DNA from: Oscillospiraceae bacterium
GTDB taxonomy: Bacteria; Bacillota; Clostridia; Oscillospirales; Oscillospiraceae
Reading direction: 5' to 3'
Length of the DNA: 51,846 bases
NCBI GenBank assembly: GCA_902761635.1
Contig: CACWLG010000016.1
Location: 1 to 51,846 of the forward strand
The first letter of the stretch is position 1, and each line of letters starts with the position of its first letter. Below the pieces are notes generated by a model. It was not told the origin of the DNA. It saw only the letters and a program-made list of their open reading frames with translations, and did no database searches. The translations under genes were made by a program, and so were the position numbers. Shown piece by piece: positions 1 to 51,846 of the stretch.

Positions 1-166
1 GCTGACTCCGGTCGGGCTACGCCCTCCCTCCATCAACAGCTAACGCGCTCATCTTTCAAACTCAATCTCTTGGTCTCACATCATTGACAAACGTACATTT
101 TGCGGAAAATCCATGCATAATGCGTGAATAACGCTGCCCGCGTCCAAACTTTTTTCCGCAGGGGCC

Positions 167-195
167 TTGCGATCGTTGATCAGATCCTTTACAAT
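167..195 (+). promoter_or_regulatory. Sigma-A-type promoter for the DUF3006 gene
   Basis: A -35 box TTGCGA (167-172) and a -10 box TACAAT (190-195) are separated by exactly 17 bp, about 40 bp before the start codon at 235. Bases 1-166 contain no gene I can support. Confidence 0.6.
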
Positions 196-234
196 AGAAG
201 CACGGAAATCCGAAAAAGAGGAGGAGGCAACGCC

Positions 235-402
235 ATGGAGACCAAAACCTACATCGTTGACCGCATTGACGGAGACTATGCCTGGCTCACATGCACGAGC
301 AAGCAGGAGGAGCCGTACTTCATCGCCCGGGCTCTGCTGCCGATGGATGCCGACGAGGGCAGCAAACTCAAATTTGAAAACTTCCAGTTCGAGCTTCTTT
401 GA
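235..402 (+). CDS. DUF3006 family small protein
   Basis: A 55-residue acidic protein starting METKTYIVDRIDGDYAW. The pattern of a short 'VDRIDGdyAvL' beta-strand start, a central aromatic 'PYFIARALLP' stretch and an acidic 'DADEGSKLKF' tail matches the DUF3006 family, whose function is unknown. The start at 235 follows a strong SD (GAGGAGG, 9 nt upstream); an upstream in-frame ATG at 124 has no SD and lies before the predicted -10 box. No membrane segment or signal peptide is visible, so it should be cytoplasmic. It is followed by the isomerase gene, which has its own candidate promoter, so the two need not be co-transcribed. Confidence 0.75.
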   Translation: METKTYIVDRIDGDYAWLTCTSKQEEPYFIARALLPMDADEGSKLKFENFQFELL

Positions 403-453
403 CGCGCACGGCGATTGGTTCAGCGTTTCCCGAAAAAAGCCCGAAGCGGACGG

Positions 454-482
454 TTGTCCTTTCGGGAAAAATGTGATAGACT
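454..482 (+). promoter_or_regulatory. Candidate promoter for the RpiB-like gene
   Basis: TTGTCC (454-459) and TAGACT (477-482) are 17 bp apart, 34 bp before the start codon. The -35 region lies inside a CCCGAA...TTCGGG hairpin (440-466), so it may be structurally constrained. Confidence 0.4.
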
Positions 483-515
483 GGTTATAACCTGATACAG
501 AAAGGATCAAGCACT

Positions 516-1148
516 ATGAAAATCGCCCTCATCAATGAAAACAGCCAGGCCGCGAAAAACAGCCTGATCGAAGAGACCCTGCGCAAGGTCGTGGAGCCCA
601 TGGGCCACACGGTCGTCAACTACGGCATGTACGCGGCGGACGACGCCTGCCAGCTCACCTATGTGCAGTGCGGGCTTTTAGCCTCCATCCTGCTCAGCAC
701 TGGCGCTGCCGATTATGTGGTCACCGGCTGCGGCACCGGCGAGGGCGCCATGCTCGCCTGCAACAGCTTCCCCGGCGTGATCTGCGGCCACCTGGTCGAT
801 CCCTCCGACGGCTACATGTTCGCCCAGATCAACGACGGCAACTGCGTCGCCCTGCCCTTTGCCAAGGACTTCGGCTGGGGCGCCGAGCTCAAGCTGGAGA
901 TGATCTTCCGCCAGCTCTTCGGCTTCGGCCACGGCAACGGCTACCCCAAGGAGCGCGTCGTGCCCGAGCAGCGCAACAAGAAGATCCTCGACGGCGTGAA
1001 GGCCCTCACCTACCGCCCGCTGCTGGACATCCTGAAGGACCTGGACCGTGACTTTGTCAAAGGCACCATCGGCGGGGCGCACTTCGCCGAACTCTTCTAT
1101 CCCGCCTGCCAGGACGAGGCCATTGCGGCGTTCCTGAAGAGCCTGTAA
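516..1148 (+). CDS. RpiB/LacA/LacB family sugar-phosphate isomerase
   Basis: A 210-residue protein with the aldose-ketose isomerase fold of the RpiB/LacAB family. It shows the N-terminal 'KIALINENS' strand, the family's signature loop 'VTGCGTGEGAMLACNSFPG' (about residues 69-87) with the catalytic-type Cys, and 'NDGNCVALPFAKDFG' further on. Canonical RpiB is about 150 residues; this one has a C-terminal extension of roughly 60 residues, so it belongs to the longer subgroup whose exact substrate is not established. Ribose-5-phosphate or another sugar phosphate is possible. SD AGAAAGG precedes the ATG. It is monocistronic as far as visible and cytosolic. No sugar-transport gene lies beside it to suggest a substrate. 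Confidence 0.82.
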   Translation: MKIALINENSQAAKNSLIEETLRKVVEPMGHTVVNYGMYAADDACQLTYVQCGLLASILLSTGAADYVVTGCGTGEGAMLACNSFPGVICGHLVDPSDGYMFAQINDGNCVALPFAKDFGWGAELKLEMIFRQLFGFGHGNGYPKERVVPEQRNKKILDGVKALTYRPLLDILKDLDRDFVKGTIGGAHFAELFYPACQDEAIAAFLKSL

Positions 1149-1169
1149 AAAAAGGGGATAACGGATATC

Positions 1170-1202
1170 AAAAATGCGGAACAGTCCTGTGGCTGTTCCG
1201 CA
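1170..1202 (-). terminator. Intrinsic terminator of the SASP gene
   Basis: Perfect 10-bp inverted repeat TGCGGAACAG/CTGTTCCGCA (1175-1202, 8-nt loop). On the minus strand it is followed by a run of five T (1170-1174), so it terminates the SASP gene; on the plus strand there is no T run. Confidence 0.8.
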
Positions 1203-1218
1203 TCCGCTTTGTCCGGGC

Positions 1219-1419
1219 TTACTTCATGCCGTTTTCGTAGGCCTCGATCATCTTCTTGACCATCTGGCCGCCGACAGAGCCGGCCTGACGGCTGGTGAGC
1301 TCACCGTTATAGCCGCTCTTGAGATTGACGCCAACCTCTGCCGCGGCCTCCATCTTGAACTTATCCATGGCCTCGCGGGCAGCGGGATTGACCAGGTGAT
1401 TACTGGTGTTGGTAGACAT
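1219..1419 (-). CDS. Alpha/beta-type small acid-soluble spore protein
   Basis: A 66-residue protein with the defining SASP features. Residues 22-40 contain the germination-protease-type region (AAAEVGVNLKSGYNG), followed by the DNA-binding helix signature 'GELTSRQAGSVGGQMVKKMIE'. Proteins of this family coat DNA in the forespore, switching it to an A-like form that resists UV and wet heat, and are degraded by GPR at germination. SD AAAGGAGATGG precedes the ATG. A terminator follows it directly, so it is transcribed alone. A sigma-G promoter was sought upstream (1420-1520) but nothing convincing was found. With SpoVAD/SpoVAE at 20 kb it supports a sporulating host. Confidence 0.93.
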   Translation of the reverse strand: MSTNTSNHLVNPAAREAMDKFKMEAAAEVGVNLKSGYNGELTSRQAGSVGGQMVKKMIEAYENGMK

Positions 1420-1524
1420 GCTTCCATCTCCTTTATCTTCATTTGGGACTCGATCGCCCGAAGATATCTTTTGCCGGATCGGACGCGATATGCACCGGCG
1501 CGTTTTGAATTATTTGACAGCAAA

Positions 1525-2190
1525 TTATAATGCTTCCCTTGTCACGGGGCGACCGCAGACGATGTTCAGGTTCCCGTTGCGGCAGCGCAGCTCGTCGAGG
1601 AAGGCCTTGAGCCGGTGCTCGTCCCTGAGCACCACGCGGTACTCCAGCTCATAGAGCGTTCCCATGTTGCTGGTCCTGACGCGCTCAAGCTCGGCCGAGG
1701 CGGTGTACTGACGGAAGAGATCGTCAAAGAGCCCGTCGTAATCCTGGCTCTCGCCGATCGTGATTTTGAGCGTGCGCACGTTCTCAGCCCCCGCGCCGAA
1801 GCGCAGCGCCTGCAGCAGCAGGAGGAAGGCCGCCATGATCGCAAAGAACAAAAGCGCCGCCGCGGCGTAGCCCATACCGGTGGCAAGGCCGATGGCCATG
1901 GCGAGGAAGATGAGGCTGATCTCCCGGGCCGTGCCCGAGGCGGAGCGAAAGCGCACCAGCCCGAAGGCCCCGGCCACCGCGACGCCGGCGCCGATGTTGC
2001 CGTTTACGAGCATGATGATGAGCTGCACCACCGCCGGCAGCATGGCCAGGGCGATGGCGAAGCTCTGGGAGCTCTTCTCCCGGAACTGACTGAGAAGCGC
2101 CGTCAGCACGCCGAGGGCAAGGCTCACGCCCGTGCAGAGGAGAAAGGCCGTCAGGGTGATTTCCGAGGACTGAATGATCGTGTCAAGCAT
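1525..2190 (-). CDS. DUF4956 membrane protein, partner of polyphosphate polymerase
   Basis: A 221-residue protein. About residues 14-130 hold four hydrophobic segments, including the family's conserved 'GAFGLVRFRSASGTAREISLIF' region (about 74-95); a soluble C-terminal domain (about 135-221) follows. This matches DUF4956. Its start overlaps the end of the VTC-domain gene by 8 nt, so the two are translationally coupled. DUF4956 genes are often paired with VTC-domain polyphosphate polymerases. I infer a membrane channel or scaffold that couples chain synthesis to the membrane, as the SPX/VTC membrane subunits do in yeast. No experimental function is known to me for this subgroup. Confidence 0.85.
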   Translation of the reverse strand: MLDTIIQSSEITLTAFLLCTGVSLALGVLTALLSQFREKSSQSFAIALAMLPAVVQLIIMLVNGNIGAGVAVAGAFGLVRFRSASGTAREISLIFLAMAIGLATGMGYAAAALLFFAIMAAFLLLLQALRFGAGAENVRTLKITIGESQDYDGLFDDLFRQYTASAELERVRTSNMGTLYELEYRVVLRDEHRLKAFLDELRCRNGNLNIVCGRPVTREAL

Positions 2191-2917
2191 AGTGTCTGAC
2201 CTCCTGCCAGTAATTGCCGTAGGTGGGCGCCTGACCCATCAGGGCTTTGTAATAGGTGCCGTATTTGGAAAAGGACGCGGGGCGCACCCCGTTTTCGCTC
2301 AAAAGCCGCGCAAGCCACAAGGGCGCGCCGCCAGTGAACTTGAGCTCCATGAGGATCGCGTCCCGGGGCAAAATCAGCTCGCCGAAGTCCCCGGCGCGCA
2401 GGTCGAGCTCCCAGTTTCGCGCCCGGAGCTTCGTGTCGAAGGTGATGCGCAGCTCCGGGTCCTCGATGCCTGACCAGGCCTCGCGGTCATAGCCGATGAA
2501 GGCGGCGGGCTGAGGCTTCCAGGTATGGAGGAACCAGTTGATCTCCCGGCTGATCTGATCGTCCCGGCACAGTCTCCCGGTGCAGACGCACGCGGCTGCC
2601 TGGGCGGCGTTCACCGTCACGCGGCGCTTGTAGACTACGCCGTCGAATTTCTTTTTGAGTTCGACAAAGGCCGTGTCCCGGCTGCCCGGCACACCGTAGC
2701 TGCGCAGGCGGAGCTTTTCCTTGTAGACAGGCTTGGCCAGGGAGTTTCGCACGATGGCGAAATCCGGGGTGTCGCAGTAGATACTGCAGATCGTATAGCG
2801 GCTGTAAGCATCGGGTTTGACCCGGGACGCCATGCCGCGGCGCAGGGCCTCGTATTGTGAGGGCGTGAGCAGGTATTTCTGCTCAACGCGCTGAAAGCTG
2901 TTCTGTATGCTGCTCAT
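2183..2917 (-). CDS. Polyphosphate polymerase domain (VTC) protein
   Basis: A 244-residue protein filling the VTC/CYTH-like tunnel fold. Visible catalytic-tunnel residues are 'VEQKYLL' (E-x-K near residue 10), 'KLRLRSYG' (basic pair), 'FVELKKK', 'VYKRRV', 'RITFDTKLRARN' and 'ILMELKF', the alternating Glu/Lys/Arg pattern that holds triphosphate, chain and metal. The family makes inorganic polyphosphate from ATP. The start at 2917 is chosen because AAAGGAGA lies 8 nt upstream; the frame is open to 3070 without another SD. The gene is first in a two-gene operon with the DUF4956 membrane protein. No exopolyphosphatase is adjacent. Confidence 0.85.
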   Translation of the reverse strand: MSSIQNSFQRVEQKYLLTPSQYEALRRGMASRVKPDAYSRYTICSIYCDTPDFAIVRNSLAKPVYKEKLRLRSYGVPGSRDTAFVELKKKFDGVVYKRRVTVNAAQAAACVCTGRLCRDDQISREINWFLHTWKPQPAAFIGYDREAWSGIEDPELRITFDTKLRARNWELDLRAGDFGELILPRDAILMELKFTGGAPLWLARLLSENGVRPASFSKYGTYYKALMGQAPTYGNYWQEVRHYA

Positions 2918-3054
2918 CGTAGCTGTCTCCTTTCGCTCTTTGTCCGCTGTGGCTGTATCATAGCAGAGCGTGATGCCGTAAGTCTCCGAGAAACGGCGGC
3001 GAAATTTACGAAAATCATACGAAAGCCTTCCCGGGCCCGGCGTCCATTTGAGCC

Positions 3055-3083
3055 TTGACAGGACCTGCACTTTCCCTTACAAT
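3055..3083 (+). promoter_or_regulatory. Sigma-A promoter for the NSS transporter
   Basis: Consensus -35 TTGACA (3055-3060), 17-bp spacer, -10 TACAAT (3078-3083), 39 bp before the ATG at 3123. Confidence 0.75.
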
Positions 3084-3122
3084 GCTTTACATATCGACAA
3101 ATTATAAGGAGATCACATTTTT

Positions 3123-4523
3123 ATGGATAAGTCACGCGCACAGTGGAGCAGCCGCCTCGGCTTTATCCTGGCCGCTGCGGGCTCGGCCATCGGGCTCGGC
3201 AACATCTGGAAGTTCCCCGGCAGGGCCTTTGAGGGCGGCGGCGGGATCTACCTGCTCATCTATCTCGCCATGGTCATCTTCTTCGGCATCCCCCTGATGC
3301 TGACGGAGCTTGCCATCGGCAGGGCCAGCCAGGCAAACGTGGTCGGCGCCTTCCGGAAGCTCGGGCACAGGCGCTGGTCCTGGGTCGGCTGGGTCGGCGT
3401 GCTGGGCGCGTTCATCATCACCTGCTATTATTCCCATGTGGGCGGCTGGGTGCTGCGCTATGTCTTTGGCTACGCCATGGAAGCCCCGGCCATCTATGCC
3501 GATCCCCTGGGCTATTTCTATGCGACCCTCGGCCTCGGGGCGGACGGGAACACCTTCTTCCCCTGGGTGGCGGTCCTCTTTGCCGCGCTCTTCATGGCCC
3601 TCAACGCCGTCATCATCATCCGGGGCGTGGAGAGCGGGATCGAGCGCTTCAACAAGATCGGCATGCCCGCGCTCTTTGTGATCCTCGTCATCCTGCTGGT
3701 CCGCTCCCTGACGCTGCCCGGCGCGGAGGAGGGACTTCGCTACATGCTCTCCTTCGATACCGGCAAGCTGAGCTTTGACACTGTGCTCTCCGCCCTGGGG
3801 CAGGCCTTCTACTCTCTCTCCATCGGCATGGCGATCCTGATTACCTACGGCTCGTACCTGCCGAAAACGGAGAACCTCTCGAAAAACACGGTGCTCATCT
3901 GCGCGATGGACACCATGGTTGCCTTCCTCGCAGGCTTCATTATCGTCCCGGCGGTCTTTGCCACCCTGGGCGCCGACCATGTGGGCAAGGGCGGCGGCTT
4001 TGCGTTTGTGTCCCTTGCGGGCGTGTTTGAGATGATGCCGGGCGGCCGCCTCTTCGGCGTGCTGTTCTATGTGCTGCTCCTGTTTGCGGCGCTGACCTCC
4101 TGCATCTCGCTCATTGAAGGCATCGTTGCGTTTCTGACGGAGCACTTCGGCTGGGAGAGAAAGCGCACCACCATCGTCTCCTGCGCCGTCATGTTCCTGA
4201 TCGGCTGCCTCTACACCTGCACCCAGGCGGCCTACCCCCTCAAGGGCATCTGGCTTGACGCCGTGAACGGACTGAGCTTCCCGCCCTTCTGCGACGCGAT
4301 GGAGTACTTCACCGACCGCCTGCTGATCCCGATCTGCGCGCTGGGCTGCTGCCTCTTCGCGGGCTGGGTCTGGAAGCCGGAGAGCGTCATTGCCGAGGTT
4401 GAGCAGCACGGTGTCCGCTTCGGCCTCAAGCGGGTCTACGCCGTGCTCATCCGGTACATCGCCCCGCTTGCGATCCTGCTGATCCTGGCTCTGAGCATTC
4501 TGGGCGGCAAGACCTTCAGCTGA
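3123..4523 (+). CDS. Sodium-dependent transporter, neurotransmitter:sodium symporter family
   Basis: A 466-residue polytopic protein of the SNF/NSS family with LeuT fold and 11-12 predicted membrane helices. The TM1 signature 'GSAIGLGNIWKFPGRAFEGG' (about residues 21-40) carries the unwound region that binds Na+ and substrate; TM6 has 'ALGQAFYSLSIGMAILITYG'. Bacterial members import amino acids, often hydrophobic or aromatic ones, with Na+. The substrate cannot be assigned here. The ATG follows AAGGAG and a consensus promoter. It is monocistronic, and the closest downstream terminator-like hairpin is at 4709-4739. It lies near an aromatic amino-acid operon, which is suggestive but not evidence for an aromatic substrate. 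Confidence 0.88.
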   Translation: MDKSRAQWSSRLGFILAAAGSAIGLGNIWKFPGRAFEGGGGIYLLIYLAMVIFFGIPLMLTELAIGRASQANVVGAFRKLGHRRWSWVGWVGVLGAFIITCYYSHVGGWVLRYVFGYAMEAPAIYADPLGYFYATLGLGADGNTFFPWVAVLFAALFMALNAVIIIRGVESGIERFNKIGMPALFVILVILLVRSLTLPGAEEGLRYMLSFDTGKLSFDTVLSALGQAFYSLSIGMAILITYGSYLPKTENLSKNTVLICAMDTMVAFLAGFIIVPAVFATLGADHVGKGGGFAFVSLAGVFEMMPGGRLFGVLFYVLLLFAALTSCISLIEGIVAFLTEHFGWERKRTTIVSCAVMFLIGCLYTCTQAAYPLKGIWLDAVNGLSFPPFCDAMEYFTDRLLIPICALGCCLFAGWVWKPESVIAEVEQHGVRFGLKRVYAVLIRYIAPLAILLILALSILGGKTFS

Positions 4524-4580
4524 TCAAAAGAAAAAGGGACTGCCTCAAAACAAAGCAATCCCTGCATAAAAATAAATGCC

Positions 4581-4739
4581 GTAGGGGCCGACGGCCCAGG
4601 CCGGCCTCTCTTGCCAACAGGCCGCCGGTTATTTGACCGGCGGCCTGTTGGCAATTCACCTTCTGCCCTCATCGGCCCGCCGTTTCGCAGCATTCTGCGT
4701 TTTTCGGCGGGTCGATCTGAGGATCGACCCCTTTTTTTT
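4581..4739 (+). repeat. GC-rich palindromic (REP-like) block with terminator
   Basis: Composite of three palindromes. The first is GTAGGGGCCGACGGCCC-type sequence (4581-4605). The second is a perfect 19-bp inverted repeat with a 6-nt loop at 4611-4654 (arms start TTGCCAACAGGCC). The third is a nested hairpin 4676-4711 overlapping GGGTCGAT/ATCGACCC (4709-4730) followed by eight T. The last hairpin can act as a plus-strand terminator for the transporter. Related GTAGGGGCCG and GGATCGACCCC modules recur at 13903-14022, 26081-26100 and 28237-28261. Confidence 0.75.
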
Positions 4740-4747
4740 GCATCCAT

Positions 4748-5299
4748 TTACACGTATACTTGATTGATAACCTTCAAAGATATTTTTTCCCATTGAGGGT
4801 AATCCTTAAAAATGTCTTCATATGATCGTGTAAGAACTCCGCCTGGAATCTTACCTTCCGCTTTTGTTTTTTCTGAGTCGAAAGAGAAACATTTGAAATT
4901 ATCTCGTATACTAGGATTTGAAAAGTAGTCTGTATCAATCTTGGCCGATAGGAAATCAATTAGTTCTTCTACATAATCTTGCATTATCACTGCAACTGCA
5001 CCATATAAGTTGTTACGCCAAATATCACCTTGTTGGATTTCCTCTTTGGTATATTGTCGCCAAGACTTCTTTTGAGGTTGCAACATTGGACGTTCAACTA
5101 ATTGTATCAACTCCTTAAACGACAATTGCGGTATTAATTCAAATCCATTCTCTTGCCCCCAACCAAAATCATACAGCAATCTTTTGCGATATATCTCTCC
5201 TGTTTCAGTATTTATATAAAGATCATCTTCGTATTGTGAAAATACTGTTCCTTCATATTCAGGAGAGAAGTGAATTGTAATATAAAAATATCGTTTCAC
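4748..5299 (-). CDS. Hypothetical protein, AT-rich, unlike its neighbours
   Basis: About 183 residues; I do not recognise the family. The protein is soluble, with no signal peptide or membrane helix, and is rich in aromatic and acidic residues (VKRYFYITIHFSPEYEG at the N-terminus, 'WRQYTKEEIQQGDIWRNN' in the middle). It looks like a small beta/alpha cytosolic protein. Codon use is strongly AT-rich against the GC-rich neighbours, which suggests recent transfer. I chose the GTG at 5299 because GGAGGGAGAT sits just before it; the ATG at 5320 has no SD. Small orphan AT-rich genes of this size are sometimes stray immunity proteins, but nothing here shows that. It lies between a REP block and an AT-rich palindrome. 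Confidence 0.6.
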   Translation of the reverse strand: MKRYFYITIHFSPEYEGTVFSQYEDDLYINTETGEIYRKRLLYDFGWGQENGFELIPQLSFKELIQLVERPMLQPQKKSWRQYTKEEIQQGDIWRNNLYGAVAVIMQDYVEELIDFLSAKIDTDYFSNPSIRDNFKCFSFDSEKTKAEGKIPGGVLTRSYEDIFKDYPQWEKISLKVINQVYV

Positions 5300-5334
5300 A
5301 TCTCCCTCCAATCTCATCATACGTTTTGATACTA

Positions 5335-5364
5335 TTTCTCGATTAAATTTTTTTAATCAAGAAA
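5335..5364. terminator. AT-rich palindrome ending the aro operon
   Basis: Inverted repeat TTTCTCGATTAAA (5335-5347) and TTTAATCAAGAAA (5352-5364). It overlaps the aroQ stop codon. On the minus strand it gives a stem with A/T loop but no clear T run, so it is only a weak terminator candidate. Confidence 0.4.
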
Positions 5365-5802
5365 GCCGCAGTTCCCGAGGTATTCCTTCAAAAACAGAAT
5401 CGCCCGGCGGTAGCCCTCGAAGCCGAGGCCCATGTAGGTTTTGACGCAGGCCTTGCCCGCATAGGAGATCTGGCGGAAATCCTCCCGGCTTTTCACGTCC
5501 GAGATGTGCACCTCCACCGCCGGGATGGCCACGGCCTTGAGCGCGTCAAGGATGGCGACGCTGGTGTGGGTGTAGGCTGCGGGATTGATGACGATGCCGT
5601 CCGTATTCCCGTAAGCCTGCTGGATTCTGTCGACAAGGGCCCCCTCGTGGTTGGACTGAAACACCTCGACCTCGATGCCCTCGGCGGCACAGGTGTCGCG
5701 TATGAGCTTTTCAAGCGCCGCGTAGTCCTGCCTGCCGTAGATGTCCGGCTCCCGCAGGCCCAGCATGTTGAGGTTCGGCCCGTTGAGAACGAGAAGCTTC
5801 AT
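5353..5802 (-). CDS. aroQ: Type II 3-dehydroquinate dehydratase
   Basis: A 149-residue, full-length type II dehydroquinase, step 3 of the shikimate pathway (3-dehydroquinate to 3-dehydroshikimate). The start 'LLVLNGPNLNMLGLREPDIYG' contains the catalytic Tyr in IYG and the active-site Arg loop; 'INPAAYTHTSVAI' (about 77-89) and 'VEVHISD' (about 100-106, catalytic His) follow. It is the last gene of the aro operon and its ATG overlaps the aroE/K stop by 4 nt, so translation is coupled. The enzyme is a soluble dodecamer in the family. Confidence 0.95.
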   Translation of the reverse strand: MKLLVLNGPNLNMLGLREPDIYGRQDYAALEKLIRDTCAAEGIEVEVFQSNHEGALVDRIQQAYGNTDGIVINPAAYTHTSVAILDALKAVAIPAVEVHISDVKSREDFRQISYAGKACVKTYMGLGFEGYRRAILFLKEYLGNCGFLD

Positions 5803-7019
5803 CCGACCACCTCCAGGAGCTTATCCAGAGTCTCGGCAAGAGGCCCGTCGTTATCCACGGCGGCGTCGGCAAAGCGCTCATAGAGGGGTCTTCTCTTCTC
5901 ATAGAGCTCCCGGAGATCCGAGCGCAGGGAGATGGGGCGCCCCTCCTTCGGCAGGAGCGCGATGTCCCGGCGAATCCAGATCATCGTCCCGTTCTGGTGC
6001 AGCAGATCGTAGTTCTCCTCCCGCGTCACGCAGCCGCCGCCGGTGGAGATCACCGCGCCGGAGAGCTTGCCGAGCTCGCGCAGGACCGCGCTCTCGCGGG
6101 CGCGAAAGCCCTCCTCGCCCTCTTCGGCAAAGATCGCGGGGATGGTGCGGCCCGCCGCCTTTTCGATCTCGGCGTCCGCCTCATAGACCGGGCGCGAAAG
6201 CGCTTCGGCCAGGAGCCGGGCAAGGCTTGACTTGCCGCTGCCGGGCATGCCGATGAGGATGATGTTCTGCATGGATTTCGAGAGAGCCGCCGTGATGCGC
6301 TCCACCTCGGAATCGGCAATGCTGTCTCCCGTGAAGAGCTCGCTGCTCCGCCGTGCCTGGGCCACCAGCATCGTAAGGCCGGAGGCGCAGGGGATGCCCA
6401 GCTTCTCCGCCTGCAGGATCAGCGCCGTGCGGGCGGGGTTATACACAATGTCCAGCACCCCTTCGCATTGGGGAAAGGCCGTGAGATCCACCGCCGCGCT
6501 GCCGTTATTGGGATAGGTGCCGAGGGGGGTGGTGTTCACGATGATCTCGGCGTCCGCGTGGCGGTCGAGATTGTCGTAGTTGTCCGCGCCGCCGCGGGAA
6601 ATGACGGTCACGCTCCCGGCTTCGAGCCTGCGCAGGATGTAGCAGACAGACACGCTCGCCCCGCCGCTGCCGAGGACCAGCACCTTCTTCCCTTTCACCT
6701 TGATGCCGCTGAAGCGCACCAGGGTCTCAAAGCCGCAGGCGTCGGTATTGTCGCCGCAGATGCTCCCGTCGGGGCGGCGCACCAGGGTGTTGACGCTGCC
6801 GATGGCCCTGGCCGTGTCGGACAGCTCCGCGCAGTAGGGCAGCACGGTTTTTTTATAGGGGATCGTCACATTCAGGCCGCTCCAGTCCCCGCCGCGGAGA
6901 AAGGCGCCGACCTCCTCCGGCTCCCGCTCATAGAGCGTGTAGCTGTAATCGGCAAGCATTTTATGGATGGCCGGGGAATAGCTGTGGCCCAGCTTCCGGC
7001 CCAGAAGTCCGCACTGCAT
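5799..7019 (-). CDS. aroE-aroK: Fused shikimate dehydrogenase - shikimate kinase
   Basis: A 406-residue bifunctional protein. Residues 1-248 are AroE: shikimate-binding 'SYSP' (13-16), catalytic Lys in 'NVTIPYKK' (50-57), 'GSVNTL' (74-79), 'GDNTD' (89-93), and the NADP loop 'GSGGASVSV' (117-125). Residues 250-406 are a shikimate kinase: P-loop 'GMPGSGKSS' (257-265), Asp 282 in the shikimate site, Arg 306, 'STGGGC' (325-330), and lid 'EGRPIS'. The fusion joins two non-adjacent pathway steps, reduction of dehydroshikimate and phosphorylation of its product. It sits 2 nt after pheA and overlaps aroQ by 4 nt. Separate genes are the rule in most bacteria, but fusions like this occur in Clostridia. 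Confidence 0.93.
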   Translation of the reverse strand: MQCGLLGRKLGHSYSPAIHKMLADYSYTLYEREPEEVGAFLRGGDWSGLNVTIPYKKTVLPYCAELSDTARAIGSVNTLVRRPDGSICGDNTDACGFETLVRFSGIKVKGKKVLVLGSGGASVSVCYILRRLEAGSVTVISRGGADNYDNLDRHADAEIIVNTTPLGTYPNNGSAAVDLTAFPQCEGVLDIVYNPARTALILQAEKLGIPCASGLTMLVAQARRSSELFTGDSIADSEVERITAALSKSMQNIILIGMPGSGKSSLARLLAEALSRPVYEADAEIEKAAGRTIPAIFAEEGEEGFRARESAVLRELGKLSGAVISTGGGCVTREENYDLLHQNGTMIWIRRDIALLPKEGRPISLRSDLRELYEKRRPLYERFADAAVDNDGPLAETLDKLLEVVG

Positions 7020-7021
7020 CG

Positions 7022-7915
7022 TCAGATCACCTCACTGTAGCTGCCGAGGTAGTGAAACTCCTCGCACACGGAATCGAGCTCGCCCATGAGCTGGAGGAAG
7101 GCAGGCGAATAGATGGAGGTATCCAGATCGAAGTAGAACATGAACTCGAAGTTCCGCTCGGGCATGGGGCGGCTTTCAAGCTTGATGAGGTTGATGCCGA
7201 GGGCGTAGAAGCGGGAGAGGAGCTTGTAGAGGGAGCCGGTCTTGTTCGGCAGCACCAGCATCAGGCTCGTCCGGTCCGCGCCGGGATAGATCTCCGTATG
7301 GCGGGAGAAGCAGATGAAGCGCGTATAGTCGTTGCCCCGGTCCGTCTTGAGGCGGACAGAGCGCACGATGCGAAAATCGTGCTGCATCATGAGGTCATAC
7401 ACCGCGTTGACGGAGCCCGCCGCGCTGTTTTCCACCGGGACCACGCCGTACTGGCACAGGCCCTTCTCGACGGCGGAGAAGACCGCGTCAAAGCTGTTGA
7501 AGCCCAGGATGTTCGGGAGCTTGAAGAGCTTTTCGCAGGCAAAGCGGGACGTGTCCTCCGCTTCTCCCTGGCAGGCCACGGTCGCCATCGGCGGGAAGAG
7601 CTGGGGGGTAGCGTCGATGGCCTCGCGGATCTGCTCGGTCAGGGCGCTCTCCGTTCCGTTCAGACGGTTCTGGCAGCTCCGGCTGAGCTCCATGATGAGG
7701 GAGAAGAGGCTCACGGTATAGTCCTCCATCCCCTCGGGGGATTTCTTCGCCACGTCCAGGAGCTTTTCGCGCTCCCGGGAGCTGTCCAGCACCGGCAGGC
7801 CCTTTTCCTTTTTATACGCGCCGATCTTCGCCGCGATCTCCATGCGGCGGCAGAAGAGCTCCAGCAGCCCGTCGTCCAGGGTGTCCAGCTCTCTCCGGTA
7901 ATCCTGCAGTTCCAT
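7022..7915 (-). CDS. pheA: Chorismate mutase - prephenate dehydratase with shortened dehydratase domain
   Basis: 297 residues. Residues 1-82 are an AroQ-class chorismate mutase ('LDTLDDGLLELFCRRMEIA', 'KKEKGLPVLD'). The dehydratase starts at about 112 ('ATVACQGEAEDTSRFACEKL') with 'YGVVPVENSAAGSVNAVYDL' (156-175). After 'FRIVRSVRL' (181-189) it jumps to 'NDYTRFICFSR' (195-205), the end of a normal dehydratase. About 90-100 residues (the lobe with the HPQ, TaxAA and AIAS-type motifs) are absent. The ACT domain (about 216-295) with 'TGSLY' and the Phe-binding 'ESRP' is intact. The TRF catalytic Thr is kept. Dehydratase activity is therefore uncertain. Start at 7915 after AGGACAGGGG. Spacing to aroC and aroE/K is 2 nt. 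Confidence 0.85.
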   Translation of the reverse strand: MELQDYRRELDTLDDGLLELFCRRMEIAAKIGAYKKEKGLPVLDSSREREKLLDVAKKSPEGMEDYTVSLFSLIMELSRSCQNRLNGTESALTEQIREAIDATPQLFPPMATVACQGEAEDTSRFACEKLFKLPNILGFNSFDAVFSAVEKGLCQYGVVPVENSAAGSVNAVYDLMMQHDFRIVRSVRLKTDRGNDYTRFICFSRHTEIYPGADRTSLMLVLPNKTGSLYKLLSRFYALGINLIKLESRPMPERNFEFMFYFDLDTSIYSPAFLQLMGELDSVCEEFHYLGSYSEVI

Positions 7916-7917
7916 GT

Positions 7918-8984
<1,067 letters not shown>

Positions 8985-8988
<4 letters not shown>

Positions 8989-10244
8989 GGGCTTTGCCTC
9001 CATAGCTGTTCATAGTCCTGCCAGAAGCGGGGGTAGGATTTCTCCACGCACTCACTTCCGAGGACGGTAACGGGCTCTGCGCACACACAGGCCGCCGCCG
9101 CGGCCGACATGGCGATGCGGTGATCGCCCATGGCGTCCACCGTGCCGCCGGTGAGCTGTTTCTTCCCCCGGATCACAAGCCCGTCGGGAAGCTCGGTAAT
9201 GTCCGCGCCGAGGGAGAGGAGCATCCGCGTCGTGCTCATCAGGCGGTCGGACTCCTTGAGGCGCAGGCGCCCGGCGTTCACAATACGGGTCTCCCCCTCC
9301 GCCACCGAGGCCACGACGCTCAGCACCGGGATCAGATCCGGGATGGGCGCGGCGTCGATGGTCAGCGCGCGCAGCTGCTTGCGGCATATCAGGTGTCCGT
9401 CCTCCGTCACGCAGCCCTCCGCGCCGAAGAGGCGCAGGATCTCCCACACGGTCCGGTCCCCCTGGGAGGAGGAATCCAGAAGGCCGGAGACCTGCATCCC
9501 CTCCGGGGACAATGCCCCGATTGCGAGGAAGAAGGCCGCGTTGGACCAGTCCCCCTCCACCCGGGTCTCTCCGGAAAGGCCGCCGCGCTGTCCGCCGGGG
9601 ATACGATAGCGCTGCTCTTCTTTTTCAAACCGCAGGCCAGCAAGGCGCAGGGCGTCCTCCGTCATGGTGACGTAGGAGGCAGACTCCAGCTTTCCGCTTA
9701 CGCTGAGGCGGCTTTCGCCGTTTACATGCGGCAGGGCCATCAGAAGGCCCGAAATATACTGGGAGGAGACATTGCCCGGGAGGCTCCAGTCCCCGGGCTG
9801 AAGCTGCCCGCTGCAAAGCAGGCGCGCCCCGTCCTCCCGGAATCTCATGCCGTGGGCCAAAAGCTCCGCGTCCAGCGGGGCCAGAGGGCGCTGCGGCAGG
9901 CGGCCTTCCCGGTGGAAGACGGCCTCGGCCCCCAGTGCTCCCACCACCGGCAGCAGAAAACGCAGGGTCGAACCGCTCTCCCCGCAGGGCAGGACGCGGG
10001 AGCCGGTCGGTACCTCCCGGATCGGTCGGACGCGAAGGACGCCCTGCTCCGTCTCCCGGATCTCGGCGCCGAGGGAATTGAGGCAGGCAATCGTCGCGGC
10101 GATGTCCTTCGAGATCCCGTCACAGCGGATCACGCAGTCGTCCCCGCCGAGGGCGGCGCAGATGAGAAGGCGGTGGGCCTGGGACTTGGAGGCCGGGATG
10201 CGCACGCAGCCCGCGCGCGGCCCCGGTAAAATGTCAACTGTCAT
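8985..10244 (-). CDS. aroA: 3-phosphoshikimate 1-carboxyvinyltransferase (EPSP synthase)
   Basis: 419 residues, full length. Joins PEP to shikimate-3-phosphate. Motifs in order: 'PASKSQAHRLLICAAL' (17-32, substrate Lys and Ser), 'LPCGESGSTLRFLLPV' (about 84-99), 'NVSSQYISGLLMALP' (about 158-172), 'GDWSNAAFFLAIGAL', 'IPDLIPVLSVVAS' (catalytic Asp), 'RLKESDRL' and 'GDHRIAMSAAAAACV'. The glycine loop reads LPCGESGST rather than the plant/class I LFLGNAGTA type, as in Gram-positive class II-like enzymes. It overlaps aroB and aroC by 4 nt each. Confidence 0.95.
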
Positions 10245-11299
10245 CTCACGCCTCCCAGCAGCAAAAGCTCTCTGACCTCAGCAAGCGGCATGGCCTCGAT
10301 GCGGCAGCGGCCGATATCCTCCGGGATCACCAGATGCATAGTGCTCCCGCTGCGCTTCTTATCCGTGCCGAGGGCGGCAAAGAGCTCGTCCGCGCTGCAG
10401 TCCGTCCCCGTGGGCAGGCCAAAGCGTTCGAGCAGGGCAAGCAGGCGCTCAAGCGCCTCGGGCGGGCAGTCCCCGCGCTTCACCGCCGCGCGGGTGATGA
10501 GGGCCATGCCGATGGCGACGGCCTGCCCGTGCAGGATGGTGAAGCGGCTGCAGGCCTCCACCGCGTGGCCGAAGGAGTGGCCCAGGTTCAGGATCTGGCG
10601 ACGGCCCCGGTCAAACTCGTCCTCGCCCACAATGTCCCGCTTCATCTCCACGCAGGTGCATATCACGTCCTCCAGACGGTCCTTCACCCCGTGCTGTTCG
10701 AGGCTTTCAAAAAACGCGGCGCTGCCAAGCATGCCGTATTTCACGACCTCGGCGATGCCGCAGCGCAGCTCCTCCTCCGGCAGGGTTTTCATCAGCTCGG
10801 GGTCGCAGAGCACCGCGGCGGGCTGCCAGAAGGCGCCCACCTGGTTTTTCCCGGTGGGCAGATCCACCGCCGTCTTGCCGCCCACGGAGGAATCCACCGC
10901 TGCCAGCAGCGTCGTCGGCACCTGGACAAAGTCTATGCCCCGCTGGTAGGTCGCGGCGGCAAAGCCTGTGAGATCGCCCGTGACGCCGCCGCCGAGGGCG
11001 ATGAGCACATCCGTGCGCGTGAGGCGGTTTTCCGACAGGAAGCGCAGCAGGGCCCCGTAGGTCTCGAGGGTCTTGTGCTGCTCCCCGTGGGGGATGACAT
11101 AGGTCAGGGTGCGAAGGCCGGATGCCTCCAGGGAAGCCGCGGCCCGCGCCCCATAGAGGGGAAAGACGCGGTCCCCGGCGATGACGACGGCGGTCTGCGC
11201 CTTCGTGGCGGCCCGCACGACTTCGCCGAGGCGGTCCAAAAGTCCGCGCCCGATGAGCACGTCGTATTCTCTCGATGCCGAGACCTGTACCGTCGTCAC
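10241..11299 (-). CDS. aroB: 3-dehydroquinate synthase
   Basis: 352 residues, full length. Cyclises DAHP to 3-dehydroquinate using NAD and a divalent metal, the second step. Signature stretches: 'VIPHGEQHKTLETYGALL' (NAD/DAHP binding, about 68-85), 'ALGGGVTGDLTGFAAATYQRG' (101-121), 'VPTTLLAAVDSSVGGKTAVD' (about 126-145), 'GAFWQPAAVLCD', 'CGIAEVVKYG', and metal-binding 'LNLGHSFGHAVE'. It overlaps tyrA upstream and aroA downstream by 4 nt. Confidence 0.95.
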   Translation of the reverse strand: MTTVQVSASREYDVLIGRGLLDRLGEVVRAATKAQTAVVIAGDRVFPLYGARAAASLEASGLRTLTYVIPHGEQHKTLETYGALLRFLSENRLTRTDVLIALGGGVTGDLTGFAAATYQRGIDFVQVPTTLLAAVDSSVGGKTAVDLPTGKNQVGAFWQPAAVLCDPELMKTLPEEELRCGIAEVVKYGMLGSAAFFESLEQHGVKDRLEDVICTCVEMKRDIVGEDEFDRGRRQILNLGHSFGHAVEACSRFTILHGQAVAIGMALITRAAVKRGDCPPEALERLLALLERFGLPTGTDCSADELFAALGTDKKRSGSTMHLVIPEDIGRCRIEAMPLAEVRELLLLGGVR

Positions 11300-12129
11300 C
11301 GGCCGTCAACCTCCTCCTTGCGTCTGCGGCCCTCGTCCAGCAGGCGCACAAGCTCTTCCCTGTCGCCCCGCTCAAGGGCATCCTTGTATGTGTTCAGGTT
11401 CCCGATCAGGGTGTCAAGCTCAAAGAGCAGGCAGTCCCGGTTCTCCAGGAAGAGCTCGGCCCACATGGTGGGGTTCAGGCCCGCCACGCGGGTCAGATCC
11501 TCATAGCTGTCGGCGGAGAAGCCCTTGTGCTCTCCGGCCGTGGGGCTCTTGATATAGGCGTTGGAGACCACGTGCGCCATCTGGGAGGTATAGGCGATCA
11601 TGGCGTCGTGCTTATCGGCGGTGGTGACGGAGACGCGCGCAAAGCCCGCCGGTGCAAGCACCCGCTTGACACGCGCGAGAAACTCGATGTCGTCATACAC
11701 GGGCGGCACGATCACCATGGGCGCGCCACAGAACATGTCGGGCTTTGCGTATTTATAGCCCGCGTACTGTGTGCCCGCCATGGGGTGGCCGCCGACATAG
11801 GTAAAGCCCTCCCTTTCCGCGAGGGGGAAGAGGGCCGCGCACACCACGCGCTTGGTGGCGCAGCAGTCCACGACCAGGGGCTTCGGCCCGATGTGGGGGC
11901 CCATCTCCGTCACCCAGGCGATCGCCGCCTCCGGGGGCAGGCAGACCAGCACCAGGTCACAGTCCGCGATGTTCTCCTTGGTCAGCTCCCCGTCCACTTC
12001 CCCGCTCATGAGGGCAAAGTCCAGCACGGCGCGGGTGCGGTTGCAGGCGAGGACTTTATGCCCCGCCTCATGCCAGGCCTTGGCAAAGGAGCCGCCGATG
12101 AGCCCCAGGCCCGCGATGCCGACCGTCAT
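11296..12129 (-). CDS. tyrA: Prephenate dehydrogenase
   Basis: 277 residues. Oxidatively decarboxylates prephenate to 4-hydroxyphenylpyruvate, the Tyr branch. The N-terminal Rossmann motif is 'GIAGLGLIGGS' (4-14); the catalytic region has 'YVGGHPMAGTQYAGY' (His) and 'GFSADSYEDLTRVAGLNP'. There is no C-terminal ACT domain, so Tyr feedback at the protein level is not expected from this gene alone; control may lie in the leader attenuator and in the DAHP synthase. It overlaps aroF and aroB by 4 nt. Confidence 0.93.
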   Translation of the reverse strand: MTVGIAGLGLIGGSFAKAWHEAGHKVLACNRTRAVLDFALMSGEVDGELTKENIADCDLVLVCLPPEAAIAWVTEMGPHIGPKPLVVDCCATKRVVCAALFPLAEREGFTYVGGHPMAGTQYAGYKYAKPDMFCGAPMVIVPPVYDDIEFLARVKRVLAPAGFARVSVTTADKHDAMIAYTSQMAHVVSNAYIKSPTAGEHKGFSADSYEDLTRVAGLNPTMWAELFLENRDCLLFELDTLIGNLNTYKDALERGDREELVRLLDEGRRRKEEVDGR

Positions 12130-13130
12130 TGTGCCACGACCTTTCTGATCTCCAATACCTTGGCCGCGAGCTTCTCATACTCCTCCGGCCGCAGGGACTG
12201 GGCCCCGTCGCAGAGGGCATGGACAGGATCGTTGTGCACCTCGATAATGAGGCCGTCCGCTCCGCCCGCCGTGGCTGCCAGCGCCATGGGGGGCACCATG
12301 CGGGCAATGCCGGTGGCATGGCTCGGGTCGACGATGACGGGCAGATGGGTCAGCTCGTGCAGCATGGGCACGGCCGCAAGATCGAGGGTGTTGCGCATGT
12401 AGTCGGAGAAGGTGCGGATGCCGCGCTCGCAGAGGATGACGCGCTCGTTGCCGCTTGCCATGATGTATTCCGCGCTCATCAGGAGCTCCTTGAGGGTGTT
12501 GGCAAGGCCGCGCTTTAAGAGGATGGGCTTATCGAGCTTTCCAAGCTCGCGCAGCAGGTCGAAGTTCTGCATGTTGCGCGCGCCGACCTGGATCACGTCC
12601 ACGTCCTCGAAGAGGGGGATGTCCATGATGTTCATGAGCTCCGTCACGATGGGAAGCCCGGTCTCGGCCCGGGCGATCTTCAAAAGCTCCAGCCCCTCGG
12701 CCTTCAGGCCCGCGAAGTCATAGGGAGAGGTGCGGGGCTTGAACGCGCCGCCGCGCAGGAGATTCGCGCCCGCCGCCTTGACGGCCCTGGCGACCGTGAC
12801 GATCTGCTCCTCCGTCTCCACGGAGCAGGGGCCCGCGATCATGGCGAAGTGGCCGCCGCCGATCTTCACATCCCCAACCTCGACCACGAGATCGTCCGGG
12901 TGGAATTTCCGGTTGCAGCACTTGAAGGGTTCGGACACGCGCTTGACGGAGTCGACAATGTCGAGGCTTTCCACCAGATCCATGTCCACCCAGCTTGTAT
13001 CCCCGATCAGGCCGATGACGGTCTGGTACTCCCCGTCGGAGACGTGGATGGTCAGGCCCATCTTTCTGAGCCAGGCAATGAGCTGCTCCTTCTTTTCCTG
13101 CGGTACATTATGCTTGAGAATGACGATCAT
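12126..13130 (-). CDS. aroF: DAHP synthase, type I-beta
   Basis: 334 residues. Condenses PEP and erythrose-4-phosphate, the committed step. Residues 1-68 form the ferredoxin-like N-terminal domain of the I-beta subgroup ('MIVILKHNVPQEKKEQLIAW'); the barrel starts at about 85 with 'FAMIAGPCSVETEEQI' and 'LLRGGAFKPRTSPYDF', then 'VQVGARNMQNFDLLRELG', 'KPILLKRG' and 'VIVDPSHATGI' carry the metal and substrate ligands. It is the first structural gene of the operon, after a 210-nt leader that holds a Tyr/Phe-rich leader peptide and a terminator. Confidence 0.95.
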   Translation of the reverse strand: MIVILKHNVPQEKKEQLIAWLRKMGLTIHVSDGEYQTVIGLIGDTSWVDMDLVESLDIVDSVKRVSEPFKCCNRKFHPDDLVVEVGDVKIGGGHFAMIAGPCSVETEEQIVTVARAVKAAGANLLRGGAFKPRTSPYDFAGLKAEGLELLKIARAETGLPIVTELMNIMDIPLFEDVDVIQVGARNMQNFDLLRELGKLDKPILLKRGLANTLKELLMSAEYIMASGNERVILCERGIRTFSDYMRNTLDLAAVPMLHELTHLPVIVDPSHATGIARMVPPMALAATAGGADGLIIEVHNDPVHALCDGAQSLRPEEYEKLAAKVLEIRKVVAQ

Positions 13131-13179
13131 GCTTGTTCCCTCCGTAGTTTCTTTCTGTAATCACACGGGCTCACCGCCC

Positions 13180-13216
13180 AAAAAGAAATGCCGCACAGGG
13201 TCAACCTGTGCGGCAT
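13180..13216 (-). terminator. Attenuator terminator in the aro leader
   Basis: Perfect 12-bp GC-rich stem, ATGCCGCACAGG (13216-13205) and CCTGTGCGGCAT (13199-13188) with a 5-nt loop, followed on the minus strand by TTTCTTTT (13187-13180). It lies 50 nt before the aroF start and downstream of the aro promoter, so readthrough is required for operon expression. Confidence 0.88.
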
Positions 13217-13259
13217 GATAAAGCGGATTGTCAGCTTTTTCGTGCACCACAAATTACCC

Positions 13260-13313
13260 TTACCGTTCAAAAACAGTAAAGTAATAGTATGCGGTATAGA
13301 GAAAAGCCTTCAT
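13260..13313 (-). CDS. Aro operon leader peptide (attenuation), Tyr/Phe-rich
   Basis: A 17-codon frame encodes MKAFLYTAYYYFTVFER, then TAA. Seven of 17 codons are Tyr (4) or Phe (3), including a Tyr-Tyr-Tyr-Phe run at codons 9-12. The ATG is about 27 nt after the expected transcription start; AAAGG lies 11 nt upstream as a modest SD. The peptide precedes the terminator at 13180-13216 and the aro genes. This matches leader peptides of translation-coupled attenuators such as trpL/pheL: low charged tRNA-Tyr or tRNA-Phe would stall the ribosome and favour an alternative fold. The frame and codons are direct observations; the mechanism is inferred. Confidence 0.82.
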   Translation of the reverse strand: MKAFLYTAYYYFTVFER

Positions 13314-13346
13314 AGTTCCGGTGACCTTTCTATTAACAGTAGCTAA

Positions 13347-13375
13347 AATATAACGCATTAAAGCGCTGATGTCAA
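13347..13375 (-). promoter_or_regulatory. Aro operon promoter
   Basis: On the minus strand TTGACA (13375-13370), exactly 17 bp, then TATATT (13352-13347). The inferred start near 13340 gives a leader of about 210 nt. Confidence 0.85.
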
Positions 13376-13445
13376 TTGAGAATACTTCACAAAATCAGCG
13401 CGGCTGCGGGCGCGGGACTTGTACGGCATTCCGCATCAGCCGCTT

Positions 13446-13748
13446 TTATTCTGGCTTCTCTTCCTCCGCCGCCGAATGCGTGTCCGGCTCAGCGGGGGTC
13501 TCGGGCGGCGTGTCGGGCTGTGCGGAAGTCCTGAGCGGCGCGTCCGGATCTGCGCCGCCGGGATCGCCCTGCTGCCGGTTAAAGAGCAGCGCCCAGGCGG
13601 CGACGCCGATCACAAGCCCGAGCATGAGCCCCGTGTTCATATTGTCCATGAGCTTCCCGATCACCGTCCCGATGGCCGCGCCGATCACGATGGCAAGGCT
13701 CAGTCCCTTTGTGCCCCGGTATTGGGGCTGTCCGTTGTTCTGTTCCAT
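13446..13748 (-). CDS. Small membrane protein, unknown function
   Basis: A 100-residue protein. After a short polar N-terminus there are two adjacent hydrophobic helices ('LSLAIVIGAAIGTVIGKLM' about 16-34 and 'GLMLGLVIGVAAWALLF' about 40-56) rich in small residues at glycine-zipper spacing. A disordered acidic, Pro-rich tail (about 60-100) follows. No known domain is recognised. The ATG follows AACGAAAGGAACCGTC. It is probably a small membrane-anchored protein with a cytosolic or external tail. The gene starts right at the edge of a 14-bp repeat array that fills its upstream region, so its promoter may lie within or beyond that array. Confidence 0.65.
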   Translation of the reverse strand: MEQNNGQPQYRGTKGLSLAIVIGAAIGTVIGKLMDNMNTGLMLGLVIGVAAWALLFNRQQGDPGGADPDAPLRTSAQPDTPPETPAEPDTHSAAEEEKPE

Positions 13749-13762
13749 GACGGTTCCTTTCG

Positions 13763-13846
13763 TTATGTTAACTGTTTTATGTTGTTTATTTTATGTTTAT
13801 TGCGTTATGATTACTATTTTATGTATATTGTTTTATGTTTTCTCAC
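13763..13846 (+). repeat. 14-bp phased TTATG repeat array A, left part
   Basis: Six units whose TTATG cores start at 13763, 13777, 13791, 13805, 13819 and 13833, spaced by exactly 14 bp; the first reads TTATGTTAAC. Bases between cores vary. It is AT-rich in a GC-rich genome. The array continues at 14034 after a GC-rich insertion. Confidence 0.85.
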
Positions 13847-13902
13847 ACCGCGCCATAGTTCACGGCTTCGTCCGGGCGCATGCGATTAACGGAGGTTCCG
13901 CC

Positions 13903-14022
13903 GCGCGGGTCGATCTGGGGATCGACCCCTGCGGGGTATGCGGCAGGCTGCACGGCGTAGGGATCGACCCCTGCGGGGTATGCGGGGTGCACGGCGTAGG
14001 GGCCGACGCCCTCGGCGGGAAA
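13903..14022. repeat. GC-rich REP-like block interrupting array A
   Basis: Two near-direct copies of a module containing GGATCGACCCCTGCGGGG, then TATGCGG...TGCACGGCGTAGG (about 13918-13960 and 13961-13999), flanked by a GGGTCGATC/GATCGACCC palindrome (13908-13927) and ending in GGGGCCGACGCCCTCGGCGG. An inverted relative lies at 28237-28261. No gene is supported here. Confidence 0.7.
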
Positions 14023-14033
14023 TCGATGGTGTC

Positions 14034-14089
14034 TTATGTTGCCTTTTTTATGTTACTGATATTATGTTACCTATATTATGTCAATAAAC
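14034..14089 (+). repeat. 14-bp phased TTATG repeat array A, right part
   Basis: Four units, TTATG at 14034, 14048, 14062 and 14076, again exactly 14 bp apart. The last unit contains the stop codon of the next minus-strand gene (14081-14083). Confidence 0.85.
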
Positions 14090-14314
14090 CGTTTTGATCG
14101 CTGCCTCCTCCACCCGATAGAGGCGGCAGAAGGTTTTGAGATCCTCCTCTGTGCGCAGGAGCATGAGCTCATGCAGCCTGCCGCTCTCTCTTTCGCGCAT
14201 GCAGGCCACGCGCTCCCCGGTGCAGATGCTGGCGCGGATGACCGGCTCGAAGCGCTCGGGATCAAAGCGTGTGACCTCGGGGTCCGGCTCTCTCTTTCTT
14301 CCGAAAAGCTTCAT
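14081..14314 (-). CDS. Conserved small protein, unknown function
   Basis: A 77-residue soluble protein beginning MKLFGRKREPDPEVTRFDPE. The sequence 'EPVIRASICTGERVACMRE...LHELMLLRTEEDLKTFCRLY' resembles a small conserved Oscillospiraceae family that I recall being labelled 'aspartate dehydrogenase' in databases without justification; 77 residues is far too short for that enzyme. The start at 14314 follows GGAAGGAGTGTACAGC. It ends 16 nt from the start of the next downstream repeat-laden gap and begins 16 nt after the methyltransferase stop, so the two are probably one operon. Its stop codon lies in a 14-bp repeat unit. Confidence 0.65.
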   Translation of the reverse strand: MKLFGRKREPDPEVTRFDPERFEPVIRASICTGERVACMRERESGRLHELMLLRTEEDLKTFCRLYRVEEAAIKTVY

Positions 14315-14330
14315 GCTGTACACTCCTTCC

Positions 14331-15002
14331 TTACCAGATACCGGGGATGAGACGGTACCTGACCTTTTGCTTATAGTCCGGATAGCCCTTGAGCTCCCGC
14401 TCGAGCAGGGCCTCCTCTCCCCGGATGCGCGCAGCAATGAGCGGCAGATAGCCCAGCATGAGGGCAAAGGCGTAAAGCGAGCCGAGGATCAGCGGCATGG
14501 AGAGAAAGAGCAGCAGGGTCGCCAGATACATCGGATGGCGCACGACGCCGTAAAGGCCGGTGTCCACCACGCGCTGCCCCGCCTGCACCTCCACCGTCCG
14601 GGAGAGGTATTCGTTTTCCCGCAGCACCTCGGCATAGAGGGCGTAGCCCAGCAGGAACACCCCGGCAAAAACCAGGCAGGACCAGCGCGGCAGCATGAAC
14701 CAGCCGAAGCGCCAGCCGAGGCCCGCGATCACGAAGGCCGCTGTAAAGAGAAGCCCGCTCCGGGCAAGGACGCTCTTCTGCTCACCCTCCCGCTCCTTCG
14801 CGTTCAGGCGGCGGCGCAGAAGCGCCGGGGCTTTGACAAGCAGCGCCAGCCCCACAAGGAGCATCGGGACAAACAGCACCGCCATCAGAAGCCAGCCGTT
14901 CCAGAAACGCAGCGAGCCCGCCGGGAGAAAGATCAAAAGCCCCGTCACCAGCACACCGAGCACATACTTTTCAAGCCCCTGCAGCAAAAGCTTTGTGTCC
15001 AT
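14331..15002 (-). CDS. Isoprenylcysteine carboxyl methyltransferase-family membrane protein
   Basis: 223 residues with about five membrane helices. The C-terminal half holds the family's SAM-binding core: 'VVDTGLYGVVRHPMYLATLLLFLSMPL' (about 145-171), with the RHP-Y motif, then an E-x(n)-E pair ('EEALLERELKGYPDYKQKV') and a terminal 'RYRLIPGIW'. The fold is shared by ICMT and phospholipid methyltransferases. Bacteria lack prenylated CaaX proteins, so the substrate here is unknown. It lies in the membrane. Upstream is a complete 14-bp repeat array; downstream is the 77-residue gene. Confidence 0.8.
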   Translation of the reverse strand: MDTKLLLQGLEKYVLGVLVTGLLIFLPAGSLRFWNGWLLMAVLFVPMLLVGLALLVKAPALLRRRLNAKEREGEQKSVLARSGLLFTAAFVIAGLGWRFGWFMLPRWSCLVFAGVFLLGYALYAEVLRENEYLSRTVEVQAGQRVVDTGLYGVVRHPMYLATLLLFLSMPLILGSLYAFALMLGYLPLIAARIRGEEALLERELKGYPDYKQKVRYRLIPGIW

Positions 15003-15019
15003 CCTCCTCGCCTCCTTTG

Positions 15020-15161
15020 TTTACATAATTTTATTTACTTAATATTCTTTACATATTTCAATTGACGTAATGTTCTTTACCGTAATTCTATTCACCATAA
15101 TTTATTATCCATAACTCTGTTAACAGAATATCGTTTACGGAATATTGTTGACGCAGCATTA
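15020..15161 (-). repeat. 14-bp phased repeat array B
   Basis: About ten degenerate units with a core TT(T/G/A/C)AC starting at 15020, 15034, 15048, 15062, 15076, 15091, 15105 (TTATC), 15120, 15134 and 15148, that is steps of 14 with two of 15. The first reads GTTTACATAA, the reverse complement of the array A motif. It fills the whole gap between the GNAT stop (15159) and the methyltransferase start (15002). Confidence 0.85.
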
Positions 15162-15653
15162 TACCTCGATGAAATAGGGGCAGATGTCCTCATAATGCCC
15201 GTCCTTGCTGCGAAAGCCGCCAGGGATGGTGCCGAGCTGCGTAAAGCCCAGCTTCTCATAGAGCCTGCGGGCGCGCGTGTTCGTGGCGACCACGGCGTTG
15301 AACTGCAGGACGCGATAGCCGAAGGCGGGCGCGGCGGCGATACAGTCGCGCACCAGTTTCTCCCCGATGTGCAGGCCCCGGCTCTGAGACGAGACGGCAT
15401 AGCTTGCGTTGCAGATGTGGCCGCAGCGGCCCACGTTGTTGGGGTGCAGGATGTAGAGGCCGAGGATTGCCCCGTCGCCGACGCGTTCGGCCACGGCGCT
15501 GCGGCTCTGGGCGGCGAAGAAGGCGCGGGCCTCCTCCAGGCTCAGGCAGTCCTCCTGGGGAAAGGCAAGGCCCTCCTCCACCACCTCGTTCCAGATCGCC
15601 TTCATGGCGGGGAGGTCCTCCTCCCGGTAAGCTCTGACTATGATATCGTCCAT
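15159..15653 (-). CDS. GNAT family N-acetyltransferase
   Basis: 164 residues. The GNAT core is clear: the N-terminal 'IIVRAYREEDLPAMKAIWNEV', motif A with acetyl-CoA binding around 'ICNASYAVSSQSRGLHIGEKLV' (about 84-105; the Q/R-x-x-G-x-G/A loop reads SRGLHIG), and motif B 'NTRARRLYEKLGFTQLGTIPGGFR' (about 129-152). The substrate is unknown; relatives acetylate small amines or amino-acid-like toxins. The start at 15653 is set by AAAAGGAGACAGCG. It is the second gene after the metallophosphoesterase (28 nt apart), probably one operon. Its stop codon borders repeat array B. Confidence 0.85.
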   Translation of the reverse strand: MDDIIVRAYREEDLPAMKAIWNEVVEEGLAFPQEDCLSLEEARAFFAAQSRSAVAERVGDGAILGLYILHPNNVGRCGHICNASYAVSSQSRGLHIGEKLVRDCIAAAPAFGYRVLQFNAVVATNTRARRLYEKLGFTQLGTIPGGFRSKDGHYEDICPYFIEV

Positions 15654-15681
15654 CGCTGTCTCCTTTTCGTGTCTTGCTGGT

Positions 15682-16926
15682 TTATTGCGCTGCGCTGTCC
15701 CAGGCCCGGAAGTCGCGCCCGAAGTCTGCGCGGGCGTAGTCGAGGTAGGGGGTGTAGAGTGTGGGGAAGCGGGCGAAGAGCGTGTATATTTCGCCCTCGG
15801 GGTCGAGCGCGGCCGCATGGCGCAGATCGCCGGAAAAATAGGCGCGGTTGAGTTCGACAAGGTACTGCGTCATGCGCTCGGTCTCCGTGTCCGTATAACC
15901 GAGCAGGCTCAGCATTTCCGATGTGCTGCGGCGGTTTCGCGCGTCGAAGTATTCCCGGGCATAGCGGGGAAAGTCCAGAAGCGCCTCCTCCGTTCTCCCC
16001 TCGCGCGCGGCCCGGGCGGAGACGTCCGTCTCCCGCGTCTCATAACGGAGCCCGTCTCCCGTGAGCGTCAGTACGCCGTACTGACAGGGGGAGACGGAGA
16101 GCGCCCCCGTGGCGATCTCGGTGAGGCCCTGCTCCGTCCGCCAGTGCTGACAGTGCAGGTGCCCGCTCAGGAACAGGCGCACGCCGTACTGCTGCAAAAG
16201 CGCCGCGAGTTTCTCCGCGCCCCGGATCACGTATGAGGCGGTGAACACCGTCTGCCGGAAAAGGTTCTGGTGCCCGGCGGCAAGGACGCGCATCCCCTCC
16301 GCCTGCGCCTTGCGGAACTCCTGCTCCACCCACCGGAGGGTCTTCTCCGACACCCCGCAGGGGTCGTGGACGGTGTTGAAGTCGAGCATCAAAAGCCGGG
16401 TCTTGTCGTCGAGCTGTGCCGTGTAGCTCAGGGAATCGCCGTCGAGCGCCAGCGCCTCGTCAAAGCCGAAGTCGGCATAGATACGCCGGAAATCCTCCGC
16501 CGTCGCCGAGGGGACAAGGCTGTACCCGTCCCCGGAAAAGGCTGCCGCGCCGGGGTTATCAAGATCGTGGTTGCCGGGCAGCACATAGACCGGCACGCCC
16601 TCCCCCTCCAGTGCGCGGAGCTTTTCGGCAAGGGCTGTGTGACTCAGCAGCGCGCCGTTGAAGGTGAGATCGCCGGTCAGGATCAGGGCCTCCGGCTGCT
16701 GCTCCCGCACCTCGTCAAGGAAGGCGTCGGTCAGCTCTTCGATATAACGCATCAGCTTACCGTCCCCCTCCTCCGTGAGGGCGGTGAAAAACGGCCCGTG
16801 ATCGGTGAGGGCCGGGGCAAGATAGTGCAGATCCGTCGCGCAGATGAGCCGCCGTTCCCTCTCCGCGGGCGCAAAACCGGCGAGCAGGACAGCCATCAGC
16901 GCGAGCAGCAGCGCGCTTTTTTTCAT
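15682..16926 (-). CDS. Secreted calcineurin-like metallophosphoesterase
   Basis: 414 residues. Residues 1-21 are a signal peptide (KKSALLLALMAVLLAGFAPA). The di-metal phosphoesterase motifs follow: 'ATDLHYL' (D-x-H, about 30-36), 'LILTGDLTFNG' (GD, about 81-91), 'LPGNHDLDNPG' (GNHD, about 115-125), 'AAGHQNLF' and 'FLSGHLHCQHW' (GHxH). It should hydrolyse a phosphate ester, nucleotide or lipid outside the membrane; the substrate is not readable. A good minus-strand promoter (16953-16981) precedes it. Probably co-transcribed with the GNAT gene. Confidence 0.87.
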   Translation of the reverse strand: MKKSALLLALMAVLLAGFAPAERERRLICATDLHYLAPALTDHGPFFTALTEEGDGKLMRYIEELTDAFLDEVREQQPEALILTGDLTFNGALLSHTALAEKLRALEGEGVPVYVLPGNHDLDNPGAAAFSGDGYSLVPSATAEDFRRIYADFGFDEALALDGDSLSYTAQLDDKTRLLMLDFNTVHDPCGVSEKTLRWVEQEFRKAQAEGMRVLAAGHQNLFRQTVFTASYVIRGAEKLAALLQQYGVRLFLSGHLHCQHWRTEQGLTEIATGALSVSPCQYGVLTLTGDGLRYETRETDVSARAAREGRTEEALLDFPRYAREYFDARNRRSTSEMLSLLGYTDTETERMTQYLVELNRAYFSGDLRHAAALDPEGEIYTLFARFPTLYTPYLDYARADFGRDFRAWDSAAQ

Positions 16927-16952
16927 GCTCCTCCCCCCTTTTATCCGCTTCT

Positions 16953-16981
16953 ATTGTAAACGATTTCCCCCTGTTTTGCAA
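16953..16981 (-). promoter_or_regulatory. Promoter of the metallophosphoesterase gene
   Basis: Minus-strand TTGCAA (16981-16976), 17 bp, TACAAT (16958-16953), 27 bp before the start codon. Confidence 0.7.
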
Positions 16982-16991
16982 TCGTCAGGGC

Positions 16992-17020
16992 TTGCGCGCG
17001 CTCCCTTCTTCTGCTACAAT
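16992..17020 (+). promoter_or_regulatory. Promoter of the DUF5662 gene
   Basis: TTGCGC (16992-16997), 17 bp, TACAAT (17015-17020); divergent to the promoter at 16953-16981, only 10 bp apart. Confidence 0.65.
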
Positions 17021-17043
17021 ACAACGAAAAAAGGAGGTGCGGC

Positions 17044-17604
17044 ATGCATCCCATCGCCCATTTCAAGACCATCACGCGGCACCGCCATCTCGTGTGCCGG
17101 TACTGCTTCCGCCTGGGGCTCGTGCGCCAGGGCCTGTGCCACGATCTGAGCAAGTACTCCCCCGCCGAGTTTCTTGTGGGGGCCAAATACTACCAGGGCA
17201 ACCGCAGCCCGAACGACGCCGAGCGCAAGGCCACCGGCGTCTCGCTTGCCTGGCTGCATCACAAGGGCCGCAACCGCCACCACCTGGAATACTGGGTGGA
17301 CTACGTCATCCGGCCCGACGGCAGCGTGGGCTACGGCGGGAACAAAATGCCGCTGCGCTATGTGGCCGAGATGTTCTGTGACCGCATCGCGGCCAGCCGC
17401 ATCTACCTCGGCGAGAAGTACACGGACGCAAGCCCGTATGAATATTATGTAAACTCAAAAGGCGTCATCATGATTCACCCGGAGACCGGCGCGGAGCTGG
17501 AGAAGATGCTTCTGATCCTCAAGGACGAGGGCGAAGACGCGGCCTTCGCCCATGTCCGCCGCCGCCTGCGGGAGGAGAAGGAAAGAAAAGACCGCAGGGC
17601 TTGA
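17044..17604 (+). CDS. DUF5662 family protein
   Basis: 186 residues, soluble. The N-terminus 'HFKTITRHRHLVCRYCFRLGL' and 'LCHDLSKYSPAEF' (HDLSKY, about 33-44) together with 'WLHHKGRNRHHLEYW' (about 76-90) give a His/Asp constellation typical of DUF5662; it suggests a metal-binding, HD-like helical protein, but no reaction is known. The ATG follows AAAAGGAGGTGCGGC. Codons at 17445-17454 form the TTATGTAAAC motif of the 14-bp repeats (Tyr-Val-Asn). The terminator hairpin overlaps its stop codon. Confidence 0.8.
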   Translation: MHPIAHFKTITRHRHLVCRYCFRLGLVRQGLCHDLSKYSPAEFLVGAKYYQGNRSPNDAERKATGVSLAWLHHKGRNRHHLEYWVDYVIRPDGSVGYGGNKMPLRYVAEMFCDRIAASRIYLGEKYTDASPYEYYVNSKGVIMIHPETGAELEKMLLILKDEGEDAAFAHVRRRLREEKERKDRRA

Positions 17605-17619
17605 ACCCTGCGGCTTTTT
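17592..17619 (+). terminator. Terminator of the DUF5662 gene
   Basis: CCGCAGGG (17592-17599), 6-nt loop that includes the TGA stop, CCCTGCGG (17606-17613), then CTTTTT. Confidence 0.85.
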
Positions 17620-17625
17620 GTTCTC

Positions 17626-19140
17626 TTATTCCTCGGCCTCTTTCAGGCGGGAGGCAAAGCTGCTCTCGAGGGAGCTGTGCTTCTCCGCGGCGGCCTTGTA
17701 CTTTTCGATGTTCCTCGTGGACTGGGGCACCGGGGTGATGGTGCCGGCGCCTGCCACACAGCCGCCGGGACAGGCCATGCCCTCCAGGAGGTAGCCGTTC
17801 TTGAGTCCCTTGCGGGCCATCATCAGCATCTTGCGGCACTCGCGCAGGCCGTCGGCAAACTCCATGGGCACTTCCCTGTCGGGGGCGACATGGGCGATAT
17901 GGTCCTTCACCGCGGCGGCGACCCCGCCCATGACCGCGAAGCCGCGCCCGGCGGCGCTGCCCTCCTGGAAATCCTCGTCGCAGGCGTCTGGCTCGATGTA
18001 GTCAAAGTCGATGTCCTTGGCGGTGAACATGCCGTTGAGCTCTTCAAAGGTCAGCACAAAGTCCACGTCCGAGCGGACGGAGCGGCGGCTCGCCTCCAGC
18101 TTCTTGGCGGCGCAGGGGCCGACAAAGACGATCTTCGCGTCCGGGAAGTCCTTCTTCACGAGGCGCGCCGTGAGCACCATGGGCGTGAGCGCCATGGAGA
18201 TATAGGGCGCGAGATCCGGGAAGGTCTTCTTGGCCATAACGCTCCAGGCCGGGCAGCAGGAGGTGCCCATGAAGGGCTGCTTTGCCGGGACCTCCTTCAG
18301 GAAATCCTCGGCCTCCTCGATGGTGCAGAGGTCCGCGCCCACCGCAACCTCAAAGGTATTTTCAAAGCCGAGGATGCGCATGGCCTTGCGCAGCTTCGGC
18401 ACGGTCGCGCCCTTGAACTGACCGACAAAGGCGGGGGCCACGATGGCGATGACCTTCTCCCCGTTCTTGATGGCGCGGATGATCTGGAAGATCTGGCTCT
18501 TGTCCGCAATGGCGCCGAAGGGGCAGTTGACGAGGCACATGCCGCAGGAGACGCACTTGTCATAGTCGATCTTCGCGCGGCCCATCTCGTCGGAGTGGAT
18601 GGCGTCCATGCCGCAGGCCTTGGCGCAGGGGCGCTCGATCTTGCTGATGGCGTCATAGGGGCACTGATCGACGCAGCGGCCGCACTTGATGCACTTGTCG
18701 TTGTCGATCACGCTGTGGCCGTAGGCATCGGTGCTGATGGCGTTCTTGGGGCAGACCGCCTGGCAGGGGTGGCTCAGGCAGCCCTGGCAGTTGGAGCTGA
18801 CGCGCATTTCCTTCTCGGGGCAGGCGTTGCAGGCGAAGGGAATGACGTTGATCAGGGGCGGCTCATAATACTTCTCGGGGATATTGGCCTCCTCGATGCC
18901 CTCGCTGGGCAGGCCGTAATCCGCCGCCGAGCGCAGCGGCAGGCCACAGGCAAGGCGCAGGCGCTCGGTCACGATGGCGCGCTCACGAAACACGCTGTCG
19001 CGGTAGCGGGCCACCTCGCCGGGGATGATCTTATAGGGCAGCTTGTCGATGCGGGCGACGTCGTCCTCATAGGCCATGCGGGCGACCTCTTCAAAGACGG
19101 ATCTTCTCAGATCGTCAACAACGCTGTGGATACCTCTCAT
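17626..19140 (-). CDS. Monomeric [FeFe] hydrogenase, group B-like
   Basis: 504 residues. Accessory [4Fe-4S] ligands: a Cys-rich region 104-130 ('CNAC', 'CQGCLSHPC'), then 'CIKCGRCVDQCP' (150-161) and 'CVSCGMCLVNCP' (196-207). The H-cluster domain carries L1 'TSCCPAW' (293-299), L2 'GPCAAKKLEA' (341-350) and L3 'EGMACPGGCVAGAG' (453-466). The TSCCP form of L1 is typical of group B-type enzymes rather than the TSCSP form of classic HydA1. The group interconverts 2H+ and H2, with physiological role less clear. Start at 19140 after AAGGAGGAGCT. HydEFG maturases are not in this window. Single gene with its own promoter. Confidence 0.9.
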   Translation of the reverse strand: MRGIHSVVDDLRRSVFEEVARMAYEDDVARIDKLPYKIIPGEVARYRDSVFRERAIVTERLRLACGLPLRSAADYGLPSEGIEEANIPEKYYEPPLINVIPFACNACPEKEMRVSSNCQGCLSHPCQAVCPKNAISTDAYGHSVIDNDKCIKCGRCVDQCPYDAISKIERPCAKACGMDAIHSDEMGRAKIDYDKCVSCGMCLVNCPFGAIADKSQIFQIIRAIKNGEKVIAIVAPAFVGQFKGATVPKLRKAMRILGFENTFEVAVGADLCTIEEAEDFLKEVPAKQPFMGTSCCPAWSVMAKKTFPDLAPYISMALTPMVLTARLVKKDFPDAKIVFVGPCAAKKLEASRRSVRSDVDFVLTFEELNGMFTAKDIDFDYIEPDACDEDFQEGSAAGRGFAVMGGVAAAVKDHIAHVAPDREVPMEFADGLRECRKMLMMARKGLKNGYLLEGMACPGGCVAGAGTITPVPQSTRNIEKYKAAAEKHSSLESSFASRLKEAEE

Positions 19141-19204
19141 AGCTCCTCCTTCAAATTCCATTGCAAAAAAGTATTTTATAATCCGTTCATGCTTTGCTGA
19201 GAAC

Positions 19205-19233
19205 AGAATACCATACCCGCCGCGGATTGACAA
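19205..19233 (-). promoter_or_regulatory. Promoter of the hydrogenase gene
   Basis: Minus-strand TTGTCA (19233-19228), 17 bp, TATTCT (19210-19205), about 65 bp before the start. Confidence 0.65.
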
Positions 19234-19256
19234 GAAGCTGTTTTGCCCGCGGGTAT

Positions 19257-19283
19257 AAAAAAACGGGCGCCGGGTCGGCGTCC
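19257..19283 (-). terminator. Terminator of the CW_7 protein gene
   Basis: Minus-strand stem GGACGCCG/CGGCGCCC with one mismatch, followed by seven T (19263-19257). Confidence 0.7.
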
Positions 19284-19329
19284 GCTGCAGCTTGTCAAAG
19301 GAGTCCTTTGCAGACTTTTTGGATTGTAC

Positions 19330-19656
19330 TTATCGCCAGATCAGGTTGTTGACCAGATCCTGGACCATGTCGGGGTCGTAGCCGGCGCGGATAAGGTTGT
19401 CGCGGCGGACCTCGCTGCCGCCGTACCTGCCGTTGATGACGTCGCTTGCCACGGGGCCGTAGCCCTCGAACAGGGCGTTGACCAGCTTCTGCACCTCGGT
19501 GTAATCATAGCCCGCGGCGGTGAGCTTTTTCCGCCGCGCCTCGCCCTCACCGTACTTGCCGGCCAGCACGTCATACGCTGCGGAGAGATTCGCGGTCACG
19601 CCGCCGGAAACGGCGTCAAGCTTCTGCTCGTCCAGTCTCTTCCTTTTCTCGCTCAT
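19330..19656 (-). CDS. CW_7 (Cpl-7) repeat protein with a double-glycine-like leader
   Basis: 108 residues. Residues 1-19 end in 'EQKLDAVSGG', which resembles the GG leader of peptides exported and cut by C39 peptidase ABC transporters. Two repeats follow at about 28-62 ('AYDVLAGKYGEGEARRKKL' then 'AAGYDYTEVQKLVNAL') and 69-106 ('ASDVINGRYGGSEVRRDNL' then 'AGYDPDMVQDLVNNLI'). They match the Cpl-7/CW_7 cell-wall-binding motif of phage lysozymes and hydrolases. No catalytic domain is present. Start at 19656: AAGGAGG lies 9 nt upstream, while the ATG at 19665 abuts the SD. I infer a small exported wall-binding protein; no exporter is adjacent. Confidence 0.75.
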   Translation of the reverse strand: MSEKRKRLDEQKLDAVSGGVTANLSAAYDVLAGKYGEGEARRKKLTAAGYDYTEVQKLVNALFEGYGPVASDVINGRYGGSEVRRDNLIRAGYDPDMVQDLVNNLIWR

Positions 19657-19758
19657 CTGTGCCATCCTCCTTGTCTCTGCGTTCAGCTCAGCCCCCATTA
19701 TACCCGGAAGCGCCGGGGTTGTCCATACGCGCATCGCTTAAGAATTGTGAAATATTAC

Positions 19759-19811
19759 GGCAGCACCGCATGCTCCGCCGTCGGCACCTGCGGGAAAAAG
19801 CGCCCTGCGTC
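19759..19811. repeat. Diverged half copy of the MITE
   Basis: GGCAGCACCGCA (19759-19770) followed by TCCGCCGTCGGCACCT and GGGAAAAAGCGCCCTG aligns with the inward-reading terminal region of the 159-bp element (GGCAACACCGCACAATCCGCC...). Only one end is recognisable; it stops at the spoVAE stop codon (19812). Confidence 0.5.
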
Positions 19812-20183
19812 CTATTCTCCCTTGTCCTTTGGTCTACATAACAGCGATATGACCAGACCCGCGACGACGGCGGCGCCGAGGCCCGCGGAGGCGGCGGTGA
19901 AGCCCCCGGAGAAGACGCCGAGCAGGCCCTTCTCCCCCACGGCCTCGCGCACGCCCCGGGCGATAGCGCTGCCGAAGCCGGTGAGCGGCACCGTCGCCCC
20001 GGCTCCGGCCCAGTCGGCAAAGGGGCCGTAGAGCCCCAGCGCGCCGAGGACGACCCCTGCCACCACATAGCTTGTGAGGATGCGCGCGGGGGTAAGCTTT
20101 GTATAGTCGATGAGAAGCTGGCCCGCGACGCACAGAAGTCCCCCGGCGAGAAAGGCCCTGGCATAGGGCATCAGTGCGCTCAT
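19812..20183 (-). CDS. spoVAE: Stage V sporulation protein AE
   Basis: 123 residues with about four membrane helices and the SpoVAC/AE-family signature 'AFLAGGLLCVAGQLLIDYTKLTPARILTSYVVAGVVLG' split over TM1-TM2 (residues 10-47), and 'GATVPLTGFGSAIARGV' (about 62-78) in the middle. SpoVA proteins form the inner-membrane channel for Ca-dipicolinate uptake during sporulation and release at germination. The start overlaps the spoVAD stop by 4 nt. No spoVAC is found upstream in this window. Confidence 0.9.
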   Translation of the reverse strand: MSALMPYARAFLAGGLLCVAGQLLIDYTKLTPARILTSYVVAGVVLGALGLYGPFADWAGAGATVPLTGFGSAIARGVREAVGEKGLLGVFSGGFTAASAGLGAAVVAGLVISLLCRPKDKGE

Positions 20184-21193
20184 GCCCGCTCCCTCCTCTC
20201 GATGCTCACGGCGTGGCAGACGGCGGGGATGCTGCAGCCCTGCTGGCAGGTCAGCGGGGACATGAGGGCCCCGGTCCCGGCGAAGAGCACCCGCCGCCAG
20301 ACACCCCGCTCCATGGCGGGGAGGATGTGGCCCGCGAGCACCGAGGCCGAGCAGCCGCAGCCCGAGCCGCCCGCGTGTACGTCCTGGGTCAGGCGGTTAT
20401 AGATCAGCACGCCGCAGTCGAGGAGCCTGAGGCTGGGGTCCAGGCCCTCCCGCCGCAGGAGATCCTCGAGGATGTCGTGCCCGATGGCGCCGAGATCCCC
20501 GGTGAACACCGCGTCATAGTCCGCAAAATCCAGACCCGTATCGTCAAAGTGGGCAAGGATGGTGTCGAGGGCCGCAGGAGCCATGGCAGCGCCCATGTTG
20601 TTTGCGTCGGGGACGCCCGCGTCCACCACGCGCCCCGGCGTCACATGGGTGATCTCCAGGCTCTCCGCCTCCCCGGCGAGCAGGACGGCCCCAGCCCCCG
20701 TCACCGTCCACTGGGAGCTGGGGGTGCGCTGGCCGCCGTATTCCAGCGGGAAGCGGTACTGCCGCTCCGCCGCGCAGAAGTGGGAGCCGGTGAAGGCCAT
20801 GGCGCGGTTCAGCCCGCCGCCGTCGAGCAGCAGGGCCGCAAGCCCCAGCCCCTCCGCCATGGTGGAGCAGGCGCCGTAGAGGCCGAGATACGGGGCGCTG
20901 CGGTCCCTGACGGCGAAGGCGGAGCTCACGCACTGGTTTAAAAGATCGCCGCCGAGGATCAGTTCCGGCCTTGCCCCGCCCGCTTTTTGCAGGCAGCGGT
21001 CGATGCAGCGGGAGAGCATCGCCGTCTCCGCCTTCTCCCAGCTTTCCTGCCCGAAGAAGGAGTCTGTCGAGACCTCGTCAAAGCCCTTTTTCAGGGGACC
21101 AGCCCCCTCCTTGCCGCCGACCACCGCCGCATACGAGACGACGCCGGGCCGCCTCTCGAGGCGGAGCGTCCTCTTTCCGATCCGTTTTGCCAC
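20180..21193 (-). CDS. spoVAD: Stage V sporulation protein AD
   Basis: 337 residues, the usual SpoVAD length. It has a thiolase-like fold without catalytic function: 'GACSTMAEGLGLAALLLDGG', 'TGSHFCAAERQYRFPLEYG', 'QWTVTGAGAVLLA', and the C-terminal 'AGGSGCGCSASVLAGHILP'. SpoVAD binds dipicolinic acid on the outer face of the spore inner membrane. I chose the GTG at 21193 (SD AAAGGTG, and the resulting length fits the family); the longer frame to 21310 would run back through a terminator. Coupled to spoVAE by a 4-nt overlap. Confidence 0.9.
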   Translation of the reverse strand: MAKRIGKRTLRLERRPGVVSYAAVVGGKEGAGPLKKGFDEVSTDSFFGQESWEKAETAMLSRCIDRCLQKAGGARPELILGGDLLNQCVSSAFAVRDRSAPYLGLYGACSTMAEGLGLAALLLDGGGLNRAMAFTGSHFCAAERQYRFPLEYGGQRTPSSQWTVTGAGAVLLAGEAESLEITHVTPGRVVDAGVPDANNMGAAMAPAALDTILAHFDDTGLDFADYDAVFTGDLGAIGHDILEDLLRREGLDPSLRLLDCGVLIYNRLTQDVHAGGSGCGCSASVLAGHILPAMERGVWRRVLFAGTGALMSPLTCQQGCSIPAVCHAVSIERRERA

Positions 21194-21254
21194 AGAACCA
21201 CACCTTTCTGTTTTGGTCTTAGTGTGTCCTGAATTGGATTGATTCATGCAAAGC

Positions 21255-21288
21255 GCCCCGGCAAAACGCATTGGCGTTTCACCGGGGC
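21255..21288 (-). terminator. Hairpin after the cytidylate-kinase-like gene
   Basis: GCCCCGG (21255-21261) ... CCGGGGC (21282-21288) enclosing AAACGC/GCGTTT. On the minus strand it is followed only by GCTTTGC, so it is a hairpin with a weak T run. Confidence 0.55.
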
Positions 21289-21310
21289 AGGCCGACAAAC
21301 GATCGCTCAA

Positions 21311-21901
21311 TTATTCTTTCATGGCCTTCACATACGCGGTGATGGCCTGGACCGCGCCCTCGACACCCACCTTGGCCACGTTGATGCAGAGGTCATAGCA
21401 GTTGACATCGCCCCAGCTCTGGTCGGTGTAGTAGCGGTAATAGCTGCCGCGGTCCTTGTCCACGGTCTTGACCAGCTTTTTGGCCTGATCCTCACGGAGG
21501 TTCTTGCGCTCCATCATGCTCCTGACGCGGTAATCGTAATCCGCCGTGATGAAAACGCGCACGAGGTCGCTGCGGTTTCTGAGCACATAGTCGGCGCAGC
21601 GGCCGACAAACACCGCGTCCCCCTCGGAGGCGAGGCGGCGGATCGTGTCGAACTGGGCGGAGGCGATCTGCATGTTCAGGCGGAAGCCCTCATCCATCCC
21701 GAGAAACTGCATGCCCGGCGACACGAAGGGCGACACGCGCTTTTCATCGTAGGAGCGCACGACCTCGGGGCTGAGGTTGGAGTCGCGCGCGGTGTGGTCC
21801 ACGATCGCCTTGCTGTAGCAGGGGATCGAGAACTGATCGGCCAGCGCCTGGGCCACCGCGTGGCCGTTGCTGCCGTGCTGTCTGCCGATGGTGATGATCA
21901 T
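21311..21901 (-). CDS. Cytidylate kinase-like family protein
   Basis: 196 residues. The start 'MIITIGRQHGSNGHAVAQALAD' resembles the variant P-loop of the cytidylate_kin2 family (GR-x-x-GS-G-H in place of GxxxxGKS). It continues with 'YSKAIVDHTARDSNLS', 'FVGRCADYVL' and an Arg-rich lid 'YDYRVRSMMERKNLREDQAKKLVKTVDKDR' (about 121-150). It is predicted to bind a nucleotide; the actual phosphoryl acceptor for this clade is not established. It is not the housekeeping Cmk. SD CGGGAGG precedes the ATG; promoter at 21951-21979. Confidence 0.85.
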   Translation of the reverse strand: MIITIGRQHGSNGHAVAQALADQFSIPCYSKAIVDHTARDSNLSPEVVRSYDEKRVSPFVSPGMQFLGMDEGFRLNMQIASAQFDTIRRLASEGDAVFVGRCADYVLRNRSDLVRVFITADYDYRVRSMMERKNLREDQAKKLVKTVDKDRGSYYRYYTDQSWGDVNCYDLCINVAKVGVEGAVQAITAYVKAMKE

Positions 21902-21924
21902 GATGAATACCTCCCGGTTCTGTA

Positions 21925-21953
21925 TTGTCTGGCTGTTGTTTGACAGCTATAAA
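21925..21953 (+). promoter_or_regulatory. Possible promoter of the flippase gene
   Basis: TTGTCT (21925-21930), 17 bp, TATAAA (21948-21953). It overlaps the divergent promoter at 21951-21979, so only one may be used at a time. Confidence 0.35.
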
Positions 21954-21979
21954 ATATCACCCCGGCGGCAAGTTTTCAA
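21951..21979 (-). promoter_or_regulatory. Promoter of the cytidylate-kinase-like gene
   Basis: Minus-strand TTGAAA (21979-21974), 17 bp, TATTTT (21956-21951), 50 bp before the start. Confidence 0.6.
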
Positions 21980-22050
21980 GCCCCGGGACAAGTGTGGGCG
22001 GCTCCCGGCATAGACTGTACCCAGACCGGACCGGGGAGGGAGCACAGACA

Positions 22051-23457
22051 ATGGGGCGGAAACTGCTGATGAATACGGCGCTTTTGACCGCGTCCTCGCT
22101 TTGGATGAGCCTGATCGGCATGGCCTTTCAGGTGTGGCTTGCCGGGAGGATCGGCGCGGCGGGGATCGGGCTTTATCAGCTTGTGCTGTCGGTCACGAAT
22201 CTCAGCGCCACCTTCGCCATCGCGGGCATCCGCTTCACCTCCACGCGCCTTGTGGCGGAGGAGCTCGGGCTTCACCGTCCGGGCGGGGTGAGGGCGGCGA
22301 TGGCGCGCTGCCTCTGCTACGCGGCCGTGTCCGGCTGCGCGGCGGCGGCGCTTCTCCGGGCGCTCTCGGAACCCGTCGGCTTTCTCTGGATCGGGGACGC
22401 GAGGACGGTCGGACCGCTGCGCCTGTCGGCCCTGAGCATGCCCTGCATCGCCCTCAGCTCCTCCATGTCCGGCTACTTCACCGCCTGCGGGCGGGTGTGG
22501 AAGCCGACGCTCGTGCATCTTCTCGAGCAGCTCTGCGGCGCGGCGCTCGTGGCCCTGTGCCTTCGATCCGTGCCGGCGGGGAACCTCGAAAAAAGCTGCG
22601 CCGCCGTCACGCTCGGTCGTGTGGCGGCGGACGGGGTGAGTCTGCTGCTGATGGCGCTCTTTTACATCACGGACCTGTGCCGGCACTACCGCGGGGAAAA
22701 TCCCGATGCGCGCCTCACCGGGCGCATGCTCGGCATCGCGGCGCCGCTGGCCCTCTCCGCCTGCGCCCGCAGCGCCCTCACCACGGCCCAGCACCTGCTG
22801 GTGCCCCGGGGGCTTAAGGCGGCGGGGTACTCGGCAAACACCGCCCTCTCCGGCTACGGGATCGTGCAGGGCATGGTGCTGCCGGTGATCCTCTTCCCCG
22901 CCTGCGTCCCCGCGGCGGCGGCCGAGCTCATTGTCCCGGCCCTCACCGCCGCCCAGGTGCAGGAGGATACGCGCTCCATCCGCCGGGCGGCGGGCAGCGT
23001 GATCCGATACAGCGCCCTCTACGCCCTCGCGGTGGCGCTCTTTCTCTTTGTGTGCTCCGACGCCCTCGGTATGCTCCTCTACGACAGCCGCCCCGCCGGG
23101 CGCTATATCCGCCTGCTCGCCCCGCTGGTGCCGATCCTGTACCTCGACATGAGCGTGGACGGCTGCCTCAAGGGCCTGGGGCAGCAGGTATGGTGCATGG
23201 GGGTCAACATTCTCGATGCCCTTCTGGGCCTGGTGCTGACAGGTATGCTTCTGCCGAGATACGCGCTCGCGGCCTTCCTCGGCATCCTGTACGCGACGGA
23301 GCTTGTGAACTTCGCGCTGAGCTCTCTGCGGCTCGTGAGGCTTATGCGGCCTCTTTCGCCTGCGGGGTCTTGTGCATGCTCTCGTCCCCACGGTGGAGGA
23401 TGGGCGAAATGCGCTTATACAGCAGGAAGGTCAGCAGAGAGTCGACCACGCCCTTGA
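22051..23457 (+). CDS. SpoVB/MATE-like oligosaccharide flippase family protein
   Basis: 468 residues, polytopic (about 12-14 helices), of the polysaccharide-transporter/SpoVB group in the MOP superfamily. N-terminus 'KLLMNTALLTASSLWMSLIGMAFQVWLAGRIGAAGIGLYQLV' is typical: a first helix, then a GxxGxGLYQL loop. 'ALSMPCIALSSSMSGYFTACGRVWKPT' follows mid-protein. SpoVB is required for cortex synthesis in spores and others flip wall precursors. The start at 22051 follows GGGGAGGGAGCAC. The last ~40 residues (after 'SLRLVRLMRP') are low-complexity, Arg/Pro/Ser-rich and overlap ribU on the opposite strand for 116 bp, so the C-terminus may be spurious through stop loss. Confidence 0.8.
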   Translation: MGRKLLMNTALLTASSLWMSLIGMAFQVWLAGRIGAAGIGLYQLVLSVTNLSATFAIAGIRFTSTRLVAEELGLHRPGGVRAAMARCLCYAAVSGCAAAALLRALSEPVGFLWIGDARTVGPLRLSALSMPCIALSSSMSGYFTACGRVWKPTLVHLLEQLCGAALVALCLRSVPAGNLEKSCAAVTLGRVAADGVSLLLMALFYITDLCRHYRGENPDARLTGRMLGIAAPLALSACARSALTTAQHLLVPRGLKAAGYSANTALSGYGIVQGMVLPVILFPACVPAAAAELIVPALTAAQVQEDTRSIRRAAGSVIRYSALYALAVALFLFVCSDALGMLLYDSRPAGRYIRLLAPLVPILYLDMSVDGCLKGLGQQVWCMGVNILDALLGLVLTGMLLPRYALAAFLGILYATELVNFALSSLRLVRLMRPLSPAGSCACSRPHGGGWAKCAYTAGRSAESRPRP

Positions 23458-24073
23458 GAAGGTTAAAGGGCACCACGGCAAAGAGGACGAGGGTCGTGAC
23501 GCTCGTGATGGAGGGATTGATCTTGGTGCCCATGCCGATGATGGCCTCCATGGGCATGCCGTAGAGGGCGGCAAACTTCGGCAGGAGGTAGACGGCGTTG
23601 AAGGCGCTGCCGAAGGCGGTCATCACGAGCGTGCCGGTCAGCATGCCGGTGAGGGCCGTGCGGCGGCCGGGCTTTGCGTGGTAGACCATGCTCGCCGGCA
23701 GGACGAAGGAGCAGCCCACGGCGAAGTTTGCAAAGTCGCCGACGAAGGCGGTGCTGGTGCCCTTGAGCAGGAGCTTGAGCAGGACCTTCAGAAGCTCTGT
23801 CGCGACGCCCGCCACGGGGCCGAGGTAGAAGGTGCAGATCAGCACCGGGATCTCGCTGAGGTCGATCTTATAAAAGGACGGGGCGAAGAAAAGCGGGATC
23901 TCCACAAACATCAGCACCCCTGCGACGGCCGCGAAGACGGCGGTATAGGTGATGTAGTGGGTGCTGGAGAACGCCTTTTTGTTCTTCATCACGGTCCTCT
24001 CAAAAAACGCAGCGATCAAAAACAGCAGTACGATCGTCCCGACGCAGGACAGCACAAAGCTCAGATTTTCCAT
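23342..24073 (-). CDS. ribU: ECF transporter S component, riboflavin-type
   Basis: 243 residues with a poorly conserved N-terminal helix (about 5-25) and then the S-component core of about six helices: 'YTAVFAAVAGVLMFVEIPLFF', 'YKIDLSEIPVLICTFYLGPVAGVATELLKVLLKLLL' (with the D-x-S-E-I-P region about 74-80), 'GDFANFAVGCSFVLPAS', and a conserved 'AFGSAFNAVYLLPKFA'. S components capture a vitamin and dock with the EcfAA'T energising module, which is not in this window. Riboflavin specificity is set by the FMN riboswitch just upstream. The start at 24073 follows AAGGAGG at 7 nt. The 3' end overlaps the opposite-strand flippase gene. Confidence 0.9.
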   Translation of the reverse strand: MENLSFVLSCVGTIVLLFLIAAFFERTVMKNKKAFSSTHYITYTAVFAAVAGVLMFVEIPLFFAPSFYKIDLSEIPVLICTFYLGPVAGVATELLKVLLKLLLKGTSTAFVGDFANFAVGCSFVLPASMVYHAKPGRRTALTGMLTGTLVMTAFGSAFNAVYLLPKFAALYGMPMEAIIGMGTKINPSITSVTTLVLFAVVPFNLLKGVVDSLLTFLLYKRISPILHRGDESMHKTPQAKEAA

Positions 24074-24108
24074 GTGTATTCCTCCTTGCCAAATGTTCGC
24101 AACAGAAT

Positions 24109-24281
24109 AAAAAAAGACCCGAAGAACATCTTCTCCGGGCGCAGCGGCAGGGACCGCGCAAAAACAACGCGGTCGTCCTCTTCCATCCAGACTGTAACTG
24201 TCGGTACCGGAATCGCACCGGTTCGGCCAAACGGCTCGCGGACTGTACCGCCGATCGGGAATTTCACCCTGCCCTGAAGAC
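24109..24281 (-). promoter_or_regulatory. FMN riboswitch (RFN element) with terminator
   Basis: Read on the minus strand, the aptamer starts TCTTCAGGGCAGGGTGAAAT (24280-24261), continues CCCGATCGGCGGTACAGTCC and GCGAGCC, and closes with GACAGTTACAGTCTGGATG and GAAGA (to about 24174), all RFN landmarks. The expression platform ends with a 9-bp hairpin CCCGGAGAA/TTCTTCGGG (24139-24118) and TCTTTTTTT (24117-24109). FMN binding should cause termination before ribU. Confidence 0.95.
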
Positions 24282-24287
24282 GTGTTT

Positions 24288-24316
24288 ATTATAGCACGCC
24301 AGATTGCTTTTGACAA
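24288..24316 (-). promoter_or_regulatory. ribU promoter
   Basis: Minus-strand TTGTCA (24316-24311), 17 bp, consensus TATAAT (24293-24288), ending 7 bp before the riboswitch. Confidence 0.85.
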
Positions 24317-24338
24317 GTGGCAATCGACGGCGTACAAT
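24310..24338 (+). promoter_or_regulatory. Promoter of the SLOG gene, overlapping the ribU promoter
   Basis: TTGACA (24310-24315), 17 bp, TACAAT (24333-24338). Its -35 box shares five bases with the -35 of the ribU promoter on the other strand. Confidence 0.75.
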
Positions 24339-24355
24339 GGACAAAAAAAAGGGGG

Positions 24356-24865
24356 GTGACCGTCACGACGGACAGAGAGCACAGCTGCTGCTTCACCGGG
24401 CACCGGCCCCAGAAGCTGCCCTGGGGCATAAACGAAGAGGACCCGCGCTGCATGGCGCTCAAGCTCGAGCTGGAGGCCCGGCTCGCGGGGATCTACGAGC
24501 TTGGCTGGCGGCACTTTCTGTGCGGGATGGCCATCGGCTGCGACATGTATTTTGCCGAGGCCGTGCTTCGGCTGCGTCAGGCGCACCCCGATGTGACGCT
24601 CGAGGCCGCGATCCCCTGCGGCGACCAGCCGAATCGCTGGAGCAGGGTCCAGCGCCAGCGCTACAATGCGCTCCTCGACAGGTCCGACAAGGTGACGGTG
24701 CTGCAGGTCAGCTACAGCCCCGACTGCATGCTGCGCCGCAACCGCTACATGGTGGACCGCGCCTCCCTGCTGTTGGCCTGCTTTGACGGCCGCCCCGGCG
24801 GCACGATGAAAACCATCCTCTATGCCGAGCGCAGCGGAGTCAAAACGCTGGTCATCGACATATAA
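24356..24865 (+). CDS. SLOG domain protein (DUF1273/YpsA-like)
   Basis: About 169 residues. N-terminus 'CCFTGHRPQKLPWG' is the DUF1273/YspA-type 'FTGHRP' motif of the SLOG (Smf/LOG Rossmann-like nucleotide-ligand-sensing) superfamily; 'FLCGMAIGCDMYFAEAVL' (about 56-73) is the glycine-rich ligand loop, and 'NRYMVDRASLLLACFDGRPGGT' (about 127-148) matches the C-terminal 'NxxMVDxSDxLIAVWDGxxGGT' block. Such proteins probably bind a nucleotide; B. subtilis YpsA influences cell division. Start: GTG 24356 after a G-rich SD, only 11-12 nt after the predicted transcription start, so the leader is very short; the exact start is uncertain. The stop codon TAA is part of the MITE target duplication. Confidence 0.85.
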   Translation: MTVTTDREHSCCFTGHRPQKLPWGINEEDPRCMALKLELEARLAGIYELGWRHFLCGMAIGCDMYFAEAVLRLRQAHPDVTLEAAIPCGDQPNRWSRVQRQRYNALLDRSDKVTVLQVSYSPDCMLRRNRYMVDRASLLLACFDGRPGGTMKTILYAERSGVKTLVIDI

Positions 24866-25024
24866 GGCAATACCGCATAATTCGGCAAGAGCAGATCCTG
24901 AGAAAATTTGGGTTCTGATGAAGTCAGTTTTTTGCAGGAATACTTTGTGTATTTCAAGAAAAAGTGACAAAATCAGAGCACAAATTTTCCAGAAGATGCC
25001 GCAGGCGGATTGTGCGGTGTTGCC
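24866..25024. mobile_element. MITE-like element copy 1 (159 bp)
   Basis: Ends GGCAATACCGCATAAT and ATTGTGCGGTGTTGCC form imperfect terminal inverted repeats, and the whole element folds as a long imperfect hairpin. Flanking 4-bp direct repeats ATAA (24862-24865 and 25025-25028) are a target-site duplication. No coding capacity is visible. It abuts the SLOG stop codon. Confidence 0.85.
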
Positions 25025-25039
25025 ATAAGGGCTGAACGA

Positions 25040-25081
25040 TTCTCCTCCCTCCTGCGTATACTACAGCAGGAAGGAGGAGAA
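25040..25081 (+). promoter_or_regulatory. Hairpin sequestering the SD of the ATPase gene
   Basis: 16-nt arms (25040-25055 and 25066-25081, TTCTCCTCCCTCCTGC / GCAGGAAGGAGGAGAA) with one mismatch and a 10-nt loop; the right arm is the SD itself (AAGGAGGAG), 4 nt before the TTG start. The loop contains TATACT, so a promoter here cannot be excluded. Confidence 0.7.
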
Positions 25082-25084
25082 ATT

Positions 25085-26080
25085 TTGGATCAGACATTCT
25101 TTCTCGCGGCAAACAGCGGACAGGGCTTCACCTCGCTCTACGACGGCTTTCCCGGCGGCGGGCAGTTCCTGCACATCCTCAAGGGCGGGCCGGGCACGGG
25201 CAAATCCGGCTTCCTGCGCCGCATCCGCAGGGCCGCGCACGAGCAGGGTTACGACACCGTGAGCATCCTCTGCTCCGGGGACCCCGACTCGCTGGACGGT
25301 CTGTGCGTCCCGGCCCTCGCGCAGGCCTGGGTGGACGGCACCGCCCCCCATGTGCGGGAGCCGCAGCTCTTCGGTGCGGACGCTGATTATGTTAACCTCG
25401 GTCTCTTCTGCCGCCTGCCCCTCTCCGAGGCGGACCGAGCGCGGGCCCTCGCGCTGCACCGGGCGAACAGGGAGCGCTGCGGCGCCGCCTGTGCACTGCT
25501 GGAGGCAGCCGCCGCCCTCGAGGCGGGCGAGGAGCTGCATGACGCGCAGGTTACCCGGGAGGAGCTTGGGCGCGTGCGGGAGATCCTCGCGGCGTACCCC
25601 GATCACAACGGCGCCTGCCGGGCAGAAAAGCGCTTTCTCTCGGCGATCTCCTGCCAGGGACTGCTGTTTCTCGGCGAGACGCTGAATATGTTATGTAAAC
25701 AAGTCCATGTCCTCCGCGGCGGCAGCGCGGTGCTGGAGGAGGCCGCGGCGCTGGCGCGGAAAAAGAGCGGCCGCGTAATCCTATGCCCCCGGCCCTTACG
25801 GCCCGGCCAGCTTGAGGCGGTCCTGCTGCCGGAGCAGTCGACGGCGTTTCTGCGCGCCCCGGCGGCGCTGATGGTCCCGCGGGGCGAGCGTCTTCTGAGC
25901 GGCGAGGCGCTGGGCGCGGCGATCGAGGAGCTTGCCGCGGCGAAGGCCCTGCACGACAAGCTGGAGGCCGTCTACCGCCCGTATATGGACTTCGACGCGC
26001 TGACAGGATTTACGGAAGAATATGTGACAAGGCTTTGCCTTCCCCTGGAGGGGAAGGTGAATTGCACCCTGCGCCCGTAG
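25085..26080 (+). CDS. P-loop ATPase, unknown function
   Basis: 331 residues. It begins 'DQTFFLAANSGQGFTSLYDGF' and has a Walker A 'GGPGTGKSGFLRRI' (about residues 34-47), then 'SGDPDSLDGLCVPALA', 'DGTAPHVREPQLFGADADYVNLG'. This matches a group of conserved Clostridia/Bacilli proteins with a P-loop and a 'CSSDPDSLDG' motif (PRK06851-like, from memory); function is unknown. The start is a TTG at 25085, chosen because AGGAGGAG precedes it and no ATG fits. The last ~13 residues are encoded in a REP-like palindrome, so the original C-terminus may be altered. Two TTATGTWAAC motifs lie inside (25387, 25691). Confidence 0.75.
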   Translation: MDQTFFLAANSGQGFTSLYDGFPGGGQFLHILKGGPGTGKSGFLRRIRRAAHEQGYDTVSILCSGDPDSLDGLCVPALAQAWVDGTAPHVREPQLFGADADYVNLGLFCRLPLSEADRARALALHRANRERCGAACALLEAAAALEAGEELHDAQVTREELGRVREILAAYPDHNGACRAEKRFLSAISCQGLLFLGETLNMLCKQVHVLRGGSAVLEEAAALARKKSGRVILCPRPLRPGQLEAVLLPEQSTAFLRAPAALMVPRGERLLSGEALGAAIEELAAAKALHDKLEAVYRPYMDFDALTGFTEEYVTRLCLPLEGKVNCTLRP

Positions 26081-26101
26081 GGGCCGTTCACGAACGGCCC
26101 G
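26036..26101. repeat. REP-like palindromes at the ATPase 3' end
   Basis: CTTCCCCTGGAGGGGAAG hairpin (26038-26055) and GTAGGGGCCGTTC/GAACGGCCC hairpin (26077-26100); the TAG stop codon lies in the second. Same GTAGGGGCCG module as at 4581. Confidence 0.65.
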
Positions 26102-26113
26102 CACGCAATAAGA

Positions 26114-26155
26114 ATCCCCGGCAAGTCCGTATCGCAGTACGTTTTTGCCGGGGAT
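26114..26155 (-). terminator. Terminator of the J-domain operon
   Basis: 11-bp inverted repeat ATCCCCGGCAA/TTGCCGGGGAT with an inner CGTA/TACG. On the minus strand followed by TCTTATT. It may also stop plus-strand transcripts from the ATPase gene. Confidence 0.6.
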
Positions 26156-26212
26156 CAGTACGCATATTGTCGTTCTGCTGTCCGCTCCGTCATGGGGCAG
26201 GCAAACCCCTCT

Positions 26213-26887
26213 TCAGCAGCAGAAGATCAGCGGCAGGCCGCAGCGGCCGCCGGTGCAGAGGGACGCGGCGCACAGACCCAGCCACAAAGGGTTGAGGTTC
26301 AGTGAGCGGGCGTAGCCGCCGGTATAGTTCTCGTAGAAGTCCCGGCCCATCTGCAGCTGCTCGAGCAGGCGGCTGTACTCGGGATTGCCCGGGTCGAGCT
26401 GTACGGCGCGCTTGGCGTGCTCGAGCGCCGCGACCTTGTTGCCCATGTACATGTTCGCGCCCGCAGAGAGATAGAACCACTTGCCGTCCCGCTCCTCCTC
26501 GGGCACGCCGGAGAGGGCGTTGAGGGCCTCGCGGTACATGCCGTTTCGGATGAAGTTCACGGCGGCGGTGTACTCGCTGCGCTCGCTCTGCCTCGACTGG
26601 GCGCCCTGCCTGGCCCATTCGGGTCCGGCGCTGTACTGCTGGTAGGCGCCCGCCGATCCGTAGGGATGCCCGTAGCCCTGGGGCCCGTAGGCCGCGGAGC
26701 CGGGGATATTGCCGCTTTTGATCTGGTCATAGGCGGTGTTGATGTCGTTCATCTTCTCGGCGGCCTTCTTGTCGCCGGGATTGAGGTCTGGGTGGTATTT
26801 CTTTGTCAGGTCGCGGTAGGCCTTCTTGACCTCTTCGTCGGAGGCGTCCGGCGATACGCCCAATACCTTATACGGATCCTGAACCAT
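26213..26887 (-). CDS. J-domain protein with TPR-like region and hydrophobic C-terminus
   Basis: 224 residues. Residues 3-60 are a DnaJ domain ('[24 protein letters not shown]', '[18 protein letters not shown]', HPD motif present). A Gly/Tyr/Gln-rich linker (about 68-95) leads to two TPR-like helix pairs (about 105-175, '[20 protein letters not shown]', '[32 protein letters not shown]'), and the C-terminal ~25 residues are hydrophobic with Cys. The J domain should stimulate DnaK; the target is unknown. The start at 26887 is after GAGGG. It overlaps the DUF5685 gene by 20 nt. The trio with DUF5685 and a zinc ribbon is a recurring Clostridia arrangement. Confidence 0.85.
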
Positions 26888-27713
26888 TTTCGGGTCCCTC
26901 ACTGTTATATTTTTGATTGAACGACGACCAGAGGCCGACGCAGAGGATATTCTTCATCAGGCCCGCGTCCTGTACGAGAGGCAGGCGGTCGAACCAGTAG
27001 ACGCACTCCCCGAGGTGCATGCGCAGGATGTCGCGGAAGCGCTCCTCGTTCCCGGGGTCGCCCCGCAGGTCCAGGAAGGGGTTATAGCGGCCGCGCCTCG
27101 CGTCCTCCTCCAGGTCGAGGGCCGCGTCCAGCAGATACAGAAAGCGCCCCAGCGCGTCCGCCATCTCGCGCAGCGGCCCGGCCCAGCGGTCCTCCCGGTA
27201 CACGAAGACCTCCCGCATCATGCGCCCGAAGCTCGCCGCGGCGGCGTCCGGGTCCGGGCGTCTGTCCGCCTCGAGCCTGCTCAGCTCTCCAAGCGCCGCC
27301 TCGATGGCGCCGCACTGGCGGGGGTATTTCTTCTTCACCGCCGCGTAGCCGGGGCGGAGGGTCTTCGCCTCCGACAGGGCAAGCAGGCTCCTGTCGTCGT
27401 TCCAGTCGTCCAGGCACTTGAGATAGGCCATGGCGATATTCATATGGGCCGCGTAATCGGACAGCTCGCTCATGGCGTAGGGCTGCGCCTCGACGGGATG
27501 GCGCACGCAGGTATGCTCCCCCGTCTCCTCCTCCGGCTCATAGAGCGAGGAGAGCAGCAGGACAAGAAAGGTCATGTCATAATTGAGCGTAAGGCGCGCC
27601 GTCTGCCCGAAGCAGCGCCGGAGGCTGCGGCAGAGTCCGCAGTACACCGCCCGGTAGCGCCGGAGCTCGTCCTCCTCCAGCACCCTGGTCGCGGCAACGA
27701 GATTTCCGAACAT
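26868..27713 (-). CDS. DUF5685 family protein
   Basis: 281 residues, helical and soluble, no catalytic domain recognised. The N-terminus '[31 protein letters not shown]' has the family's C-G-L-C pair (about 25-28), which with a later Cys/His ('HTCVRHP') may bind metal. Other conserved stretches are '[16 protein letters not shown]', '[18 protein letters not shown]' and '[18 protein letters not shown]' (Asp/Glu-rich helices resembling isoprenoid-synthase-like helical bundles). Function is unknown; linkage to a J protein suggests a role in assembly or folding. It lies 6 nt after the zinc-ribbon gene. Confidence 0.82.
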
Positions 27714-27719
27714 AGGCGA

Positions 27720-28124
27720 TCAGCTCTTTCCCGTAAAGGAATTGCCGCACTTGCGGCAGACGATCTTGATTTTGCCGTGGCCCCGGGGCACGCGCAGGGT
27801 GGTCCTGCACGAGGGGCAGGTGAAGAACTTATAGTCCTTGCGCTGCACCCACTTTTCCTTGCGCACCTTCAGGGCGGCGGCAAGGCGGTATCTGAGGCGC
27901 AGGTACTTTTCGTTCTCCTCGCGCCGGCGCGGGAAATTACGCGAGAAGGCGCGGAAATAAATGTACCCCAGCAGCGCCAGCGCCGCAACGGTCAGTCCGT
28001 GTCCCGCCGGGCCGCCGATCAGCATCCCCGCCAGAAGGAGCACCGCGTCCACGGCAAACAGAAACAGATTCAGTTGATCGTTGCCGTTTCTCCCGGCCAT
28101 AAAGCGTGCCATTTTTTCTTTCAT
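27720..28124 (-). CDS. Zinc-ribbon membrane protein
   Basis: 134 residues. Two hydrophobic helices ('NLFLFAVDAVLLLAGMLIG' about 19-37 and 'GLTVAALALLGYIYFRAF' about 43-60), a basic linker, and a C-terminal zinc ribbon 'FTCPSCRTTLRVPRGHG...VCRKCGNSF' (CxxC-x(n)-CxxC, about 101-130). The ribbon should face the cytosol. First gene of the operon with DUF5685 and the J protein; function unknown. The ATG at 28124 follows AGGACTGCA weakly; the next ATG at 28112 is an alternative start. Confidence 0.8.
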   Translation of the reverse strand: MKEKMARFMAGRNGNDQLNLFLFAVDAVLLLAGMLIGGPAGHGLTVAALALLGYIYFRAFSRNFPRRREENEKYLRLRYRLAAALKVRKEKWVQRKDYKFFTCPSCRTTLRVPRGHGKIKIVCRKCGNSFTGKS

Positions 28125-28236
28125 TGCAGTCCTGCCGTCGCTTTCCTTCAGGATTTGTCAGTATGTTATTGTACCACAACGAGCCGGCAATGTATCAAAA
28201 TTCTGTTAATTTCTGAAGCGTCCCGCGCGGGCCGCC

Positions 28237-28261
28237 GTATATCCCGCAGGGGTCGATCCCC
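28237..28261. repeat. REP-like fragment
   Basis: ATATCCCGCAGGGGTCGATC is the inverted relative of the module at 13918-13940. It lies just before MITE copy 2. Confidence 0.55.
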
Positions 28262-28315
28262 TGATCGGCCTGCGCCGACGGTGCTACCATACCACGAAAG
28301 CGCGCGCGGGGCAAG

Positions 28316-28474
28316 GGCAATACCGCATAATTCGGCAAGAGCAGATCCTGAGAAAATTTGGGTTCTGATAAAGGCACTTTTTCGCAGATGTACTTTGTGT
28401 ACCTCAAGGAAAAGTGACGAAATCAGAGCGCAAATTTTCCAGGAGATGCCGAAGGCGGATTGTGCGGTGTTGCC
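28316..28474. mobile_element. MITE-like element copy 2 (159 bp)
   Basis: Same length and ends as copy 1. Flanked by a 4-bp duplication CAAG (28312-28315, 28475-28478). The right end is 24 bp from the -35 box of the truA promoter. Confidence 0.87.
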
Positions 28475-28497
28475 CAAGAAAAAAACGCGCGGCACAC

Positions 28498-28526
28498 TTG
28501 CAATTTGGGCGCAAAGCCGGTACACT
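28498..28526 (+). promoter_or_regulatory. truA promoter
   Basis: TTGCAA (28498-28503), 17 bp, TACACT (28521-28526), 30 bp before the start. Confidence 0.65.
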
Positions 28527-28555
28527 GTCCCCATCACGAGACCGGGGAGACCGCC

Positions 28556-29296
28556 ATGAACCGTACCTTCCGACTCACCCTCTGCTACGAGGGCACGCGC
28601 TACCGCGGCTGGCAGCGCCAGGGCAACACCGACAACACCATCCAGGCAAGGCTGGAGACCCTGCTGACAAGGCTTTTAGAGCAGCCGGTGGAGCTGGCCG
28701 CCTCCGGGCGCACCGACGCGGGCGTACACGCAAGGCGCCAGGTCTGTTCCTTCCGCGCGGACACGGATTGGGACGTGGGATTTATGTTAACTAAATTACG
28801 TCAACACCTCCCGGAGGACATCGGCGCGGTGAACCTTGAGGAGGCCGCGCCCCGCTTCCACGCGCGGCTCAACTGCCGGGAGAAGACCTACCTCTACCGG
28901 GTCTGGAACAGCGAGGCGCCGAACGTGTTCGAGCGGCGCTTTGTTTATCCCTGCCCCGAGCCGCTCGATCTGGACGGGATGCGCAGGGCCGCGGCGCTTC
29001 TCCTCGGCGAACATGACTTCTCCGCCTTCTGCTCGGTGAAGCACATGAAAAAGTCCGCCGTGCGCAGGCTTTCCGGCATCGAGATCCGGCGCGAGGGGAA
29101 TGAAGTGCGCCTTTTCTTCACCGGCAGCGGCTTTCTCTACAACATGGTGCGCATCCTGACGGGGACGCTCCTGGAGGTCGGCACGGGCCGGCGCAGCGCG
29201 GAGAGCGTGCAGGCGGCGCTCAAAAGCCTTGACCGGGAGCAGGCGGGCTTCACCGCTCCCGCCCAGGGCCTCACGCTCTGGGACGTGCGGTACTGA
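28556..29296 (+). CDS. truA: tRNA pseudouridine synthase A
   Basis: 246 residues, full length. It modifies U38-U40 of the tRNA anticodon arm. Motifs: 'LTLCYEGTRYRGWQRQ' (9-23), catalytic 'ASGRTDAGVHARRQV' (about 49-63, Asp nucleophile), 'RLNCREKTYLYRVWN' and the C-terminal 'GSGFLYNMVRILTGTLLEVG'. Start at 28556 after GGGGAGACCGCC. Codons 76-84 (ATGTTAACTAAATTACGTCAA) use AT-rich codons rare in this genome and carry two 14-bp-phased repeat motifs (28782, 28796). Confidence 0.94.
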   Translation: MNRTFRLTLCYEGTRYRGWQRQGNTDNTIQARLETLLTRLLEQPVELAASGRTDAGVHARRQVCSFRADTDWDVGFMLTKLRQHLPEDIGAVNLEEAAPRFHARLNCREKTYLYRVWNSEAPNVFERRFVYPCPEPLDLDGMRRAAALLLGEHDFSAFCSVKHMKKSAVRRLSGIEIRREGNEVRLFFTGSGFLYNMVRILTGTLLEVGTGRRSAESVQAALKSLDREQAGFTAPAQGLTLWDVRY

Positions 29297-29323
29297 ATTT
29301 CTGATTTTTTGCACAAAAAACGA

Positions 29324-29352
29324 TTGACAACTTTGTAGAATCCTGCTAAAAT
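29324..29352 (+). promoter_or_regulatory. pot operon promoter
   Basis: Consensus TTGACA (29324-29329), 17 bp, TAAAAT (29347-29352); start expected near 29360. Confidence 0.8.
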
Positions 29353-29359
29353 AACTTGT

Positions 29360-29724
29360 CTCAATTGGATACTGAGTTTATCCGAAGCAAGATATCGACC
29401 GCCCCTCCGGGGGCCAAGGCCATACGGACAGCCGGGTCGGATGCCGAAGAACCGCGGAAGGCGGCGGCAACTTCTGTTGCCTTATTGATTGAGCCGGGAG
29501 CTGTGAAACGATTGCGGCAGCTCAGCGGCGGCTCCAATTTTATGGTTTTGTAAAAGCATACAAATCTGTGAAATGGTCAATAAGAGTAGTAAAAGTGTTT
29601 TGCTATATAGACTCTTAAAATCCATTGGGCCCGTTCCCCGTCTCGCGGGGGACGTTATACGCGCGTATCCGCGTATACCCGGCTTTGCAGGCGGCTGTGC
29701 TTTTGCACGGCTGCTTTTTCTTTT
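29360..29724 (+). ncRNA. Structured leader RNA of the pot operon, class unknown
   Basis: About 365 nt between promoter and terminator, no supported gene. Helices seen: GCCCC/GGGGGC near 29400, GGCAAC/GTTGCC (29466-29481), a nested GAGCCG-GGAGCTG / CAGCTC...CGGCTC stem (29491-29534) followed by CAATTTTATGGTTTT, then GTTCCCCG/GCGGGGGAC and a GTATAC-type palindrome (29634-29680). I compared it with FMN, lysine, c-di-GMP, c-di-AMP, ykkC and T-box landmarks and found no match. It could be a riboswitch or protein-controlled attenuator, possibly for polyamines. Confidence 0.5.
29691..29724 (+). terminator. Terminator directly before potA
   Basis: 10-bp stem GCGGCTGTGC/GCACGGCTGC (two G-U pairs), TTTT loop, then TTTTTCTTTT. 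It ends 17 nt before the potA ATG and so must be overridden for expression. Confidence 0.85.
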
Positions 29725-29741
29725 ATGATCGGGAGGCAGAC

Positions 29742-30877
<1,136 letters not shown>

Positions 30878-30881
<4 letters not shown>

Positions 30882-31747
30882 ACGACAAAACCCGCCGTCT
30901 CATCCAGCGCCTGACGCTGACGCCCTACTCCGTGTGGGCGGTGCTGTTCATCGTGGTGCCGCTGCTGTTCGTGGCCTACTACGCCTTCACCGACCAGAAC
31001 TTCCGCTTCACCTTCGACAATATCTCCCGCTTCTTCACGGCCACCTCCGTGGTCGACAACGGCGAGACCACCCGGGAGGTACACACCTACCTTGTGATCT
31101 TCATGCGCTCTTTGAAGCTCGCGGTGATCTCCACGGCGGTGTGCCTTCTGATGGGCTACCCCCTGGCCTACATCATGGCCCGCGCGAGCGAGCGCACCCA
31201 GAGCGTCCTGCTCACGCTCATCATGATCCCCATGTGGATGAACTTCCTGATCCGCACCTACGCCTGGATGACCATCCTGCAGGACACCGGCATCCTCAAC
31301 GGCTTTCTCTCCGCCCTGCACCTCGGGCGCATCCACATCATCGGCACCGAGTCCGCCGTTGTGATCGGCATGGTCTACGACTATTTCCCCTACATGGTGC
31401 TGCCGATCTACTCCATCATGGCAAAGCTTGACGTGAAGCTTCTGGAGGCGGCGAGCGATCTCGGCTGCCCGGGGCTGAGCGTGCTGCGCCGCGTGATCTG
31501 GCCGCTGAGCATCCCCGGCGTCCTCTCCGGCATCACCATGGTGCTCATCCCCTCCATCAGCACCTTCTACATCTCCCAGAAGCTCGGCAACGGCAAGTTC
31601 TTCCTGATCGGCGACGCGATCGAGGGCCAGTACACGGCCAACAACCTCCACTTCGCCGCCGCCATCGCCTTTATCCTGATGGTCATCCTCCTGGTCTGCA
31701 TGGCCCTGATGCAGAAGCTTGCCAACCGCAGGCTCGTCGCGGCATGA
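30878..31747 (+). CDS. potB: Spermidine/putrescine ABC transporter permease
   Basis: 289 residues with six membrane helices. It matches the PotB permease: '[24 protein letters not shown]' at the N-terminus, '[15 protein letters not shown]' (about 125-139) and the EAA loop '[28 protein letters not shown]' (about 187-214) which docks on PotA. The start is the ATG overlapping the potA stop, so translation is coupled. Part of the potABCD operon. Confidence 0.94.
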
Positions 31748-31760
31748 GGAGGGCAGAGAC

Positions 31761-32588
31761 ATGAAAATGAAGCGCGCATCGAAAATCTACACCGCCCTCA
31801 TCATGATCTTCCTCTTCGCCCCCATCGCGATCCTGCTGGTCTTCTCCTTCAACGAGGCCAAGAGCCTCTCGGTCTTCACGGGCTTCTCCCTCAAGTGGTA
31901 CCGCGAGCTCTTCCGCGACTCCGAGACGCTGCGGGCCGTGCTCAACACCCTGTTGCTCGCGGTCTCGGCCTCGCTCATCTCCACCGTCATGGGCACCGCC
32001 GCCGCAGTCGGCATCAACAAGCTCAGAAACAAGGTCCTGCGCAGCACGCTCGACAGCGTCACCAACATCCCCATGATCAATCCCGACATCATCACCGGCA
32101 TCTCGCTGATGCTCATGTTCGTCTTTGTCGGCAGGCTCTTCGGCGCGGCGACGAGTCTGAGCTTCTGGACCATGCTCATTTCCCACATCACCTTCTGCCT
32201 GCCCTATGTGATCCTCCAGGTGCTGCCGAAGCTGCAGCAGATGGACCAGGCTCTGCCCGAGGCCGCGATGGACCTCGGCTGCACGCCGCTCAGGGCCTTC
32301 TTCAAGGCGGAGCTGCCCGAGATCATGCCCGGCGTCGTCACGGGGCTCATCATGGCCTTCACCATGTCGCTGGACGATTTTGTCATCAGCTACTTCACCG
32401 CCGGCAACGGCTTTCAGACCCTGCCGATCCGCATCTACAGCATGACCAAAAAGACCGTCACCCCGAAGATGTACGCGCTTGCGACCATCATCTTCTTTGT
32501 GATTCTCTCGCTCCTGCTGCTGTCTAACTTCTACGACGAGGAAGCCATGAACAAGCGCCGGCAGAAGAAGAAAAGCAAGGAAAAATAA
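31761..32588 (+). CDS. potC: Spermidine/putrescine ABC transporter permease
   Basis: 275 residues, six helices. 'LFAPIAILLVFSFNEAKSLSVFTGFSLKWY' (about 18-47) is a typical PotC start; EAA loop 'QALPEAAMDLGCTPLRAFFKAELPEIMPG' (about 171-199), then 'FTMSLDDFVISYF', characteristic of PotC. SD GAGGAGGGC. A short basic C-terminal tail (NKRRQKKKSKEK) is cytosolic. It lies 13 nt after potB. Confidence 0.94.
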   Translation: MKMKRASKIYTALIMIFLFAPIAILLVFSFNEAKSLSVFTGFSLKWYRELFRDSETLRAVLNTLLLAVSASLISTVMGTAAAVGINKLRNKVLRSTLDSVTNIPMINPDIITGISLMLMFVFVGRLFGAATSLSFWTMLISHITFCLPYVILQVLPKLQQMDQALPEAAMDLGCTPLRAFFKAELPEIMPGVVTGLIMAFTMSLDDFVISYFTAGNGFQTLPIRIYSMTKKTVTPKMYALATIIFFVILSLLLLSNFYDEEAMNKRRQKKKSKEK

Positions 32589-32637
32589 CGCCAGACTCCA
32601 AGCTCCAAACTCAAAACTAACTGTAGGAGGCAACACC

Positions 32638-33762
32638 ATGAAAAGATCCCTCTCCCTGCTGCTGGCAGCGATGCTGCTGTGCTCTGTCCTGCTCGCCGGC
32701 TGCGGCGGCTCCGGCTCCGGCTCCGGCAAGACCCTGACGCTCAATGTCTACAACTGGGGCGAATACATCTCCGACGGCTCCGAGGATTCCTTCGACACCA
32801 TCCGCGAGTTCGAGAAGTGGTACGAGCAGACCTATAACCAGAAGGTCAAGGTCAACTACACCACCTTCGCCAGCAACGAGGACATGTTTGCCAAGCTCTC
32901 CAGCGGTGCTGTGAGCTTCGACGTGGTCATCCCCTCCGACTACATGATCGCCCGCATGGCGGAGAACAAGATGCTCCTGGAGCTGGACTTCAAGAACATC
33001 CCCAACTATGAGAACATCAACGAGAGCTTCCGCGGCCTCTACTACGACCCGGACAACAAGTACACCGTGCCCTACACCTACGGCATGGTGGGCGTGATCT
33101 ACAACGCCAGCGTCGTCGACGAGGCCGACGCCAAGGGCTGGGATCTGGCCTGGAATGAAAAGTACAAGGGTAGCATCCTCCAGTTCAACAACTCCCGCGA
33201 CGCCTTCGGCACCGCCCAGTACAAGCTGGGCCTGGACGTCAACGACACCGACCACTTAAGCTGGGACGCCGCCCTGGCCGAGCTCAAGAAGCAGGCCCCC
33301 CTGGTCAAGAGCTACGTGATGGACGAGATCTACAACATGATGGAGTCCGGTGAGGCCGCGGTCGGCACCTACTATGCGGGCGACTACTTCACCATGATCG
33401 ACGCCCAGGCGGAGGGCGTGGATCTCCGCTTCTACTACCCCGAGCGCACCAACTACTTTGTCGACGCCATGTGCATCCCCTCCTGCTGCCAGAACAAGGA
33501 GCTCGCCGAGCGCTTCATCAACTACATGCTCTCCCCCGAGCCCGCCATCGCCAACGCCGAGTTCATCTACTACGCCTCCCCCAACGCCGCCGTCTACACC
33601 GACGAGGGATATATTGAGGAGATGGGCGAGGAGGCCATGGAGATCCTCTACCCCGACATCGAAAACTTCAGCAGGAACTACAACGAGTATGCCTACCGCA
33701 GTCTGGACCAGGCGACGCTCGATTATGTAAACTCCCTGTGGGAGACCCTCAAGATCAACTGA
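32638..33762 (+). CDS. potD: Polyamine-binding lipoprotein
   Basis: 374 residues. Signal with lipobox 'LLAGC' (about 18-22), so it is lipid-anchored on the outer face of the membrane. The mature protein is a family 1-type PotD: 'TLNVYNWGEYISDGSEDSF', 'VVIPSDYMIARMAENKMLLELDF', 'PYTYGMVGVIYNAS'. These hold the acidic and aromatic residues that bind putrescine or spermidine. SD AGGAGG. The 3' end (33723-33732) contains TTATGTAAAC. It closes the operon; a strong terminator follows. Confidence 0.94.
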   Translation: MKRSLSLLLAAMLLCSVLLAGCGGSGSGSGKTLTLNVYNWGEYISDGSEDSFDTIREFEKWYEQTYNQKVKVNYTTFASNEDMFAKLSSGAVSFDVVIPSDYMIARMAENKMLLELDFKNIPNYENINESFRGLYYDPDNKYTVPYTYGMVGVIYNASVVDEADAKGWDLAWNEKYKGSILQFNNSRDAFGTAQYKLGLDVNDTDHLSWDAALAELKKQAPLVKSYVMDEIYNMMESGEAAVGTYYAGDYFTMIDAQAEGVDLRFYYPERTNYFVDAMCIPSCCQNKELAERFINYMLSPEPAIANAEFIYYASPNAAVYTDEGYIEEMGEEAMEILYPDIENFSRNYNEYAYRSLDQATLDYVNSLWETLKIN

Positions 33763-33779
33763 GCATCCCGTAACGAGCA

Positions 33780-33813
33780 GCAGGCCGATCAAATGATCGG
33801 CCTGCTGTTTTTT
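33780..33813 (+). terminator. Terminator of potABCD
   Basis: 12-bp perfect inverted repeat GCAGGCCGATCA/TGATCGGCCTGC followed by TGTTTTTT; it lies between convergent potD and the FIST-GGDEF gene. Confidence 0.9.
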
Positions 33814-33825
33814 CCTGTATATCCC

Positions 33826-35610
33826 TTACTCTTCCGCCGTGCAGACGCGGTTCTTGCCCGCATTCTTGGCGGCATATAGGGCGGCATCGGCGCGGGATGT
33901 GAGGTGATCCGCCGACTCGCCCGGCAGCGCCTGCGCCACGCCGAAGCTGGCAGTCTCGCCGTCGCATTTGGGGAAGCGGAGCTTTTCGATCTCTGCGCGA
34001 AGCCCTTCCGCAAAGGCAGCCGCAGCTGCCTTGTCCAGGCCGGGCAGAAGAATCATAAACTCCTCGCCGTCCCAGCGGCCGCCTGCAGTGCCGCCGCTCT
34101 GCTTCTCCGCCGCTTCGCGTATCAGCGCGGCAACGGAAGTCAGCACCAGATCCCCCTCCTGATGGCCGCAGGTGTCGTTGATCCTCTTGAAATTGTCGAG
34201 GTCGATCATCACGACGCTGGTCACGTCTTCACCGGTGGGCTCGGCGCTCTTCTCCTGTACGCGTTCGGTGATTCTACGCTGGATCTCCCCGCGGTTATAG
34301 AGCTTCGTCATGAGGTCCGTAACGGCCATGCGCGACAGGGTCTCGTTGGCCTCCACCAGCTCGCTCATCGCCATGTTGATGAAGTTTGCCAAACGGTTGA
34401 CCATGGACATACTGGATTCGTTCTGCGCAATTTCGAGGCTGAGCTCCGGCATTTTACGTTCAACCGGGCCGCCCTCACGCATGGCCGCCACCACCAGCGA
34501 CAGGTTGTGGTGATCCATCCTCCCCTGCCGGCGGATCAGTTCGCCCGCCGTGCAGAAGCCGTAGGTCGGCGCAAGCGTGTGCAGGGGTCTGGTCTCCCTG
34601 CTGGCCTCCTTGAAGCCCCAGAAGGTCTTCCTGCCGAAGCAGTCAAAGACCGAAATCACCTCAGGCGAGAAGGCCCTGATCTGTTCGGCACACTGCCGAA
34701 CGCTCTGCAGGATGGTCTCCGGGTCACCGTAGGTCACGTGGATCACGCTGCCTTCCGGGATATCGGTGCTCATCACAAGGGACTCGTCCTCCTGACAGGA
34801 CAGGGCGTGGCGGAGCAGGACGCGGTTTTCGCAGTCAACGGCAAAGGGAAACTCCAGCGCATTGTAAAAGATATGCTCATCATTCGGGATCTGGAGATAA
34901 TGGCGGTATATTTGATAGGCGGGCGCGCCGTCCAGCTCATACAGCACCTTCCCGTCTGCGCGCGTGGCAATGAGGGGGGAACCGAGCTTCTTCCAGCCGA
35001 TTACGTAGGAATTCATGATGTGAAAATTCTTGCCCCCCAGCATCGCCATGACGATACCGTGGGTATTGAAGGCCTTCCCCTTCTCAAAGACGAAGGCAGT
35101 GAAGGTGTTGTCGCCAAAAGCGCCGCCGCCCCAGATCTGGATGTCCTCCGGGATTTCTTCCTCTATGACAGCGCACACCTCGCGGATCGGGATGGTGTCG
35201 ATCGTCATAATGACCTCGATTGCTCTTACATCCGCAAGCTGATCCCGCATGGCCTGCAGTTCCGCTCTGAACGCGGCCGCATCGCGGTTTTCCACAGAGA
35301 AAAGATGCGTGCGCGCAAAGCTGTCGGGTTGTTCAAAAAACGTGCAGGTGACCACGAGCTTTTCGTTCGTGACATTTCCGTTATGGAGATTGCCGGAAGC
35401 GGAAGCGCCGACATAGACCGCATCGGTAAGCATCTCCTCCACGACGGCCCGGGCGTTTGCAACATCTGCTTCGTTGGCGCCGTCTGAAAAGATATGTACA
35501 AGCGCGGCCCCGGCAGCGTGCTCTATTCGCCACGCCTGCCAAGACGCGGCCTCCTCGCGAAAGGTTTCTTTACTTAAATAAGAAGTTTGAAATTGACGCA
35601 AGCTCGTCAT
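33826..35610 (-). CDS. FIST sensory domain - diguanylate cyclase protein
   Basis: 594 residues. A FIST N domain (about 25-215, 'VHIFSDGANEADVANARAVVEEML', 'YVGASASGNLHNGNV', 'GGGAFGDN') and FIST C domain (about 220-365) precede a helical linker and a GGDEF domain (about 430-594: 'MTKLYNRGEIQRRI', 'SVVMIDLDNFKRINDTCGHQEGDLVL', 'RWDGEEFMILL'). The catalytic signature reads DGEEF, so the first Gly is Asp; the key Glu/Glu are kept, making activity possible but uncertain. FIST domains are proposed to sense small ligands such as amino acids. It is cytosolic. The ATG at 35610 is close to its SD (AAAGGGG); a TTG at 35601 could be used instead. Confidence 0.85.
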   Translation of the reverse strand: MTSLRQFQTSYLSKETFREEAASWQAWRIEHAAGAALVHIFSDGANEADVANARAVVEEMLTDAVYVGASASGNLHNGNVTNEKLVVTCTFFEQPDSFARTHLFSVENRDAAAFRAELQAMRDQLADVRAIEVIMTIDTIPIREVCAVIEEEIPEDIQIWGGGAFGDNTFTAFVFEKGKAFNTHGIVMAMLGGKNFHIMNSYVIGWKKLGSPLIATRADGKVLYELDGAPAYQIYRHYLQIPNDEHIFYNALEFPFAVDCENRVLLRHALSCQEDESLVMSTDIPEGSVIHVTYGDPETILQSVRQCAEQIRAFSPEVISVFDCFGRKTFWGFKEASRETRPLHTLAPTYGFCTAGELIRRQGRMDHHNLSLVVAAMREGGPVERKMPELSLEIAQNESSMSMVNRLANFINMAMSELVEANETLSRMAVTDLMTKLYNRGEIQRRITERVQEKSAEPTGEDVTSVVMIDLDNFKRINDTCGHQEGDLVLTSVAALIREAAEKQSGGTAGGRWDGEEFMILLPGLDKAAAAAFAEGLRAEIEKLRFPKCDGETASFGVAQALPGESADHLTSRADAALYAAKNAGKNRVCTAEE

Positions 35611-35777
35611 CCCCTTTTTTTGAATCACGCACGCACGCGCCGTCCTGCGGTACGATGAAGTCCGGAAAAACACTCGTACAAAATCAAGTTTATTATACTG
35701 CCGAAAGCGTCGGTATGCAACACATTTTGTGATGTCAGACAAACTTTTTCCGTAATTACTTATCGCTGTTATTTAAT

Positions 35778-35860
35778 TTGACGAGATTTCGTTCACATGG
35801 TTTTTTCATATTCTGTGAAACCGCTCTATTGCTTTACATATTTTTGTTTACATAATTATC
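35778..35860 (-). repeat. 14-bp phased repeat array C
   Basis: Units starting TTGAC (35778), TTCAC (35792), TTCAT (35805), then TTTAC at 35833 and 35847 (GTTTACATAA at 35846). Two adjacent units are exactly 14 bp apart, others degenerate. It lies directly after the stop codon of the next gene. Confidence 0.6.
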
Positions 35861-36203
35861 GATGCTCGGTGATGTCGATCACCTGGCGCTCGTCCGGCAG
35901 GCTGAGATCGGCGCTGAAAAACGGCGGGCCAAGAGAGCTTCCCATCTCGCAGCCATCGGCCGTCTCCTGAATCTCAAATCCCTTCCGGGCCTTATTGGCT
36001 TCCCGGATGCTCTCACACGCCTCACGGTATGCCCCCTCCGGGTCCTTCAGAATCGTCGCCCTGATCCAGCAGGCATGGAAGCTGGACATAAAAAACTCGA
36101 TTGAGGCCTCCCGCCCGAAGAGCAGCTCATCGTTGTGGGTATAGCTGCGGAGATTCGTCTCTGGGTTTACATAACGTTCATCTCCCAGTCCGTATCGCAG
36201 CAT
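35856..36203 (-). CDS. Hypothetical protein, 115 residues
   Basis: Unrecognised soluble protein starting MLRYGLGDERYVNPETN. A central stretch 'LLFGREASIEFFMSSFHACWIRATIL' is amphipathic, followed by a helical 'AYREACESIREANKARKGFEI'. No signal or membrane helix. The start at 36203 follows AGAGG; an in-frame ATG at 36233 lies inside MITE copy 3 and would fuse the element to the protein. It contains GTTTACATAA (36165-36174, Tyr-Val-Asn codons on its strand). The MITE separates it from recG and may have replaced its promoter or operon link. Confidence 0.55.
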   Translation of the reverse strand: MLRYGLGDERYVNPETNLRSYTHNDELLFGREASIEFFMSSFHACWIRATILKDPEGAYREACESIREANKARKGFEIQETADGCEMGSSLGPPFFSADLSLPDERQVIDITEHR

Positions 36204-36220
36204 CACGAAATCCTCTTTAA

Positions 36221-36336
36221 GGCAATACCGCATAATTCGGCAAGAGCAGATCCTGAGAAAATTTGGGTTCTGATAAAGGCACTTTTTCGCAGATGTACTT
36301 TGTGTACCTCAAGAAGGCGGATTGTGCGGTGTTGCC
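36221..36336. mobile_element. MITE-like element copy 3, internally deleted (116 bp)
   Basis: Same ends as copies 1 and 2; 43 bp missing between CTCAAG and AAGGCGG relative to copy 2, at a short AAG repeat. Target duplication TTAA (36217-36220, 36337-36340); the right copy includes the recG stop codon. Confidence 0.85.
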
Positions 36337-38391
36337 TTAATTAAAACTGTCGGCGCTGCGGGTGATCAGGCGCTCCACGCTCTCTCTGAGGGGCGCGTGC
36401 TCGGGCGCGGTGAGCCCCGGGTCCGCGGCCAGCACCAGCGTCGCCTCCTGTTGGGCCTTCTGCAGCACGTTCACGTCCGCGCCGAGATCGGCCGCGTGCA
36501 TCTCCGGCAGGCCGTGCTGGCGGGAGCCGAAGAAGTCCCCCGGCCCGCGCAGGCGCAGATCCTCCTCGGAGATTTTGAAGCCGTCGTTGGTTTTGGTCAT
36601 GATGCCGAGACGCGCGCGGTTTTCCTCCCCGTCGTTGTCGGACACGAGGATGCACCAGCTCTTGTGCTTTCCGCGGCCCACGCGGCCCCGGAGCTGATGG
36701 AGCTGGCTGAGGCCGAAGCGCTCAGCGTTCTCGACGATGATGAGGGCGGCGTTCGGCACGTCCACGCCCACCTCGATGACCGTGGTGGCGACGAGGATGT
36801 CGATCTGGCCCGCCGCCATGGCGGCCATGACCGCCTCCTTGTCCTTCGCCTTCATCTTCCCGTGAACGCAGGCAACGCGGAGGTCCGGGAACGTGCGCCG
36901 CAGCTCCCCGGCATGCTCCTCGGCGCTCTTGAGCTTTTGGGGCAGCTCGTCGTTTTCCTCCACCATCGGGCAGACCACGAAGACCTGCCGCCCCTCGGAG
37001 ACAAGCTTGCGGATAAAGCCGTTGAGGCGCGCCCGGTAGCTCTCGTCCACGGCGAAGGTGTCCACCTTCTGCCGCCCGGGGGGCAGCTCGTCCATGACCG
37101 ACACGTCCAGATCCCCGTAGATGATGAGGGCCAGGGTGCGCGGGATGGGGGTCGCCGACATGACCAGCACATGGGGCCGCTGCCCCTTGCCGATCAGGGC
37201 CGAGCGCTGGCCGACGCCGAAGCGGTGCTGCTCGTCCGTGACCACAAGGCCGAGCCGCGCATATTCCACATCCGCGCTGAAGAGAGCGTGGGTGCCGATC
37301 ACAAGGTCGAGCTCCCCGTTTTTGAGCTTTTCGCGCACAAGGCGCTTTTCCTTCGCCGTCATGGCGCCGGTGAGCTTCCCGATGCGAAGCCCCAGCGGCC
37401 CCAGCAGCTCCGTGAGCGTGGCATAGTGCTGCTCCGCCAGGATCTCCGTCGGGGCCATGAAGGCGGACATGGCGCCGTTTTGCGCCGTGTGCCAGATGAG
37501 CGCCGCCGCGACCAGCGTCTTGCCGCTGCCGACGTCGCCCTGCACCAGTCGGTTCATCACGCTGCCGGAGTCCATGTCGCGCATGGCCTCCTCCGCCGCG
37601 CGCCGCTGGGCGCCGGTGGGAGCGAACGGCAGGGCCGCCCAGAAACGAGTGAGGTCCGAGGGCTCCATGCGCAGGCCCGGCTCTTTGCTGCGCTCCCCGC
37701 GCATTTTGCCGAGGGCGCAGGCCAGGACGAAAAGCTCTTCAAAGATGAGCCGCCTGCGGGCAAGCTCCAGCGCCTCGAAATCTTTGGGAAAGTGGATGTT
37801 CTCAAAAGCATAGCCCGTCTGGGCAAGGGCGTTTCGCTCCCGCACGGCATGGGGCAGCACATCCGGCAGCTCCGATAAGCAGGCGTCGAGGCTCCGGCGC
37901 ACCGCCTGCAGGAGGTCCCGCTGGGTGAGGCCCGCCGTGAGCCGGTACACCGGCAGGATGCGCCCGGTGAGCTTCCGCTCCCCCTCCGCCTTCTCGGCCA
38001 CGGGGTTTACCATGCTGCGGCGGGGGCCGCTTGCCTCTATCCTGCCGTAGAAGATATAGCTCTCCCCGCGCCGGAGATTGTCTTTTGCGTAGGGCATGTT
38101 GAAGTAGGTAATATCCAGGACCCCGCTGTCGTCCACGGCCCGGAGCTTCACGAGCTCAAGGCCCCGGCGCACCCGGGTCAGGCGCGGGGTGTCGGCCACC
38201 ATGGCCTCCACGCACACGCTCTCCCCGTCCTGCGTGAGGGCGATGGGCTTTCGTTCGCTGCGGTCCTCATAGCGGCGGGGAAAAAAAGAAACAAGGTCAC
38301 GCAGAGAAAAGACGCCGAGCCTGTTGAGCGCCTGCGCCTTTTTCTCTCCTATGCCCTTGAGGAAGCGTACATCGGTATTCAGGTCCGTCAT
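36337..38391 (-). CDS. recG: ATP-dependent DNA helicase RecG
   Basis: 684 residues, full length. N-terminal wedge/OB domain (about 1-200) binds branched DNA, then superfamily 2 motor: Walker A 'GDVGSGKTLVAAALI' (about 288-302), 'DEQHRFGVGQR' (motif II, about 386), 'MSATPIPRTLALIIYG', and motif VI 'QLRGRVGRGKH'. RecG remodels stalled replication forks and Holliday junctions. The ATG is 2 nt after the apbE stop with GTGGAG as SD, so both form an operon. Its stop codon was used as insertion site by MITE copy 3. Confidence 0.96.
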   Translation of the reverse strand: MTDLNTDVRFLKGIGEKKAQALNRLGVFSLRDLVSFFPRRYEDRSERKPIALTQDGESVCVEAMVADTPRLTRVRRGLELVKLRAVDDSGVLDITYFNMPYAKDNLRRGESYIFYGRIEASGPRRSMVNPVAEKAEGERKLTGRILPVYRLTAGLTQRDLLQAVRRSLDACLSELPDVLPHAVRERNALAQTGYAFENIHFPKDFEALELARRRLIFEELFVLACALGKMRGERSKEPGLRMEPSDLTRFWAALPFAPTGAQRRAAEEAMRDMDSGSVMNRLVQGDVGSGKTLVAAALIWHTAQNGAMSAFMAPTEILAEQHYATLTELLGPLGLRIGKLTGAMTAKEKRLVREKLKNGELDLVIGTHALFSADVEYARLGLVVTDEQHRFGVGQRSALIGKGQRPHVLVMSATPIPRTLALIIYGDLDVSVMDELPPGRQKVDTFAVDESYRARLNGFIRKLVSEGRQVFVVCPMVEENDELPQKLKSAEEHAGELRRTFPDLRVACVHGKMKAKDKEAVMAAMAAGQIDILVATTVIEVGVDVPNAALIIVENAERFGLSQLHQLRGRVGRGKHKSWCILVSDNDGEENRARLGIMTKTNDGFKISEEDLRLRGPGDFFGSRQHGLPEMHAADLGADVNVLQKAQQEATLVLAADPGLTAPEHAPLRESVERLITRSADSFN

Positions 38392-38393
38392 CT

Positions 38394-39452
38394 TTACTCC
38401 ACGTAGCGAAGCGTGTAATCCGGATTGGTGGGGGTGAACTTTTCAATGAGGCCCTTTGTGCAGATGATCTCATTGTCGTTGTTGATGAGCACCATGTCAA
38501 AGCCGTCCTCCTTCGTGCCGTGCTGCCGCCAGTAGCTGAGGGACTTGCTCTGTCCGAGGATGAACATGGCGGTGGACAGGCAGTCGGCGGTGGTGCCGTC
38601 GGAGCAGACGATGGTGACGGATTTGAGGGTGTTGTTCATGGGCCAGCCGGTCTCGGGATTGATGAGGTGGTGGTAGGTCTTGCCGTTTTGAATGAAGAAG
38701 CGCTGATAGGTGCCGGAGGTGACCACGGCGGCCTCGCCGAGGGAGAGCACGCCCACATAGCCTGCGGTGTTGTTCGGGTCCTGCACGGCCACGTTCCATA
38801 GCGAGCCGTCCGGCTTTCTGCCGAGGGTCTGGACGTTGCCGCCCAGGGAGACGATGCCGCTTGTGACGCCGACGTTGCGCATGGCGCGGATCGCGTTCTC
38901 GGCGGCGCAGCCCTTCGCCACGGCGCCGAAGCTCAGCGCGGTCCCGGCGGGAAACGACACGGCGTAGGACCCGGAGCTCGGGAAGCTCGTGAGGGTCATC
39001 TGGTCGAAGGCCTTGCGCGACAGGTCCAGCCACAGCTCCTCATCCGTCGGCACGTAATAGCGCCCGCTGTCGAAGCCCCAGCGCTGGATCACGGGGTAGA
39101 TGGTGAGATCCAGGGCGCCGCCGCTTTTCTTGTAGATATCGTAGGCGGTGGAGAGCATGGTCGCCACCTGGCCCGAGATGGAGACGTTGCCGCCGTTGGC
39201 GTGGTTGATGGCGTAGGTGGTGCTGGTTTCGATGTCGGGGTCGAGCATATCGTTCATGGACTGGATGACGCCCTGGGCGGCGGTGAGGCCGCGCTCGGCG
39301 TTGCGCCCGTAGGCGGTGAGGGTCATGATGGTGTCCATGGCAAAGACCTGCCGCTGGGCCATTTTGGTCTCCCCGCAGCCCGCGAGGGGCAGGAGCAGCA
39401 CAAGGCACAGGCACAGGCTGAGCAGGCGTTTGATCGTTGAGAGCTTTTTCAT
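38394..39452 (-). CDS. apbE: FAD:protein FMN transferase (ApbE), lipoprotein
   Basis: 352 residues. Signal peptide with lipobox 'LPLAGC' (about 21-26), so it is anchored outside the membrane. ApbE motifs: 'MDTIMTLTAYG' (FAD site), 'DLSRKAFDQM', 'AVAKGCAAENAIRAM', 'SGIVSLGGNVQTLGR', 'YHHLINPETGWP' (Mg/FAD ligands) and 'CLSTAMFILG'. ApbE attaches FMN covalently to Thr/Ser of Na+-NQR, RNF or other extracytosolic flavoproteins; no RNF genes are here, so the target is unknown. Start at 39452 after GAAAGGG. Upstream partner of recG. Confidence 0.93.
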   Translation of the reverse strand: MKKLSTIKRLLSLCLCLVLLLPLAGCGETKMAQRQVFAMDTIMTLTAYGRNAERGLTAAQGVIQSMNDMLDPDIETSTTYAINHANGGNVSISGQVATMLSTAYDIYKKSGGALDLTIYPVIQRWGFDSGRYYVPTDEELWLDLSRKAFDQMTLTSFPSSGSYAVSFPAGTALSFGAVAKGCAAENAIRAMRNVGVTSGIVSLGGNVQTLGRKPDGSLWNVAVQDPNNTAGYVGVLSLGEAAVVTSGTYQRFFIQNGKTYHHLINPETGWPMNNTLKSVTIVCSDGTTADCLSTAMFILGQSKSLSYWRQHGTKEDGFDMVLINNDNEIICTKGLIEKFTPTNPDYTLRYVE

Positions 39453-39508
39453 AGAGGGGCTTCCCTTTCCGTGTCGAAAAGATTTCCCGGCAAAGTGCAA
39501 ATCAGCAC

Positions 39509-39537
39509 TTGCCATCCGCAGGAAAGTTTGCTATAAT
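39509..39537 (+). promoter_or_regulatory. Promoter of tRNA-Arg
   Basis: TTGCCA (39509-39514), 17 bp, consensus TATAAT (39532-39537), 82 bp before the tRNA. Confidence 0.7.
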
Positions 39538-39618
39538 ACCATTCGTTCCCGTAAAGCGGGTGCAATACGGTTCTGTTATTATAGCAGAATCCGCGCCTGT
39601 TGTAAATACGGGCCGTAT

Positions 39619-39695
39619 GCGGCTGTAGCTCAGCTGGATAGAGTGCCAGACTCCGACTCTGGAGGTCGTGGGTTCGAATCCCGTCAGCCGTACCA
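39619..39695 (+). tRNA. tRNA-Arg (anticodon CCG)
   Basis: 77 nt with encoded CCA end. Acceptor GCGGCTG/CAGCCGT, D-arm AGCTCAGCTGGATAGAGT, anticodon stem CCAGA/TCTGG with loop CTCCGAC (anticodon CCG, reads CGG), T-arm GTGGGTTCGAATCCCGT. All landmarks fit. Confidence 0.97.
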
Positions 39696-39700
39696 CACCT

Positions 39701-39746
39701 GAAACACCGTTTGATACTTATGTGTCAATTCGGTGTTTCGTTTTTT
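39701..39746 (+). terminator. Terminator of tRNA-Arg
   Basis: GAAACACCG (39701-39709) and CGGTGTTTC (39731-39739) then GTTTTTT. Confidence 0.85.
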
Positions 39747-40263
39747 ATGCCCTGAAAGCCTTGCGGCGCAACACCTCCAGTTTTCATATCATTGCAGTAT
39801 GTTTTACGGATTGAAAAAAGAGAGGGTTTGAATCCCCTCAACAGGTGGGAAGGAGACGCAGTTAGAGGTGCCAAATCGTTTGGTTATTGGGGTTTCGTTT
39901 GGTAATTAAGGATTTTGAAGTATTACGCCCTACCCCCTACTGATCGCAAGTGCTGACAGGGCTATTGTGTATTCGCCACTGAAATGATCCTGGGCGATGT
40001 CAGGTTCTTTACCATCTATTTCTTTTCTGCTCTTCTTCCCAAATTCTCTGATTGATGAGGCATTGCTGTAACTGCTTTTTGGTCATAGACATGACTTCTT
40101 TCCGGATTTGCTCGCATTTGGCCTTCCATTCTTCTTCGGCCTCCCGTTCCCAATCCTCCGCTTCTTTTTCCAACGCTATGGCTTGCTCGGGTTCTGCTGT
40201 GAATAGCAGTGCGACCATGTGCTTACATATGAAAAAAAATGACAGATTAATCAGCACGGTTAG
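39747..40263 (+). other. Gene-poor accessory region after the tRNA
   Basis: About 520 bp with no confident gene. GAGGGTTTGAATCCCCTC (39822-39839) resembles a tRNA T-arm, which might be a remnant attachment site; the match is short. A weak 82-codon minus-strand frame is listed separately. Confidence 0.4.
40009..40257 (-). CDS. Possible remnant of a small coiled-coil protein
   Basis: A minus-strand frame of up to 82 codons, start GTG at 40257 or ATG at 40218. The product is Glu/Lys/Gln-rich with a predicted coiled coil ('IALEKEAEDWEREAEEEWK', 'MTKKQLQQCLINQRIWEEEQ'). No SD is visible before either start and no homologue is recognised, so this may be a fragment, for example of a mobile-element accessory gene, or non-coding. 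Confidence 0.3.
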   Translation of the reverse strand: MLINLSFFFICKHMVALLFTAEPEQAIALEKEAEDWEREAEEEWKAKCEQIRKEVMSMTKKQLQQCLINQRIWEEEQKRNRW

Positions 40264-40292
40264 TTGTTATATTTCCAGCCATATGATATAAT
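40264..40292 (+). promoter_or_regulatory. Promoter of the adenosine deaminase gene
   Basis: TTGTTA (40264-40269), 17 bp, consensus TATAAT (40287-40292), 39 bp before the start. Confidence 0.75.
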
Positions 40293-40331
40293 ACCTTTTA
40301 AGTCTAAAGCACTTTCATTTGGAGGCAAAAC

Positions 40332-41831
40332 ATGAGAAAAAAGATCTTATCACTTATGCTAGCTATGATCTGCCTGTTTGGTGCAGTTTGTCCCGGCGCC
40401 GCGCTGGCTGCGGATGATTCCTTTGATCAGGAAAAATACCTGGAAGCAAGAGTTTCCCATGTAGAGACCAACAGCTACAAAACCGATGTGACGCTGTCAG
40501 AGAAGGAAGAAGCGCTGGATCGGAAGCTTGCTGTATGGAAAGCAGAGTATCTTGAATCCTGTGATAGGAAGGTTCCTTATAACATGCCGGTTCTGACCGA
40601 CAATAACATTTGGGGCAGTAAGCTGTATGAATTCTGTGAAGCCCTTCCCAAAGGCTCTGACCTTCATATTCACGGAATGGCCCTGATGCCTTTTGACGAG
40701 CTTCTTTCCTTTGTCGAGTCCCGGGATGAGCTTTTCATCGGAACCGGGGAGCGTAACCGTTATTATCTCGCCTTCCATGAAGACCCCGCCGAGGCCGCAG
40801 AGGATGAGTTTCCTGTCCTGGAAGCTTTGGAACTAGGCCTCATCAATCTGGACGATCTTCGGGTTCAGTGGACTGTTCTCGGTGCGGACGACTATGATGG
40901 CACTGTCTGGGACTGGTTTGAAACCCTGTTTAACAAGCATATGGCGTTAAGTGCCACACCGGAGCTGATCGAGGCCTATTATCGGAACGCCTTCCGTTAT
41001 TACTGCGGGAACAACATTTTCCATCTTGAGGTACGCCAACTTTTCTTCGGCTCCCATGACGAGGCGCTTGCAAATGCAAAGGCAATCAGAAACGCATATT
41101 ATGAAGTCCGAAAAGAGTATCCCGACTTTATCGCCAGCGTGGTGGGAACCGGTTTGAAGTATACGACGCTGGACAGATCGCTCACGGATATGTTGCTTGA
41201 TAATGCGCTTTATATCCGTGAAAATCTCAAGGACGATTTTGATCCCGACAACATTCATGAATTTCTGATCGGCATTGACCTTGTAAATGAAGAGGATAAG
41301 AGTCGTCCCCTGATCGAGTTTGCGGACCAGCTGGACAAGATGAAGAAAGAGAACCCGGATCTGCAAATCATGCTTCACGCGGGTGAGTCTCTGTACGCCT
41401 ACTCCGACAACGTCATCGACGCGTATCTGCTCGGAGCGGAGAGAATCGGGCATGGCCTGAACCTGTATCGCTTCCCCGAGATCATGGAGCTGGTGCGCGA
41501 GGGTGGAATCTGCCTCGAAGTTTGCCCCATCAGTAATCAGGTACTCGAGTATGTGGAAGACCTGCGGGGCCATCCGGCTACCGAGTATCTCAAACGCGGC
41601 GTGCCGATCTCGATCTGCTCGGATGATCCTGCCTACCAGGAACATGCGACCCTCACGGACGATTTCTTTTCCGCGATTGTATGCTGGGATCTGGGCCTTG
41701 CCGAAATCAAGCAGCTTTGCCTGAACTCCATCACCTGTTCCGGTATGGATGATCTCCAGAGAGAAGAACTGATGCAGAGCTGGCAAAAGCAGTGGGACAC
41801 CTTCCTGAATGATCTGGAGGCAGGTGTGTGA
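40332..41831 (+). CDS. Secreted ADA2/ADGF-like adenosine deaminase
   Basis: 499 residues. Signal peptide 1-26 ending 'GAALAADD'. Catalytic metal and substrate motifs: 'KGSDLHIHGM' (HxH, about 111-120), 'LHAGESLYAYSDN' (about 352-364), 'AERIGHGLNLYRFP' (about 373-386), 'LEVCPISNQVLEYVEDLRGHP' split over 395-415, and 'SICSDDPAYQEHATLTDDF' (about 426-444). The CPISNQVL and DLRxHP pattern is typical of the ADGF/CECR1 (ADA2) branch, which in animals is secreted and deaminates adenosine or 2'-deoxyadenosine to inosine. The length also fits. SD GGAGG. Monocistronic with its own promoter. Lower GC than the aro region. Confidence 0.87.
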   Translation: MRKKILSLMLAMICLFGAVCPGAALAADDSFDQEKYLEARVSHVETNSYKTDVTLSEKEEALDRKLAVWKAEYLESCDRKVPYNMPVLTDNNIWGSKLYEFCEALPKGSDLHIHGMALMPFDELLSFVESRDELFIGTGERNRYYLAFHEDPAEAAEDEFPVLEALELGLINLDDLRVQWTVLGADDYDGTVWDWFETLFNKHMALSATPELIEAYYRNAFRYYCGNNIFHLEVRQLFFGSHDEALANAKAIRNAYYEVRKEYPDFIASVVGTGLKYTTLDRSLTDMLLDNALYIRENLKDDFDPDNIHEFLIGIDLVNEEDKSRPLIEFADQLDKMKKENPDLQIMLHAGESLYAYSDNVIDAYLLGAERIGHGLNLYRFPEIMELVREGGICLEVCPISNQVLEYVEDLRGHPATEYLKRGVPISICSDDPAYQEHATLTDDFFSAIVCWDLGLAEIKQLCLNSITCSGMDDLQREELMQSWQKQWDTFLNDLEAGV

Positions 41832-42168
41832 TTGAGGTCAGCAGCAGCCGGTAAGCTGTCTCGGCACAGCAGCTGCAATCGTTCTCTTGACGGCAGTAGG
41901 AAAGAGTAATATAATGCTAGTCAAACTGAAACATGATAAATAACTGATAACTCTTGCTCATTATCCTTGCATTTTCTCGTAAAGAGAGCAATATAGACAT
42001 GCAATTGCCTATTTAGGAGGTTTGAAACATGCTCTATGTTGAATTCTTGATTGATAATCGGATATGCCGACCACATTCGTATTGATGCTATCACAATGTG
42101 CTAGCGTTTGCAATGGTTTACAGTTTTTTAGTCAAAATGATTTTTTGCCTAATCGGGTCACAGCATTT

Positions 42169-42212
42169 ACCCCTACTTGATACAATGTGTCAGGTAGGGG
42201 TGTTGTTGTTTT
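42169..42212 (+). terminator. Terminator in the gene-poor region
   Basis: ACCCCTACTTGA/TCAGGTAGGGGT stem then GTTGTTGTTTT. Confidence 0.65.
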
Positions 42213-42283
42213 ATACTCGATAAACATAGTGTTTGCAATGGGTTCAGGGTTTTCATCCTGTCAGGTAATGCCGTTTGCAGTCG

Positions 42284-42311
42284 CCGGGGCGTTGGATCCC
42301 CGGTCTTTTTT
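42284..42311 (+). terminator. Second terminator in the gene-poor region
   Basis: CCGGGG (42284-42289), 8-nt loop, CCCCGG (42298-42303), then TCTTTTTT. Confidence 0.65.
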
Positions 42312-42493
42312 ATGCTCCTCCCTTGTTATTGAGCCGCTCACACAGATGTCGGCTCGGCAGGGTGGTGTCCTCGGTATAGGCATAGATGCGCCGCGCCCCT
42401 TTCTCGTTAAAGTGCAGAGATACTCGAACACATCCGCTGCGCCGGAGGCGGCGCGGCACTCAGCCAAGCCCCTATTGATCTTTCCGAACAGGA

Positions 42494-42937
42494 TTATTTC
42501 GCCACTCCCTCCAGCAGCTCATACAGGGCATCCTGCGCCAGAACGCCGCGCTTCAAGTCAGGTGGGAAATCACCACGTTCGTCCGCTTCATAATCCTCCA
42601 GCCATTCGCCCGAGGTATAATAGGCGTCCAGAAGGAGGAGCTTCTCCGGATCATGAGAGACAGAGGCTTCGTCAAACAGCCGCGTGTACTTCTCCACCCG
42701 CTCGATTCGCTCAAGGTGATAGAAGCGGCGATATGTCTTGCCGTTCCTCTCAACGGTTTCGTTCCACATTTCTGCCGGACGCACCCACAGACCGCCTTCT
42801 CCGTAGAGAGCGCGATAGACCACCACCGGCTCTTCCGTCTCCGAGTGCCTTGCAACCCCGACCACCTCATACGCATTACCCTTGAAGTGACAGTAGCGTC
42901 CGGGCTGTATAGTCCTCACAGCCTCTTCAAATGTCAT
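42494..42937 (-). CDS. DUF1653 - DUF4298 two-domain protein
   Basis: 147 residues. Residues 10-72 match DUF1653 ('PGRYCHFKGNAYEVVGVARHSETEEPVVVYRAL', 'LWVRPAEMWNETV'); residues 75-145 match DUF4298 ('RIERVEKYTRLFDEA', 'LDAYYTSGEWLEDYEADERGDFPPDLKRGVLAQDALYELL'). Both domains usually stand alone; the fusion suggests a shared regulatory or binding role, but neither has a known function. It is cytosolic and acidic. SD AAAGGAGCAAAAG precedes the ATG. Confidence 0.85.
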   Translation of the reverse strand: MTFEEAVRTIQPGRYCHFKGNAYEVVGVARHSETEEPVVVYRALYGEGGLWVRPAEMWNETVERNGKTYRRFYHLERIERVEKYTRLFDEASVSHDPEKLLLLDAYYTSGEWLEDYEADERGDFPPDLKRGVLAQDALYELLEGVAK

Positions 42938-43079
42938 CTCTTTTGCTCCTTTGCTTTCCGCGGGTCAGTGGGCTTCTCCGCGTCCTCCGAAACGGCCCGC
43001 GATCGCCCGGACCGTTCGGCGCCGGGAATGCGCCCCTCCGTCAAATCCTGGTTGACGCGACACGCCGATACATTACAAT

Positions 43080-44207
43080 TCATGCTTTCAGCTGCGATAA
43101 TTCTCTTTCGGCCAGCGCCGCAAAGAAGCGGGCTGCCGGAAGAAGCGCCGCGGGATCGGCAGTAAAAGCGGGATGATGGTTATCGAAGCCGCCGCCCGTG
43201 CCGATACGGAAGAGTGCGCCGGGAGCAATCCTCAGATAGCGGCTGAAATCCTCCGCGATCATGGACGGCGGGTTCACCTCAACGCGCAATCCCAGTTCCC
43301 GCGCTGAGATTTCCGCCCGTTTGCAAACCTCCGCTTGATTGACTACCGGCGAAGGGCCGCGCTCATATTGAAAAACCGCTTCACAGCCGAAGCATTTCGC
43401 CGTATGGGCAATCTGGTTCTCCAGGCTTTTGCGGATGCGCTCGCGGACGGCATCCGTCATGACTCGGACAGTGCCCTCCAGAAACGCTGTTTCCGGGATT
43501 ACGTTCCAGGTATTGCCCGCCTCCACCCGGGTGACGGAAACGACAGCGCTGTCGAGGGGACTGACCTGTCGACTGACAATGGTCTGAACCGCAGAAATGA
43601 TCGCTCCCAGCGCGGGGATCGGATCGACGCCTGCTTCCGGGTGCGCCGCGTGACAGCCCTTGCCCTTGATGCATACGGAAAAGCGATCCGCCGCAGCCAT
43701 GACCGGCCCCGGTCGGATGCCAAGCACACCTGCCGGGTATTGGGGATCCGTATGCCCGGTCAGAAACATCTGCACATCATCCAACAAGCCGGTATCTGCC
43801 ATCCTGTCTGCGCCGAGATTCACCTCTTCGGCGGGCTGAAAAATGACCTTCACCGTGCCCGACAGCGTTTCTTCCCTTTCCTTCAGCAGCAGTGCGGCCC
43901 CCAACATACAGGCAGCATGGAAGTCATGACCGCAGGCATGCATGACCCCCGGTGTTTCCGAGCAGTAGGGCAGCGCGGTCTGTTCCGCAATCGGCAGGGC
44001 GTCTATATCAGCCCGCAACGCGATTACAGGGGCTTTCCCGGTTCCGATCACTGCGATCAGGCCTGTCTCAATCCCGGTATCCAAAAGCCGCACCCTGTTT
44101 TCCTGAAGAATTTTTCTCAGATAATCCGTCGTTTTATATTCCTCCATGGCGAGCTCCGGATGCCGGTGCAGCCACTGGAACGTCTCCACCAGACGCTTTT
44201 CATCCAT
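43080..44207 (-). CDS. M20 family amidohydrolase
   Basis: 375 residues, cytosolic. Peptidase family M20D (hippurate hydrolase/IAA-amino-acid hydrolase type). Metal site: 'GVMHACGHDFHAACML' (about 88-103, Cys and His), 'FQPAEEVNLGADRM' (Glu pair about 129-130), 'LTGHTDPQYPAG' and 'GFDNHHPAFT' (C-terminal His). A dimerisation domain lies at about 180-290 ('GKGCHAAHPEAGVDPIPA'). Members hydrolyse N-acyl amino acids; the substrate is not predictable. Start at 44207 after AAAGGGA. It lies 116 nt after the secreted orphan gene, same strand. Confidence 0.9.
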   Translation of the reverse strand: MDEKRLVETFQWLHRHPELAMEEYKTTDYLRKILQENRVRLLDTGIETGLIAVIGTGKAPVIALRADIDALPIAEQTALPYCSETPGVMHACGHDFHAACMLGAALLLKEREETLSGTVKVIFQPAEEVNLGADRMADTGLLDDVQMFLTGHTDPQYPAGVLGIRPGPVMAAADRFSVCIKGKGCHAAHPEAGVDPIPALGAIISAVQTIVSRQVSPLDSAVVSVTRVEAGNTWNVIPETAFLEGTVRVMTDAVRERIRKSLENQIAHTAKCFGCEAVFQYERGPSPVVNQAEVCKRAEISARELGLRVEVNPPSMIAEDFSRYLRIAPGALFRIGTGGGFDNHHPAFTADPAALLPAARFFAALAERELSQLKA

Positions 44208-44323
44208 TTACATCATCGTCCCTTTCCGGTCAGTTACAGTTCGGAGATGCTTTCGTTATTCGATATTCCCATGATCGTTCGCCTGTATGGGTTCGCAAGC
44301 GGAGTAAATCAGCAGACGGCAAA

Positions 44324-45292
44324 TCACGGAAGAAGCTTGACTGTGTTGCCGAAAATGTCGTCAACTCCAACGCCTGCCGCGTTGACGGTGTACCAGGCCG
44401 AAGTCGCCGTATGATATGTTCCGTCGCCGTTCGGCACGATCTCATAGAGATGCAGGGTATATGTCCCGTCGCCGTTGTCTTGCGCATCGGCCTCCGGCGG
44501 ATAAAAGCCGCTGGTACGTTTATAATGCATCTGCGCCATCCGTTTGAGCTCCGCCTCACTCTCTGCGTCTTTCTGCAGGAAGGCTCTGGGCTGGAGCGTA
44601 TAGACGCCGGAATGGTCCCCGGTCCCTTTCAGCGTCAGGAGGATCAAGCCTTGCACATAGGAAATTTCGGCATTCTCGAAGGCGACGTCCGTACCGTCGG
44701 CCGAGGAGATTTTTACCGCTTTTTTCGTGTTTTCTCCGCTGCTCTCCGCTTTCAGATGCCATTCGGTACCGTCGGCAAAATGCAGCTCAGCATAGTCCGC
44801 ATTCAGCAGCACCCATGTCTGAAGCTTGTTGTCGGAATACGCCTCATACACAACGCCCGCCTGTGCCGGGGTCATCTCATACAGGCCCGTCAGGATCGTA
44901 CTGCCGGGACCGCCGGCAAGCGTTGCGTCGTCACGTTCCACATAGAGTCTCACACAGTCCTCCTGAATGGTAAGCGACAGGGTCTTGAACCAGTTCGACA
45001 CGTCGTTCCCTCTCTCATCCCATACGGTTTCGATGCGGTAGGTGTCCTGATGCGACTTGGGCGCAGCGGATATGAAGTCTAAAACATAGAAGGTCTCATA
45101 CCAGGAATCTGTTTGGAAAAAACAGTGCAGAACGACATTATCAGCGACGCTTCCCGTAAAGTCCAGCCAATACTTCGGCATTCCGTTCTCAAAATACACA
45201 TAGGCTCCGCTGATCGGCGTCTCGGCATACACCGGGGCCGCCAGCGCGATCAGAAAGCTCACTGCAAGAAACAACGCACAGACCTTTTTCAT
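44324..45292 (-). CDS. Secreted protein of unknown function
   Basis: 322 residues. Signal peptide 1-23 ('VCALFLAVSFLIALAAPVYAE'). The mature part is beta-rich and acidic, with several Trp/Tyr ('YVYFENGMPKYWLDFTG', 'FENAEISYVQGLILLTLKG') and no catalytic motif I can identify. The C-terminal third ('YTLHLYEIVPNGDGTYHTATSAWYTVN') could be a beta-sandwich. It resembles the secreted proteins of gut Firmicutes of unknown role. Start at 45292 after AAAGGA. No sortase signal is visible. It precedes the M20 gene on the same strand. Confidence 0.7.
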   Translation of the reverse strand: MKKVCALFLAVSFLIALAAPVYAETPISGAYVYFENGMPKYWLDFTGSVADNVVLHCFFQTDSWYETFYVLDFISAAPKSHQDTYRIETVWDERGNDVSNWFKTLSLTIQEDCVRLYVERDDATLAGGPGSTILTGLYEMTPAQAGVVYEAYSDNKLQTWVLLNADYAELHFADGTEWHLKAESSGENTKKAVKISSADGTDVAFENAEISYVQGLILLTLKGTGDHSGVYTLQPRAFLQKDAESEAELKRMAQMHYKRTSGFYPPEADAQDNGDGTYTLHLYEIVPNGDGTYHTATSAWYTVNAAGVGVDDIFGNTVKLLP

Positions 45293-45439
45293 TTTATAAT
45301 TCCTTTCATCAGCCAGATTTGCCACAATTGTTCAAAATGAGCGAATTCATACCGATCCCCCAAAAAACGCTAATTCTTGTAATTATCAAAACTGCGAATC
45401 ATATATGCACAGTCACCATAAGCTCCGACTCTCTCCAAG

Positions 45440-47917
45440 TCAAGCTTTTCCTTTGAGATATTTATTCAACAGTCTGATCAGATCATCCGGATTGAATGGT
45501 TTCGCGATATGTGCATTCATTCCGGCTTCCAGACAGTCTTTTACATCTTCGTCATAAGCGTTGGCGCTCATGGCAATAATGGGCAGACTCTTATAATATG
45601 CTCCATCCAGTGCCCGAATTCTCTCTGTTGACTCATAGCCATTCATGACTGGCATTTGGATGTCCATCAATACTGCGTCATAATGCCCCAGTGGGTGGTT
45701 ACAGACTTGTTCGAAGCCGATCAGCCCATTTTCGGCCCGTTCAACTTCAAGCCCGTATTGGGAGAGTATCAGAGATGCAATTTCTGCATTTATCTCGTTA
45801 TCCTCTACCAGAAGCACCCGGTATCCGGATACGCTGATCTCATCATCCTCGGATTCTGCGAAGCCTTCTTCGTTTTCCAGTGATTCCAGCTCCAGTTCTA
45901 CTGAAAATTCAGAGCCTTCGCCCATTTTACTCTTCACGGATATCGTACCGCCCATCAGCTCTACAACCTTTGCTGTGATAGCCAGCCCCAGACCGGTTCC
46001 CTGAACGCAGTTAACCGTTGTCTTTTCCTCTCGGGTAAAGCTCTCAAAGATGTGCGGCAGATAATCCTCGCTGATCCCAATGCCGGTATCCCTGACGATG
46101 AAACGATAGCGATATCGGTTTCTTTCGCCTGTTGGTTCTTCCTCAGCAATCAGATCGACCGTCTTTCCCGACGGCGTATACTTAATTGCGTTGCTCATTA
46201 TGTTAACCAGAATTTGCTCAATGCGCAGCTCGTCCGCGTTCACCTGCAAATGTCGGACGCTTTCATGTCGGTAGGTAATGATCAGGGATTTATTCCTCGC
46301 CTGGAGCGCCGTGATATCTTCGATGCGGCGGAAAATGTCACTCAGATTGCAGGGGCCAAGGTTTAACTGCATCTTTCCGCTCTCAATCTTGGAAATATCC
46401 AGAATGTCATTGATGAGCGAAAGCAGAAAGTGACTGGAGGAGCTGATTTTTTCAATCGCATCCGCAACAAGCTCCGGCTCTTCTCTGCGGCTTTTGGCTA
46501 TATTGGTATAGCCGATAATCGCATTCATGGGCGTCCGGATATCGTGTGACATGTTTGCAAGAAAATCATTGCGTGCGTTTGTCCGTGCCTCCGCTACCCG
46601 CTGATGGTATTCAAGCTCCCGCTTCATTTGAGCGTCGATGTTGTTGGTGCCGATGATGAGATAGCGCCCATCCTTGTCATCCAGGAGCGTCGCCTTCATG
46701 CTGACCCAAGTTGGGGTTCCCCCTACCACAAGGCGGTATTTCATGGTAAAGCTGCCATCCCGCTCCAAGATGGACATGATCTTTCCTTTGTGGAATGTGC
46801 CAAGGAAGCGTTCCCTGTCTTCTATATAGATGAGACGCTCCATGTTTTTCCGGCTCAGGGTAAAGAAATTCTCCCCCGACTTTTCCACACCCATGGAGTC
46901 GTATTCCCCGGTTGCGCTGTACTCCACGAACTTTCCAGTATCCGGCTCCACGACATAAATGTTGAAATAGTCGTCTGCCAGTGCTTTTGCTACTTTTTCG
47001 TAGGTTATACGCTCTGCCGCGACCTGTCGGTATTCCGCCTCCGCTTTTCTGGCGTCATCCAGCGCCTCCTGCATGGCACGTTCCTGTCGTATCTCATCGT
47101 CCACGTCCTTAAAGCCCATGGTAACGCCAATGCGTCCGCCGGGCATGAAAACCTTCCCGATATCAATCCGATAATGCCTTGGGCCACTCTCCAGTTCCCG
47201 GATAAAGCTGACAGAGAAAGAATCCTTCGTCTCAAGCTGCTTGAGGATATACGGAAGACCGATCTGTTCCTGCATCCTTTCCTGATCCTCTTTGGCGACC
47301 ATTGTGACCACATACTCTGTTTTGGTATCCGTATATTTGGCGTGGCTCAGTGCGTTGCGGATAGCCACCGAATGGGTATCATCCAAATCGGTATGGAACA
47401 GGGTGCTTCTTTCTGTTTCGACATCGCTGATAAGCCATACCGTGTTATAAGCGTTGGTCAGCGTGGAAATAACGGCATCACGGGTGGCCTTGTCCGTCTC
47501 CCGCTGCTCGCGCTTTTCAGTAATATCCGAAATAAACACCACAAAGACGCCGCCATAGGCCTTTGTCTCACAGTAGTGACCATAATCGTCCACCCAGCGG
47601 ATCCTCCCATCCCTGCGGATGATGCGGTATTCCGCATAGTCCATGTGATCCTCACTGGCGTCAATCTGCTGGGCGATGGACACGCTGATCCTGTCGTAAT
47701 CATCCGGATGTACCATCCCCTTGAAGGTGAACCCAGTCAATGTCTTGAACTCGTCCAAATCCGCGCAACGGAAGATATCAAACACGGGCTTATTCGCGTA
47801 GACCAGCTCCTCCGGTTTGGCAGCTTTATAGATGAACAAGCCCCCAGGCATGTGCCCGCCGATCTCTTCAATAACGGAAAGGGTAGCCTCCGTCAGTTCA
47901 AACGTTTTCCCTGCCAT
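45440..47917 (-). CDS. Hybrid sensor histidine kinase with PAS domains
   Basis: 825 residues, no clear membrane helix. Three PAS-type regions (about 20-135, 150-275, 305-430: 'GFTFKGMVHPDDYDRISVSIAQQ', 'VEPDTGKFVEYSATGEYDSMG'), then HisKA 'NDFLANMSHDIRTPMNAIIGYT' (phospho-acceptor His), HATPase_c with N-box 'INVMSNAIKYT'-type ('ILVNIMSNAIKYTPSGKTVDL'), G1 'RDTGIGISEDYLPHIF', G2 'GTGLGLAI', and a REC domain (about 705-822) with 'VLLVEDNEINAE', 'DAVLMDIQMPVMNGYE' (Asp) and 'AHIAKPF'. The kinase is probably cytosolic and senses through PAS. It lies between the secreted orphan and a c-di-GMP gene, with no dedicated response regulator. Confidence 0.92.
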   Translation of the reverse strand: MAGKTFELTEATLSVIEEIGGHMPGGLFIYKAAKPEELVYANKPVFDIFRCADLDEFKTLTGFTFKGMVHPDDYDRISVSIAQQIDASEDHMDYAEYRIIRRDGRIRWVDDYGHYCETKAYGGVFVVFISDITEKREQRETDKATRDAVISTLTNAYNTVWLISDVETERSTLFHTDLDDTHSVAIRNALSHAKYTDTKTEYVVTMVAKEDQERMQEQIGLPYILKQLETKDSFSVSFIRELESGPRHYRIDIGKVFMPGGRIGVTMGFKDVDDEIRQERAMQEALDDARKAEAEYRQVAAERITYEKVAKALADDYFNIYVVEPDTGKFVEYSATGEYDSMGVEKSGENFFTLSRKNMERLIYIEDRERFLGTFHKGKIMSILERDGSFTMKYRLVVGGTPTWVSMKATLLDDKDGRYLIIGTNNIDAQMKRELEYHQRVAEARTNARNDFLANMSHDIRTPMNAIIGYTNIAKSRREEPELVADAIEKISSSSHFLLSLINDILDISKIESGKMQLNLGPCNLSDIFRRIEDITALQARNKSLIITYRHESVRHLQVNADELRIEQILVNIMSNAIKYTPSGKTVDLIAEEEPTGERNRYRYRFIVRDTGIGISEDYLPHIFESFTREEKTTVNCVQGTGLGLAITAKVVELMGGTISVKSKMGEGSEFSVELELESLENEEGFAESEDDEISVSGYRVLLVEDNEINAEIASLILSQYGLEVERAENGLIGFEQVCNHPLGHYDAVLMDIQMPVMNGYESTERIRALDGAYYKSLPIIAMSANAYDEDVKDCLEAGMNAHIAKPFNPDDLIRLLNKYLKGKA

Positions 47918-47989
47918 AACAGTCTCCTCACAGATATATCAAAGCGCAAATACCGCATCTCATATTTATGAACCGGCTTTCCATTCCGG

Positions 47990-48226
47990 TCAGAGGTCTG
48001 GATCCAATTTTGTGATTATTCCTACAAAACAGTCCGGTTCGCCGGAAGGATCCCGGATGAAGAAGTCCGCGCCCTCCTTTTTCTGGTCAAAGGTCTCCTC
48101 AAAATCGTCAGTCACGCCGAATTTCAGGTACTGTTTGGTCTCTGGATCGACCACATGGGCACAGATAAAGTCACCCGTGAGCGTCTGCAGACGTGCGTGT
48201 ATGGCGCTGGCGTTCTTCGCCTCCTC
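47990..48226 (-). pseudogene. In-frame continuation of the EAL protein beyond an amber codon
   Basis: Directly after the TAG at 48229-48227 the same frame remains open for 78 codons to TGA (47992-47990). The product begins EEAKNASAIHARL and includes 'VVDPETKQYLKFGV' and 'DQKKEGADFF', a PAS/sensor-type sequence in keeping with the neighbouring proteins. I read it as the severed C-terminus. Confidence 0.7.
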
Positions 48227-50848
48227 CTATGCTTCCTTTGTCGTGTCACGCTCCCGCCGAATCCTGAACGCCTCCGTCACGTCCTGGCACAGGCCGAGCA
48301 AACATTGCCGTCCGGCGCCGTCGACAAATTTCATCTTGGTCGTCTGGAATTGCTTCTGATGGCCCGCCGCGTCCGGCACGTCTTCAAAGAACACGTATGG
48401 CGTGTCCATGGCAAGAGCCTTTTTGTCATCCTCCACAAAATGCGAAGCCGTCTCCCGGTCAAAGATATCAAAGTCCGTCAGGCCAGCCACGTCCTCCGGC
48501 GACGTTTTATGCGCATACGAAGCGAAGGCCTGGTTGCAGGCAAGATAGACGCCGCTTTGTGCGTCCTTGGTGAAAGACATGCCCGGCATGTTGTCCAGCA
48601 GCAAAGTTACAGACTTCTGAAGCTCCGCGATTTTCCGATTGTCGTCGGCTTCCTTCTCACTCTGCGGCTGAGGTCTGTCAACCGCGAGAATGGCAACCGC
48701 AACCGCGATACTGCCGGTGACTTGATTTGTATAGATACGCCGGACAAAGGAATGCACGACAGCCCCGTCTTCGATCGATTCGTCTATGAAGGCACGATCC
48801 CTGTTCTGCCGGCACTCTTTGAGCATCCACATGAACCCCGAGCCGACCCCTCTTGTGGGTACCGGGAATTGCGCGCTGCCGTCGCCCAGATCCAAACCCA
48901 CTGTCCGATGCATAAACTTGCGGAAGGACTGATTGCTGCGCACAAACTGAACCCGGTCCCAAGCGGCATTGACTTCAATAATTCCCATAGGGATCGTATC
49001 GAAGATGTTGCTGAACACGCTCTCATCCGCGCTGGCCATAAACGACAGGTCATAGAGATTGATCCGGCCCAAGGCGTCATAATATCCGGTCTCGTCCGGA
49101 TTCTCAAATCCGATCTGGATGCCGTTTTTATACCGTTCCAGAACATCGCCTAACGGGACAGGCTTCAGGTAATAGTATCCCTGCAGCTTCGAGCATCCGA
49201 TGGTCTGAAGAAAACGAACCTGCTGCTTTGTTTCAACACCCTCGCATACGGTATCCACGCCCAGGGCAGTCGCCATTTTCATTAGCTCGGTCAGGATAAT
49301 CTTGCCGCTGTCGCCTTCCTCCAACTTCCGCATGAAGCTCATATCAAACTTGATCAGGTCAAATCGGATACTCTGCAGAACATCCAGCGAGGAATAGCCG
49401 CTCCCAAAATCGTCCATCCAGACGGGGAAACCCAATTCACGGAAGCGCTCGACCTGCGCCTTGATAAATTCAAAGTCTCTGCCGATGATGCTTTCCGTGA
49501 TTTCGATCGTCAGCCTGTCCCGGCTGACCCCGGCAGCGTCCACGCGTCTGCGGATCTCCTCCACAATATCGCAGGCGTCAAAATCCGAGCGGGAGAGATT
49601 GACAGACTGAGGTACGATGGGCAGCCCCACCGAATGCATCATCTGGATTTTTTCGAGCACCTGCTCCACGACATACAGGTCGAGCTTATAGATCAGGCCC
49701 GCATTTTCCAGCGTCGGTATGAAGTCAGCGGGAGACAGGAAACCCTTGATGGGATCGATCCATCTGGCCAGGGCTTCCTCATCGCACACCCTTCCGGTGA
49801 CCGCTCTGACGATCGGCTGATAATATACCTGGATCCACTTCTCGGAAATCGCCCTGTCGAGATTTGACAGAATGTAGCGGCTCCGCTTGATTTCACTCCG
49901 CATTTTATCGCTGTAAACCCGAAAGCCGGAGTTACTCGATTTTGGGATCGTGTCGCAGGCCATCTTTGCACGGTCGCAAGCTATGCTGACAGGCACATCC
50001 TCCACGCTGTCCGGATAGACGCCCACTCTGAGTGAAAGCGAGTTCCCGCCATTCAGCTTTTTGGCCTCCGCAAACAGTCTGCGCAGCACCTTCTCCAATC
50101 CGGCATCTTCGGTATATATAGCAAAATGATCCGCGCTGACGTGGCAGCAGTTTTCTCTGCCGAAGCTGTGATTCAGAAGCGCCGCAAACGCCTTCAATAG
50201 CTTGTCGCCTTCAGCGAAACCAAAATTATCGTTAAAACTCTTCATGCCATCAAGATCGATATACAGGAGCGCCGCATTCCCTCCTTTTTCCTTCAGCGCG
50301 TTCTTATGCTCCTCAGCCAGCGCGAAGAAATACGTCATATTGGGAAGCCCGGTCAGGCTGTCATAGTAATTTGCTTTCAGAAAGCTCTCCTCATGCAAGG
50401 CGCGATTGAACAGCATGTTCAGCGTCGCGGCCTGTGTGCTGTCATTGCCGGTATACTCGCCCTCGTCCGTATACCATACATAGGCAAGCCTCACGCCCGT
50501 TTCGGTATAGATATGCTCGCCGATGCCGTGAACGATATGGCAGTCCTGTCCCTGTCCCATATGCCGCTTTGCGCGAAAGATTACCTCGTATCTGCCGCCC
50601 TGCACAGCAAAGCGGTGGACGGCGTCCCCCACTCTGCCGACGTCGTCAGGATGCGTGTTGTACAGGGCGTTCTGATTGGAAAGGCTGTAGGCTTCTGCCC
50701 TGTCCGTATAGCCGAACAGCTCCAGGAATCCATCCGACAGAGCGAGCGTATACACATGCCTGTCCACATACTGATAGACTGCCAGCGGTATAGGTTGCTT
50801 TTCAAGAATTCTGAGCTCTGCGTCATCGAAGCGGTAAACCCTTCCCAT
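48227..50848 (-). CDS. PAS - degenerate GGDEF - EAL - PAS protein, C-terminally truncated by TAG
   Basis: 873 residues. N-terminal PAS (about 10-130), a GGDEF-like domain (about 165-320: 'LTGLPNMTYF', 'LLYIDLDGMKSFNDNFGFAEGDKLL') whose signature is 'SADHF', so cyclase-dead, then an EAL domain (about 330-580). The EAL shows 'EEALARW', 'QSVNLSRSDF', 'EITES', 'DDFGSGYSS', 'IKFDMSF', 'CEGVET' and 'QGYYYLKP', all metal/base residues of an active c-di-GMP phosphodiesterase. PAS-like regions follow to the end. Start at 50848 after GGGAGGG; a GTG at 50863 is an alternative. It ends at a TAG after 'RERDTTKEA', though the frame continues. Confidence 0.88.
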   Translation of the reverse strand: MGRVYRFDDAELRILEKQPIPLAVYQYVDRHVYTLALSDGFLELFGYTDRAEAYSLSNQNALYNTHPDDVGRVGDAVHRFAVQGGRYEVIFRAKRHMGQGQDCHIVHGIGEHIYTETGVRLAYVWYTDEGEYTGNDSTQAATLNMLFNRALHEESFLKANYYDSLTGLPNMTYFFALAEEHKNALKEKGGNAALLYIDLDGMKSFNDNFGFAEGDKLLKAFAALLNHSFGRENCCHVSADHFAIYTEDAGLEKVLRRLFAEAKKLNGGNSLSLRVGVYPDSVEDVPVSIACDRAKMACDTIPKSSNSGFRVYSDKMRSEIKRSRYILSNLDRAISEKWIQVYYQPIVRAVTGRVCDEEALARWIDPIKGFLSPADFIPTLENAGLIYKLDLYVVEQVLEKIQMMHSVGLPIVPQSVNLSRSDFDACDIVEEIRRRVDAAGVSRDRLTIEITESIIGRDFEFIKAQVERFRELGFPVWMDDFGSGYSSLDVLQSIRFDLIKFDMSFMRKLEEGDSGKIILTELMKMATALGVDTVCEGVETKQQVRFLQTIGCSKLQGYYYLKPVPLGDVLERYKNGIQIGFENPDETGYYDALGRINLYDLSFMASADESVFSNIFDTIPMGIIEVNAAWDRVQFVRSNQSFRKFMHRTVGLDLGDGSAQFPVPTRGVGSGFMWMLKECRQNRDRAFIDESIEDGAVVHSFVRRIYTNQVTGSIAVAVAILAVDRPQPQSEKEADDNRKIAELQKSVTLLLDNMPGMSFTKDAQSGVYLACNQAFASYAHKTSPEDVAGLTDFDIFDRETASHFVEDDKKALAMDTPYVFFEDVPDAAGHQKQFQTTKMKFVDGAGRQCLLGLCQDVTEAFRIRRERDTTKEA

Positions 50849-50889
50849 ATTCAGCCCTCCCACGGATCGTATGGTGAAAGAATATATTT

Positions 50890-51528
50890 TTATAGGTCTG
50901 ACCAGGATTCCAGTACGTCCGGGAAATCATCCGTGCCGTGATAGCCGAGCATCCTTCGGAATTCATCGCTCCAGCTGACCCGAACCATTGCGCCCGCTTC
51001 GTCAAAATCCATTGTCCATTTGCCGGAACCGAGCATTTCATGAATGGTGTCAAGAGACGCCGCTTCATTTTGCAATGCGGCATACAGCGCGTCATGCTCC
51101 TTTGCCTGCGTTATGTCAACCGTCACGCCGCGATACTGCATCGGCCTGCCTCCCGGATCCCGGGACAGAATGCCCATGCTGCGATACCAGCGAACCGAGC
51201 CGTCCTTCCTGCAAAAGCGGAACTCATGACCCGTTGTGCTCATGAGTTTTTCATCAAAAGCGCCGACATCCGTATCACGAAAGACACGATCCCTGTCTTC
51301 CGGGTATATCCCCCGCACGAAGGATTCTATTGTATTCGGAAAATCGTTCCGGTCATGATAACCCATCAGGCGGCGAAAACCGTCGCCCCATTGCACAGAG
51401 GACACAGCGCCATCCGGCGCATAGTTGATGACCCAGCTTCCCGCCCTTGTGAGATCGGTAAGAAGGCGGATCGTCGCGGCCTGCTCTTCTATTATATTTT
51501 TGTCCTTTTTATCGTTTATACAGCTCAT
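50890..51528 (-). CDS. PAS domain protein, truncated
   Basis: 212 residues. One complete PAS fold (about 25-145, 'VQWGDGFRRLMGYHDRNDFPNTIESFVRGIYPEDRDRVF', 'EFRFCRKDGSVRWYRSMGIL') and the first half of a second ('MVRVSWSDEFRRMLGYHGTDDFPDVLESWSDL'), which breaks off exactly where the H/Y-PEDR part should follow. No output domain is present, so it is probably the stump of a longer sensor kinase or cyclase. SD AAGGGAG precedes the ATG at 51528. It contains TTATGTCAAC (51111-51120). Confidence 0.75.
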   Translation of the reverse strand: MSCINDKKDKNIIEEQAATIRLLTDLTRAGSWVINYAPDGAVSSVQWGDGFRRLMGYHDRNDFPNTIESFVRGIYPEDRDRVFRDTDVGAFDEKLMSTTGHEFRFCRKDGSVRWYRSMGILSRDPGGRPMQYRGVTVDITQAKEHDALYAALQNEAASLDTIHEMLGSGKWTMDFDEAGAMVRVSWSDEFRRMLGYHGTDDFPDVLESWSDL

Positions 51529-51599
51529 AACGGGCTCCCTTCCAAGCGCCGGGCGTTTCACGATCACACTTGCCGGTGACTATGCTCCTGCCTTCCGTA

Positions 51600-51846
51600 T
51601 CAGCTCCGATCATAGAAGCCGCAATTTTTTTCCGGATCATTCTTTACCCTGTCCGCAGCGATCTTCGCACATTCAAAGCGAACCTCAATATTCTCCACCC
51701 GCCGCGCATCGGTGAATACGCCAAATGTAACACTGGCCTTGTCTGCGATCTCTTTCCCGGAAAGAACATTGGACAGAAATTCGTTAATCAACTGCTCATA
51801 GTTATCCTGATGCGGGCAATACAGCAGGAAGGTGTTGTCTTCTTCT
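51600..51846 (-). CDS. Partial GGDEF-like protein, runs off the window
   Basis: The C-terminal 82 codons of a gene that begins beyond 51846. The product 'NTFLLYCPHQDNYEQLINE...ASVTFGVFTD...FECAKIAADRVKNDPEKNCGFYD' matches the second half of a GGDEF domain (the GI/VFTD strand and the A-K-x-A helix). It stops at 'FYDRS' (TGA 51602-51600), the point where an EAL domain starts in many relatives, so it may be truncated too. Activity cannot be judged; the signature motif is outside the window. Confidence 0.65.
   Translation of the reverse strand, partial: EEDNTFLLYCPHQDNYEQLINEFLSNVLSGKEIADKASVTFGVFTDARRVENIEVRFECAKIAADRVKNDPEKNCGFYDRS

Follow-up and report, generated by a model that had tools for sequence, protein, structure and literature searches.

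A putative Tyr/Phe leader-peptide attenuator in front of the aroF operon in Oscillospiraceae and related Clostridia

The aroF operon and its leader region

The window analyzed here is a 51,846-nt stretch of DNA from an Oscillospiraceae bacterium (contig CACWLG010000016.1 of GenBank assembly GCA_902761635.1). Eight genes of aromatic amino-acid biosynthesis lie on its minus strand, and NCBIfam matches agree with the gene order given in the initial annotation (aroF-tyrA-aroB-aroA-aroC-pheA-aroE/K-aroQ), those of tyrA, pheA and aroE/K lying below the curated cut-offs:

12126 to 13130, minus strand: aroF, DAHP synthase (PRK08673, TIGR01361)
11296 to 12129, minus strand: tyrA, prephenate dehydrogenase family (best matches under curated cut-offs)
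10241 to 11299, minus strand: aroB, 3-dehydroquinate synthase (TIGR01357)
8985 to 10244, minus strand: aroA, EPSP synthase (TIGR01356)
7918 to 9003, minus strand: aroC, chorismate synthase (TIGR00033)
7022 to 7915, minus strand: pheA, chorismate mutase/prephenate dehydratase (putative start; matches under curated cut-offs)
5799 to 7019, minus strand: aroE-aroK fusion, shikimate dehydrogenase/shikimate kinase (matches under curated cut-offs)
5353 to 5802, minus strand: aroQ, type II dehydroquinase (TIGR01088)

Adjacent frames of the operon overlap or almost touch, which fits a single transcript. A 190-aa ORF found 3' of aroQ (4748 to 5320, minus strand) has no NCBIfam match and may or may not join the operon. 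In front of aroF the following features were located:

13347 to 13375, minus strand: sigma-70-type promoter TTGACA-17-TATATT, 11 of 12 consensus matches
13260 to 13313, minus strand: leader ORF of 17 codons, translated as MKAFLYTAYYYFTVFER and followed by a stop codon
13278 to 13289, minus strand: sensor codons 9-12, Tyr-Tyr-Tyr-Phe, at which a stall frees region 2 in folding
13253 to 13285, minus strand: hairpin 1:2, spanning the sensor codons, the stop codon and the start of region 2 (-10.0 kcal/mol)
13243 to 13259, minus strand: region 2, GGGUAAUUUGUGGUGCA, antiterminator 5' strand by folding, pairing and coevolution
13198 to 13215, minus strand: region 3, UGCCGCACAGGUUGACCC, antiterminator 3' strand, overlapping the 5' arm of the terminator, its loop and the first bases of its 3' arm
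13188 to 13216, minus strand: intrinsic terminator hairpin 3:4, perfect 12-bp stem, with a T tract to about 13180

The consensus promoter, the 17-residue frame, the terminator ahead of aroF and the upstream hairpin (which does fold) all stand as first annotated, and transcription would start near 13340. The leader peptide MKAFLYTAYYYFTVFER contains four Tyr and three Phe residues, with YYYF at codons 9-12; its ORF is short, predicted to be translatable and rich in codons for the end products of the operon. AAGG 11-14 nt 5' of the ATG is a weakly placed Shine-Dalgarno sequence, which counts against the reading as an attenuator. Such frames are scarce in the window: of the 593 frames on both strands that start with ATG and are 10-45 aa long, four have at least five Tyr/Phe within eight residues, and two of these four are the aroF leader ORF with alternative starts. 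The intrinsic terminator lies between the leader ORF and the first gene, and its hairpin by itself folds with -22.3 kcal/mol.

An antiterminator is predicted 3' of the sensor codons. Positions 13259-13243 (GGGUAAUUUGUG..GCA) pair with 13215-13198 (UGC..CACAGGUUgACCC) in 15 pairs with one bulged G and two mismatches, the main part being formed by GGGUAAUUUGUG (13259-13248) and CACAGGUUgACCC with one base bulged. The duplex has -16.8 kcal/mol in the window, and the bulge-free form common in relatives has -18.6 kcal/mol. The initial annotation had described this pairing as UGUG/CACA plus GCA/UGC; these pairs are present, but most of the antiterminator, which reaches through the terminator loop into the 3' arm, had been missed. 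Because region 3 comprises nearly the whole 5' arm of the terminator, its loop and the first bases of its 3' arm, the pairings 2:3 and 3:4 are mutually exclusive. The helix of hairpin 1:2 takes in both the stop codon and the final sensor codons, and this accounts for the conserved peptide end FT...R-stop.

Conservation of the leader frame within the genus

The aroF gene was present in 81 of 101 genomes of the genus, and 79 loci were read. By inspection, a Tyr/Phe leader frame precedes aroF at 63 of the 79 loci, or at 63 of the 75 with an intact aroF 5' end, where chance would give about one in ten; the leader alignment across relatives that had been proposed as a check thus favors a conserved frame. 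Neither Tyr nor Phe is missing from any of the 63 leaders, whose 1195 codons comprise 221 for Tyr (135 TAT and 86 TAC), 207 for Phe and none for Trp. A promoter-like site within 110 nt 5' of the leader was found for 60 of the 63, compared with 5 of 62 control stretches taken 300 nt further upstream.

The 16 loci without an assigned leader include four incomplete or very distant aroF matches (L073, L076, L078, L079) and 12 others, the latter being the intact loci (12 of 75) at which inspection of the aroF upstream region gave no assignment. Four of these (L055, L068, L070, L071) have a hairpin and a T run close behind the promoter, with no leader ORF and no Rfam match upstream of aroF; the hairpin may be a degenerate attenuator, a constitutive terminator or another regulator. 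L056, L059 and L062 contain short ORFs with few aromatic codons, and at L048, L072, L074, L075 and L077 no leader-type ORF was seen by inspection.

Covariation of the helices

All three helix covariation counts are based on one alignment of 52 of the 63 genus leaders. Three leaders with long divergent ORFs (L063-L065) were removed, which left 60 for the coevolution and ribosome-folding tests, and eight more (L039, L049, L050, L058, L060, L066, L067, L069) also stand outside the alignment. In terminator 3:4, 85.4% of the cells are paired and 6 of the 12 pairs show changes on both sides; the corresponding values are 96.8% and 3 of 15 pairs for antiterminator 2:3, and 79.4% and 5 of 14 pairs for hairpin 1:2. 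For each of the three helices, the covariation score, the percentage paired and the number of doubly changed cells were matched by none of 500 shuffles. In the count of doubly changed pairs, however, 28 of 500 shuffles did at least as well as the antiterminator and 108 of 500 as well as hairpin 1:2; in the count of pair types, 151 and 408 of 500 did so, respectively. Hairpin 1:2 lies over the sensor codons and competes with 2:3, two of its five measures are not above shuffles, and when slid by -1 it gives six doubly changed pairs versus five in the true register; by covariation it is the least supported of the three helices.

The cognate duplexes of region 2 and region 3 total -700.9, versus -595.0 +/- 14.1 when partners are permuted, and none of 5000 permutations (35 distinct combinations) reached the cognate value, a statistic that ignores kinship among the sequences. 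This indicates that the two regions coevolve. The search for compensatory changes proposed earlier had a positive outcome, hairpin 1:2 being the least convincing part.

Geometry of the proposed switch

Frame, codons, helices, exclusive 2:3 and 3:4 pairings and a fitting geometry can all be read from the aligned leaders, and we regard it as very probable that the leader is a ribosome-mediated transcription attenuator of the leader-peptide type, sensing the charging of tRNA-Tyr and probably also of tRNA-Phe. The region 1:2, 2:3, 3:4 scheme that had been suggested by analogy with pheL/trpL is supported by the conserved frame, the covarying helices and the region 2/3 coevolution. RNA polymerase would start at the promoter, and a ribosome translating the 17-codon leader would trail it. 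With an ample supply of charged tRNA-Tyr (and tRNA-Phe), the ribosome would reach the stop codon at 13260 and mask region 2, so that the 3:4 terminator would form and the eight-gene aromatic operon would stay silent. When Tyr (or Phe) is scarce, the ribosome would stall at codons 9-12 and block hairpin 1:2; region 2 could then pair with the emerging region 3, the terminator would be pre-empted and the operon would be read. Stalling, termination, readthrough and a joint action of Tyr and Phe are thus what the model predicts.

The geometry was examined in 60 leaders by folding each until region 3 was complete, with an assumed ribosome footprint of 15 nt from the A site. When the ribosome was placed on the final Tyr codon of the run, at least eight pairs of 2:3 formed in 56 of the 60 leaders; the other four (L049, L050, L058, L060) had fewer than eight antiterminator pairs even under stall. 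With the ribosome at the stop codon, a 2:3 pairing of at least eight pairs formed in none of the 60 and the terminator in all 60. When no ribosome was placed and the leader was folded to the decision point, the antiterminator appeared in 25 of the 60, the window leader among them, so that hairpin 1:2 is a weak competitor; it may need to win by forming first. Whatever the state tried, the complete window leader adopted the terminator fold, and the switch must therefore be kinetic and decided during transcription. Not every aromatic codon would signal readthrough, because region 2 would be partly covered by a ribosome stalled at Phe15, and hairpin 1:2 would stay free if the stall were at Phe4 or Tyr6.

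Distribution in the family, order and class

An automatic scan was applied to five sets of aroF loci, a positive locus being one with an ATG ORF of 10-45 codons that has at least four Tyr/Phe/Trp in eight residues and lies within 300 nt of aroF. The loci of the family, order and class sets were the best-scoring ones per search plus 40 hand-picked each, with no random draw, and since the samples overlap (some of the named records are genomes of the genus set, and the wider sets hold a few loci of nearer rank) the five sets are not independent. Below, each line gives the loci used as input, the scan positives, the positives with a terminator-like hairpin after the leader ORF, the median z of the antiterminator-like pairing against shuffles, the leaders with z below -2 and the loci with tyrA within the fetched aroF locus:

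Genus: 75 of 79; 59/75; 52/59; -2.9; 37/52; 30/30
Named records: 79 of 80; 74/79; 67/74; -2.2; 41/67; 77/80
Family: 69 of 69; 60/69; 54/60; -2.4; 34/54; 28/29
Order: 67 of 67; 53/67; 48/53; -1.7; 20/48; 26/27
Class: 68 of 69; 36/68; 33/36; -2.3; 21/32; 23/29

Markov-shuffled sequences were positive in 8.5-10.6% of cases (8.5% for the genus), and reverse complements at 3-6 loci per set (4 of 75 for the genus). The share of Tyr/Phe codons was 28-35% in frame 0 versus 7-15% in frames 1 and 2, a bias that arises partly by construction, because the leaders were chosen for aromatic content in frame 0, so that the Markov null is the fair test. Oscillospiraceae, Oscillibacter, Dysosmobacter and Faecousia are among the named records; the MAG RUG13571, which carries the label Ruminococcaceae, is the nearest of them, with 99% identity in aroF. 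Of the class-level loci whose aroF identity was below 40% in the compared stretch, 12 of 17 were without an aromatic leader ORF.

Of the 253 leaders in the five overlapping samples, 250 contain Tyr as well as Phe, the selection having been for aromatic content and not for both residues. Trp occurs in 31 of the 253 and in none of the genus set. Leader peptides with Trp beside Tyr/Phe were seen at L098, L190, L265, L282, L283, L286, L289, L290, L336 and L355; these Trp-containing leaders possibly sense all three aromatic amino acids.

The leader peptides diverge widely, e.g., MTNIARSAEYRYFSFTYFYGKAYFGLAENVRDRV (L152) versus MKNLMFAAFEYFYFYFYFYFTSKNRVKQFVLQTF (L200), and by eye they are conserved across samples only in aromatic content and in the residues imposed by RNA pairing. 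This bears on the idea of a functional small protein, or of a trans-acting RNA, as the product of the ORF, with the terminator merely ending a short transcript. Attenuator RNAs and leader peptides can indeed act in trans (peTrpL, PMC7298713), but such peptide divergence, together with a region 2/3 coevolution that antitermination explains simply, makes this explanation extremely improbable for the aroF leader.

A second leader in front of a probable aromatic amino-acid transporter

A covariance model of the aroF leader matched 80 of 102 genomes of the genus at E values up to 0.01, and 34 genomes had more than one match. Twenty matches away from aroF, mostly the stronger ones, were examined (the others include weak matches and matches on the opposite strand of an aroF leader). 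In 19 of these 20, a Tyr/Phe leader precedes a gene for the substrate-binding protein of an ABC transporter. The genome of the window has this transporter as well, on another contig (L426, protein at G000:C22:71469-72419), with the Tyr-rich leader MLRFRHAYGRYSYCYYKG and a hairpin, a leader that the model search misses. Region 2 and region 3 coevolve in the transporter leaders too, as far as 20 leaders indicate (0 of 5000 permutations). At the remaining one of the 20 matches (L423, genome G062, in which the sole aroF-like match is distant, 36%), a leader MKAYAYAASYPFADRVR and a terminator lie directly 5' of a tyrA-like gene.

The proteins of L426 and L408 match PF04392, the next gene in L408 being a BPD_transp_2 permease, and the remaining 18 transporter proteins were grouped with them by sequence likeness. 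Solved relatives are 6HNI, 3LFT and 3LKV, with bound tyrosine, tryptophan and phenylalanine, respectively, according to the paper on CD0873 (PMC6816091), which credits the selectivity of CD0873 to Glu-263 and Tyr-279. Equivalents of these two residues, mapped by alignment with an offset of 21 deduced from Val-235/Pro-236, are kept in 19 of the 20 transporter proteins, and the twentieth is cut by a contig end. The Tyr:Phe codon ratio does not differ between transporter leaders (88:72) and aroF leaders (221:207; Fisher p 0.52), so that it lends no support to different specificities of the two leader groups.

A rival reading is that the attenuator is real and responds to tyrosine only, the Phe codons being kept because TTTAC must pair with GGTAA in hairpin 1:2. 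The tyrosine-type pocket residues of the co-regulated transporter speak for it. Tyr also dominates the core of the 63 genus leaders (50 have it at stop-9, 46 at stop-8 and 31 at stop-7), and the conserved Phe codon at stop-6, present in 49 of the 63, does pair with the stop-codon region in hairpin 1:2. Against it, Phe outnumbers Tyr 95 to 28 on the 5' side of the hairpin (stop-12 to stop-15, 63 genus leaders), Tyr and Phe stand together in nearly all of the 253 leaders, unrelated sequences included, and pheA belongs to the operon. We consider a tyrosine-only attenuator rather unlikely; the codon content suggests that Phe would be sensed beside Tyr.

T-boxes and other candidate regulators

A metabolite riboswitch, a T-box or a TRAP-like protein attenuator, with an incidental ORF, could also be thought of in front of aroF, as the leader has competing hairpins and a terminator, and T-boxes occur elsewhere in the genome of the window. 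No T-box (RF00230) match at the gathering score was found in the window, and the aroF leader, compared with 4227 Rfam families including leader families, gave none at the gathering cut-off. The best match, RF04312 trpB (27.9 bits, cut-off 59), was rejected as the identity of the leader; weak matches to it also occur in 5 of 14 control genomes. When the loci of 20 relatives were compared with Rfam, an FMN riboswitch and a tRNA were the sole matches. Moreover, aromatic leader ORFs persist while the sequence and the exact helices diverge, which argues against an incidental ORF, and we judge a regulator of this kind to be very improbable here. Among leaderless loci, Rfam matches were found at none of the 20 checked from the genus, named and family sets, and a T-box lay upstream of aroF in 4 of 20 class-level loci (20 of 32 such loci were checked). 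Elsewhere in the window, an FMN riboswitch was found at 24171 to 24285 (minus strand, 113.8 bits), as well as a match to the Streptococcus sRNA family RF02440 SpF59_sRNA at 29396 to 29447 (plus strand, 68 bits, gathering 37), which is unexpected in this group.

Ten RF00230 matches were found in the genome of the window, outside the window, and four of them exceed the cut-off, including those at leuA-like, trpD and trpB genes. The ten precede genes read as leuA-like, trpD, trpB, tyrS, two pheS, alaS, thrS and two others. The T-box match at tyrS (85.1 bits, E 6.8e-19) and those at pheS (77.6 and 33.1 bits, E 6e-17 and 1.8e-5) lie below the gathering score of 93 bits. Pfam matches back the names tyrS and, for one of the two genes, pheS, and they agree with the readings leuA-like, trpD and trpB; the genes that we take to be alaS, thrS and the second pheS are presumed from their sequences. 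The remark of the initial annotation that Clostridia more often use T-boxes or TRAP for such genes takes a sharper form in this genome, which has T-box matches before tyrS, pheS and putative trpD and trpB genes but a leader peptide before Tyr/Phe biosynthesis. In this cell the charging of tRNA-Tyr and tRNA-Phe is probably sensed through T-boxes where the synthetases are concerned, and through leader peptides in the case of biosynthesis and uptake.

On balance we lean toward a Tyr/Phe leader regulon that is old, perhaps ancestral, in Oscillospirales and neighboring Clostridia. It would couple the aroF operon and tyrosine import through PF04392 proteins to translation speed as an OR gate, while T-boxes on the same tRNAs would run tyrS, pheS and the Trp genes (supply versus charging). 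If this is true, classical attenuation would be a common control of the entry into aromatic amino-acid synthesis in many gut Clostridia that also use T-boxes, import of Tyr or of aromatic amino acids would be predicted for the transporter in uncultured rumen bacteria, two sensors of tRNA charging could be compared naturally within one cell, and the aligned leaders would serve as a set for testing attenuator rules.

Comparison with known systems

Leader-peptide attenuation is a classical mechanism (enterobacterial pheL/pheA, trpL, hisL) that is best known from proteobacteria and actinobacteria. The mechanism proposed here is thus known; what is notable is the codon run for two amino acids, the wide range, the second locus at a transporter and the coexistence with T-boxes for the same amino acids. 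No Tyr/Phe attenuators in Oscillospirales were found in the literature searched, which consisted mostly of open-access papers. T-box riboswitches likewise act on a terminator in response to tRNA charging, but they bind the tRNA directly and do not involve translation. In PMC1262725, tyrosine is listed under the T-box amino acids and phenylalanine under the attenuator ones, and T-box control has been described for trpX of Streptococcus suis, a homologous transporter of tryptophan (PMC9382623).

Leader peptides of Firmicutes have been reported for hisS in bacilli (PMC2965389) and as a leucine-rich attenuator peptide of Staphylococcus aureus (PMC5794164), but these concern His or Leu, Bacilli and other operons. 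Closer in target gene is aroF (cg1129) of Corynebacterium glutamicum, with a predicted leader peptide containing Phe-Tyr-Phe 5' of the DAHP synthase gene (PMC4046766); the position is the same, the host differs in being an actinobacterium, and the passages describing it mention no covariation, antiterminator or regulon. The motif uORFC-13-1 (24 unique sequences from Acholeplasma and environmental DNA) likewise lies 5' of aroF and has a uORF with at least one Phe codon before a terminator, with no Tyr codon mentioned in the passage describing it (PMC8632094); a Phe-codon uORF and a terminator before aroF are the common ground, and Acholeplasma is a different host group. With the enterobacterial pheL/pheA, trpL and hisL, the aroF leader shares a promoter, an ORF with sensor codons, the helices 1:2, 2:3 and 3:4 and a terminator before a biosynthetic operon. 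Unlike them, it mixes Tyr and Phe codons, is hosted in Clostridia and stands before an operon that has aroF as its first gene and holds both the Tyr and the Phe branch, and its antiterminator runs through the terminator loop.
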